A DNA stretch of 64,000 nucleotides, from positions 3,658,001 through 3,722,000 of the forward strand of contig NC_089449.1 of assembly GCF_026210795.1 (NCBI RefSeq), written 5' to 3'. The stretch is from Rhizophagus irregularis. Lineage: Eukaryota; Glomeromycota; Glomeromycetes; Glomerales; Glomeraceae. Under the pieces are notes generated by a model. The model saw only the letters and a program-made list of their open reading frames with translations. It was not told where the DNA came from and did no database searches. The first letter of the stretch is position 1; every line of letters begins with the position of its first letter. Shown here piece after piece: positions 1 through 64,000 of this stretch. The translations under genes and the position numbers were made by a program.

Positions 1-498
1 ATCTAATTTATAATTTTAAATATTATAGTAAAAAAAAATACATTGATAAATAAATACCACATTTCTAGATTATTTTTTGTCATTTTATCAAAGATTTCAT
101 AGCATTAATTTTTTTATGACATTTCTTTAAGAAAACAAAAAATCAATGTCATTTGATAAATAAAACTATACGACAAAAAGATTCTCTAATTATTGTTTAT
201 TATTAGTTATTATCATTATTACTATTTAAGGTAATTTTATTACTATTAGGTTGTATATAGAGAAATTTTTCAATAATTTGGTGGATAAAGTCTGTTAATT
301 TTCTTCACAGAAAATGTTTAGAGCAAATTGTTATCAAATAAAAGAAGAATTCCTTTGAGAGATAATTAAATATTGGAAAAAAGTGAATAATAGTCTGAAT
401 ATTTATTTACATGATGTTTTTAATTCATTATTCATTAAATAGTGAGAATAATAATTTTGGTTGTAAATAATTTTATTTAACCCTCTCTGGGATTCATG
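1..498. other. AT-rich stretch, no gene seen
   Basis: No open frame of useful length, RNA gene or repeat was recognised. The sequence is mostly A/T with scattered poly-A and poly-T tracts. Confidence 0.5.
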
Positions 499-615
499 CG
501 GTTCTCTGCAAGAAAGTAATTAATTTTAAGTAAATTTATATAATCGAAACCGGATTTCCTACAATAGGAGGCTGTTGTTCGTATCCTTCTTACCCCTATT
601 CCGACCGCTCCTGTA
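499..615 (-). other. Moderately GC-rich island, possible coding remnant
   Basis: This short stretch is far less AT-rich than its surroundings. On the minus strand one frame reads AVGIGVRRIRTTASYCRKS, and a possible GT..TTGCAG intron would join it in frame to ENRMNPREG and a stop. Another frame of the same bases reads RSGRNRGKKDTNNSLLL. I do not recognise either peptide. It could be the 3' end of a gene, a piece of a repeat or a structured RNA; the base composition is the only firm observation. The next 400 bases (616-1018) are AT-rich and hold nothing I can identify apart from the LSM1 3' flank. Confidence 0.2.
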
Positions 616-1018
616 TTAAACCATGTAATAAACTATTTTTGTGCTATATTTGTTTAATACAATATAATATTTAAATACAATACAGATTAAATTGATATAT
701 AATGAAAATATACCATTAAAAAAAGAGACTTTTAATATAAAGTTGATCAGAATAAAAAAATTATCCTTGTCAGATATATAATTACGAACATATTAGTTTG
801 AGTATGTAAATTAAATACAAAGTTTGATGGAAGTCGCATCATGAACTGATCGATATACTACTTTATAAGATAAAAAATTAATTAATAAAAATTTCACATT
901 ACTATAAGGGAGTAAATAAATCTGTTGTTTACCTTATACTAAAAACTAACTCCAATCATATTAAAATATACAAAGAATATTACAATATAATATATACACG
1001 TATATAAAATGTAATTAA

Positions 1019-1746
1019 TTAATATAAATCAGTTTCAGTAAAGTCCACACTAAATCCTTGATCATGTAATAGTTTATTCTTAAGTTTTTCACGTTTTTGT
1101 CTTGCTTCCATTTCCTCTCGTTGTGCCAATAGAATTTCTTCAACTGGTACCTGTCGAAGCGGTAATTCATCCTCCTTATCAAGATCCTAAATTTTTTTAA
1201 AAATTGTAATTTTAGAGTAAGTTTAAAAAAGGTAAATTTAGTTATTCATAAATTTCATTCGATAAAAAAAACCCCTTACAATTTCACCTAATAGAACCAC
1301 ATTTTCGCCTCTAATTATGAAAATTCCACGCGGTATATCTCCATACGCGTCACCAACATATATGCGCTCTATCGTATCTTGTAAAACTAAATTTGCTACA
1401 AAATATAAAAAAAAATAAAATTTAAAAAATATTTTTCAATAAAAAAAAAATTTATTTTATAATACATATTATAACAAACAAGAATCTTTATTACCAAATT
1501 GATCAAAAGACCTTAATACACCAATAAGTTTGCGACCATCTCGAAGCACTACTAACAATTTTCCTTTTTTTTTAAAAAAAAATATGTGTATATGTATATA
1601 TATATATAATTTTACAAACTTAATATAATTTATTTTATATAATTTATATTAAAACCACGTTTTTTTTAAAAAAAAAACTTACTATCAACACTATCTACTA
1701 AACTTGCAGAAGTTGTAAAAATCTGTCCTGGAATAAAATTATCCAT
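1019..1746 (-). CDS. LSM1: Sm-like protein LSM1 (mRNA decapping activator)
   Basis: LSM1 is the subunit that defines the cytoplasmic Lsm1-7 ring, which binds the 3' end of oligoadenylated mRNA and promotes decapping with Pat1. Four exons, 1683-1746, 1495-1563, 1280-1395 and 1019-1186 (minus strand, all GT-AG), sum to 417 nt and give 138 residues, close to the size of animal LSM1. The Sm1 motif is [21 protein letters not shown], and the Sm2 motif lies in [16 protein letters not shown]. The C-terminal extension is charged and helical ([19 protein letters not shown]), as in LSM1 orthologues. The start at 1746 is the only Met in frame before the Sm fold. A CACGTG palindrome lies 65 bp upstream at 1811-1816. 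Confidence 0.93.
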
Positions 1747-2041
1747 TATATTTTTTTTAAAAAAAAATGAAGATCGACAACCCCGCAATTTATTTAGTAG
1801 ATTTCATTTTCACGTGATCATATGTCACCTTGTGTCAATTATATTTAGTTAATTCAAAATTTATAAATAACCAAGTATTCATAAATAATACAGTATATAT
1901 ATTTATTAATTTTCAATATCAAATTAAAATTAATTTATTGTAAATTAATGAAATAAAAATTTGACTTCTTTTATCAATTATTTTCATCTATTTACATAAA
2001 TACAATAAAAAGTTAATTATGAATTTAATTAAAAAATTTTA

Positions 2042-3115
2042 AAAACAATATTAATGTAAATACCTTCAAAATCAATTCTTAGATTGATTAAATTGGATTC
2101 TGGAAGATCTATAAAATCTAAAATTCTACTTGTATAAATTGCTTGAGGATGTGTAGTATATGAGAGTGTATTAGTATTTGATAAAAGTGCTGTTAATGAT
2201 GGTAAATCTTTATTAATTTCATCTGCTTCTTCAGCTTGTTTACAGATCTCAGTATTTCCTCGTCAATAATTTCTCCCTTATAAGCAAGTAAAATCTCCAG
2301 TTCATTTGCATTAGGTCGTTTTAGAGGGTCATTATCCCAGCATCGGTGAATTATGTTTAAAATTAATTGAGGAATTTTATAATTGGACTTTGGTCTTAAT
2401 CCTTGACAAATTTTAATAGCTAAGGTTCTGTCATGAGCAATATCATGATAAGGGGGTAACCCTATAGTCTATACAGACTTCAATATGCAATGATTCCAAA
2501 TCCATAAATATCATTTGCTTGAGTATATTCTTTTCCTCTTAAAACCTCGGGAGCTACATAAAGTAAAACTCCATACGTATCGTTGTTTTGAGCATTCATT
2601 GGTCGACATAATCCCAAATCAGTAATAGAAATAATTTGATTACCAACATTTATCATATTTCCAGAATGAAAATCACGATGAATTAATCCTCGTTCATGGA
2701 CTTTACCAAGACCATATATCATATATCCATAGCATCCAACTTATTCATCCAACTCAGTGAACCAAAATCCTTATCTAGATACTGCCTTAAACTACCATTT
2801 ATCCCACGTTCCATTATCATCATAAATTCATTTGTTTCTGGATTTTTAGTAAAACCATAGCAACGAATCACTCCCCAACGTCCACGTTCATTCAACATGT
2901 GATTCAGCCTGAAAAAAATTTTACATTAATTCAGTGCTTAAAATGCTAATTTAATTAAAAATTGGAGAAAATGATATCTTACTTCTTTTAAAAGTTCGGC
3001 TATATTATCCTGTGAGTTATGTATACATTTTAAAACAACACGTCTTCCATATCGTTCCCAACAATTGTTATCAAAATTCCAAGCTGCCATTTCATCTGCT
3101 GTAGGTCGTTTTAGA
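2042..3115 (-). pseudogene. TKL-type protein kinase relic, copy A2
   Basis: This is a broken member of the Rhizophagus-expanded kinase family on the minus strand. Visible pieces in order are: an N-lobe fragment with the VAIK-like lysine (RRVVLKCIHNSQDNIAELL, about 3003-3095); an intron acceptor near 2908; VIRCYGFTKNPETNEFMMIM; the catalytic loop LIHRDFHSGNM; DLG in place of DFG (ITDLGLCRP); the APE motif (VAPEVLRGKEYT); a C-lobe KRPNANE; and the family tail (SYTTHPQAIYTSRILDF, 2090-2160). The Gly-rich loop is missing. A 5-bp loss after the acceptor and several further frame breaks prevent one continuous product. The longest intact piece is the 80-codon frame 2480-2722. It is unlikely to be an active kinase, although the catalytic-loop residues survive. 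Confidence 0.75.
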
Positions 3116-4246
3116 GAGTCACCATCCCAATATTGATAAATTATATCTAAAATTAATCGAGGAATTTTATAATTAGACTTTGGTCTTAATCCTTGACAAA
3201 TTTTAATAGCTAAGGTTCTGTCATGAGCAATATCATGATAGGGGGTAATCCCGTACAGATTTCATATGCAATGATTCCAAATCTATAAATATCACTTGCT
3301 TGAGTATATTCTTTTCCTCTTAAACTTCAGGAGCTACATAAGGTAAAACTCCATACACATCGTTATTTTGAGCATCCAATGGTCGACATAATCCCAAATC
3401 AGTAACAGAAACCTTTGCATTGGCAATATTTATTATATTTCCAGAATGAAAATCATGATGAATTAATCCTCGTTTATGGATGCTGCAAAGACCCCCATGA
3501 CATCCATTTCAACATATCAAGAATCAATTCAGTGAACTAAAATTCTCATCTAGAGACTGTCTTAAACTACCATTCATCCCTTGTTCCATTATCATCATAT
3601 ATTCATTTGTTTCTGGATTTTTAGCAATACCATAGCAGCGAATCACTCCGACACTTCCACATTCATTCGCAATAACATGTGATTCAACCTGAAAAATAAA
3701 TCACGTTAATTCAGTGCTTAAAATGCTAATTCAATTAAAAAATCGGAGAAAAAAGATATTTTACTTCTCTTAAAAATTCGGCTATATTATCTTGTGAGTT
3801 GTATATATATTTTAAAACAACACGTTGACTTCGATCTCTTTTCCAACGATTGCTATCAAAATTCCAAGTGTGTATTCTTCATTGTCTCCAAATTGCTTTA
3901 TAGACGGTTCCAAAACCTCCCTTAGCTAAATATTCAACATTTTCGAGGTCATTCATCTTTAATGTTAGCCTTTATTTGTATATTTTGAATAAATTTTATC
4001 AATTGCGGGATTTCAACTAGTCCAATTTTCAAAATCTTCTTGAAATCGTTTATAATAACATGGCCGACACCAATCAGCAGCACTTTTAGGTTGTTTACAT
4101 CCTTTACATAACCTAAATTTTATATAACGTTCTTTTATTTCTTTATTTAATATTAGTTTATCCACTAACAAGTCTTGTTCTTCGGTTAACCAGGAGAAAT
4201 CTTTTATTTGTTCATATACATCATCGCTAATCCTATATTCTTCCAT
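3100..4246 (-). pseudogene. TKL-type protein kinase relic, copy A1
   Basis: This is the upstream copy of the same family, head-to-tail with copy A2. The first exon (4246 downwards) starts MEEYRISDDVYEQIKDFSW and carries the family's CKGC..CRPC putative zinc-binding module. A Gly-rich loop LAKGGFGTVYKAIW (about 3900-3950) and a VVLK lysine follow, then an intron, VIRCYGIAKNPETNEYMMIM, a decayed catalytic loop (HHDFHSGN in shifted frames), a C-lobe with LPPYHDIAHDRTLAIKIC and finally KRPTADEM. Several stops and frame changes are visible, the first after ENWTS at about 4013. At 3085-3110 the C-lobe runs without a break into the N-lobe of copy A2. Confidence 0.75.
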
Positions 4247-4826
4247 TTCGTGTTTAAAAAAACAATTTTATTCGAGTTATATCAGTTATATCATTTGTAC
4301 GTTTCACAAGTATATATTTGGAATTTATCACCAGGTTTTTTTGTAAATGAAATTTTTTTTCTTTTCAGGTTTCACAATTCATACTTAAATTTCCTATTAA
4401 ACATAAAAGGTAATTCTTATACAAAAATAATTTTAACAATCTTGTATTTTTTTTTTATTTTTAAAAAAATTTAAAAAAAGAAATGCGAACTTTTTTTGGT
4501 GCAATAGAAAAAAAATAAAGGGGAGGAAAGATAAAAAAAAAAATCAATCAATAATAAAAAATTACTAACTGTATGCAGGGGGATTGTTCGAAAGGGGGTT
4601 TAAAATAAAAAAATTACTCTTTTTATTCTTCAATTACTTTTAAAAAAAAAAAATTCGAAATTTATTTTTTGTTTTTTTTTTAAAGGATAAAAGGAACCAG
4701 TGATAATTAAACCAATTCACCAATTGTAAATACGAATATTAACCCATTAACCTATAAAGTGAACTACCCTATAGTACAAGTATTATAAGTGCAGTTAAAA
4801 ATTAAAAAATTTTTAAAATTTCATAA
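4247..4826. other. AT-rich intergenic region
   Basis: No gene is recognised. The 88-codon T-rich open frame at 4208-4474 (+) overlaps the kinase 5' end and has no domain-like composition. The segment contains the upstream region of the kinase relic and the 3' flank of the F-box gene, with long poly-A and poly-T tracts. Confidence 0.5.
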
Positions 4827-7800
4827 TTAAATTGAAATTGATGAACCACCAGTACTTGGTACAGCCGTTGCTGAATTATTGTTATTATTATTGGATGTAA
4901 TTGATGCGACAGTAGCAGCGGCATAAGTGATCGGGGCCGTATTCGTGGTCGTATTCGTAGTCCCATTTGTAGGAACGGCAACATAATTATTACCATTATT
5001 GTTATTGTTGTTTCCAATAGCAATGATAAATCTGTTGTTTACGTTCCCAACAATGACGTTATCATCATCATCGTCATCTTCTTCGGCGAATCTTTCACGA
5101 TCTGCAACGAACAAACTACTTTTACTTATCACACCAGTCTTAACATCTCTAATGAGATCGATGACTTGTCGCACGACCTTATCGGGATCAATACCAGGTT
5201 TGACATCCTCCACGTGAGCTTTGTATAAATTTGAAACCTAAAAATAAATAATTGTTAATAATTGACAATTTGTAAATATTAGCCATTATTAATCAATATA
5301 CCTTATAAATAGTAGAGATTTCGTATGTATCACGTAAAAAGAAATCTGCATCTTCATCAATTTCTGTAAATATCGCTTGATATTCTGGATGATCCTTGAT
5401 TCTGCAACATTATAATAGATTAGTTAATATATATATCATAAAAAGAAATGTAATAATAAATTATAATTACCTTGAGGCAATATCTTCTTTTCGTATTTCT
5501 TTTTCCATATGTTTAACCTTTTCCTTGATGTATGGTTCAAGGTGACTCAACGGAGAGCGTTCTTCATCGTAAACCCAGGCTTGAGCTAACTGATTAAATG
5601 TGAACCATCCATTTGTAGTTATCCATCTAACTCTGGTTTGGAATGTCACACCATCCGTCGGTCGTTTAATCATTGCTATATTCCAATAAGTTGAATTTAA
5701 TTTTGCTTCAGTCGCGGCACGATCAACCTCTTTCAATCGACTGTTTCTAATTCGTTCACATTCCTTAATCTTTTCAATGGTTTCATCAATATCAGGTCTA
5801 TCTGATAGATTGTTCACTTCATAATAAAAACAATTTGTTGTGTATGCTGTCCAAGTACATGGGCGTCTTGGTGGTTTATAGAAGTCCGATATAGTACCGA
5901 GACATCGTTTGTACCACTCGCGCGCTTCAGAAGTTATTAATTCTGGAGCAAACTCTGAGACTTCTCTAAGTAATTTTTGCATGAATGTTTCAGCACGTAT
6001 AATAAATTCTAATGCTGCTCTTTTAGGAACGGATATGTCTAAAAAAAAATATTAAATAATTTTGTTTTTAGGAAATTATTCATATAATATAAAAAAAAAT
6101 TTTTTAAGGATTGTTGAGAAAACTTACTTCTGGTAGCATACTGATATTCTTCTTTTGCTTCAGTACATAACAGCAAATCTGGACCTTGGAAATTGATTGT
6201 TTTACATTTTTTCAATTCAGCATTCATCCATTCCTTGCGTCTCAATATTGTATTTGCTCGAATAATGTCCTTTGCAGCATCTAATTTTAAATGAATTTAA
6301 TTAAATCTATCAAATTAATTCATAAATAGAAAACAATCATAAACTTATTCCTTATACATACATTCTAAGCAACCACAATAACCATCTTCAGTTGAGCAAA
6401 ATCCATTACAATCTTTTATGAAATCTTCATAATCACAATACATGGACTTTAATCGTTCTGGAGGTTCTAACATTTCAATTTGTGAAGAAATACCCTATTA
6501 TAAAAAAGTGATTTAGCTAAAACTTAAGTAATGTAGTGATTTTACTGCGCCATGTCGCAAATTATACACACCTTCATTAAATAGATTTCACTATTCTTCA
6601 TTCTACGCTTCAAGTTATTCTCATATATATTTCTCAACTCTTTTATACATTTCGGTAAATCTGTGAAATACCAGTCAATTTTCTCTCTTAATTTCCTTTC
6701 CAATAATTGTCTTCTCCAATTTTCTTGTGTTCTAGTTAAAGACATATCATTCTTTAACCAAATTTGTCTCTTACGAACACGTGCCAAATATAATTCTCCA
6801 CATTTTTCCGGTGGAGGTTTCTTTCCTCGTCTTGCCCACCATTCTTTTGCATCCCGTAAAAATCTTTGACGATCTGCCTCACAACACGCAATATTATTTT
6901 GACTAATTGACTCACACCATGTTCGCGTAAGTGATGATTCAAACATATTCTCTCGGTTAAAGTATAATAGGATTTCATTACATGTTCGAGCAACTGTCAA
7001 TGGGTATTCTAAAAAATTTTGTGAAGATAAAAGTGGTGAAGACATTCCTCCTCCAAGTATAAATTCATCGTAAAATCGTCTTGTTTTTAAATCTAATTCC
7101 ATACGTAATTTATCAACAATTGAAATGCCATTCGCCAAAAGAAGTCTATTTAATTCCATTAATCTTTTTACTCTAGGGACAACAACAGTTTGTAATTCAA
7201 ACATGATATCTTCCAAATTTTTTCGTAATGCTTTACTTTTTGTTTGAGGATTGGAAGGTGTAGTAATATCGTCATTAGAATCTTGACCAGTAGATAAACG
7301 AAGTCGCTTTCGCGCCAAACTATTATTTGTCTTATTTGAAATATACTAAAAAAAAAAAATAATAATAAATAAAAATAAATATATTTAGTTCATACTGATC
7401 ACGTGAATTCGTGTAATGATGTCATGGTCATTACCCGTGATTTCAAATATAAAGTACCTCATGGATTTCCAATTTAAGTTCCTTTGGGAACCACCATTCT
7501 TCCATGACCGATAATTCTTCTTTCAAGTTTGAATCTCTAAAACAACGAAGAATTGCTTGTGTTCTTTCATTATAAGATTCTTCTTGTTCCTTTTGTTTTC
7601 TCTTGCGTTTAAAATTTTCCTTTGCAAATTTTTCAGATTGACGTTGTTCAACATCACGGTCCAAATCGGATTGAGGGTCTGAATATTTTTGTCGTCTCAA
7701 ATGATCGAGATGATTTCGAAGGTAAAAAGTACAATTCATACCAAGATCATATACATAGGTTTTCCATGGCTAAAAAAAATAAATAAATAAATAAATAAAT

Positions 7801-8996
7801 AAAAATTAAGAACATAATATTTATATTCATAATAATAATATTTCTTAAACATACCTTAAGCATTTCAATTTCCTTTGAGGACAATGTGAATGCGTATAAT
7901 GCACTCTTATTGATCAATTGTCTTACGACACAAAATCTACACAAACGAACTTCCCATACAGGAATTGGATCACCTGGTTCACCACAAACAGTGCAAACTT
8001 CTGTAACGTAGTACTTATATGATTCAACAAACTAAATAATAAATTTGTAAAAAAGATTTATTAGAATATAAAATATAAAATAAAAGCATGAATAAAATTA
8101 ATTAATAATTACCTGAACCTAAATTTTTGAACAAACATTCAATTATTAAAATTAAATAGTTAAGAGTTAGTACATTAATTTAATAATTTAAGGTATGATT
8201 ATATAAACGATAAATTACCTTCCAATCGGATACTTTAAATTCTCTTGATTCTTGCTTGACAACTGATTGTCTGATCTTTGGTAAGACGGGAGCATGAATA
8301 GCTCTCTCAGGTTGTTCACCAGTTTCCATAGCGCATTCATCAATAGGATTATAAGTAGCCAATAATTTATAATACAAGAATCTATAAGGGCTATGTTGTC
8401 CACGTATTATATGATAAAGCGATTTGGATGCTCGTTCCATTGCCGCTAGGGAAGGTCCTAAAGTTACATTACAACAACATTTAGTATAACAAATTCTTGA
8501 AACAAATCATTAAATAGAATCATAAATAGAATTATAAATAGTAAAAGATACTTTACCATCTATAGTAAAGTGAAAGACATCAAATTGGAAGATGATGATG
8601 ATAATAAAAAAAAATAATTAGCAACATAACAATGAACATAATAATGTTATGATAAATAAAATAATAAATACCAAGGAACTCCAATAAATATAATAGTAAA
8701 TCCAGAGGCATGCTCAACAAACGACTTGTAGTATTTGTTTGTGAGAGATCATGATATACTTTCTTCTTCTTTGACCTTTTTGATGATGTTTGAGATAAAG
8801 TACTAGTGGTCGTAGGACGTTTTATAGGCTGTTTGGTAAGTCTTTTAGGTACATGAGCCTGAGCTCTCATTTCTTCAAGAGCTCTTCGTTCTAATTCTTC
8901 ACATCTTCTCCTATCATCACGTCGTTGGATTCTGAGAGAACGTCTTAAAGAAGAACGTTCTTTAGTTGTGTAATATTTTGGGATTTCTGGGATCAT
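4827..8996 (-). CDS. Large F-box protein of unknown target
   Basis: An 11-exon model (minus strand) is: 8672-8996, 8557-8559 (3-nt micro-exon, optional), 8219-8457, 7855-8031, 7458-7769, 6572-7345, 6362-6494, 6128-6280, 5471-6038, 5302-5401 and 4827-5237. The sum is 3195 nt, giving 1064 residues with no frame break. The N-terminus is basic and Arg-rich. An F-box follows at about residues 97-140 (MPLDLLLYLLEFL, then PSLAAMERASKSLYHII), expected to bind Skp1 in an SCF ubiquitin ligase. Next comes a Cys pair module (CTVCGEPGDPIPVW, then CRFC) like a small zinc-binding knot, then long charged helical segments, a Cys-rich patch (CDYEDFIKDCNGFCSTEDG), and an Asp-rich plus Asn-rich low-complexity tail. 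No substrate-binding repeat (LRR, WD40, Kelch) is visible, so the target is unknown. The start at 8996 has no in-frame Met upstream in the exon; an additional 5' exon cannot be excluded. Confidence 0.85.
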
Positions 8997-8999
8997 TCC

Positions 9000-10585
9000 T
9001 AATTATCAAATTACTTTATTACTTTTGGGATGTATTATATTATTCCACAAGGGAAGAGTTTTTTTTTTTTTTTTTTTAGCTAAAGAATATTTTTTTTTTA
9101 AATACTAGACAAAGGAATAATATATATAAGATTTTTGTCTCTTGTTGATTTTTCTTGTCTATAATATATATATTATAAGTTTTTTACAGAAAAATAAAGA
9201 TATAAATCCTTTCTTTACAATATGAATAATTGAATAGTTGAATAGTTTTTCTTTTTTCTTGGTATTTATTTATTTCGTAAAAAAAAAGAGTAAAAAGGAG
9301 TATATCGTTTATTTTTCTTTTTTTTTTTCTCTATAAGGTTGAGTCTATATAATGATTTTTTTTTATATGAGGAGCGGAATGAACTTTTAAATGTTGAGGG
9401 AATAATTTTTTAAGTGATGTAAGGAAAAAGTAAAAATAACAACAAAAGGTTAGAAGTTTGAGTTTGGAAATAAAGTAAAAAATAGGTTAATAACAAATCT
9501 TTTTAATATGATTCTACAATAAAGTTTATGAGAAGTTTATGAAAAAGTTTATAGAAAGTTTATTATTTTATTTGAAGAAAAAGTATACGTATATAATGTG
9601 TATGTTAAGATACAATTTAGTAAAAAGACTTACACTTTTTACTTTAAAGATTCTGAGAACGCCACGAAGGTATTTGTTTTCAAGAGAAGAGTATATAAAA
9701 AAAAGCGAGGAAGATAAATAAATTCGACACCACGACAACTATAACAATAAAAATAATAATAATAAAAAAAAAAAAAAATTTTAAAATTGGGAACGGGAAA
9801 TAAGAACGGTATAAAGGAAAAAAATTTTTTTTTCCAGAGAGAAAAAAAAAGGAAAAAAAAGGGAACGGTTAAAAACCAAAGAAAGAATTTTTTTTTTCAG
9901 ACTATAAATTACATCCAGCCTAATATATAATAATAGTTGTTTGTTGTGTCGGTGTGTCGTGTTGTTGTTATGTTGGTGTGCCGTATTTCTTCTAATAGCA
10001 CTTTATCATAATGAAACTCCTTCTGTTGTATTCAGCCGTGTGGATTGGTAAATTTTGATTTATTCTGGTTTTATGTTTTAGTTATTTTAGTTCGAGAATA
10101 TCATATTAAAGAATTTCATAATTTAGAGGGGATGTGTGTATATTAAGTGTTATTAAGTGTTATAAAAAAAAAAAAAAAAAGAAAAAAAAAATTCGAATGC
10201 ACAAAAAAAAAAAATTTTTTATATATATTTAAAAAAATTTTTTAAAGTAGAAAAAAAAACTATAATATAAATAACATATACAGAGATTATTTGGGAAAAA
10301 AAAAAGTATATATATGTGGCGAACACATTAAACTTAAATTAGAAGAGTGGGGTAAAAAAAGACCTTTGGACGGATTTGAGATTTACTTGCACCAAAAGGA
10401 CCAAAAGGAGTTGTGATTGATGATCCTAAATAATAAAGTCACATATTTATTTATAAAGCTAAAACGGTTTTATATATATATCAATTAGGATCTTCAAGAT
10501 ATTTATTATTTATTGTTTCAAAAAAAAAAAAAAAAAAAAAAAATTATAAAAGAATGAATGATAAATGAATTGAATGATAAACAGG
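9000..10585. other. AT-rich upstream region with long homopolymers
   Basis: This stretch holds poly-T and poly-A runs (for example 9060-9080 and 10520-10545) and is probably the 5' flank of the F-box gene. The short open frame at 9539-9721 (+) has Lys/Leu-rich, AT-driven composition and is not called as a gene. One doubtful micro-gene is listed separately at 10010. Confidence 0.4.
10010..10430 (+). CDS. Doubtful micro-gene with signal-like first exon
   Basis: An ATG at 10010 opens MKLLLLYSAVWI and is followed directly by a GTAAAT donor, after a relatively GC-rich 5' region (9915-10005). The acceptor is unclear. Using the AG at about 10379 gives in frame DLLAPKGPKGVVIDDPK and a stop (29 residues in all), which has non-AT-driven composition. 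An AG near 10090 would instead give a 30-residue product. I do not recognise the protein. Mitochondrial and ER micro-proteins of this size exist in fungi, but the call is speculative. Confidence 0.25.
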
Positions 10586-10589
10586 GATG

Positions 10590-10775
10590 CATTAAATAAC
10601 CGGCAAATTAACAAAAATTTAGCACCAATAATCATTGAAAAATACCGGTAAGAATACCGGTAAGATTAACGGTAAGATTAATGGTAAGATTAATGGTAAA
10701 ATTGGCGGTAAAATTAACGGTAGGTAAAATTAACGGCAAACTATACCGGTAAAATTAGCGGTAAAATTAATCCTA
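10590..10775. repeat. 12-nt minisatellite, unit about GGTAAAATTAAC
   Basis: About ten degenerate copies of a 12-nt unit, GGTAAGATTAAC / GGTAAAATTAGC and variants, run in tandem, interspersed with ACCGGTAA motifs. Copies differ mainly at two or three positions, consistent with slippage plus point decay. Confidence 0.75.
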
Positions 10776-10799
10776 AAAATAAAATCTCATCTCATCAGG

Positions 10800-13700
10800 T
10801 TAAAATTCGAAAAAATATATTTGTACTAGCTTGTTTATTATATTATTATTTTTTTTTCGCCCTGGTTACTCCGGTTACTTTTTACATTTTCGCAGGATCA
10901 CTCCCAAGTCACTTTTTTAAAATTCTAGAACCTCAATGAAAATATATAAAATATATAATAATAATAATATATAATACTTTACACACGTATTATATATACA
11001 CTTATACATACATTCACATTTACGTACATATACACACATAATAATACATTATTACTATTTATTAAAATAAAAAAAAAACACAAACACAAATAAATCAAAC
11101 GCACATTGTTAATCACTTTTACCATAATAAAAAAATTTTTTTTCTTAAAAAAATGATGATTTTGGCGCTTTATATACTCTTTTCGGAATTATAATAAATA
11201 TTTTACTTTTTGTGTAATAAATAAAAGATGATATCACAAACATTTTTTTTTTAAATATCATTGCATTCTTATATTCCTAATCCAACTTTGGAAGAAATAT
11301 TTTGAGATGCAAACAAAAAAAAAAAAAAAACTTCCAAAAACCACAAAACCAAATATGGTATATCTACACTAAGTTAGTAGATTAATTAGGTTAGGAAAAT
11401 AAATTAAAAAATTTGTATTAAATATAGAAAAATATTTATTTATATTATTTAGTTTATAAAATAAAAATTAATTTTTAATTTATATTTTAAAATTTAATAC
11501 ATTTAGATTGATTGTAAACAATAATGACGATAAAAGGCAATCACTTTGTTATAATTCTTTACCTAGTATAGTTTAAGTTTAATCTAAGTTAAATAATATC
11601 GGAGTTATTTTTATTGGCGGGTACCGACAACTAAGCAAAAATACAAAAATGTAATTTGAAACATTACAACATTAAAATAATCATAATAGGTTAATCAAAT
11701 TTTTAATAAATTCTTACATCATATATTAAAATTATGATTATGATTATCTTGTATTTATTTATTTTTTGTGCAAAGTTTTAACACGTGAATCCATCACGTT
11801 GTTGATTATGGTAAATTAAGAATAGGCCGAATATTCGAATTATTCAAATATTATTAGCATTCGAATTCATGCGAAAGGAGAGGGAAAAAAAAAAAAATTA
11901 TACATATTTATATATTTATTTATTATTTATTTATATTTATTTACATATTATTATTTTCCTTGTTTGTTATAAAATTCGAGAATGAAATCTGGAATTTTTT
12001 TTAATTAATTTAAGTTTTTCAAGCGAAAATAACATCCTAAATTAAGAAAGTAAGATATTTTTAATTTTATTGGTTCATTGATCGATTTACAGGAGAATAT
12101 TTGAGGGGGGATGGGAATTTAGAAATAAGAAATCATTTAAAAATCATGTATTTAATGTGATATACATATGATAATATTATTACGAATTTTATACATTGTT
12201 AATTCCAATCTTAGGATTACTTATTAATAAATTTTCGGAATATTCTTTTTAATAAAATTTTTTTCATTGTGTCAAATTTGGATTAGTGAATCCAGCACTT
12301 ACCAAATAAAGAAATATAATGTACTCGGATCCAACTTGATTACTACTTCTCATCACAATGGTACTACTATATTACTATAATACTATAATACTATAATACT
12401 ATAAAAAAAAAACGAGCGGTAATTAACTCATGCGTTTGAAAAAAGACATGATGTTTATTTATCACGATAAGAAGCCACACATATTGACATAGGAATATAC
12501 GGGTAAAAGCGGGAAACTTTAACCTACCTACCTAGTTATATAGGATATCACAATTTCTTTTAAACCGGAGAAGTAATTTTATAAGAATGTTTTTGGAATA
12601 AAAAGAATCCATTGAATCATGGTAAATCATATTCATAAAAGTATAAATTTTTTTCATTGAAAAATATAATGACGCCCAATAAATAACTATCCACTAAAAA
12701 TAAAAAAAAGGAAATTAAAAATTCTTTCAAATAAGATGAAAATGATTATATTTAGATGAAAAAGATTTAACTTTAAAAAAAAAATAAGGAAAATAAGGAT
12801 CAAAAAAAGAATTGAATCTACAATCCTATTGTCTCTCCTTTTTTATGCTAAATGTAAATCCCTCTTTTTTTTTCTTTCTATTTCGTTTTATTACAATGAA
12901 CCTATGATGGTTGTTGGTTTTTTTTTTTCTGGCTTCGAATTTTTATCATTCTATTTTTTTTTTTTATTTTTTTTTCCTGTAATTTATTTTATTTTATTTT
13001 ATCCTTTTTTTTTATTATTATTTACTTTTCGGTTCGGGAAGTGGCGTGGTGCAAATACAATGATGTGTTATGACATAATAATCCGCAGTTTATTACGTAA
13101 TCCCTGAACGAACTTGTTTCCACAACTTTTAATTCCATAATTCAGGGATATTGAACAATGGACAATCCTTATAAAAAAAATTTCCAATATATAAAATATA
13201 TAAATGCATTCTTAACTATTTCATGTCCTTTTTATGTCTTTTTGTGGGTAATATTTCATTATATTTGCTCATATTTGCTCGTGTTAACGTGTTTTAAGTT
13301 ATCATCATTTAATACCTTTTTTAAATAATGAATTTTAGTTATAAATATGACTACTTTTTCCCATCAAAGATCCACATTCCTATATTCCTTCTCCCCTAAT
13401 CTCTTCCAATTTTCCATATTTTTCCACATCATAAAAAAAAAAATTTTTTTTTTTTTTTTTTTGAAACAATCATTTATCACACAAACTATTTTTTTACCAC
13501 CCTTATATAATTTAATCATCGCTTTACTTCGCTAACTTTTTTAAATAATAGATTTTTTTACGCCCAAGGATCTAGAATTTAGATTGTTCTTTTTATTGTA
13601 TTTAAATAAACCTTGTTCCGAAACAATTACTAATGTTAAACAGTTTCTTCTATATGTAACCATTTCGTTACATTGTTACATTATGTTCTATTACCGGTTT

Positions 13701-15940
13701 TTATAATTTGGATTCAAGAATAAAGTTTTTTTGTTATCTATTTATTATTTTTTTCATATGCAATATGTAATGTACTGTGCTGTATGTATGATGAAATTTA
13801 TGTCAACGAAAGAACAACGAAACCCGCTCTTTTTTCTTTCTTTCTTTCTTTCATTATCAATAAAAATGCAGATACCACATTAAAATGAAATTATTATTAT
13901 TATTTTTATTTTTTTATTTTTTTTAAAAAAAAAAGATTGATTCGAAGTGTATATCCCCCCCGAAAAAGGAGGGAAAGTGCAACAAAAAAAAAAAATGCGA
14001 TTAATTAAACAAAAAAGGTTCTTTTTTTTTCTTTCTATATATTAATTGCATTATTTACAAATTATTGACTTCATCATTTTAATATATGGTAAAGTGGCAC
14101 TTTTTAAAATTCATAAAAAAAATGATCAAAGTTTTCTAATTAGCCAGATACATTAGTAAAATTAATAAATTTTCCCCGTGTAAATATGATAAAAATTCCT
14201 TATCTGTTTATATTGTTTTGTTTCTTTTTTTTCTTTTCTCCCTCCCTTATCAGCAAACTAGCTTATATTAATAATTTATGCAATGCATTCCAAAAAAAAC
14301 TAGTTTTTATTCCGTACCTGTAAATAAAAAAATCTTTTTTCAAGTACAAATTTGGGATTTTGTGATTATTTTATTAGTTCTTTTATTATTAAAAATTTTA
14401 TTATTATTTTTTTTTATTTATTTTTTATTTTTATTTTTATTTCTTTGCATTATTATTTATTTATTTTTAATTATAAATTTATTACATATCTCTAAATGAT
14501 GCAATATTATCAACATTTATTTGCATAATTTAAATGTATTTTTCTTTATTATTATTATTAATTATTTTACTTTTACTATAAATTACATTTTTATGGAAAA
14601 TATCTCCCATTGTTTGACAAAAAATGATATATATATTATTAAAATATCAATGGTATTTACCCGATTTACTTGCATCTTTTTTTTAATTGTATAACATTAT
14701 AGTTTATTAATTATATTGTATATATTTACTAATTATTTAGTAATTTGTTCTTTATAAATTGATTAATATTTTGATTAATTCATATAAATCAAAGAATATT
14801 AACTATTATTATTCTTTAAAAAATCAATTTTATTAAAATTTTCATAATATTTCTTTATAAATTATTTTTATTTCATTCTCATTCTATTTTTCCAATTAAT
14901 TAAATATTTTAATTACTTATATAAAAACTTTTATTGCTATTAATTGCTATTATTCTTCTTTAAAGAAAATCAATTTTATTACAATTTTTATAATATTTTT
15001 TCATAAATTAATTTTATTCCAATTTCCTAATTATCTAAAACTTTTATTAAAATTTCCATATTCTTTTATTAAAAAAAAAAAGAAAAATAAGAATAAGTGT
15101 ATTAAATTTTAAAAAAGTATTAAGGATTGTTGTTAAATATGTAAATAAATTTTCTAATTCATTTCTATCTAACAATACTACATTATAATTATAATACTTT
15201 TTTTAAAAAAAAACGTAATTGTTTTAACATAAATTATAAATCAAATGAATGAACTTTTGGAAGTAATTCTATAAAAAAACTAATCAAATTAAATCATATA
15301 AAATTCAATCAACATATATTATTGATATAAAAATACAGTTATAGTTTAATTAATTTAACATTATATAGTATATTATTACTAACTATTAAACTAATTATCA
15401 TTTGATACAACTTTTTTGTATATTGTAATAATTTTACTTTAAACAAAAAAAATTAAAATCTTTTAATATAAAAATAAATAAATTTACAATTCACCATCTT
15501 AATAAAAGTAATTCATTTCTGATTGTGAAAAAAACTATATAAATACTTCATTTTTTTAAATTACTATTCTTTCACTTCTAGTATAATATTTAATTAAACA
15601 TTAAAGAAATTATCAGTTTTTTTATTAAAAATTCTAAAGAAATACATTTTACTATAATATTATTATAATAATATTACAAATTTTCAATGGAATTGTATAT
15701 CTTTTAATAGAATAATTATATTATTAAAAAGTTAAATATTTGATCGTCTGCATTATAGTATTAATTAAAATAATTTATTAATGAATAATTTTACATTTTT
15801 AATCTTATAAAATAATTTATAAAATATTTATTTCTTACTTTTATTAATTATTTTTAATTATTTATATAAATAATTTAAACTATAAAGTGATTAATAAAAT
15901 AAAATTAAAAATTTTAATATTTAAAATAAAGCTCCGAAGC
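10800..15940. other. Gene-free AT-rich region
   Basis: About 5 kb with no convincing gene on either strand. Open frames at 12829-13107, 13347-13535 and 14278-14499 encode mostly Phe, Leu and Ile and arise from T-rich runs. Simple repeats include a TACTATAA-type run at 12363-12405 and (CTTT)n near 13833-13852. From 14500 onward the sequence is almost pure A/T. Confidence 0.55.
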
Positions 15941-15944
15941 ATGC

Positions 15945-16299
15945 AGTTTGGTTCGGTTCATTTTTTGGTTAACGATTATTCGAGAATTTGTTTCTGCAAT
16001 CATTTACCTTTCGATGTCGCAAAAAAGCCAATGTTATTTCCGTTAAATTATCTTATTGAGACAGTTTGAATGGTTCTAAAATCATCTTTATAGCAGGCGA
16101 ATTAATTTTGCCAAATTTTCAAAAAATAACTTACTATTTATCAATACTAGGAAGATGATTTTAGTACCATTCAAACCATCTTGATGAGACGATTCCAATA
16201 AGCTATTGATTGGCTTTCTACGATCATTGAATGGTGAGTTATCACGCAAAACAGATTCTGATCAATTAGAAAAGAACTGAAAATGGAACTAAACCAAAT
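15945..16299. repeat. Long imperfect inverted repeat (MITE-like hairpin)
   Basis: The left arm (15945-16088) and right arm (16152-16299) are reverse complements at low to moderate divergence over about 145 bp, separated by a 63-nt loop. The best-matching part is the inner end, where GTTTGAATGGTTCTAAAATC on the left pairs with its near-perfect complement on the right. The arms are distinctly more GC-rich than their flanks. The open frame 15887-16069 lies in the left arm and is not called. No clear target-site duplication is visible. Confidence 0.75.
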
Positions 16300-16479
16300 C
16301 ATTCAGAATTTTAATCTAGAATATATTAAAAATTATCTTCTATAATAAACAACTTTATAATTTATTTAATAGTTAAAATTATATTTGAAATTATTATTTT
16401 TTTTTTTTGCAAGGTAGTGCAATTTATGAGTTTATTAGTTATATAGAATTACAGATTTTTTTGCTATAAGCATAACTAA

Positions 16480-17277
16480 TCTATTAAAACTCTGAACCGG
16501 TTTTCCATCCTATAGATTGCTCCTGTGCTCTATCTAGTTATCATCACTAATATGAAATTTACCTATATCCTCCTATAGTAGCTATCAAATTATATAGGAT
16601 CATTATTATTCTATGACTTCAGTATGTATTTTCACTACCCTCTAAACAAAAAGGACAATTATATGTATATTTATACATCTTGATATTATTGTATATCTTC
16701 CAAATTACCCTATTTTCTTCTCTAATAAACTGATTTATATACTGTCTTATTTTCTCAAGAGAAATTAACCATTGTTCATTATGTTTGAGAATTTTCCTTC
16801 CTTTTAAATCATATGTATCACCTTTTATTTGCTAAGTTGGAGTTCGTTCATATGCAATATGTTGATGTGCTGGTATTTTTTTTTTAGGTCTTATTTCTTG
16901 ATCTCTTTTATGCATTTCCATTCTGTTACTAGGTTGCAATGTGGTTGCCAAATGATTCTATAAAATTCATTAATAAAAATTTCTAAAAACAGAGTAGTAA
17001 TTGTTAGTATAGCTTTTTCTGACTTAACAATGGATTTGAATTTTCTATATTTTTCTTTTAGAAAGAAGTTCCTTAACATCAAATGTATAAAAGGAATAGG
17101 TAACTCCTGATTTGAATCTGTAATATAAACAAAAAAGTTCCTATTCCATGACATCAATTGTTATATGTCCTCTTGATTTAATTAGAGATAATTCTCTTGT
17201 GAAAGCAAGTCTTTAAGTATTTGATCACATTCATATCTAGTATTATTAGCCACTGTTAGCTACTTGTCTCTAAGTTG
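16480..17277 (-). mobile_element. LINE 3' end fragment (C-terminal tail region)
   Basis: This continues downstream of the RNase H fragment on the minus strand. The longest piece, 16891-17157, reads MSWNRNFFVYITDSN and ends EFYRIIWQPHCNLVTEWK. That ending matches the pattern 'W..RC..V..W(E/K)K' that I associate with the C-terminus of Rhizophagus LINE polyproteins, also seen at 18781-19076. Several stops interrupt the frame. It is a decayed non-LTR retrotransposon end. Confidence 0.55.
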
Positions 17278-17805
17278 TTAACAATAGATTATATAATTAT
17301 CATCTTCATTTTCTTTAAAATACATCCTGCACTTTACATCTCCATATAGATCATATCTCCTTTCTTTCATAATCTCTAAAGTTGGTAGCAAATTGTTTGT
17401 GAGTTTCAAGTATTTGATGAATCTGTTATTTATTAATAATAATGTGCAGTTAAATTCTGTATTTTTTTTAAATAATGCCCATGTGACTTTCTCTTCTATC
17501 ATATGAGTTGTGTCTTGAAAAATTGTTTTATGTGCGTAATTGAAAGACCATGCTGCCTCTAATGCTGACTCACATAAATTATCTATAAATTTCCTAATGT
17601 CTTTTACCATCCCAGTATAAATCATATTTTAAGTTTTTTTGTTATGAGTCATTAATTATAATACAAGTTAATTTTTCCATATCACTCTTGGCCACTCTGT
17701 CTGCTTCTTCATTACCTTGACTCCTGAGTGACTTTTCACTTTTATTAGTTTTAACTCTAAGTGTTTGCTATCAATAAGATTAATTATACTACTAACTACA
17801 CTGTA
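17278..17805 (-). mobile_element. LINE fragment with RNase H C-terminus
   Basis: On the minus strand the stretch 17650-17800 reads SVVSSIINLIDSKHLELKLI, then KVKSHSG, then after one frame shift GNEEADRVAKSD. This is the terminal part of an RNase H fold (the 'K..HSG..GNe.AD..AK' motif), as found at the end of LINE polyproteins. Downstream, 17278-17625 encodes the linker region (MIYTGMVKDIRKFIDNLCES...). The upstream part of the RNase H domain is replaced abruptly by the TIR element listed next, so the LINE is either interrupted by it or truncated at that point. Confidence 0.65.
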
Positions 17806-18297
17806 GTTACCATATAGTTCCAAAATTAAGCAACCTTTTTTATTATAGAGTTGCTTAATTTCAGGGTAGTTTTTTTTTTGAATAAAAATCTGAAAAATCT
17901 GAAAAATCTGAAGAAAACTGTGCATTTAAATAATCAAATATATGATCTGTATAATATTGTGATCTATAAATCAGCCGCGCATTCTTGTTTCTCATGTTTC
18001 AGTTAAAATTTACTACACAGTATGTCACAAAAAAAGAGAAGACATATTAGCACCACTAAAGAAATAGTTGTTAAGAATTACTGTAATTTGGAACAATTTG
18101 CATAATTAATGTTTATAATACTTAATAAAATTGTCCATCATTTTGAAGTGTTAAGTGATTTTAGCAATATTAAATGTTTCTTTATTACGTTTATTACCTT
18201 TTTATTACAGAAGTTCGTGAGTTACTTATTTTCGGAACTATAATAATTGGAAGGTTGCTTATTTTCGGAGGTTACTTAATTTTGAAACTATACAGTA
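17806..18297. mobile_element. Pogo/Tigger-like TIR element, non-autonomous
   Basis: Terminal regions are related as inverted repeats. At the left, TATAGTTCCAAAATTAAGC followed by a second inverted AAGCAACC / GGTTGCTT motif (17812-17867). At the right, GGTTACTTAATTTTGAAACT (18270-18289), with a second GGTTGCTTATTTTCGGA (18253-18269). Between them a short frame at 18022-18102 (+) reads MSQKKRRHISTTKEIVVKNY, like the extreme N-terminus of a CENP-B/Tigger-type transposase, and then stops. The element is short and lacks a DDE domain. The exact left end is uncertain by about 10 bp. Confidence 0.5.
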
Positions 18298-18780
18298 TTG
18301 CTTTTACACCATATTCGTATTTATTTGAAATTATTATAACTTTTTAACCTAAATATATAAACTATTAGTAAGTAATTGCAAGAATAATAGTATATCAGAA
18401 AAGAATCATAAACCTGATTCTTTACTGATTTTTTACTAATTTAGCTATTTTATTATACTAATGACCATTTCTGGTTTTTTGCAGATTCTTATTTTAATAG
18501 ATTCTGAACAATATCAATAAATTATACTTTATTAATATCAGTAAAGAATGAGATATTATAAACTATTATATTACAAATAAATTAAGAATAAAATTAAATA
18601 ATAAAAGTAAATCAAAATAATTAAACCAAAATACTATATTATAAACCAAAATTAAACTAGAAAGAAAAATAAAGGAAAAATAAAAGTAAAGTAAAATAAA
18701 TTTACTAATAAATAATTAATTAAAAAGTTTTTTTTTTTTTTAAAAAAAAAATATTACTCCAGTAATTTTTTGCTTATGTA
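18298..18780. other. AT-rich spacer between mobile-element fragments
   Basis: Nothing recognisable apart from short A/T repeats and an A-rich tract near 18730-18750. Confidence 0.5.
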
Positions 18781-19076
18781 TTATGTAACCTTATCAAACT
18801 TCTTCTTTATTGGAATCCAATCTTTACATATGTATTTCTTTATAAAGGTATCCATTGATTTCTTTACCATTGGAATTGCCTTTTGTACTCGATCTGCTTT
18901 TCTTATTTGTATATCTTTTGTTTTATCTGAAGGTTGATTTAAGTTGTCTTTTATTTTGGATTCTGAAGTAATTTTATCTGTTCGAGTAATGCCTTTTCTT
19001 TTTTTCCATAAAATGACTTGTTCACATCTTGATTTCCATAATAATTCTTGGCATTTAATTTGCTTTATATATCTAA
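18781..19076 (-). mobile_element. LINE C-terminal tail fragment
   Basis: A continuous minus-strand frame without stop reads YIKQIKCQELLWKSRCEQVI, LWKKRKGITRTDKITSE and, towards the stop at 18781-18783, MVKKSMDTFIKKYICKDWIP. The 'LLWKSRCEQVILWKK' pattern parallels the tail of the LINE piece at 16891, so this is best read as the 3' coding end of a second, independent LINE copy. It is only about 98 codons long and begins abruptly at the hairpin element beside it. Confidence 0.5.
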
Positions 19077-19153
19077 ATATAAATGTAAGAATTTAATTAT
19101 TTTTATATAATTATTATAAATGTAAATTAATTTAATTATTTTTATATAATTAT

Positions 19154-19310
19154 TATAATGCAATTATCTTGACTTCTAGTAATCCAATTTTAATAAACTT
19201 TTTTTTTAATTTATAGCTCTCATTTAGCTCTACAAATCTAGCTTTACAAAACAAAAAAAAAGTTTGTTCAAATTGAATCATTAGAAGCCAAGATATTTGT
19301 ATTTACATTA
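19154..19310. repeat. Hairpin MITE-like unit, copy 1
   Basis: The left arm ATCTTGACTTCTAGTAATCC (from about 19167) is the imperfect reverse complement of the right arm ending TCATTAGAAGCCAAGAT (to about 19294), with the outer TATAATG also shared. Arms are about 55 bp, around a short centre containing CTCATTTAGCTCTACAAATC. It sits directly before a second copy. Confidence 0.7.
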
Positions 19311-19314
19311 TAAT

Positions 19315-19465
19315 AATTATTATAATGCGATTATCTTGACTTCTAGTGATCCAATTTTAATAAACTTTTTTTAATTTATAGCACTCATTTAGTTCTATAA
19401 ATCTAGCTTATAAAATAAAAAAAAAGTTTGTTCAAATTGAATCACTAGAAGCCAAGATAATTATA
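19315..19465. repeat. Hairpin MITE-like unit, copy 2
   Basis: This is a tandem copy of the preceding hairpin, differing at a few percent of positions (for example GTGATCC for GTAATCC, and GCACTCATTTAGTTCTAT in the centre). Direct tandem arrangement of two complete hairpins suggests duplication of the pair or insertion of one beside the other. Confidence 0.7.
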
Positions 19466-19737
19466 TAATACTAATTATTATATATCATATTTAATATTTA
19501 ATAGTAATAATTTTATTAGCCAATTAGATTTCAATCAGGTAGGGGTGGGGGTTAAGGCTACTAATTGAGAGAAATCAGCTGATTTCTGGCCCCTAAAGAT
19601 ATACTCTTATAATGTTTTGTTCAAAAATATTAGCTGTAATTCAAAAAAAATGCTATAACACAAAATTTTTATATACTGTAATTAATTAAGACTATAAAAA
19701 TCTTATAGCTGTAATTCAAAATTTTTTAAAAAATAAT

Positions 19738-20585
19738 TAAGGTTAACATCTTTAGTTTTGTTAAAATTTAGAATAAAAAAACTAAAATTTTTACCTTTGA
19801 AATAGATAACTGAAAAGATAAAAATTAATAAAGAAAAGAAACAAATATTAATATTAACTATTAACATTTTATTAAAATTTAAAATAAAAAAAATTGAAGT
19901 CTTATCTTTGAAATGGATGATCAGAAAGATGGGAACCTACAAAAAAAATGAGATAAATATTAGTATTAATATTTCATTAAAATTTAAATAAAAAAAAACC
20001 TGGTTTTTATATCTTTAAAATAGATGACTGAAAAGGTAAAAATCTATAAAAGAAAAGAAATGAACGTTAGTATTAATATTTCATTAAAATCTAAAATAAA
20101 AAAACTGAAGTTTTTTTATCTTTAAAATGGATGACTGAAAAAGTGAAAACTTACAAAAAAAAAGAGACAAATGTTAGTATTATTGTAATATTTTGTTAAA
20201 ATTTAAAATAAAAAAATTGAGGTTTTTTTTTTCAAAATGGATGACCAAAAGGGTGGGAATCTACAAAAAAAAGAGATAAATATTAGTATTAACATTTTAT
20301 TAAAATTCAAAATAAAAAAAAACCAGTCTTTATATCTTTGAAATGGATAACTAAAAAGGTGAGAATTTATAAAAAAAAGATGAACATTAGTATTAATGTT
20401 TTATCAAAATTTAAAATAAATGAAATAGTCTTCTTTACCTTTGAAATAAGTAACTGGAAAGACAAATATCTATAAAAAAAAGAGATAAATATTAATATTA
20501 ACATTTTATTAAAATTTAATAAAAAAACAATATTTTGAAGTTTTACCTTTAAAATGAATGACCAGGTAAAAGAAATTGAAGTTAA
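19738..20585. repeat. Tandem satellite, about 8 copies of a ~107-bp unit
   Basis: The landmark CTTTGAAATGGATGACTGAA (variants) recurs at about 19797, 19906, 20011, 20118, 20229, 20334, 20438 and 20546, that is every 104-111 bp. Each unit continues with AAAAATCTA, an A-rich tract, GATAAATATTAGTATTAA, then CATTTTATTAAAATTTAAAA. Copies are diverged by point changes and A-tract length. No open frame runs through it. Confidence 0.8.
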
Positions 20586-20589
20586 ATCA

Positions 20590-21050
20590 ACCTCAAAAAT
20601 ATATATATAGTATATATTAAAGATTAGCAGCTGATTATTAAACTTATTGATCTATTAGCATTCCAAAATAAATGATAAATTGATTTCTACTATATTTTAC
20701 TGATACTTTTTATTAAGTTATTACAATATTAGATTACTGATAATTGTATTAAATTTCAATAATATATTTTTTAAGAATTGTATTATAATCATTAAAACAT
20801 TAGTGAAATATTAGAAACTGATATGTGTATGATTTTTAAAATGGTTAATCAGTACTATATTAGAATCCTAATATTCATCTGATTGCTTATATCCTAATAT
20901 CTCATCATTCGACCAGTATAAATTTAGGATTCTACTTACTTATAATAAAGGTCACTGTAAAAAATTGAACCTTTACTAATGATTTTTACCTTATTTTTTT
21001 CTTAAATTCTATTTGTTAATAGTATAGCAATATAACATAAAATTTCCTTT
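20590..21050. other. AT-rich spacer
   Basis: No gene or repeat recognised; contains a short (TA)n run at 20603-20618. Confidence 0.45.
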
Positions 21051-21052
21051 TA

Positions 21053-21808
21053 TCCCTTAAACTGTTTTGCGAGCAAATTTGCCCGCAATTTCTAAATTAG
21101 AATAAATGACGCTATAAAAAATTCTTTAATTTTGGCCAGATCGTCACATAATTTTGCAGCCAAATTGATCTACATTCTGGCCATAAATTGTATGAGTTAG
21201 ATATACAGTTGATCATTAAAATTGGATTGGAAATTAACCTGCAAAAATAGTATCGGAATTTTTATATAATAAAATTTAAACTTTTCTTACCATATTTTTT
21301 CTCTATTTGAATATTTATTATAACTTTTTATTTTTATTATAAAAATTTTGCATTATAATAAACAAAATAGAGATAAAAAAAATCAATTGTTATGAATTTA
21401 TAATTAAAATGCATAATAAAATTTTCATTAAGGTTCTATATAAAGTTAAAATCCTACTTTTAAATATCAAAAATCATATTAACAAAAGTCGTTTCTCATA
21501 CCAAATTCTACATATTCTATTAAGCTTTTATATAGCTACAATTAATTATCAATGAAATCGTCGAAGTTAAGTGCAAAGTTTTTTAAAATTTTGTGATTAT
21601 CTTAAAATACAACTTTTGACCAATGGGTAATTTTCGATTTTCTAATATATAATTAATAAATGATAATAATTGCTGCACAATATATAATTTAAACTATTTT
21701 GGAAAAAAATTTTATTAAAATTGCTTTATTTTTCATAAAATTAGATGAGAGCTGAAATTTGGTAAAATTGCGGGCAAATTTGCCCGCAATTGCTTGCAGT
21801 TTAAGGGA
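21053..21808. mobile_element. 756-bp TIR DNA element, TA target duplication, non-coding
   Basis: The ends are inverted repeats of about 40 bp: TCCCTTAAACTG at the left (21053) and CAGTTTAAGGGA at the right (to 21808), each followed inward by GCGGGCAAATTTGCCCGC or a close variant. A TA dinucleotide flanks both ends (21051-21052 and 21809-21810), as for Tc1/mariner/pogo insertions. No transposase frame is present, so it is a non-autonomous derivative. A decayed partial copy lies at 57237-57536. Confidence 0.8.
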
Positions 21809-21810
21809 TA

Positions 21811-22157
21811 ATAAAATCTGCAAAGAATTTTATATATGATTTTTAACTTAGGTCTAGGGGTGACCTATCTTATAAGTAAGCGGGATTTTGTAAATTTTCA
21901 ATTTTACTATAAATTTAATTTTTATTTATTTTTAAAAATATTTATATTATTTAAAAAATTTTTTTTGATTAAATCAATATATATATTAGAAAATTTTTAT
22001 TTATAACTTCCCATTAAATTCATAGGATGATTACTGTGACATATTATTATTTATTTTATTATTATATTACAATATATCAAAATTAATAATTTACAATATA
22101 ATTATTGAAATTAGTAATATAAATAAGTATAGTAAATATTAGTTAATTACTGTTAAA
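21811..22157. other. AT-rich spacer
   Basis: No gene or repeat recognised. Confidence 0.4.
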
Positions 22158-22256
22158 TTATTGAGTTATTTTACATGTTCTAACATTATGACCAATATTA
22201 CCACATAATATGCAACAATAATCTCTATTTATAGCTTCTTTGTTTTTACCTTTCAA
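22158..22256 (-). mobile_element. CCHC zinc-knuckle fragment
   Basis: The minus strand reads KGKNKEAINRDYCCILCGNI then GHNVRTCKITQ and a stop, giving the pattern C-x2-C-x4-H-x4-C. Zinc knuckles with this spacing close many fungal transposase and retroelement proteins, and no other domain is attached. It is taken as a fossil fragment of undetermined element family. Confidence 0.45.
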
Positions 22257-22540
22257 CTATATTATTTAACATTTCAATTCATTTTTTTAAATTTTATATC
22301 AAAATATTTATTAACATTTCGAAATTTTTTATTGAAATGTTAAAGTGTTTCGAATTTTTAAATTCTTTTTTATTAAAATTTTAATAAATAATTTGAATTT
22401 TATATTTTAAATAAATAAAAAAAAAAAAATTTATTTCTGTGACAATTTTCTTGGCTCCTTTTAACAATTATTTTCATCTATTTATATAAAGAATTTAATT
22501 AAAAAATTTAATAACAATATTAATGTAAATACCTTCAACA

Positions 22541-23830
22541 TCAATTCTTAAATGGATTCTGGAAGATCTTTAAAATCTAAAATTCTACTTGTATAAATTG
22601 CTTGAGGATGTATAGTATATGAGAGTGTATCAGTATTTGCTGTTAATGATGGTAAATTTTTATTAATTTCTTCAACTTCTTCAACTTGTTTACAGATCTC
22701 AGTATTTTCGTTATAAACAATTTCTCTCTTATAATCATAAAATAATCCAATCACTTCATCTGCTATAGGTCGTTTTAGAGGGTCATGATCTTAATCCTTG
22801 ACAAATTTTAATAGCTAAGGTTCTGTCATGAGCAATATCATGATAAGGGGGTAATCCTATACAGAACTTCATATGCAATGATTCCAAATCCATAAATATC
22901 ACTTTTTTGAGTATATTCTTTTCCTCTTAAAACTTCAGGAGCTACATAAGGTAAAACTCCATACGTATCGTTATTTTGAGCATTCATTGGTCGACATAAT
23001 CCCAAATCAGTAATTTCAATCCTTTGATTGGATACACTTATCATATTTCCAGAATGAAAATCACGATGAATTAATTCTCGTTTATAAGACCAGATGACAT
23101 CCATTGCAACATATCCAACTTTAGAATCCAATTCAGTGAACTAAAATTCTTATCTAAATACTGTCTTAAACTACCATTTATCCCATGTTGCATTATCATC
23201 ATATATTCATTTTTTTCTGGATTTTTAGTAATACCATAGCAGCGAATCACTTCGCGACTTCCACCTAAATTCGCAATAACATGTGATTCAACCTGAAAAA
23301 AAAAAAATCACGTTAATTCAGTGCTAATTCAATTAAAAAATCGGAGAAAAAAGATATTTTACTTCTCTTAAAAATTCGGCTATATTATCTTGTGAGTTAT
23401 ATATACATTTTAAAACAACACGTTGATTTCGATATCCCAATAACTTATATATCCTTGTTTCCACTTTGCTTTATAGACGGTTCCAAAACCTCCTTTAGTT
23501 AAATATTCACATTTTCGAAGTCATTGTATTCAACCCACTCTATAACTTCATTTCCAAGGTTAGCCTTTAATTGTATATTGTGAGTAAATTTATCAATTGC
23601 CACTAGTCCAATTTTCCAAATCTTCTTGAAATCGTTTATAATAACATGACCGACACCAATTAGCAGCATTTTTAGGTTGTTTACATCCTTTACATAATCC
23701 AAATTCTTTATAACGTTCTTTTATTTCTTCATTCAATATTAGTTTATCCACTAACAATTCTTGTTCTTCGGTTAAGCGGGAACGGGAGAAATCTTTTATT
23801 TGTTCATATGCATCATCGCTAATCTAAAAG
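22541..23830 (-). pseudogene. TKL-type protein kinase relic, copy B
   Basis: Same family and order as the copies at 2-4.2 kb. Present are the N-terminal module (LTEEQELLVDKLILNEEIKE, then CKGC..CRSC, 23630-23825); a Gly-rich-loop region in broken frame near 23480; an intron at about 23294-23360; LIHRDFHSGNMISVSNQ; ITDLGLCRPMNAQNNDTYG; and VAPEVLRGKEYTQKSDIYG (22838-23131, one intact 97-codon frame). The C-lobe helices between KICQGLR and DPLKRP are deleted (near 22785). The tail SYTIHPQAIYTSRILDFKD (22548-22650) is intact. No start codon is seen for the first exon. It is probably non-functional. Confidence 0.75.
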
Positions 23831-24003
23831 TGTAGTATATAAGAGTGCATTAGTATTGGATTGAGAGTGTATTTGATAAAATGAGATGTTTATAGAAACT
23901 CTTTTTCAGATTGGCTATTACACTATAACGTAACGTCATAACGTGTAATAAGTACAATGAAAAAAGCCTTGATCATCATTTGTGATATTCTTTCATATTA
24001 CTA

Positions 24004-24525
24004 ATGTTTTTAACCATTCGATCTGGCGGCCAAACAGGTGTTGATAGGGCGACATTAGATGCTGCTTTGGATTACAATAATACTATCACAAAAGATAATG
24101 TAAAAAAGTCCTTCTTTATTCATGTCACCGGTTGGTGTCCGAAGGGACGGCTTGCGGAAGACGGTTCAATTTCATTACGATACCCACTCATTGAAACACC
24201 CACCTCATTATATTCTGAAAGAACAGAATGGAACATCCGGGATGCAGATGCCACTATGGTTCTGCTTTTGTCCACCACGACGCCACCTGATCATGGAACA
24301 AACTTTACAATTGAAAAGGCTAATCAACTTCAAAAACCATCAAAAATTATTTTTCTTGATGATAATATCATAACAAACATTAATGAGGTTCTTTATTGGA
24401 TAAATGTCAATAAAATCAAGACGCTAAACGTGGCTGGTTCAAGAGAAAGTAATTGTTCCGGAATTTACATCAAAGCATATGAATTCGTTAGTACCTTGTT
24501 GGAGAAAAGAAGGACAGAAGAATAA
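24004..24525 (+). CDS. SLOG-superfamily (cpYpsA / 'putative molybdenum carrier') protein
   Basis: An intronless frame of 173 residues. The N-terminus has SGGQTGVDRATLDAAL, the signature of the circularly permuted YpsA branch of the SLOG (SMF/DprA-LOG) fold. It is followed by TGWCPKGRLAEDG, RYPLIETPTSLYSERTEWNI, RDADATMVL and the closing LNVAGSRESNCSGIY. These are the conserved blocks of bacterial proteins annotated as 'putative molybdenum carrier'. The fold is a Rossmann-like nucleotide-binding one; the ligand is not established. All blocks are intact and the length matches the family. The gene stands alone between a kinase relic (ends 23830) and a gene-free stretch. Lack of introns in an intron-rich genome plus the bacterial-type family suggest acquisition by horizontal transfer (inference). 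Confidence 0.88.
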   Translation: MFLTIRSGGQTGVDRATLDAALDYNNTITKDNVKKSFFIHVTGWCPKGRLAEDGSISLRYPLIETPTSLYSERTEWNIRDADATMVLLLSTTTPPDHGTNFTIEKANQLQKPSKIIFLDDNIITNINEVLYWINVNKIKTLNVAGSRESNCSGIYIKAYEFVSTLLEKRRTEE

Positions 24526-25555
24526 AAAATTATATCGATACTATAAAATATAGAGTAAATACAAAATAGTACTCCTATTTATTTTACCTTTTGACACGCA
24601 AATATCTCGAAACATTAGTAAATTATTATATAAATTACAAAAAAATTAACACGTGAAATATTTTCTCATTATGTACCTAATTGTAATCCCTCACTTCCGG
24701 TTATTGAGTAGTAGTTTTCGTTTATAAACTTGTGGCTTTCAACCAAAAGTCTTTTTGACTTTTACATAAAAATCAATGTTCGATTCATCATCCACATTAA
24801 CAATTATCATGTCGTTTATACCCATAGAAGGCATCAGATTTACTAGAGGATTTTTTAATAAAATTACACGAATTACTCTAAACAAGAGAAATGAAGGAAT
24901 TAAGAACAGATTAATGTTTTCTAAACAAATTATAAGAATTTGAGAGACTGATTTGATCACGCAGCAAGTAAATTTCAATTACATTAGTGAAATTTATTTA
25001 GTGTCAATATATTCATTTTACATTATAATTATTTCTTCAATCAAAATTTCAATCTCAATAATAGAAATAATAGCGTAATACTACGTATCAACTAATGTTA
25101 TGCTATCTTTAACTTCCCTCTTTTCTCCACCTTCGTCTTTTCCTCATACAGTCCAAAGAATCATTGAACAATAAACAATCATTCAATCATAATATAATCT
25201 CTTTTTTTTATCCAACAAATTTGAATGTACAATTTAATATGTTTCGTGGGAAATGGAAAGTGTGAAATAAATCCTAATTCGGCACTGATGCAAAAATCAT
25301 AAATAATGTGATATCAGCTTTGATGTGATGAAAAAAACGCATTTTATAATTTTAAATTTACCTGGATCTTAAAAAAAGCAAGTGTTTTTCCCTTCAGTGG
25401 AGAAGCTATCCAATCTTTATAACGAAAAAAAAAGCTCTCAAATAAATTTAATACATAGAATAATTGAAAAGGAGTACTTTGGCGAGTGTACTTGTCATCA
25501 CTTCATAAATTATTGGTTGAAAAATATGTTAGTACTTATAGCGTCAATTAATCTT
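24526..25555. other. Intergenic region, no gene seen
   Basis: Open frames at 24739-24978 (-) and 25382-25573 (+) have no recognisable domain and AT-driven composition. No RNA gene was recognised. Confidence 0.45.
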
Positions 25556-25557
25556 CT

Positions 25558-27090
25558 AGCGGATTTCCCATAAGATGGGATTGGGAGAATCCCATATCTC
25601 ATCCCATATCTCACTTATTCCATCCTATTTGCCATAATTCCATTCCAATCCCATATCCCATATCCCACCCCATATTCCATTAATCTCATTTTTTTATTTT
25701 TATTTTTATTTTTAAATCACAAAGCGAACAGAGTTACAGTAAAAATTACAAGGACCATAAACTAGAATCTAAAGTAACTTATATGACTTAAAACTAAAAC
25801 CCGACTGACCCTTTCGTAATCAGGGAAAGATGCACGGGATCGGGATACACCCTTTCCCGAACATACGAGGAATTAATCTTATACTGGTGTATATTGTATA
25901 ACCTTATTCCCATTGGTCTATTAATCACGTGACATTACATACACATCCAAAAAAAAAGGAAAATTTTCTTCCCACAAATGAGATTGTTTTACAAATAGGC
26001 CAAAAAAGGATATTCTTACGCCGATCATATAATTCCGGCCAAAATTACAGCTCTGGTATTACAGGGTTTAAATTTCCTATCTTATATACCCTAATTTTAA
26101 GAATCTATTGAATTGGTTTTTGATAAAATTTATATCATTGGATTCATCTTGGTGAAAGAAATTTAATGGTTGTAATTGATTGAGTATCATAAAAAAGGTA
26201 TGTTTTATATTATAAAAATAAATTTTTGTGTTATAAAATTATAATAAAAATGTTTATAATAAATAATATAAAATATTTTAAAACTTTATTTTAATTTATC
26301 CATAAAATAATATTAATATCTATAAAAATAATAAAAAAATTATCTATAATAATAAATAATAAAAATAAAAAACTAATCCAAATTATCAAAACAAAACTAT
26401 ACTAAACAAAAAGCCATTAGTTAAAGTAAAAAAAATCATATTAGAATTAATTTATTAATTAGTATCAATATCTACAATTAATTACAAATTAACTATAAAT
26501 TAGAAAAATCAATTCTATTTATAGCTAATTTTATGATTAGTGGCAGATACTTATATTAATTAGAATTTTACTTTTATGATTTATTCTACTTTGATAAATA
26601 AAAGAACTAAAAAAAATTTCAATTTTTTAATATAATTTATTGTTCTTTCTAATATTTAACAGAAAATGGCTTGGTACTTAATAAAAAGGGCTTAAAATTT
26701 AATAAAAATGACTTTGAATTTGATAAAAAATGGTTAGTATTTAACAAAGTAGCTTAGTATTTAACAAAAAAAAAAGCTTAGTGTTTAACAAAATGGCTTT
26801 GTATTTAACAAAAAAATGCTTAGTAATTAAAAATGGCTTGATATTCAACAAAAAAGGACTTTCTTTAGTCCAATAATTAATTAATTACAGATTATATGAT
26901 AGCCCAACAGGATAATATTTACAAATAATTAAATATACAAAAAAATTATAAAGGGATAAAAAATGTTAAAATATTATATTTGAAAAATTTATATTAAAAA
27001 AAAATCATGCAGTTCATAAATATTTTTTATATGTTTAAATGGGATTTGGGATGGGATGGGATGGGACTCCCATCCCATTTATTTGGGCGG
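25558..27090. mobile_element. ~1.5-kb TIR element with ATCCCAT-rich ends
   Basis: The left end (25558-25610: ATTTCCCATAAGATGGGATT, then GGGAGAATCCCATATCTCAT) and right end (27037-27090: GGGATTTGGGATGGGATGGG, then ACTCCCATCCCATTTATTTG) are inverted repeats of about 45-50 bp. They are internally repetitive (ATCCCAT units extend to about 25685). The interior is AT-rich and non-coding, with a minisatellite at 26660-26870 and a GC-richer block at 25790-25930 (CACGGGATCGGGATACACCC). No transposase is seen, and the target duplication is unclear. Confidence 0.6.
26660..26870. repeat. Minisatellite, unit about AATGGCTTAGTATTTAACAA
   Basis: Eight or nine degenerate copies of a 22-28 bp unit combining (A)n, TGGCTTAGTATTTAACAA and variants. 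Unit length varies with the A-tract. It lies inside the TIR element at 25558-27090. Confidence 0.75.
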
Positions 27091-27099
27091 CAAGTATAA

Positions 27100-28452
27100 G
27101 CGGATCTAAGCGTAACGAAAGTCCAAAATGCAATTAGAAATCTATAAAAATATTTTCATGTTATTTTTTTGTATTGATTTAAAATTCTAATAATAAATCT
27201 TATGAAAGAAATCGGACCAATTTAGCAAAAGCACACAAATTCTGTCTTCTGAGTTCAAAGATCCTATCTTAATTATTTGAAGTTCGAAGATAGTGTTTAA
27301 AATTTTCAGACATACAAGAGTTGATGTATGTCATTTTCTAGAATTTTTGTAAGATTTAAAACCATACTAACAGATATTAAATTTGCAAAAGGAATTTGAA
27401 TCAAAGCCAAAGATGGTTTTTAAAAATACGCGTTTTAACCATTTAAGGTGTTAACGTTAACAATACAAGAATCTATAATTTGTGATTATCGGTTCAAGTT
27501 GAATATTCTATAATAGCCGGGATGATTATTTCCTTATTAAAGATTTTATTAATTCAAAATTTGTCTATTTAAAATACGTTTATCATTTAAACTTCGTATG
27601 AAATAAATATATTATAATTATTCACGATATCTTACATTTATATATCATCATTAAAAATTTCCCTCCCCTAAGAAGTAGAAAACATTTCACAAAAAAATTA
27701 TAATATCGACCGGATCGCAATGTTTTCGCTTAGTTGGCTAAGCCGCTGTTTAAGGCTTAGCAAGAACAAACATTAATTTACATGATATGTGTATGCACTC
27801 GTATAATGAGAAAAATGTTTTGACTGGCATATGCACCCATGACTGAAGGTTTGAAAATTTTCTTTGACCATTCATTTATTATTTTGGACATTTACGCCAA
27901 AGTTTCCATAGTTGGCAAATTTACTAATTGAAATTTAGTTAGATAAATGATCGGTTTTTTTTGTATAACGCTTAATTAAGAAAGTCTTAAATGTAAAATT
28001 AATGTTTGAATAAGCTTCTATAAGATTCTTTTTCAAAAAAAAAAAAATCACGTTTATTTTGATTGGTTTGTCCGTTCCTTCCAATGAACTATAAGCGAAT
28101 AAGATGGAAGAATGAATGTTGTTGAGTACACTCTAAACAAATTTAGAATTATTGATATTATGTATTTATTAAAGTTTTTTATCAAATAGGAAATTAACTT
28201 GTTTTACTTTTTCCGCTAATTTTTTGTGCCAATAATCTTTTAGGTTTATTTAATTAACCTTTTCTGAAAATATCAAAATATCAAAATATGCAACCAAATC
28301 AAAATTGTTATAATCATAATGATACCATGTGTAATTCGGGCAATTCAGTCAATAAATGGCACCTGGACTGGATTTATAATCAACCGTAACCGACCCCCTG
28401 CAAAGACTTTTGTTTTTCTCACCTTCATTTTTCGTATCTTATCCAAAGAAAC
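27100..28452. other. Intergenic region upstream of the fasciclin gene
   Basis: No gene recognised. A short dyad, CTTAGTTGGCTAAGCC followed by GGCTTAGC, lies at 27730-27762; it does not fold as a tRNA by inspection. The 3' part presumably contains the fasciclin gene promoter. Confidence 0.4.
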
Positions 28453-31060
28453 ATGTTGTTAAACATACGTATATTATTATTGTTGTTATTAATACTTTCG
28501 CTTTTATCAATATTTTCTGTTGCTAAAAAGACTATTACGGATTTACTTTATGAAGATAAAAGATTTAGTAATTTAGTTAGAGCTTTACAACGTACTAGAA
28601 TTCTTCACGAAATTAATCGTTATGAATCTGCAACTTTATTCGCACCTGTAAATGAAGCTTTCGAGGACGACCCTCTTATGACCAGAGAACGTATGTTATA
28701 TCATTTTCTTATTGAAGAAATTAAAGGAGAAGAACTTAGGAAGAATGGTCTGCTGTTAAATACTCGTTTGAATATGGGAGAAAAACTTAATACACTTGGA
28801 CAAAAAGTTAAAGTTGAAGTTGAAAGTGATTCCAATATTGTCTATGTTGGTAATGGAAAAATTACAGAATTTGATAAAAAAGCAGATAACGGTGAGTGAA
28901 TTATAAAATTTTTTTTTTTAAAAATTTAAATTGTGACTAATTAAATATACATTACTTTATATGAATCAAAGGAATTATTCATGTAATCAATGGAGTGTTG
29001 GATACTCCTGTGGACTTATGTAAGTGATATATAACTTTTGATCGACTATTTTTAATTTATTAAATTGATTTTTATATTCTTGTAGATACAACTTTGACTT
29101 CTATGGATCAACTTACAGTTTTTTCTGATTATCTTCGTATGAGAAAATTAGATGATTATTTATCAAATGAAAATCATATTACTATATTTGCTCCAACTAA
29201 TGATGTCATAAAAAATCAATTAAAGTATCATGAAAGAGAGTATTTAATGGGAGAATGTGGTGGAGGTTTAGATGACTTGGATTTGTGGACTAAATATCAC
29301 TTACATAATGATAGAGTTTTATACTCCGATTCATTTGAAAATGGGAATACAAATGGTTTGAAATTATTCTATTGATTTTTTTTTATAAGAAAAAATAATT
29401 TTTATATTAATTTTCCTTTTCATATAGTACCTACGGTACAAGGGGAACCGATAAAGGTTGAAAAAGACGAACAAGGTAACATGCGTGTTGCTGGTGGAAA
29501 TGTAACTTTTAAAGATTTGTTGGCTGAAAATGGTACTAATTATTTAAATTTTAAACTTTAACTTTCCTTAACGTTATTATTATTAACATACTTTTTACTT
29601 TCATAATAGGTGTCATTCACGTTATTACTAATGTTGCAATACCAAAAGCTCTTCATTTCACAACACACAAGTACCTTTGTGGTTTGAAAGCTACAAAATT
29701 TGTAGCTTCAATTATAAAACATGGATTACAACATTATATAGAAGGTTCAAATGCATCATATACAATATTAGCGCCAAGAGATGATTCTTTAGATGAAAGT
29801 TTAACATTGAGATATCATATTTTAGAAGGGAAATATTTGCCTTCAGATTTAAAAGATGAAATGCTTGTTAAGTCTGAACTTAAAACTGAAGAATTAAGAA
29901 ATCATAGACAAAGAGCTATTGTAAATTTAGTTCAAAAATGGGATAATAATGATAATGAAAGTATTCAGAGAACTGAAATTCAATTCAATGGGATTGGTGT
30001 AGTTGGTGAACCTGTTGAAATCGGAAATGATATTATTTATATATTATCAAATACAATGACACCACCACAACCTATTATAAAAATTCTCAGTAATGATAAA
30101 CAATTGGCTTCAATGGGCACTTATATTATTATTAATAATATTGTACAGAAGGTTAGATCAGCTAAAGGTATTACAATGATCGCACCGTCTTCGGAAGCGT
30201 TTTCACAATTAGGATTAATTAATGCATATTTCTTACTTCATGAAGCAAAAGTTGATTTAAATTCCGTATTATTGCATCATATAATTAATGAAACAATATA
30301 TAGTGAAGATATAACAGATGAAAAAACATATTATACAATGGGTGGCGATCCAGTTAAAGTTTATAAGAAAGACAATGATATATTTGTTAGTAATGCAAAT
30401 TATACATCAAAAGTTAGTAGAAAAGATGTATTAACTTCAACAGGAGTATTACATGTACTTGACAAAGTTATATTTCCACCAACGTTACATATAACATTGG
30501 GTAAACTACTCAAAGGAATTAATGCTCAAACATTTTTAGAAATTGTTAAAGCGGCCAACTTAACTGACTTAGTACAAGATCCGTTAGAACCATATACAAT
30601 ATTAGCACCAACAGAAGGTGCATTTGAAAAAATTAATGTGACTAAGTTATTAGCAGATCCTGAGTTAGCAAGTAGATGGGCAAGATTGCATATAATACCA
30701 AAAAAATTGGATGAATTGAAGAATGGCGACGAAGTACCTACATTATTATCAAATGACGCTATATTAGTTATTAAAAAAGAGTTAGGAGGATCCTATTATA
30801 ATATCGAAATAAAAGGTTATTGGAGTTTTAAAGAAAAAGCTAAATTGTTAAGTAGCGGTAGAACTTGGAATGGTGGTGCTGTTTATGAAATTGATAAGGT
30901 ATTATTACCCGAACATGTTCAACAAATTGGTAGAACGTTTTCAGATATCATTATTGGTTTTGTATTATTCGGTTTTCTTGCTATGAGTGGTATTTATAGT
31001 TGGCACTTCTGGAATATTTGGAAAAGGGAAAATCAAGGCTATCGAGAAATCGAATCATAA
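28453..31060 (+). CDS. Fasciclin (FAS1)-domain membrane protein, five domains
   Basis: Exons 28453-28891, 28972-29019, 29086-29355, 29428-29532 and 29610-31060 sum to 2313 nt, giving 770 residues in one frame. Residues 1-24 are a signal peptide (IRILLLLLLILSLLSIFSVA). Five FAS1-like repeats follow, at about 28-165, 168-300, 310-445, 450-590 and 595-725. Each has an H1-type ATLFAPVNEAF / ITIFAPTNDVI / YTILAPRDDSL / ITMIAPSSEAF / YTILAPTEGAF motif, and most end with an H2-type GIIHVINGVLD / GVIHVITNVA / GVLHVLDKVIF block. A C-terminal transmembrane helix (about 735-758, DIIIGFVLFGFLAMSGIYSW) leaves a short basic cytosolic tail. FAS1 proteins mediate adhesion or cell-wall/membrane contacts. Several N-x-S/T sites fit a secreted topology. 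It ends convergently with PTPA, 463 bp away. Confidence 0.92.
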
Positions 31061-31523
31061 TTTTATTACTATTGAGATGCATAAAAATGTAAAAATTATG
31101 AACACTACGTCTTGCGTTTGCATCAAATGTTAATAGGTTATTGACATTGGAATTTTTGACATTGAAACGTTTCATTTTGATATTTAAATAATCACGTATT
31201 CATCTACACTTTTTATATTAAAACATTAAATAATAATAAATTTTATATTTTGAAATTATGACATCCTAATTTTTTTTTATCATATCGACTTTTTTTTTTG
31301 TAAATTTTATTTATTTTATTCATTTTTTTATTATTTTTATTTTTTGTTGTTTTTTTTTTATTAAATTATATTCCGTTACAATAAAATCCTAACCAATATT
31401 ATTATTAAAGCGTCTTTGTGAATAAGCATATACTTACTTATTAACTTATGCAATAATAAATAAAAAATGTTAACTAATAATCCTGTTTTTTTTTATTAAA
31501 GGAAATTTCCTAATTCTTGATTC
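31061..31523. other. Convergent intergenic spacer
   Basis: Shared 3' flank of the fasciclin and PTPA genes. It is T-rich, with no gene seen; AATAAA-like motifs near 31445-31460 could serve polyadenylation. Confidence 0.4.
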
Positions 31524-33133
31524 CTAATCAAATGGCAACCTTCTAAAAGTTCCTTCTCCCATATTTATTTGACTAGCACCAATAGCACTGGGAACTTTAA
31601 TACCACAACAATCGGGAAATTCTTGACCAAAAGCATGCACATGATTATCGTCACATTCCAAGTCTTGTTCCTTTAATTCACTAGAACTTCCTTCAAAGTA
31701 TATTAAACTTCCAAACATAAAATGTTGCATTATAGGCAATTTTCCAAGTACTTCTCCTTTATACATTTTAATCATTCCTTCACTAACTTTTTTCCATTCT
31801 TTAACTCCTATAAAAAAAAAGTTAGCAAATATCAATTGAATAAAAAATAATATTTTTTAGATTCTTGCCAGATATGTCATCCAACATCGGTGAATTCCAA
31901 CGAAGAGATGCTGTTTTAACCTATATTAAATAAAAGTAAAATTTTTTTTATTTGGTTAACATTATTCCTCCTATAACTTAATTAAATAATTTAAGTTTGC
32001 TTTGTATATACCGAATTTATGAATTTTATACAGGCCAAATACATATATTCTTTAGAAAATTCGTCAACGACATCCTTATCATGAATCGACTTCGGCTTGA
32101 TATATTTATGCCCTAAAACAAAATAAAAAGAAAGATAAACAAACAAGTCTTTTTTCATTTTATTCGATAAATATATTATTACCTATTAATTGAGCTGATC
32201 CAAACATGAATGGTAAAAAGTGATAATCATCTAATCCCCAAACTCCGTGAGACCCAGCCGGTTCAAGCCAATATTTAAATTGAAGGTTTCTCATAACATC
32301 TATATATCTTTTTTAAATTAGAAAAATATACTCGATTTTAACAATTTTTTTTTTTTAAAAAAAAAGTATTTATTTTAAATATAATATATTTAATACTAAC
32401 TTTTGAAAGACTCTTAATACAATAGATGTATAATCATCTGGTCCAATCAAACCCAATTTTTCAAAACATAATCTATAAATATTGAAAAATAACATGAAAT
32501 AATTTTATTAAATGATTTTTAAATTAAAGATATACTTACAACCAAGCTATGAAATTAGCTTCATGGCCCGTTCCATAATCTATCCTTTTTTGATCTCCCC
32601 AGCTTTCCATGAAATATCGTGAAACTTCTTTAACCGCTTCTGGAGGTAACGAAAAGATTTCATGAAGTTCTTCTGCATTCTACAAGTTGGTTAAATAACG
32701 AAATGAAATTATTGCCAATTGGAAAAACTTTAACAAATCGATCAAAATAATATTAATTACATTAGCAATCCGACTATAGAAGACTTTGAAAGCCGGATTC
32801 CCAAATCTACTCTTTTCATTTTGTACAGGTGGTATCTCTTCACAATAGGTATTCGCTTTATCTAAAAGTTCCAGCATTTTCGACAAAGTCTATATTTATT
32901 ATAATAATAAATACATAAACTATATTCAATTAAACCTTAAAAAAAAAAATGTTAAAACATACCGGAGAAATAAAGCATTCAGTACTTAAAGATAATCCTT
33001 TAACTGAATTATTTAACCTCTCAGTAAAACCAACATAATCATTATATGCGTCAGATTCCCGAAATTTTTCGAGATCGTCTTTGGTGAGTATTTGTCGTTT
33101 TGGGACCATAAAGGTTAAAGTAGTAGCAGCCAT
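31524..33133 (-). CDS. PP2A phosphatase activator PTPA (Rrd-type prolyl isomerase)
   Basis: PTPA/Rrd proteins act on the PP2A catalytic subunit, promoting its active conformation, with reported prolyl isomerase activity. Eight exons (minus strand), 32963-33133, 32761-32889, 32540-32679, 32401-32472, 32183-32307, 32012-32112, 31869-31920 and 31524-31807, sum to 1074 nt, giving 357 residues, the usual family size. Diagnostic blocks are [33 protein letters not shown] and [16 protein letters not shown]. The last intron (31808-31868) uses a GC donor. The gene diverges from AlaRS with only 145 bp between start codons. Yeast has two paralogues (RRD1, RRD2); which one this matches cannot be decided by eye. 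Confidence 0.94.
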
Positions 33134-33278
33134 TTCTATATCACAGAAAGAAAGTAACCAGAAATATAAAAAAAGCTTTCATAACAATTATCAATGTGAT
33201 AAACTGCCGTTTTTTGACTAATCATGACTCAACACATGAGTTAAAGATTATTGGACGATCAATCCTATTAAATAAAGG
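33134..33278. promoter_or_regulatory. Compact bidirectional promoter PTPA/AlaRS with TGACTCA site
   Basis: The divergent start codons of PTPA (33133, minus) and AlaRS (33279, plus) are 145 bp apart. The interval contains TGACTCA at 33225-33231, the consensus of Gcn4/AP-1-type bZIP factors, with TGACTAATCA just upstream and TGAGT just downstream. Gcn4 control of amino-acid and tRNA-charging genes is known from other fungi; control here is inferred. Confidence 0.5.
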
Positions 33279-37114
<3,836 letters not shown>

Positions 37115-37918
37115 AACTTATTTATTAATATAATAATAATAGAGATAATTTATTATATTGTAAAAGAATTAAAAGAATTAAAAGAATTCGAATTGTAAAA
37201 TAAAATATCTTGCTAATATTTTTTATATGACGGAATTTATACTATTCCGACAATGAAATCAAAATTACGCAGAAATAAATCACTTGATTTAACAGCTCGT
37301 TAAAAGATATAAGTTACTATGCTAAATTTGACTTCTTGCCATCACCAGTGATGTTCAATGGACCAATTCTGCAATAAAAATTATTGGAAGTTTTCAATAC
37401 AAATCTATTGAGGTCTAAACATGATTTAAAAGTTTTTCCATTTGATGGAACTATATATCCACGCATAAACGAAAAATTATAAAGTTAAACCTTCTACAAC
37501 GTGACAAAGACGACACGTTTGCCTAACGGGAAGTCTTAACAGTACAAATAAAGAAGATTTAATCAATTATGACCATGGTAGTTGGTATAAAAAAAAACGA
37601 ACAAAACACAATTAAGAAACTAGAAACTAATGCATCAAAAATATATCAGCTCTTCCAAGCAAGCTATGCCAGAATTAAAACGGAACCTATTTCACAGAAC
37701 GCGTAATTATTACAAGAAGCAACTTCGTTAACGAACACGGAATCTTTCATTTATTAATCAATGTCTTGTAGATTTATAAAAAATATAAAATTTATCAATG
37801 TACGTATTCTATAAGGTGGGTTTCATTCTCAGAAAAAAAAAATGTCTTAAGAAAGCTCGCTCAAGCAAAGTAATATATCAACATATTCAAAAATATACCA
37901 AAATATTAAAAAGTAATT
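37115..37918. other. Duplicated cyclophilin 3' end, decayed (junction copy 1)
   Basis: Downstream of the AlaRS stop, 37380-37560 matches the 3' part of the cyclophilin gene at 38320-38640. Shared pieces include AGTTTTTCCA, CTAAACGAAAAA, ACGTG..CAAAGAC..ACA.GTTTGCC and the 21-bp tract beginning GGGAAGTCTTAACAGTAC. It is broken and non-coding. Together with 37919-38359 it forms a tandem duplication of the original AlaRS-cyclophilin convergent junction. Confidence 0.65.
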
Positions 37919-38359
37919 AATTTAGCCCGGCAAAAATTGGATATTGAAACAAAAGATATATTTTTATATATATTAAAAGAACTGGTAAGATTACTCAAGT
38001 CTTAGTTGCGTGGGTAAAATTTCAACTAAAAAAGAAAAAAACGCTTTAAAAGCTAGTTAGGGAAAAGTAAATTCTGTTTGTTCTTAACTTTTTAATTTAT
38101 TATTAATTACATAGACTGACCGCTCAATGGAACGAACTTAGGAAATAAAGTTTGCTGACAAAACTTCAAGTTACTCATTAATAATATAATAATAATAATA
38201 GAGAGATTTATTTATATTATAGTGAACTCAAATTGTTAGAATATCTTGCTAAAACTATACAGCTCGTTAAAAGTAATTTATATGTCAAGTATTACCACAA
38301 CTTGCAATCTAACTTTTGTTGAAAGTTTTTCCACTGGATGAACCGTGTTTCTCTATCCC
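37919..38359 (+). pseudogene. Duplicated AlaRS 3' end, decayed (junction copy 2)
   Basis: 37925-38095 resembles AlaRS exon 11. AAAAATTGGATATTGAAACA matches the AlaRS AAAAAATTGGATGTTGAAAC, followed by ACTGGTAAGATTACTCAAGT, AAAATTTCAACTAAAAAAG and AAAAGCTAGT..GGGAAAAGTAAATTCTG. 38160-38260 matches the AlaRS 3' flank (TAATAATAATAGAGA..TTTAT, then ATATCTTGCTAA..CAGCTCGTTAAAAG). Large internal deletions and stops make it non-functional. Confidence 0.65.
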
Positions 38360-39201
38360 TTAAGATTCATTATCAGGATCACCACATTGTCCAATCCAAA
38401 TATCTGTGGAAGTTTTTCCACTGGATGAACCCAATTTCTCTATTTCTTGGACTACATCCATACCTAAACGAAAAAAAAAGATTAACAAAGAAAGAAAAGG
38501 AAACGTCAAGTTAAGGGAAGCTAATTAAAGGACACAAACCGTCTATAACGTGCCCAAAGACTACATGTTTGCCATCTAGCCAGGGAGTCTTAACAGTACA
38601 AATAAAGAATTGAGATCCATTGGTATTAGGACCAGCGTTAGCCATGGAAAGGATACCTGGTCCAGTGTGCTTCAAAGTAAAGTTTTCATCGGCAAATTTT
38701 TCACCATAGATTGACTTTCCGCCAGTACCATTTCCTTTAGTAAAATCACCCCCTTGAATCATAAATTGAGGTATAACTCGATGGAATTTGCATCCGTTGA
38801 AACCATATCCCTTTGCGTGAGTACACAAGGAATAAAAATTTTCCGCTGTAGATTTTGGTTTAAGACAAATTAGAAAGAGATATTTGTTAATGCACAAAAT
38901 GCGTAATTTTTTTTTTACCTGTTTTTGGAACAACATCCTTCCTAAGTTCAAATGTGATTTTCTAAAAAGAAATAATGCGTTTACTAGAGTGTAAATAGTG
39001 TAAATACAAAATAAGCTTAAAGTCAAAAAAATATCTTACACCCATCCACACCCCATCTTTCGAATTATTTATATCCCCCTTATAAACCTGAAAGTAAACT
39101 TTTGGATTTGCCATTGTTGACAGAGTTCTAAGAGAAGTAGTTTGTACAGTTCGTATAGCATTAAAAAAAGTAGAAGTGCGTAAAAAACATACACCAACCA
39201 T
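38360..39201 (-). CDS. Cyclophilin-type peptidyl-prolyl isomerase, mitochondrial/cytosolic
   Basis: Cyclophilins catalyse cis-trans isomerisation at Xaa-Pro bonds. Exons 39040-39201, 38919-38961, 38540-38845 and 38360-38463 (minus) sum to 615 nt, giving 204 residues. The single cyclophilin domain has [20 protein letters not shown] (catalytic Arg and Gln region), [16 protein letters not shown] and [17 protein letters not shown] with the cyclosporin-binding Trp. Residues 1-29 ([20 protein letters not shown]...) are Arg/Thr/Ser-rich and resemble a mitochondrial targeting sequence. Met30 ([10 protein letters not shown]) coincides with the usual cytosolic cyclophilin start. The C-terminal exon encodes [19 protein letters not shown]. 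An 85-bp piece of this exon is partly repeated just downstream at 38320-38345. The gene is convergent with AlaRS. Confidence 0.93.
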
Positions 39202-40180
39202 TATTGCGAAAAAAAAAATAATTTTTTTATATAATACTTACAAATTCCTTTTTTTTCGCAAAAAAAAAAAAAAAAAAAAATCGAGAGGATGATGGATTTT
39301 ATAGTTTCTGATTATCAAAAAAAGATTACCCGAAATTTTCCGTTTACGTTTGTGAAAATTTTTTTTCGTGGGGCGGTCTGTGTCTAGTTAAAAAAAAAAA
39401 GTTTATTTAAGAAATTTTCCCACACAAAGTAACTATATGAAAATTTGTATTACTTTGTTTATGGCACACAAATACAAAAATGAAAAAATGGTGTCAAGTT
39501 CACGAGTTATGGTTGGATAAGATGAGCTATCTACATATAATTATTCTTGTTTCCCTGATCTTCTTCAGGTGAAAAAATTACGATACTGATGATACTGATA
39601 GAAGTTTCTAGTAATTTGAAACATTGAAAATATAGAATAAACATGCATGACTTTTCTGAAATTAAAACCTGTGCAATACATGTTTTTATAGGATCTGCAA
39701 TGTGATAAAATTCGTCTATTAAATATATTTAGTCCGAGGAAAGTTATTCATATTGAGATGGTTAAACTTTAAATATGACGGTAGTATATAAACTAATATT
39801 AAATAAAGGAATAAAAGAACGTTAATAAAATTTGAGTTATTTAAAAGTAAACAGCCTAAATTGGGGACAAATTTTGAAAATGTTGAATATTTGGTCAATA
39901 GAGGATTTAAATTACAATTTATAGAAGACTAAAAGATTTGTTTTATAGGTCACAGAATTGCTGAATTTAAAAAATGCTATTTAAGCGCTAAATATATTGC
40001 GTTGTGAATGTTGTGAATTAAGAAAGTAAGTATTTCTTTCAAATAAATAACTAAGTCATGAATGAGACTAATAAATTATGATTGTGGTGTAACCATGTAA
40101 CGGGTTTTTTTATATATATACAAATAATGGTAAATTAATTACTAATAGGGATTGATCAACAATAATAACATAATATTATA
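39202..40180. other. Intergenic region upstream of cyclophilin
   Basis: No gene seen. An A-run (39260-39278) lies close to the cyclophilin start, and the remainder is AT-rich unique sequence. Confidence 0.45.
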
Positions 40181-40743
40181 TCAAGCAGTAGTATAAATTC
40201 TATTCATAAATTCAAATAATATTTCTTCAACGCACATTGCAACCATCATAATAACCATAACCACAACACATAAATATAATTCAACCATAAAACCAAATTT
40301 CTTTTTATACCACCAATACATTAAGAAACCAACTGCATTTATAATACAACCTGTTAATAATGAACCAACTATAATTGCTATATTAAATAATTTGGGTTTA
40401 TTATTATTATCAACTTTATGTAATGATGTTGGGGTTGGATTTTCTATTAAAGGTTTTCCTGATTTCAAATCAGGTAATGAAGACATAATAACAGTTGAAG
40501 TGGTAACAGAAGTAAGATAAATTGTTGAAGTTACTGTTGAAGTTTTTGTTAAAATTAAATTTGAACATTCTGATTTTATTAATGGTAATTGTTCAAATGA
40601 TCCTATTTAAGAAATTTATAATGTAAATATAATGTAAATATATAATATCTGATAATGTATATAAAATATATGTAAATTATTACTATACCTTTATTAATAA
40701 ATAAAATTAAAAAAATAAATATAAATCCAATTTTTTTATACAT
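40181..40743 (-). CDS. Small predicted secreted/membrane protein, unrecognised
   Basis: Two exons, 40689-40743 and 40181-40602 (minus, GT-AG), give 158 residues. Residues 1-18 form a hydrophobic signal (KKIGFIFIFLILFINKG). A Ser/Thr-rich segment follows (TKTSTVTSTIYLTSVTTSTV), probably O-glycosylated, then a Pro/Asn stretch. One transmembrane helix (LFNIAIIVGSLLTGCIINAV...YWW) is followed by KKK, and a second hydrophobic stretch (YLCVVVMVIMMVAM) comes near the C-terminus. I recognise no family. The signal, Thr-rich ectodomain and membrane anchor resemble small cell-wall or surface proteins. The downstream helix may be real or a late frame extension. Confidence 0.6.
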
Positions 40744-41827
40744 AATTTTCGTTTCAACTTTTTTTTCAAAAAGAAAAAAAAGGATTTAGAAAGTTATGTC
40801 ATGTTTAAATATTCCCTTTTGAATCACAAAATCTTACGTATTACAAACATCAAACTACCATTCGGATTGCTTTTGTTTCTATCAAATGACTACTGTATTA
40901 GATCATTATTAATTAAAATCATGTGATTATTTGATTTCACACTCCGCAGAAAATTTTTTTTGTGATGTAATCAATGATTTCTTTGAAACACTCCGTCTTT
41001 TTTTTTTTGATAATCTTCTATTTACGTTTTAGTTTTTTGCCTTTTGGCGTCAAAATATTTCACATGTTGTGGGATATCAATATTCATATCTACTGTTACT
41101 CGACTATTCGGCTATATTTATTTAAATGATTGAATCTTTAGTAACTTCTTTAGTTTAAGGACTACTAGTATTATGATTATATTAACTAATCATTTAAAAA
41201 ATATTAGGTCTTTCAAAAAAAAATACATTTTTTTTATCTTCCTTTAATTACTCTAGGTTCATAATTGACAATGTTTATATGTACGGTAGCAGTTCCGGAT
41301 GAAAATCATCCTTCCAATCTTAAACTTAAGACTTGATTTTGAACTAAACAAGAATATGAAGAATTGATTTTCTTGATTATGATTGGACTTTTTACAAGAA
41401 ATCTAGTAGTCTTCACGATGATCTGGGCTAAATAATTTTTGACATAATTCTATAAAGTTTTTTTGGTTACACTATCAATTTAATTTTAATTAATGGGATC
41501 AGCACAATTGAACAATCTATCACAAAAAAAGCTTAGATACCGGAATGATTATAATTACGCGTAAATAAATGAGTACTCTATCGCGCCAATATGGTTCAAA
41601 TATTATCATTTATCGTCTCACAAGGATTTAGCTACTCATATATGCTTCTTCATATAGACATAATGTTACGAATGGCATAAAAAAAAACTTTATTTAAAAT
41701 ATTATCATACTAACTATAACAAATCTTGTAATTATCATAAATTACTAAACCATAAACTTTAATTGATAGCAATAATAATATACACATAATAACTAATAAA
41801 TCATTTTATTATCTTTAATCTTTTCTA
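40744..41827. other. Intergenic region, no gene seen
   Basis: AT-rich, without an open frame of useful length on either strand. It holds the 5' flank of the small membrane-protein gene and the 3' flank of the ubiquitin-repeat gene. Confidence 0.45.
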
Positions 41828-44800
41828 TCATTTAATGAGATTATCCAAGCATTCAACTAGATCTGTCGTATCATAACGTGCCTCTTTTGGCATCCCAACA
41901 AGTTTCAAAATTCCATCTACAATGACAAAAAATCTGAATGGCCACGGTGCGTACAATTTCAAAAAAGTATCATCCATTGTATCTGACAATACTGGTATTT
42001 CTAATTTGGTTTCTTTGACCATTTCGTGTGCAGCGGATAACCGATCAGTCAATGTGCGATGTTCCTTAACAGATACAACGTTACCAATAGGCCAAACATC
42101 AGATGCATGTGCTTCTCGAATCTGGATCATGTAAAAATCTATTTGTGTGTTATATCGATTATATATATCATTGAGTACATGTGATATATATCGGAATAAA
42201 GGACAAGTATATGATCCACCAAGAAGAACAATTGGTCGTCCCGGTTGACAAAGTGAACGTAATGAAATTATTGTTGGTGATTTGGTATCATCATTAAATG
42301 TAAAAGATTTTAATGGAACTAATGAGCAATCAGGTGCCATCATTCCTTCAGTGAGATTTCCAATATTAGCAATATTGTTGCGAACATATACTTGAGTTTT
42401 ATTAAATTCAGGATCATCTTAATAAAAGAAATTTGATATTAACAACTCTTTTATAACTTATCAGAAAAGTTTGAGAATCGTATGCACTTTCTTTACCTGG
42501 ATAAAGTTGTGGTGCACGTCGTAATAATTGTACTGCCTCATCTGAATAGCCAAATTCTCTAACTAATTCATGTTGCATTTGGTCTGTAACATCCATCCAG
42601 TCTTTGCCAAATGTAGGATCGCTCCCAACTTCATAATACCGTTTTTGTATTTTAGGTGAAAATCTTCGCTTCTCTTCTTCACGTAACAAGGTTAACAAAT
42701 CTTCTTTCTTGGTTGGAAGTATTGGGGAGATGGTAATATCGGCAGCAGAAAGATCTTTTGGAATTTCCTTTGAATCTTCCTTTGAATCTGAGGGATTCAA
42801 AAATACCAGAAAATGATGTTGCACGTTATGAAGCAAATTAGAAATTGCGATACATTCAAAGCACAAATCGTAATCAGGGCACTCTGAACATTTATATCTT
42901 TATATAAGGAAAGTAGAATTGTATTAGCAAAAAAAACAAAATTGATTAGCAGTATTTACAGTGGATATTAACCTTGCTCCTTTCCATTCACTCTTACCAC
43001 AATAATTACAAGCAATACCAGCATGAACTCCATCTTGTAAGCGTTCTTCAATTGTTTGCATGTATTGTGTGAGTGATGGCAATGCATCAAATTCTTTGCG
43101 ACCACTAGTTTCTTGAAACATCCCACCACGTAGTCTAAGTACAAGATGCAACGTAGACTCTTCTTGAATATTATAATCTGATAAAGTTTTTCCATCCTCC
43201 AATTGCTTACCAGCAAAAATAATACGTTGCTGGTCAGGAGGAATGCCTTCTTTTTTCTCGACCTTAGATTTAATCATATCAATAGTGTCGCTTGAATCAA
43301 AATCTAGGATAACTGTTTTTCCGGTCAATGTTTTCACAAAAATTTCCCTTTTATACGCTTTATACTGCCGAATTATTGTCAATGACAACGTGGATCCTTC
43401 GGTGATACCATAATGTAACAGAGTTTCCCAGTTATTCAAAGTCTTATTAAAAAAAATGAGCTGTTGATTTGCAATTGGGGTGCCTTCCTTATCTCGAACC
43501 TTTTGCTTAACCTGACCGATTGTGTCAATTACTTCTACTTCCAGGTCGATTGTTTCTCCGTTAAATATTTTCACATAGATCGTTATTAATTTACATTCTA
43601 AATTCAATGTGGACCCTTTTTTGATATTATAATACGACAAGGTATGAGCGTTATATAATTGCCTGCCATCAAAAATAAGACATTGTTGGTCAAGAGGAAT
43701 GTTTTCTTCACTTTGAATCTTTTGTTTAATCTGTTTGACAGTGTCACTTGTATCTGCTTTCAATTCTAAGGTTTTTCTGGTCTTGGTTATTACAACATGG
43801 ATTACTGATTTAATTTCTAATTGTAATATGGATTCTTCTCGGATATTATAATATGATAAATTATAATCTTCATACAATTGCATACCGGCAAAAGTAAGGC
43901 TTGTAACACGGGGAGGATACCTTCTTTATCTTGAATCTTTTGTTTAATCTGGTCAATAGTATCAATTATCTCTACTTCCAAATCTATTTTTTTTCCATTA
44001 TTTATTTCACATAGATTATCATTGTTTTACATTCTAAATGTAATGTGGACTCATCTTCGATGTTGTAATCTAACAAGGTGTACTCGTCATACAATTGTCT
44101 GTCAGTAAAAATAAGACGTTGATGGTTAAGAGGAATGCCTTTTCTATCCTGGATATTCTGTTTAATTTGGCTGATAGTGTCACTTGTCACTACATTTAAT
44201 ATTATTTCTTCACCGGTCCGTTTGGTTTTCACATAAATTTTTGCTTTAAATTCTAGATACAATGTAGACCATTTTTGAATATTGTAATATGATAAGGTTT
44301 CAGAGCCACTTAATTCTTTTTCTGCAAAACTAATTCGTTGTATGCGAGGAGGAACGCCTTTTAAATTCTGAATCATTTCTTTAATCTGTTCGACGGTGTC
44401 ACTCCAGTTTACTTTTAATTCTATTGTTTTTTCAGTCATTGATTCAACGTATATTGTCATTGAGCTTCTTGGAGTAATTGATAACGAAGGAAGTTTCACA
44501 CTCGAATTTTCACAATCACTATATATTGCCTCAACTAAATCTCCTTCCTAAGGTTAAGCATGAACAATTCATAGCATACACATAAAAAAAAGAACCCTTT
44601 TTAATCAAGCGCAGTCTCGTAAACATTTACAGGACCTAGACAAATACCTTAATTCCTAGCATTTCAAGCGTATCTACAAACTGTATATCCTTTTCAAGGT
44701 ATATAAGCTTATGATGATTGTGATTATACATACGAGCTTGGAAGTTCCTCAACAATATCTCTCCAGTAGTTTGTGCGGTCACATTTACTACATATACGGA

Positions 44801-44866
44801 ATCTGAAGGACATTTAAGACGGATAGGGAAAATTGGAACAGAGTCAAGCACGGTAGTGAAACGCAT
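41828..44866 (-). CDS. Ubiquitin-repeat / ZZ zinc-finger / deiodinase-like fusion protein
   Basis: Exons (minus) are 44648-44866, 42973-44545, 42497-42897 and 41828-42417. Exon 1 encodes a diverged N-terminal domain (73 residues). Exon 2 encodes six ubiquitin-like repeats of about 70-76 residues. Five are diverged, with recognisable IYVK...I.QIKQ.IQ..KGIP..QQ.L.F and L.YYNI...STL. The sixth is near-canonical ubiquitin ([39 protein letters not shown]) followed by MFQE. A ZZ zinc finger comes next ([16 protein letters not shown] spliced to [15 protein letters not shown]...HNVQHH). The last exon is an iodothyronine-deiodinase-type thioredoxin fold ([39 protein letters not shown]), with Cys (TGT, 42203-42205) where animal deiodinases have Sec. 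Two single-base frame losses break the fourth ubiquitin-like repeat (43900-44015), so the upstream repeats may be cut off. From 43883 downstream all exons are in one frame. Confidence 0.8.
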
Positions 44867-46127
44867 TTTAAGAGAATGGTTTGTTCGTTTTTTCGAAAAA
44901 GATGAACATATTTAAATGTTTTTCTTTTATAATCTTTCAAATAATAATGACCGTATCTGGAAGGTCATTTGAAATTTTTATGGTAGCATTTATATGCAAA
45001 ATTTGAGATTATCGTAATCATTTAGCTTTATCAGATTGTACGACAAACACAACTCATTCAACGGTAGAGAAGATTTTGCATCAATGTATATATTTTAACC
45101 TTTCAGAAAATGTATTTTGTATTTATATTTTAATAATTATATTTATATATTTTTTTATTTCAAAGACTTATGATATAAGTTTATAAGAAAAATAATACTA
45201 TTTAATTATAACTATCTATATAGATGGGATTCATGAAAGTTTTAAAAAGATTATAAATCAAAGGAATAGGTAAAAAAATTCTTGTTCAACAAACTTAATT
45301 CACATTAGGTTAATAACAAATTCAACAAAAAGAAAGGTATTTATGGTAATCCCGGTTTCTATTTCCTTCAGCATACTACAAATCTATTTTCCAGAATTCT
45401 GGATAATTATAATTAAAGGTATTTCCAATATATGCACATTATCTAATCCGTAATTTTATTAGTAAATATTATAAATATAAGAAGAATCTTTTAATAAAAT
45501 TATATTTAGAACTTGAAATAATGCTATATAACATTTTTAAAATTTGGTAAAATTTATATAATTATTAATTAATTAGTACAATTATCTAGAATTTTATAAA
45601 TAATTTATATATACAATAAAACGAAAAGAAATTGAAAGAAAATAATTTATAACATATAGTAATATTTTAGAAAATGACCAATAGATATTAAGGATATATA
45701 ATATTATATAAATTATTACAACATTTTTTTATTTTTCAATTTTTTTTTTATTAAATAAAATATGAAAAATAAAAAAAAAATAATTATATAGTAATTTATT
45801 TTTATAAAATATTATAAAAGTGTGAATTTTTGAATTTTTGAATTTTTTAAAATATTACATTATAAGAGTAAATTTATTTCTTATCCTAAATAAGTAATAA
45901 TACTATTTTTCACAAATTGGCTAATTAATATTATATGGAAAATTTATTTATATTTATATTTCATTTTAATTAGAAAAAAAACTTAACTATTAATAAATAA
46001 TTAAAAACTAATTTTTTTTCTTTTCTTTTACTTTCTAAATAAATTGAATTATTTATTTTACAATCAACTATAAAAAATTATTATATTAAATAAATTTTAG
46101 TTAAAAATAATAAATTTATTATAAATA
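44867..46127. other. AT-rich intergenic region
   Basis: Upstream flank of the ubiquitin-repeat gene, then nearly pure A/T sequence. A small dyad AATGACC..GGTCATT lies at 44946-44970. No gene seen. Confidence 0.5.
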
Positions 46128-46490
46128 TCTTTACAGAAACTTCAAGTTTTCAAATAATATCATTTTGATATTATTTTGATATCGATTTAATATTGAAATA
46201 AAATATTATCATTTCAATATCAAAATAATATTGAAATAGTATCAAAATGATATTAAAATGATAATAGAAATGACATTGAAACAACATATTTAAGTTTAAC
46301 TTAAAGATGTCATGTCAATGTCATTTTAATTATCATTTCAATATTATTTCAATATTATTTCAATATTAATTTAATATCAATTTAATATTGATAGTATAAT
46401 ATCGAAATGATAATATTTTATTTGATATCACATCAATATTAAATTGATATTAAATTAATATTAAAAAATATTAAGTTTCTGTAAAGATTA
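46128..46490. repeat. Palindromic TIR element filled with AATATC/GATATT dyads
   Basis: The ends ATCTTTACAGAAACTT (46128) and AAGTTTCTGTAAAGAT (to 46488) are perfect inverted repeats of 16 bp. The interior consists almost wholly of short dyads such as TCATTTTGATATTATTTTGA, CAATATCAAAATAATATTGA and CATTTCAATATTATTTCAAT, so the whole 360 bp can fold on itself. Non-coding and MITE-like. Confidence 0.75.
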
Positions 46491-46807
46491 TCCATAGGCT
46501 TAATTTTTTATTTTCTAATTATTTTGTAACTTCCTTTTTATTAGAATTAGATTTGCAATTAATAAGATTATTTAGCTTATTTTATTTGGTTTCAATACTA
46601 TTTTTTATATTTTACTTCTGAAAATTACACTTTTTCCTATTAAAGAATTTCTTCTTATTCAATTTAAAACTAAAATATTTGTACTATATATCTTCATTAT
46701 TTTATATAGCTATATTTTAAATATATAGGTAAGTAAATCTGATTGTCTTTAAACTACTCCAAAATATTGGATTCAATTATAGCATTAAAATAATACTTTT
46801 GAATATA

Positions 46808-46981
46808 CAGTCAAAGTTCTCTATAGCGAATTTTTATATAGCGAATAATTTGCTATAATGAAGAAAAGTTCAGGTACAGATCTTAGTATTTATAATAAAA
46901 TGGCTTTTAGTATAGCGAATTTCTTACTATAACGAATTTTAATCTTCAGCCCGTGGGATTCGTTATAGAGAACTTTGACTG
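46808..46981. mobile_element. Pogo-type MITE, 174 bp, TA target duplication
   Basis: The left end CAGTCAAAGTTCTCTATAGC (46808) and right end GTTATAGAGAACTTTGACTG (to 46981) are inverted repeats of about 20 bp with one mismatch. TA flanks both sides (46806-46807, 46982-46983). Internal TATAGCGAAT / ATAACGAAT motifs recur, as in pogo/Tigger-family ends. No coding capacity. Confidence 0.88.
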
Positions 46982-47347
46982 TATTCAAAATAACCTATAT
47001 TATTATTTTTAATGTAGAAAAATTTATTTACCAAAATTAAATATATTATTTCAATATTAAAAAAAGTGAATATTTTCAAGTTTAAAATAAAAATACTTTA
47101 TCAAAATATTTAAAAGTCTCTCTAAATAGTTTATTTATTATTTTTAGCTATTTTTCTTATAAATCAAAATGCTTTAAAGTGCTATAAATTTTTTGAAAAA
47201 AAATAGTTTATGAGATTATCAAAAAGTATTTTAAAAAGAAAATTTAATATAACATTTAAACAAATCTTTTTAATATTTTTTTATGAAGAACTTTTGAATT
47301 TTAATTTTAATTTAAAATACTAAAAATATAAAGGGTTTTGTTTTTTA

Positions 47348-47715
47348 TCACACCTGCAATACATTGCACCCTGGGCAAAATTACGTAATGCCAGGCAAAA
47401 TTAAAACATGTTAAAACATGTGACATTTAATTAGGGTGTGAAAAATAATTTTTTACAGAATACATATAAAAAAATGAAAAGGGGAAGGGTGTGACACAGG
47501 TGACAAAAAAAGGTGCGATGCATCGCAGTTGCGTATTAGTTATTTACTAATCTAGTAGTATATAAATGGGTTATCATCCGAAGGATGATGACCCATTTAT
47601 ATACTAAACTAGATCAGTAAATAACTTTTTTATCATCCTGGATATACTAATTGGTCCGCCAGTTTATAACTGGCGGAAAAAATCCTAAATACCAATTAGT
47701 AGCCAGGTGATAAAA
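47348..47715. repeat. Composite hairpin element
   Basis: Two strong hairpins lie side by side. At 47539-47625 a 41-43 bp stem carries TATATAAATGGGTTATCATC paired to its near complement, with a loop of a few bases. At 47627-47715 the outer stem TATCATCCTGG..ACTAATTGGT pairs with ACCAATTAGTAGCCAGGTGATA around an inner CCGCCAGTT/AACTGGCGG stem. TTTTATCACACCTG at 47352 and CCAGGTGATAAAA at 47703 could be the outer ends of one element of about 365 bp. Confidence 0.6.
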
Positions 47716-48549
47716 TAAATTATAAAATCCAAATTAATATTCCTTTTAAATTTTAAACTGGAACACTGGAATAGTAAATTAAGACTTGTGAGTTTTATTT
47801 AGTAACTAAAATAAATGTACTGTATTTTTTTGAATCCAGTTTGGGCTTGATCTGAAATTTATTATAGCTTAGCTCATAGTATCAAGCTGAGCTGCTGAGC
47901 TATAAAATTTGTGGCTTAGCCTGGCTTAGCCTAAGCCAGACTCCTAATAGATTATTTTAATAAGGTCAATAAAGTAAAGTGATACAGGTCAAGGAGGTAC
48001 GTTAATTATAATGCCAGTCTGACTGTACTTTCATATAGAACGGAATGGATAGTCAATAATGATGATAAACAAGACATTTATGATTTGAAATCCTAATTTT
48101 TCTTTTTTATAATTGGATAGTCATTGTCGAATCTCGGATCTTTATTTACTTTAATTGCTGCTTATAAGTTTTAAATTCGGATGTGTTACAAAAGTGTGTT
48201 TCCGTTTTATTTTATTTATCTTTTCTTGGCAAATAAATGTATCGGGTTTTATTTGTTTTTACTTAACATTTAACGAACTCATTTACATGATTCGGCAATT
48301 TATATTGGCTGCATTTGAAAAATAATTCTTGTCCTACAAATTTTAATTAATTCAAACGCAAATCCTGATTTATCCGTTTAAAATCTAAACAAATAAAAAA
48401 AAAATTCAATAATTTTATTTTCTTTTACCTATAAAAACGGGTGAAAAAAAAAAAATTTCTTTCTTCACATAATTCTTTAAATTTCAATTGTTTTATATCT
48501 TATAATATTATTTTTATTATAAAAAAAAATAATAATAATAAAAAATAAG
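47716..48549. other. Intergenic region upstream of the secreted Cys-rich gene
   Basis: No gene recognised. A short cluster of CTTAGCCTGG / GCTGAGCTG direct and inverted repeats lies at 47865-47945. Confidence 0.4.
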
Positions 48550-49673
48550 ATGTTTTTTAATAAATATTATTATTACATTCTTTATTTCGTTTTCACAATC
48601 TTACAAAATAGAATCGTATCAAGTTTTAGCATATCATATAATGAATTGAAAGAAAATCAAATTATCGATTTAATATATTTTCCATGTATTAAATTAAATC
48701 GTGATTCACATGCATCAAATACAAATCAATTCTTTTTTAAGAAAAATCAGGCAAATATCTGGTAAATAAAAATAAAATTTTTTTTTATATGTATTCCATT
48801 TTAATAATAAATATAATAAATGTTTACGTTTATGACGCAATCAATCTTAAATAAAAATAAAAAAAATATAAATAAAAAAAAATAATAATCGATTTAGTGA
48901 CGAATCCTTGTTAAAATATTTGAGATTTAATTTAAATAACAACAACTGTCAAGGTATTAAGGTTAATTTATCCAAGAATAAAAGTAAGTAAATTAATATT
49001 ATTTTATAATAAAATCCATTTTAATTTGATTAGTAATTCCATTTATTTTGATCACTATTTTGATCTAGTTTTAATAGAGAAAGAAAAACATGACGTTATC
49101 ATGCATAATATTGATGACTCATCATCATCATCATCATCATCAATTACAATCACTTCTTCTTCCACCACCATTTCCACAACTTCATATTCATTCAAAGTTG
49201 ATAAAAAAATTTCAATGCATGCTTGTAAAGCATTTAACACAATGTGTGATGAAATTCTTACAACAAAATGTTCAAAAAATATGATAAAAATTAATGAATG
49301 TTCACAATTATCAACAAATCAATTTACATCAAAATGTTATTGTAAAAATAATAATTATAATGACAATCAAGAAATTATTTCATTCTCAAAAATAATATCA
49401 AACATGTTACAATCTAATAATATTAAAATTATTTCGGACAATTGTAGATTTAATTGTTACGATTATAGAAAAGTATGTAATGAAAAATGTAAAAAGCCAT
49501 TGATTGGTGGTAATTCTAAGAAAATAATTGAAGATAATGGTAAATCGATTATAAATTTTTGTAATTATAATTATCAAGATGATATATATAAAATAAGTTG
49601 TATTTGTGATAGTGGAATTCAAAGAACCAATAGAATATTAGATTTTTTTAGATATAGATGTGAATTTGATTGA
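48550..49673 (+). CDS. Predicted secreted Ser-rich, Cys-rich protein
   Basis: Exon 1 is 48550-48761, opening with a hydrophobic signal region (YYYYILYFVFTILQ). The main exon is 49034-49673. Joining them directly (212 + 640 nt) gives 283 residues in one frame. An additional possible 86-nt exon (48898-48983) also has splice sites and an open frame, but including it shifts the frame. The mature part has a Ser tract ((TCA)n at about 49117-49142), then a Cys-rich region with about 17 cysteines (SMHACKAFNTMCDEILTTKC, CYCKN, NCRFNCYDYRKVCNEKCKKP, CNYNYQ, SCICDSG). The regular Cys spacing suggests disulfide-bonded repeats. I recognise no family. A secreted effector-like or cell-wall role is possible but unproven. 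Confidence 0.6.
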
Positions 49674-50397
49674 ATTTAGATTCATAGAAAATTTTTTATT
49701 TTATTTTTTTATATTATTTTATTTATTATTTTATATAGAATATTAAACGGTCTAAATAATAAAAAAAAAAGTCTGACACAGCCAAGGAAAAAAAAAAAAA
49801 TATTTTTTTTTTGTATAACAAGTGATTTTACCAAGATAAGAAAATATTGTTGTGTCACTTTTTGATTATGTGTAACTCATATCACTTAAACAAGTATGCG
49901 TTACGTTTGATTTTTAAAGTTTAGGTTTTATTCAGTTGGGCGTAACAAAATATTTACATGTTCTATCCTAAATACAAAAAATTAAAAAAAATTTGAATTT
50001 TAATTCTTCCTTTTTTTTTGTTTGCTATTAAAAATTAATATTATTTGATTGTAATTTACAACCGAAATTATTTACAAAAAAAAAACTTTTTTTTTATATC
50101 TAATGAAATGAAGAAATTTTAGCTTTAACTTTTGCTATGATGTTATTTTATATTTTGTAATATTCTATACTAAATAATCAAATCAAATATCTTTTTTTTT
50201 GCAAAGGAATTAATAACTTTTACCTTTTTATATTGCTAGAATATTTTAATTAATAATAAAAAAAAAAATAACAGGTTTAAAAATTTTTTTTTCAACCCTT
50301 TTAAATCCAACCCATCAATTATGCAGAAACCTTACACGAAAAAAAAAATGTTCATTTTTAAAAAAAAAAATTTCCCTCCCCCCAAAGAATGTAAATA
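49674..50397. other. Convergent intergenic spacer
   Basis: AT-rich 3' flanks of the secreted Cys-rich gene and the PHD gene; homopolymer-rich, with no gene seen. Confidence 0.45.
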
Positions 50398-51727
50398 TTA
50401 AACCTGATTATGCTGATTATACTTTTGTTCAAGTAAATCCAATTTCTTCCATAAGTCTTCAGCCATTTGTAATGATTTAGGTTTAGGTTCTGAGGAATCA
50501 TCGATATCCATTCCAACTGCAACGGCTTTTGGACAGTGTGTTAGAATAAATTCGCGAATTTGACTCATTCTAATGATGGCTCGGGAATAAGGAACAGGAT
50601 TTGGCCAATCGTAAGGTCGAGATATCGGTTTATCTGAAACTGATGTTTCAAATAATCGCCGAATTTCAACGTTTACGTTACTTGGCCTAAGAGGTGTTTC
50701 ATATTTTTGCAGTTTACATTTTTTTTTCTTTGGGATTTCTGATGTAATTTTTTTTAAAAAAAAATATTTAATATTTTAGTAAATCTAATAATGAGAAGAT
50801 ATTAAAAGATAATAATTGTAAAATAAAAAGAAATACATAAAGAATTCTTCATAATAAAAAGGTTTTTTTTGTTTATTTTACCTTCAACGTCATTGAAATT
50901 ACGATGAAGATGATTGTTTCCCTTTTTATATTTCCCAATTTCTAAAAAAGATGTAGGCATGAATGGAGAAAGTGTAGAAGGTGTCGTATGTGAAGTCCCA
51001 TTTTTATATTTCTTAGTAGATTGTCCACTTGCACCGGAAGAAGAGGAGGTTGACGATGAAGGAGAAAGCCTACTGTTCAGTTGACAATCTTCTTCGCTAT
51101 TAAATAAATAGACGAGGGAAAAAAAAACAGAGGGAAGAGGAAAAAAAACTGCCAAGTTAATACTTAACTATACTCGAGCCATTTTTATCTTTTCAAATAA
51201 GAAAACGCCTATAGTAACAAAATTCTTTTTAAAAAGGTACAAAATAATTTAAGGAAAAGATTTTTTTATTAATTACCTCGGGCGAATTTCTGGAATAATT
51301 GGATCTGATACACCGGTACATAGTTGACAATAGTAGTCACCATTAAACTCACCACTGTCATTAAGTTTAATCATTACGCATGCTGTATGGTACCATAAAT
51401 GACAAGTATCGCATTGTATCCAACGACCATCGAAACCTAATAATAATAAATAAATTATTAGTAAAATTTTAGTTTAAAAATAACTTTTTGTTGAAATTGA
51501 AAAAATAAATACTTTTTTTTTTTTCTCAAAAAACAAATTGTTCAGATTTTGCAAGATTTAACTTTATACATATAGACAACATAATAATAAAGAATATAAA
51601 GAAAAGAATAAAAAGTAAACTTACTTTCTTCCTTCTTACACTTTGCACATAGGTTATTTTTCTTTCGACTTGAATGTTTATTGAAGAAGAGGTCTTGCTC
51701 GCTATTTCTTCTTGCCGTACGACCCAT
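50398..51727 (-). CDS. PHD-finger protein, probable chromatin reader
   Basis: Exons 51625-51727, 51277-51436, 50882-51096 and 50398-50738 (minus, all GT-AG) sum to 819 nt, giving 272 residues. A single PHD finger spans about residues 27-78. Its zinc ligands are CAKC, CDTC, HLWYH with the aromatic Trp typical of methyl-lysine readers, C (TAC), and CQLC. The middle is Ser/Thr-rich and probably disordered (LSPSSSTSSSSGASGQSTKK). The C-terminal 113 residues contain a conserved-looking block (VEIRRLFETSVSDKPISRPY, MSQIREFILTHCPKAV) and end in a predicted coiled coil (AEDLWKKLDLLEQKYNQ). PHD fingers usually bind histone H3 tails. The overall architecture is not assigned to a named family. Confidence 0.82.
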
Positions 51728-52664
51728 TTTTTCTGTCGATATTTGGATGGATGTCTAATATGGGCAACAATTGTAGGTTACCATAGTGTTACCACGGTGT
51801 TACCATCAAAAGACCTAACACAAACGACGAAAGACTATTTATGGTCATATTAGGGACGTTTTTTTTTCAGTTTTTTTTTTTCGTCAGCGGGTCAATTTAG
51901 TCAAGAGTAGTCTATCAATTGAAAATCACAAACTATCTGAAACTCAATCGTTTATCGGTTGATAATCTGTTGCGTGATATAAAAATTGCGTAACCTAAAG
52001 AGTTGCGTAACCATTTTTCAATGCGATCGAACTTAAAAAGTAAAAAACCTCTTTATAAATAGTTTTTTAATTTATAAGTAGAGTCGTCACCGACAATATG
52101 ACCGATTGTACCCTTATTAAAATCCGAACTAGACTTGAAAAGGAACGATTTAATAAGAATGGCAAGAAAATTTGTGATACTTAGTATTTGCTGTTTGTAT
52201 TCAAATCATTCATAAAAAAAAAAGCGGGAAAACATTTGAAGGAATGAAATAATGGTCTGTGCGGCTTTATATGTATAATAGGTAATATTATTATTGTTTT
52301 TTTTTTCAAAAAAACTGATCGCTTCTTTGATCAACCCATCACGTGATAAGTATATAAAGATCGGCTTGTTTCGCTTGCACATATTAAAATCGAGAGAACC
52401 AATCAAATTTCTTAGCATATATTAGGTCGCAGACAAATTTATTTGGCATTCTAAATTTAGTAACTGATTTCTCTGTGAACTGCATAATTGATTGATGCGC
52501 ATAATACATATGCTCTTTTTGTTATTTATCTATTATTGGAGATAAATTTTCCACAAGGCATTAGAAAATAGAATGTGTTGCAAATAATAAAATCATGAAA
52601 AATACATATAAAATTGCAGAAATGAATAGCTTCTATTTACAAAAATTAATTCAAATAATTAATA
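51728..52664. other. Divergent intergenic region
   Basis: Shared upstream region of the PHD gene (minus) and the CxxC gene (plus). It contains a short GTGTTACCA(T/C) repeat (51785-51810) and a CACGTG palindrome at 52340-52345 followed by TATATAAA at 52352. The open frame 52206-52418 is not supported. Confidence 0.4.
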
Positions 52665-53736
52665 ATGTATAATCAAAATAATAATTATCATCAAACCAAC
52701 CATTCTAAAGTGAATCCAGGTGGATTCATTGCACCAAATTCAATAAGTCCAGCGGGAGGATTTATAGATCCAAATACAACAAGTCCTGGTGGATTTCGAG
52801 TACCAACTCATTTTAATAATGATAAACATAGGAATTCCCTAAGTCAATATCCTCCAGTTAGTACAATTTATCACCCACTATCTGAAGATAATCGAAGGGA
52901 TTCAATTTCGATTAAAAAACATAATAATCATGTAGATAACAATAATAGCATTAATAATAATTTCGTTCAATCTCCTATTAATATTCCACCTTATTCATCA
53001 TATCATCCTTCGAATAATAATAATGGTTATCCGTTTCCTACTGATTTCTCAACGAATAATTCCGATAGTTATCCAATTTATTTAGGAAATAATACTAGTT
53101 ATCCTCCATCACAAAAACAAACATACGATCAAATAACAAATCCTGCGGATTTACAACGAAGATTTTATGGTACTTGTAAAGCATGTGGTATACCTAATTC
53201 TGATTTTGCAGAATGTTCTTCTTGTAAAAATTGGATATTACAAATGGAAACGATGATAAAAGCAAGAAAATCTTTGATAGATCAACAATTGTGCACTAAA
53301 TGTAAATTTGCAATGCATGTTCATAGTCAAATTGCTGCTTGTGCCAAATGTGGATTTCCCAAATCTTGTTTAGAGGAATTAAATAAAATTGCTGTTAGGA
53401 AAGAAAATGAAAATGACAATGATAATAATAACAGTAATAATAGTACCGATAAAAAGATTGGTTTGTCTTGTGGAAATTGTAATAATCCGTTGGCAAATTA
53501 TTTAAAATGTCCTACTTTTACTGAAATTGCTCAAAGAATGAGAAAAGAGAGAGAATGTTTACCTTACGAAGATCCTAATTTCGCTAAGTTATCCAAAATA
53601 ATTAAGGTACTTTTTAAGTTTATATTATATGAAGTTTACAGGATTATATTTTATATGAAGCCAATTTAATCAATTTTTTTTTCGCTTATCCTTTTTTTTT
53701 TAGCATTATTCTGATCTTGCGAAACAAGAATCCTGA
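52665..53736 (+). CDS. Asn/Pro-rich protein with CxxC zinc-ribbon-like motifs
   Basis: Exons 52665-53606 and 53704-53736 (GT-AG; the second adds HYSDLAKQES) give 324 residues. The N-terminal half is low-complexity, rich in Asn, Ser, Pro and Tyr. It has three imperfect GGF(I/R).PN..SP repeats at residues 18-50. The C-terminal half carries Cys pairs resembling four or five zinc-binding knuckles: CKACGIPNSDFAECSSC, CTKCKF...AACAKCGF and CGNCNNPLANYLKC. These could form one or two zinc-ribbon or B-box-like modules. I do not recognise the family. RNA- or protein-binding via zinc ribbons with a prion-like disordered N-terminus is conceivable (inference). Confidence 0.75.
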
Positions 53737-54481
53737 TCTGCGAATGGAAATTTTTTTTATTTATTTGTATTATTATATTTGTATTTATTAAATATATTTC
53801 ATAATTCATGTATAATTAAATATTATTTAAAATGGGCAATTATTATTGTTTTACTGTATTTCCATTTTAATTGGCTTGTAGTAGATTTGTAATTATTTCG
53901 AATACCCCTAAGCCCCTGATCTAGTTAAATTTTGGACATAGTCAGATTTGGATTGATTGTTTCATATATTTCAAGTAAGAATCTTTTAAGAGTGACTATC
54001 GAGTAAGATCTTGAAGAATATATGTGCCCCAGATTAATTACTATATAAGGAACGTATCTTTAGTATAGTGCTTGATACCTACCAACAATATTCCGACAGT
54101 ATTACAGATTCGTAAATTTGGTTTATTATTAGTGCTGGAGGAATTATAATAGCCGGATAATATTCTTAATTACGCGTAAGAGATCCTGACTCAAATAAAA
54201 TACGCTGATTATTTTAACCCCTAATAAAATTATGAAATTATCGCTAAATCTGTGAATTTTGTAATGGATCATAATTATTGTAAATTTTATAATTTTTTTA
54301 ACGTTAATCGGGGATTCCCTTACTTTGTGACATATTTTCCCCCAATCATTTGTTACGTATTTACGTGAATCATTGTGTATAAATTAAAATGTAGTATTAC
54401 ATTTAATAAATTGCTTCTTTTTTTACGCAGAATTAAGTTTTTCTTAAGTAAACTCCTTTCATTATTTATCACTCATTATTC
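53737..54481. other. Intergenic region, no gene seen
   Basis: Unique AT-rich sequence between two plus-strand genes; no repeat or RNA recognised. Confidence 0.4.
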
Positions 54482-55576
54482 ATGATGAATTTAACTACGA
54501 AGTTATTTTTAATTTTATTATTATTACCCTTCTTTAATGATAATTCATTGGTGACCGGACAGGTTAAAGATATTGGCAGTAAACAAAATGGCAATACCAG
54601 ATATCTTGCTGGATTATTGACATTATTATTATCATTAATCATATGTTTTTGCTGTTGTCGACATCGTAAATATACTATTATAGGTAATAATATTATACCT
54701 GTTAGAAGTTCTCCTGTCAACACTTATACTATGGATACTAGAGCAAATGCTTCGTCTAATTTATCACAAAGCAATCAACCACATCATTTTTCACAACCTA
54801 TACAACCCCCGCCTCCATACACTGTTATAAATATCACCTCAAGAAGTGGTCCATCACCGGCTGAAATACGTGAAGCTGCTGAAAAATTTACAAGCGATAA
54901 TCCACCAAAAGATGATTTACCAACTCTTGAACAAATTGCTAATATAAGAACACTTGGAGGTGTAAAAGCATGGCAATTTACTTCCCAAGAAAATTCTTAC
55001 AGAAGTAAAATAGTATCAGTTACTAATGATGGAAAAAATATTAAATTTTTAAAAAATCTTGATTGTAATATTCAGACAAATTATCCTTATTTTGTTCCTA
55101 TCATTGAAGGTGATAATAATCTTAATAATCTTAAAGATGTTAGAATATTACATTATTTTGAAATTACTATTATTGAAAATAATGATCCTTATAATGCTGA
55201 TATTGCTATCGGGTTAACTACAAAACCTTATCCAGAATTTAGATTACCTGGTTTAAATTTATATTCTGTTGGTTATCATTCCGTTAATGGTAAAAAATAT
55301 AATGATAATGATATAGGTATTGATTATGGTCCTAATTGGACAGAAGTTGGTATTACTATTGGTTGTGGTTATGATTCTAATAATGGTAATGTTTTCTTTA
55401 CCAAAAATGGCCAATTTTTAGGCAATGCTTTTACTAATTTAAAACATATTTGGTTTCCAACTATTGGTGCTAAAGGTCTTTGTACTATTGAAATCAATTT
55501 TGGAGATAATGAATTTTTATATAAAGATGCTAGAGGTTATAATCCTAGTGGGCTTAATGCAAATAGTAATCAGTAA
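54482..55576 (+). CDS. SPRY-domain membrane protein, Ssh4/Ear1-like Rsp5 adaptor
   Basis: An intronless frame of 364 residues. An N-terminal hydrophobic segment (about 6-18, signal peptide or anchor) is followed by a clear transmembrane helix at about 41-59 (YLAGLLTLLLSLIICFCCC) and a basic RHRK stop-transfer. A PPxY motif lies at 109-113 (PPPPY). A SPRY domain spans about 165-345, with VRILHYFEITIIEN, IAIGLTTKPYPEFRLPG, SVGYHSVNGKKY, GCGYDSNNGNVFFTKNGQ and FPTIGAKG. This combination matches yeast Ssh4 and Ear1, endosomal/vacuolar adaptors that recruit the HECT ligase Rsp5 through PPxY and sort membrane cargo. The absence of introns is unusual here but the frame is intact. ATG codons at 54482 and 54485 are both possible starts. 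Confidence 0.85.
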   Translation: MMNLTTKLFLILLLLPFFNDNSLVTGQVKDIGSKQNGNTRYLAGLLTLLLSLIICFCCCRHRKYTIIGNNIIPVRSSPVNTYTMDTRANASSNLSQSNQPHHFSQPIQPPPPYTVINITSRSGPSPAEIREAAEKFTSDNPPKDDLPTLEQIANIRTLGGVKAWQFTSQENSYRSKIVSVTNDGKNIKFLKNLDCNIQTNYPYFVPIIEGDNNLNNLKDVRILHYFEITIIENNDPYNADIAIGLTTKPYPEFRLPGLNLYSVGYHSVNGKKYNDNDIGIDYGPNWTEVGITIGCGYDSNNGNVFFTKNGQFLGNAFTNLKHIWFPTIGAKGLCTIEINFGDNEFLYKDARGYNPSGLNANSNQ

Positions 55577-56068
55577 ACTTCCTTTTAAAAAAATGATGAA
55601 TAATTAGTTTTTACAAATAATAATTTAAAAGTAATATTATAATATTTATTTAATTAATTTTAAAAAATATAATAGTTATTATATTAAATAAAGAAAATTG
55701 AAATATTTCTAAATTATAAAGCAATTCAAATAATAAAATTTAATATTTTATATTATATTATTATTTAATTTTTTTTAAAAAATATAAATTAAATTATAAA
55801 AAACAAAATACAGTTTATTTCTTATATAGTCCAATATGTTAATAGTTAAATTTTAAAATATATTTCAATATAAATTTTATTAAAGTTTTTGATTTTTACA
55901 AAAATTTTATATTCTTTCATCACCTTATCAAAATCTTTTTCAAAATCTATTTCTTTAAAAACATATAGAAAAAACTGGTAATAATTACAAAAAGTAGTAA
56001 TTTTATATAATATATTTTAACATTTATTATAAATATAGTAATATCTCAATTTATGAAATATATGAAGT
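55577..56068. other. AT-rich spacer
   Basis: 3' flank of the SPRY gene; nearly pure A/T, no feature recognised. Confidence 0.45.
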
Positions 56069-57240
56069 ATTGTATATCACAGGCTACAATACTCTAGGTA
56101 TCTTGCAAATTTTGGAAGTTTAGTCTTGTATTCTTATTAAGGTTGCCTGCCTAATCCTCTCCAAAATTCTACGATTAGTTTCTCCAAGATTTTACTATAG
56201 TTTTATTATGGTTTTAGCAGTTTTGGCATTTATAATAAGTTTCGTCCGGTTTTGCTTTTCTCTAGAGTTTCTCTAACTTTTAATAAGACTTTCATATAGT
56301 TTTGGCAAAGTTTTGCTATTTTGGCATTTCACCAACTTGCCAAAACCCCTAGTTTCTTCAGCAACCTTAATTCTTATTATGTAAATTTTTACTATTAATA
56401 GAAAGTGTTTAAACTTATAAAATAATTAGGGTAGTCCTACATATTACATCTAAAATATTTGCTAGATTATTTAAATAATAAAATCAATGGAGAATGTGAC
56501 TTCTTTTTTAAGGAATACTATATATAAAGAGGTACTATGACTTACAATATATGGTAGTATTTATTTTGAAAATATATAATTATTTTCTTTGAATTTTATC
56601 ATAATATATGTATATATTGAAAGTAATATTTGCAAAAATAATAAGATTATGTATAAGCCTAATAATATTGCAATTAACTCTTTTTTGGTTAATCATAATT
56701 TTTTTGTAGCAGATTAGCAGGATTTTATTTTTATTATATTTAATAATATATATATAACTATTACTTTTTAATATCAAAAATTATAGCAATTTTTATTGTA
56801 TAATAATATATAAGTTTTAATATTATTTTTAGTATTGCTAAATAGCTAAAAAGCATTAATAAATACAAATAATCATTTTTTTTATTGTTAATTAAGAAGT
56901 TTTGATTACATTTTAAATTATTTATAAAAAAAAAGTGTGTTTTTATTAATAAATTAAAGGTAAATTTATTTCTTATTTTTTATATAAATATTATATTACC
57001 ATATATTGCAGACTATAATATCCCCCTCTATATTTAATATCTCTTAAAAAAGAAGTTACATTTTCTATTGATTTTATTATTTAAATAATTCAGCAAATAT
57101 CTTAGATGTGATATGTAACAATATCCTAATTATTTTATAAGTTTAAACACCCTTTATTAATAGTAAAAATTTGCATAATAGGGGTATAGGATCAAATCTC
57201 TGAAATTTGCAAGATATCCAGAATACTGTGATTCACAATT
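56069..57240. mobile_element. Foldback (long-TIR) element with a nested MITE
   Basis: The left arm (56069-56137 plus 56378-56530) and right arm (about 57030-57240) are inverted repeats of about 210-220 bp. The outer end ATCACAG..GTATCTTGCAAATTT pairs with AAATTTGCAAGATATCC..CTGTGAT, and an inner block ATTATTTAAATAATAAAATC pairs with its complement around 57090. Matching is high in the inner arms. The centre (56530-57030) is AT-rich and non-coding. The left arm is split by a 232-bp MITE. Confidence 0.75.
56138..56369. mobile_element. hAT-type MITE, 232 bp, 8-bp target duplication
   Basis: The ends TAAGGTTGC and GCAACCTTA are a perfect 9-bp inverted repeat. Immediate flanks ATTCTTAT (56130-56137) and ATTCTTAT (56370-56377) are an exact 8-bp target duplication, the size made by hAT transposases. 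The interior is relatively GC-rich, with repeated AGTTTTGGCA / TTTTGGCATTT motifs. It inserted into the left arm of the foldback element, whose right arm keeps the uninterrupted sequence. Confidence 0.88.
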
Positions 57241-57536
57241 AAGCTTTTATATAGCTACAATTAATTATCAATAAAATTATTAAAGTTAAATATATATATA
57301 GTTTTTTAAAATTTTATAATTATCTGAAAATACAATTTTTGAACAATGAGTAATTTTTAATTTTCTAATATATAATTAATAAATGATAATTTTTGTTGCA
57401 TAATATATAATTTAAACTATTTTGAAAAAAAAATTTTATTAAAATTGCTTTATTTTTCATAAAATTAAATAAGAACTGAATTTTTGGAAAAATTGCAAGT
57501 AAATTTGCTTTTAATTGCTTATACTAGTTTAAGAGA
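57237..57536. mobile_element. Decayed partial copy of the 21-kb TIR element
   Basis: It aligns over about 300 bp with 21520-21808 in the same orientation (TTAAGCTTTTATATAGCTAC, TTCTAATATATAATTAATAA, AATTGCTTTATTTTTCATAA) and ends AGTTTAAGAGATA where the reference ends CAGTTTAAGGGATA. Most differences replace C/G by T/A; the GCGGGCAAATTTGCCCGC palindrome has become GCAAGTAAATTTGCTTTT. The 5' two thirds are missing; its start coincides with the right end of the foldback element. Confidence 0.8.
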
Positions 57537-57539
57537 TAG

Positions 57540-59142
57540 TAAATAGAAATTTAGTTATTTTTAGAATTTTTTCTTTATATTAATTAGTTCTTTTTTTTAT
57601 ACAAAGTTTTTTCTTTTAAAGGTTACTAACTTTTTGTTTTCTATTTTACTTTTACATTTATAATTTGAAGAAAAGTTTATCTGATTGCTTGAATTCATTT
57701 AAATAAAAGCTTAATTATATATTTGATTAGTGATACTATATATTCTTATTTATCCCATTAATAAACCAAATTGCCAGTGAATTTTTTAAAATAAAAAAAA
57801 AACAAAAAAAAAATTTCTATATTTAAAAATTTGAAATTATTATTACTTAGCAATTTGTTTTATTTTTAAATACAAATTAATTGATTTATACTAGATATTT
57901 ATAATTTCATAATATATATTACATAACTTTATAGAAAAAAATTATATAAAAAAATCTTAATAAATATAATTTTTTTAAAAAAAACATTTAATATAAATAT
58001 TTTTTCCTATTTTATAAGTTTAAAATATTAAAGTTAATTTTAAATGTTAATTTTAACTATATTTAACAAATTCTATTTTTTTTTGTTTTTTGTTAAATTT
58101 AATTTTGCTTAATATTAAATGATTAATAAAGAAAATTTACTTTTTTGAAAATTCATATAAACATCATTTTATATATAAGTTTTTATTGAAATATATTTAA
58201 ATTTTAATATTTTATTATTATTAAGAATTAATTTTATATTTACTAAAGATTATTAATTTACCAGAAGTAAATTTATAAGATATAAAATTTGGTAAAATCC
58301 AATAAAAGTAAATTTCATCTTAATTATAATATATTAAATTTTTTAAATTTTCCAATATTTTACAGTAAATTTTTAGATATTTTTATTTATTTATATTGTA
58401 TTTTATTATATTTTAATTATATAATAAATTACATTAGATAAATTTTTATTTAAGATGATTTTTATTTCTAATGAATTTTATCTTTGGTGAATTATTTATT
58501 ATTAAATATTTTTTTTTTTTTAAATATATTAAATTTTAATAGTATTATTTAAAACTTCTTTTAAATAAAAATATATTGAGTATTTTATATTTCATTAAAG
58601 TTCACTAGTTTATTAAAATTTTCCTTTTCTTTAGAAATATTTAAATAATTGTTAATTAATTATCTAAATATTTTCTATGAGGATTTTTAAAGTTCAAATG
58701 AGGTTGCCTTTTTATATTTTATTTTCATAGTTGTACTAAAAGGAAGTTGGCAACATCATGTCAATTAATTATGCCCAATCAAGAAAGCCAATCTTTCGAT
58801 CTTTTGATTACAAAATCATTCAATTTTTCGAAGTGCAAATATTGTTGAATATTACCTTTATAGTTTTAATTTTGCTTTACTAATTTTCCACCTAGTAAAA
58901 ATGACTTATTTCAATAAAAAATTCAAATGAGAAATAATTTAAAAATAATTTATTTAATAGATTTTCCAGTAATAGTTTATTTTTTAAAATATATTGTGTA
59001 TATGATTCCATGAGTAATATAATACATAACTAAATAACTTTACAATTTATAAAAAATAATGCTATATATTATGATATCATTGTAGTAAACTCTAACATAT
59101 AATTCGTGAAAAAAACAAGCTATCCTAATTAATAAATAAATC
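57540..59142. other. AT-rich gene-free region
   Basis: Extremely A/T-rich, no open frame, no RNA gene and no strong repeat recognised; the last part is the 3' flank of the lipid-transfer gene. Confidence 0.5.
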
Positions 59143-60967
59143 TCATTTTAAAGCATTAATACCAGCGGATTTTAATTCAGGTTTACCATTGATAACTGGT
59201 AATTTAAAGAAAACACTAACAAATTCTTGTTTATTGGTTTTCCTTTCACTTGCCTTTTGTCTTTGCCTTTCTTCAATGATTTGCTTTTCTTTTGTTGCTT
59301 TAGCATAATCTTTTGAGAATAAAGCAGAACTAACGGGTTGCCAAACTTTTCTTGATTCAAGTGGACCTTGCTGAGAAAGTGGTTTTACTTGCTTTGGAAC
59401 AGCTTCCAGCTTTTCCATGTCAAGTAATAATCGGGACACCTAATTAATTAAGAGAGTTTAAAGTAAGATATTTATGCGGAATGATATGTAATTTGCTAAA
59501 ACACTACTACTTACTTTAGTATCACATCTTGTTACATGTACTTGACCTCTCCAACTTCCAGTAATTTCAGCAACGACATTATGATCATTAACATTTTTTA
59601 ATTTATTAATATCATCATTCTTCGGATCATACTTGAAAATTTTTCCTTCGAAAGCAAACTTTGGTTTACCAAGCCATTTCTACAATATAAAAATTTTTCG
59701 ATCAACTTTCACGAATTAATCTTAATTATGCGAGAATGCGAATGAAATAATATTTTAATATTTCATACCTCTTCTTTGTATTCAATAATCGCCTTTAACT
59801 TAGTCTTAGGACATGTAACAATACAAGATTCACCTACTGCAATATATAATGAAGCTTTTAACCATCCTTGTACCAAAGCAACAGGATGTGTTAATAAATA
59901 TTCTTCATTATCTCTTTTATCTAAATTAATATAAATTCCTTTATTTTGTTCTCCTGGACCAATTTTAACAGAAGTTCCAGTAAATTTAGCATAAATTTGA
60001 TCAATTCCGTAAGCTGAAACACCTTTCTCCTCACATTGATAATAAAATGCTGATACAGGAGGATGATGAGAAATTTGTTCATTTATGCAAGTTACTCGAT
60101 ATTTTTGGTTCCCATTTGATATTCCTGATAAATTTGATTCTCTATCATCAATAAAATTTCCTTTATTATCAAAATTTGGAGAAGTTACATCCCAATGACA
60201 TGAAAATTGTTCACCAAGAATTGAATTATATGGTTTTACCAATTTTCCTTTCTATTAAAAATCGAAGAGAGTAAAAATTTGCATCAAACGAAGAAAGAAG
60301 AAAAATAAAAATATGATGAATGATAACTTACCACATATTTTAAGTCTTTGGAAAACCACCAACGAATTGATGCAAGCATTCTTTCTAATGGATCATCTGA
60401 ATCTCCAATGCTAAAAGAATCAATCAGATCAAAGAAAAAATTAGCATAATCATAATAATTGAGAAAATGAAACCTAAGCAACAATTACCAAACAAAATAA
60501 TCTGGTCTATCATTATAATTCCAATATTCCAAATTTCCAATAGGCTCAAGGAGCTGTGCAGGAAGTGAAATACGTCTAAAAATTCATTAAAATTAGCGTT
60601 AAGATTCTAATAAATAATGACAAATTTCATCATCAATAAATGATACATACAAAGAAACGATATCTTTCACTCCAATAAAATTTTTTAATAAACCAGATAA
60701 AGTTTTGAATTTACTCTGATGTTCATCATAATCATTTTCCTCAAGATGAAGTGAAGTTGTTATCCTCCTATGTCTTTCAGAGATAAGATGATCAAGAGTT
60801 TTATCATTTATTTCAGTTGAATCTAGATCCATTTCCAATGTTGATAATGATGTATTTTCTGTTGAAATAGTCATAGTTTCGTCTTTAGAACTTCTTGATG
60901 AATCTTTAGACGATTCATAATCTGAAGAAACAACTGAATCTAATGTTAATGTCGAATTTGCTGCCAT
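59143..60967 (-). CDS. Oxysterol-binding-protein-related (ORP/Osh) lipid transfer protein
   Basis: Osh/ORP proteins carry sterols or phosphatidylserine against PI4P between membranes. Exons 60651-60967, 60489-60575, 60332-60410, 59769-60251, 59515-59679 and 59143-59439 (minus) sum to 1428 nt, giving 475 residues. Residues 1-60 are Ser/Thr/Asp-rich and disordered. The ORD covers about 75-470: the lid/entry region RISLPAQLLEPIGNLEYWNY, LVKPYNSILGEQFSCHW, the family signature EQISHHPP at about 219-226 (PI4P-binding histidines), and a C-terminal helix KEKQIIEERQRQKASERK. There is no PH domain, ankyrin repeats or FFAT motif, so it is a short-type family member. The subfamily (Osh4 versus Osh6/7) cannot be fixed by eye. 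Confidence 0.94.
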
Positions 60968-62280
60968 AAATATATTGTAGAAAAATCTGTGTTCAAATTT
61001 GATAAAAAAAGAAAATTAATTAACATACAAGATAAATTATAATTTAAATATAAATGACCTTACCTAATAGATTTAATTGATCAGTTTTTATTTCGAAAAT
61101 GACAAAATATGCTTTTTTTTATTTGTTAAATTTGAAAAAATCAATTTTTCAATTATAAATAATACTTTTTGTATTTAGAAAAATATGTGTAAAGAAACAG
61201 TTAAATGCTATAATCGATTATTTTTGAATTAAAAATGAATGTTAAAGGCGGTAAAGAAAAATATTTTACGAAAAAAAAAAAAAATTAAAAAAATTCTTAA
61301 AATTTCATACCAAGAAAAAAATAATTTTATTGTCATTGTATATATATATAAAAAAATTTATGCGATTATTGTAATAAAATTAATTGACCATAAAAAGATA
61401 ATTTATCATAAATTTTCTGAATAATAATTTACACAAATAAATTACCCGTTTTAAATCAAGTTTTAGACGCACAAAAGTTCATGTAATATGTTACAAATTA
61501 CTAAGTATGTAAAAGAACCTTAGTTTCACCTGTAATTAATTTATATGATTCTTTATTTTAGAATTGGAGTCGAATTATAGATATATAGTCAACGTTAAAT
61601 GGCTGATACACAAGTTCAGCTTAAAAGGTTGAAAAATAGAAACCGGGCTTAAAAGCTTTCATGGGATTCAGTCTTTAATTGACAATTTTAGTTGGTCCAT
61701 TAAATAATACCTGCATCAGCTATAAACTTGTTTCAAAAGTACATTGACGACTGCATAAGTTTCGGAGAACAAATCACCTGATTCGCCCGCGGGAGAAACG
61801 TGACTTTTATAGTTATAAATTGTAATTTAATTAAAAACTAATTTTTAATTAATTAGAATCAATTTATTAATATCTAATATTAATTATTTGCATCTTAATA
61901 AATGATCTGCAATGACTTTTCGGGACATATTGATAGTTTCTATATTGTTTGTGAGACTAGATTTACTTGTTTTTTCTGCATATAATTAAATAATAAAGTT
62001 TGTAGTAAAATTTTATAATTCCTTTATACATTTACAATCTAAATAACAGATTTAAAAATATGAAAGTAAATATTATGACTATAATATTGTAAATATACAT
62101 TCCTTTATTAATAAATTTTATTATATTTTTTGACCTTACATAAAGAGTAAAGCTAATTTTTATTAATAAATTTAAATATAGTAAATTTATCTAGTCAATA
62201 CCAAAAGGCATACACTTTACTATAGTATGATAACCATCTGAAAAAAAAAGAATTTCATTATAAAAATCTAATATTACATT
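60968..62280. other. Intergenic region upstream of the ORP gene
   Basis: AT-rich; the Lys/Ile-rich open frame 61239-61424 is not supported. A less AT-rich stretch (61600-61800) shows no domain on translation. Confidence 0.4.
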
Positions 62281-62282
62281 GC

Positions 62283-62345
62283 GATAATGTACTCTCATAT
62301 ACCATACATCCTCAAGCAGTTTACACAAATTTCCAGAATCCAATA
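62283..62345 (+). pseudogene. Kinase-family tail fragment
   Basis: The plus strand reads NVLSYTIHPQAVYTNFQNP, matching the conserved C-terminal tail (SYTTHPQAIYTSRILDF) of the kinase relics at 2 and 22.5 kb. No kinase domain precedes it directly. It is an isolated fragment. Confidence 0.55.
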
Positions 62346-62421
62346 TATATACAGTGTAAAATTAATATGATTTAATCATCTTAAAATGTACTATCATCTT
62401 CAATGACACATTACTAGACTA

Positions 62422-62701
62422 GCTGTACAAATTCAACGAATTGGAATTGGAGCAATATCATCAAGCAAAATAGATGACAACCACAATATTCAGAAGCTAA
62501 AGCATTGATCTTACGTGGAACTAAAAATAAAGAAACTAGAAGTTCTCCTGGATGATCTGTGCATCTTAATATCTTATTATATTCCAGTATCCAAGATTTA
62601 TTTTCATGCTCAGGCCAAGAGATGAAGCGATGTTCATTGTATAAACATATAAAAACGTTATTTTGCTGGATACCAATATTCCATATTGCGTCAAATAAAA
62701 G
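62422..62701 (-). CDS. Unassigned coding exon
   Basis: The minus strand has a TTGTAG acceptor followed by about 90 open codons: LLFDAIWNIGIQQNNVFICL, YNEHRFISWPEHENKSWILE, YNKILRCTDHPGELLVSLFL, VPRKINALASEYCGCHLF, then LQFQFVEFVQLV and a stop. The amino-acid mix (Trp, Cys, His, Pro) is not AT-driven, which suggests genuine or recently lost coding sequence. No upstream exon was found and I do not recognise the product. Confidence 0.35.
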
Positions 62702-62819
62702 CTACAATTAGAATAGAATTGAGCCAAGAAAAAGGTATCATATTAATGCTCGTAAAATTTTGACTATTAGATAAATCTAATTATAAACCTTTGTGTCTTT
62801 AGATAATATTTAATGTATC

Positions 62820-64000
62820 TGATATGTAGACCTTCACCCTTTAAAACGACCTAAAACGAAAAATATATTTATTTATGGAATTCTATAATTAATATATAAA
62901 GTAAAGCGTACTTTATAAATTTGCGAGGTTGATAATTTCCAAATATATACTTGTGAAACATACAAGTGGTATGATAACTCGATTTAAAATCGGAAAATGA
63001 AAGAATCTAAGATTAATGACGTTATATGGACGAATGGAAGATTTCGCCCGTCCCGTTTAACTGAAGAACAAGAATTGTTAGTGGATAAACTAATATTAAA
63101 ATAAAGAAGTAAAGAACATTTAGAAACTTTGGGTTATTAAACAACCTAAAAGTTATGTTGATTGATGTCGGCCATGTTATTCTAGTGGAAATCCTGTAGT
63201 TGATAAATTTTATTCATAAAGGCGATATAACACTCGTCATAAGATTATAGAGAAAGTAAAATATTTGGCTAAGACATGTTTTGGAACTGTTTATAAAGCA
63301 TTTTGTAAAAGATAAGGACCTATATTAGATGTGAAAACAATAATTGGATGAACAATGATAGAAGTGTTGTTTTGAAATATTTACATAACTCACAAGATAA
63401 TATAGACGAATTTTTAAGAGAGGTAAAATATCTATTTATCCAAATTTTAATTATATTAGCATTTTAAGCGTTCTAACGTAAAATTTTTTCAGGTTGAATT
63501 GTTATTGTGAATGATAATGAGAGTATCAGAGTGAATCGCTGCTATGGTATTACCAAAAATCCAGAAATAAATGAGTATATTATGATAATGGATTGTGGGA
63601 CAAATGGTAGTTTAAGACAGTATCTAGATAAGAGTTTTATTTCACTTAAGTGGGATCAAAAGTTTGATATTTTGTCTAGTATAGGACGTGGCCTTACATA
63701 GCATCCATAAACATGGATTAATTCATCGCGATTTTTATTTTGGAAATATGGATAGTTGATATTAATCAAATGACTTATGTTATCTGATTTGGGATTATAT
63801 CGACTAATGAATGCTCAAGAACGGAACCATTGCATATAAAATTCCTCAATCAATGTTGGGATGATGACATAGGTGATATGGGGTGTTTATTTATGGGTTA
63901 TGAGGAGAGAGATTATTTATAAGGAAAATGCTGAGACCTGTATACAAGTTAAATAAGCAGATAAAATTAATAAGGATTTGCCTGCAATTCTATCAAATAC
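62820..64000 (+). pseudogene. TKL-type protein kinase relic, copy C (runs off the window)
   Basis: A small C-lobe scrap (VDLHPLKRPKT, about 62828-62860) lies just upstream. The main copy starts with the N-terminal module (RLTEEQELLVDKLILK, 63055-63105) in broken frame. It continues with CFGTVYKAF (Gly-rich-loop remnant, near 63280), VVLKYLHNSQDNIDEFLRE, an intron (about 63421-63492) and the intact 64-codon frame 63507-63701 (VNRCYGITKNPEINEYIMIM, then NGSLRQYLDKSF). HGLIHRDFYFGNMD and a shortened DLG region follow, with the tail beginning (ENAETC) before the window ends. Several stops are visible; it is non-functional. Confidence 0.7.

Follow-up and report, generated by a model that had tools for sequence, protein, structure and literature searches.

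In the genome of the fungus Rhizophagus irregularis, a single gene joins a head of ubiquitin-like (UBL) repeats, a last ubiquitin unit ending in LRGG directly before a Met residue, a ZZ zinc finger, a conserved middle domain and a Cys-type deiodinase/peroxiredoxin-like domain. The gene lies in the window, the whole stretch of 64,000 nucleotides that was analysed, and belongs to a family with several copies in the genome. It may well encode a ubiquitin-fusion precursor that is cut at the Gly-Gly/Met junction to release a ZZ-targeted thiol redox enzyme, a reading for which, from the sequence features described below, the chances appear about evenly balanced. The most familiar ubiquitin-fusion precursors carry ribosomal proteins, and deiodinases are chiefly known as selenoenzymes of animals. 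Their union in one fungal gene family suggests a means, dependent on ubiquitin, of producing or positioning a thiol redox enzyme, and raises the questions of whether the GG/M junction is cut, what the ligand of the ZZ finger is and what role a deiodinase fold plays without thyroid hormone.

Gene structure and domain organisation

The window copy is a four-exon gene on the minus strand, extending from 44866 to 41828, and its three introns are all of the GT..AG type (Table 1). The splice junctions 42973/42897 and 42497/42417, which had been proposed from the letters of the DNA alone, proved to be correct, as did their coordinates. The UBL match of exon 1 is weak; a counterpart of this exon was modelled in the copies L023, L024, L025 and L027, while none was identified in L026. 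The Pfam ubiquitin family was matched by the two main repeat frames with E-values of 1.5e-71 and 7.8e-38, and the six units recognised by Pfam, together with the weak N-terminal UBL-like exon, agree with the "at least six" ubiquitin-like repeats of the original prediction. The ZZ finger predicted there is likewise present, the spliced protein matching PF00569 at 40.8 bits against a cut-off of 21.4 (E 2e-10), and ZZ was above the cut-off in all five spliced proteins scanned (L026, in which ZZ is broken, was left out). The last exon matches the T4_deiodinase family (PF00837) at 89.1 bits against a cut-off of 27 (E 3.6e-25). These domain matches of the window copy are far above chance. The middle domain encoded by exon 3 gave no match above the cut-off in the Pfam scan, and a PHROGs search of the fungal copies returned one weak match, in one of the six.

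Table 1. Coordinates of the features of the window copy, of neighbouring genes in the window and of other places in the genome
Feature	Position	Strand	Remarks
Exon 1	window 44648..44866	-	Start ATG 44866; weak N-terminal UBL-like unit
Exon 2	window 42973..44547	-	Five UBL repeats, then near-ubiquitin, linker and first half of ZZ; frame breaks in third repeat
Exon 3	window 42497..42897	-	Second half of ZZ and conserved middle domain
Exon 4	window 41828..42417	-	Deiodinase-fold domain (PF00837); stop codon 41830-41828
First Pfam-recognised ubiquitin-like unit	window 44454-44245	-	
Second unit	window 44238-44026	-	
Third unit	window 44002-43892	-	Partial match only
Fourth unit	window 43787-43590	-	
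Fifth unit	window 43580-43374	-	
Sixth unit (last ubiquitin)	window 43343-43128	-	Leu8, Ile44, His68 and Val70 kept
Gly-Gly/Met junction	window 43119..43127	-	Candidate deubiquitinase cleavage point
ZZ zinc finger	window 42811..43016, limits approximate	-	Split by intron 2 (42972-42898)
Catalytic-position Cys codon (TGT)	window 42203..42205	-	Equivalent to Sec170 of Dio3
Circularly permuted YpsA SLOG family protein	window 23986-24525	+	PF12694, E 8.1e-50
Fasciclin domain gene	window 29555-31060	+	Pfam
Class II (Ala) tRNA synthetase domain gene	window 34125-34811	+	Pfam
Cyclophilin domain gene	window 38511-39035	-	Pfam
SPRY domain gene	window 54452-55576	+	Pfam
Oxysterol-binding protein domain gene	window 59763-60251	-	Pfam
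Ubiquitin-AN1 fusion	L034:2058-2513	+	Ubiquitin ending LRLRGG fused to AN1 zinc finger (Pfam)
Two-unit ubiquitin-like protein	L049:2480-2956	-	159 aa
Cluster of weak ZZ-part matches	G000 C3:3755149-3837637		Away from the deiodinase copies

The gene family and the frame breaks of the window copy

The search of the genome with PF00837 identified six places, all of them over the cut-off, and ubiquitin-like sequence lies upstream in every one of these deiodinase-bearing copies. The domain order is the same in the window copy and the five others, with ZZ broken in L026. Complete four-exon open frames are found in L023 (731 aa), L024 (726 aa) and L025 (734 aa). Since the same order recurs and three copies are fully open, the fusion is not an artefact. 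The assembled sequences of the other three copies are not intact, with frame breaks in the window copy, one frame break in the last exon of L027, which is open up to that point, and one ubiquitin and the broken ZZ in L026. L028 and L029 are debris, the former without a match to the ubiquitin part. When the linker plus ZZ was used as a query on the genome, the start of the linker was matched only in the copies of the family; the weaker matches, located on C3, C18 and C27 and including a cluster on C3 (Table 1), are to the ZZ part.

In the phylogenetic tree, the fungal copies form one group with support of 100/100, within which the window copy, L026 and L027 are split from L023-L025 at 82/98, and the placement of the fungal group among the prokaryotic and animal sequences rests on a poorly supported central split (22/31). 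L024 and L025 adjoin each other, about 12 kb apart, and their pS is about 0.05-0.20 in the ZZ-deiodinase half and about 0.10-0.40 in the repeat half, a pattern that would fit homogenisation of the 3' half.

In the window copy, the third repeat is spread across three reading frames, a feature absent from the original prediction, and the stretch between 44866 and 41828 is therefore not covered by one continuous frame. Once spliced, the sequence is open for 633 aa between the ATG at 43883 and the stop, across both downstream introns. The breaks may be assembly errors or decay. The genome analysed comprises 146,748,485 bases in 32 contigs, and is presumably the published assembly of R. irregularis DAOM197198, described as 32 scaffolds and 146,773,001 bp built from nanopore data, with QV 36.27 after polishing (PMC10234402), which by our own arithmetic corresponds to about one error per 4 kb. 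If the two assemblies are the same, the breaks are not readable as decay with confidence.

There is nevertheless an appreciable minority chance that the window copy is a pseudogene undergoing decay and that the intact paralogs alone matter, as its broken third repeat and the presence in the same genome of the debris L028 and L029 and of the ZZ-broken L026 would suggest. This reading has to be set against the error rate of the published assembly, which, if it is the one analysed, suffices for such breaks (PMC10234402), against the 633-aa frame that remains open, and against the purifying constraint on the 3' half, where dN/dS between the window copy and L027 is 0.12-0.24, a few frame-shifted residues of L027 slightly raising its differences.

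The Gly-Gly/Met junction and selective constraint

The LRGG/M sequence is present in all seven places that hold the junction, including the debris L029, with synonymous differences among them, and the internal repeats that were scored are not followed by Gly-Gly. A near-ubiquitin unit with LRGG stands directly before the cargo in the window copy, L026 and L027, whose last units share 79-83% identity with ubiquitin across 70-71 aligned residues. Leu8 and Ile44 are kept in all three; His68 and Val70 are kept in the window copy and L027 and are replaced in L026. In the window copy, the last ubiquitin shares 55 of 70 aligned residues with the genome's own ubiquitin, ends in LRLRGG/M and is directly followed by [13 protein letters not shown]. 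In L023, L024 and L025, the last ubiquitin is without its core and retains the tail TLHLVLxLRGG/M. A single-sequence fold of the last ubiquitin with the linker reached a pLDDT of 45 and was of no use.

Across five copies (L026 left out, and the differences of L027 slightly raised by a few frame-shifted residues), dN/dS is 0.06-0.35 in the linker, ZZ, middle and deiodinase segments, whereas the repeat head of these copies, in which the alignment is less sure, has dN of 0.20-0.67 and dS of 0.33-1.31, a ratio of about 0.38-0.76; in one other analysis the end of L027 past its frame break was left out. Strong purifying selection acts on the part from ZZ through the middle domain to the deiodinase domain, and the repeat array evolves much faster yet is open. 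Among L023-L025, the repeats have pN of 0.20-0.22 against pS of 0.23-0.26. The arrays of L023 and L024 are separated by 118 non-synonymous differences with both frames open; stop-making changes amount to 6-8% of the number of non-synonymous ones (ratio 0.06-0.08), so about eight stops would be expected between these two arrays without constraint. In comparisons among L023-L025, the tail of the last ubiquitin shows increased constraint, and conservation of the tail beyond that of the array is clear in one of the three pairs (P 0.003, 0.08 and 0.11).

By its sequence, the encoded protein consists of a UBL head without internal Gly-Gly, a last unit ending in LRGG, and then Met, ZZ, the middle domain and the Cys-type deiodinase/peroxiredoxin-like domain, an arrangement that would make it a ubiquitin-fusion precursor. 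Deubiquitinases are described as processing the ubiquitin-ribosomal protein precursors (PMC4522658), and here too they would be expected to cleave after Gly-Gly; the deubiquitinase families PF01088 and PF00443 have matches over the cut-off in the same genome. The predicted products are a ZZ-deiodinase-fold enzyme starting at Met and a head of several UBLs whose LRGG end is free, and the released thiol redox enzyme would be positioned by ZZ on a protein target, with no action on thyroid hormone. A regulatory or delivery role of ubiquitin, as originally envisaged, is possible, and the conserved LRGG/M points rather to a cleavable precursor. The proposed cleavage is weakest for L023-L025, as the loss of the ubiquitin core makes ordinary recognition of folded ubiquitin doubtful in these three copies.

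The main rival is a scaffold that is not cleaved at all, in which the UBL array would tether the redox domain to ubiquitin receptors, the proteasome or p97-type machinery, while ZZ would read a degron or a histone-like tail. The scored internal UBLs, with no Gly-Gly after them, would indeed stay joined to each other, the truncated last ubiquitin of L023-L025 would hinder cleavage, and the arrays of L023 and L024 stay open despite the stops expected; however, an uncleaved linker would not need the LRGG/M that is kept wherever the junction is found, and the near-neutral evolution of the array in L023-L025 is unlike that of a binding surface with fixed partners. A permanent scaffold is considered somewhat unlikely. 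Rather more doubtful is a dual-product precursor, in which one transcript would give, in a fixed ratio, a multi-unit UBL modifier whose LRLRGG end is usable, together with a Cys-based deiodinase-fold enzyme guided by ZZ, the modifier half diversifying between copies and the enzyme half remaining constant.

The deiodinase-fold domain

A profile search of solved structures with E-values up to 1 matched only Dio3 (E 9.6e-17) and Dio2 (6.3e-13). A fold model of the domain, for which 14 of the 26 prokaryotic rows described below were used (11 with TGA, and L066, were left out), has a pLDDT of 87.2, and its top two solved matches in Foldseek are mouse Dio2 (E 4.9e-16) and Dio3 (1.9e-14), followed by the next at 4.6e-8; the lower-ranked matches include ResA-like and 1-Cys peroxiredoxin folds. 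Profile and fold thus both bear out the placement of the last exon in the deiodinase family that had been suggested.

With the Dio3 residue positions mapped by counting on the profile alignment, the equivalents of Ser167, Thr169, Sec170 (as Cys), Glu200, His202, Trp207, His219 and Arg225 are kept; the roles of the Dio3 catalytic residues have been described (PMC7506546). Glu200, His202 and His219 equivalents, together with Cys at 170, are kept in all six fungal copies aligned, and the catalytic codon is no in-frame TGA, being TGT in the window copy and encoding Cys in each of the six. The position of Tyr197 is occupied by Gln in the six fungal copies and by Tyr in Dio3 and in all 26 prokaryotic loci. 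At the position of Arg275 of Dio3, Pro is found in the two fungal rows reaching that far; Dio1 and Dio2 are also reported to be without this Arg (PMC7506546), so it is no test of the family and weighs little.

From these residues, a thiol redox activity is expected, and deiodination of thyroid hormone is unlikely because all six copies replace the Tyr needed by Dio3. It is very improbable that the protein is a reductive dehalogenase in the true sense, acting on iodinated phenols like the deiodinases of animals: membership of the family and the retained Glu200, His202 and His219 equivalents would fit this, but Sec is replaced by Cys, the Tyr197 position, at which a change to Phe is reported to inactivate Dio3 (PMC7506546), carries Gln throughout, and Pro at the Arg275 position counts, if slightly, in the same direction.

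Prokaryotic and viral relatives

A contig scan with the deiodinase core and the mouse Dio3 row led to 26 confirmed relatives from 72 candidate matches; a scan that used the 379-aa part gave 116 pattern matches and no confirmed relative, the patterns probably being suited to the fungal copies only. The relatives comprise 25 bacterial loci and one archaeal locus, with 30-39% identity in the best segment. The statement of the original prediction that deiodinases are known from animals and scattered protists is therefore too narrow, and bacterial deiodinase-like selenoproteins had already been published (PMC2398784). The catalytic codon is TGA, with the frame continuing after it as in selenoproteins, in 11 of the 26 loci (L059-L063, L068, L069, L071-L073 and L076) and Cys in the other 15.

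A six-frame search of the 26 loci with the fungal profiles at E 0.01 gave no UBL or middle-domain match, while the four fungal loci used as controls all matched the UBL, ZZ and middle profiles. The sole ZZ-profile match among the prokaryotic loci, in L066, is marginal (E 0.005) and probably due to chance. Pfam scans of ten of the 26 loci (L059 only up to its TGA) found no ubiquitin and no ZZ. L059, L064 and L066 encode bacterial deiodinase-like proteins with EF-hands, and the 1089-aa frame of L066 also has an amidohydrolase.

A viral origin was rejected, as two scans of viral contigs confirmed no relative. The fold search also matched a short BFVD entry, A0A3G4ZQR0 of Terrestrivirus, named iodothyronine deiodinase, with 36% identity over 101 columns; it is no closer to the fungal domain than the prokaryotic relatives are.

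Neighbouring genes and other ubiquitin fusions

That two separate neighbouring genes have been misread as one is scarcely credible and was rejected: the Met exactly at the junction might represent a former start codon or an alternative one, but the ubiquitin tail and the linker lie in the same exon as the first half of ZZ, ZZ itself is split by intron 2, and other copies, whose introns have diverged, show the same arrangement, all of which supports the original assignment of the ubiquitin, ZZ and redox parts to one gene. The other genes recognised in the window are listed in Table 1.

Elsewhere in the genome, L034 had been taken by eye for a ubiquitin-S27a fusion, an assignment that was rejected on the Pfam result (Table 1). 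A second ubiquitin-fusion family comprises L035, L037, L038, L040, L041, L043 and L044, which by eye have one ubiquitin-like unit, with an RGG end in some, and share a common C-terminal domain, most of them also having a similar N-terminal stretch; in the two scanned with Pfam, L035 and L037, only ubiquitin-type families were matched. L049 encodes two ubiquitin-like units ending in RLHGG with a short tail, reminiscent of tandem UBL modifiers. A search of the genome for Peptidase_C97 gave two places.

Comparison with known systems

Each of the modules is known and the combination appears to be new, although no claim of a first report is made: no combination of ubiquitin, ZZ and deiodinase was described among the PMC matches listed, which covered titles and the openings of abstracts, with most subscription papers outside their scope. 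Fusion to ubiquitin as such is not unusual in this genome, in view of its other ubiquitin fusions such as L034.

Like UBA52 and UBA80, the fungal gene has a ubiquitin ending in LRLRGG in frame with an unrelated C-terminal protein (PMC4522658); unlike them, it has diverged UBLs before the last ubiquitin, its cargo is ZZ with a redox enzyme, and in three copies the last ubiquitin is truncated. The ubiquitin-AN1 gene L034 of the same genome resembles it in joining a ubiquitin ending in LRLRGG to a zinc-finger cargo, and differs in having one ubiquitin, Gly after GG and no redox domain. With Dio2 and Dio3 (PF00837; PDB 9h48 and 4tr3), the fungal protein shares the profile, the fold and the Ser-x-Thr-Cys, Glu-Ala-His and His-Arg motifs, whereas it has Cys for Sec, Gln for Tyr197 and the fused ubiquitin and ZZ.

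The prokaryotic deiodinase-like proteins (NF038285; L051-L076) are related to the fungal domain at the level of identity given above and have a GSYTC or GSYT-TGA active site in many cases; they differ in that none of the 26 matched the fungal UBL or middle profiles and in the EF-hands of some, and the NF038285 profile itself scores 76 bits on the fungal domain against a cut-off of 250. In ISG15 and similar tandem UBL modifiers, several UBLs stand in a row with one terminal LRLRGG; compared with modifiers of this type, the fungal gene has up to six units and a cargo attached.
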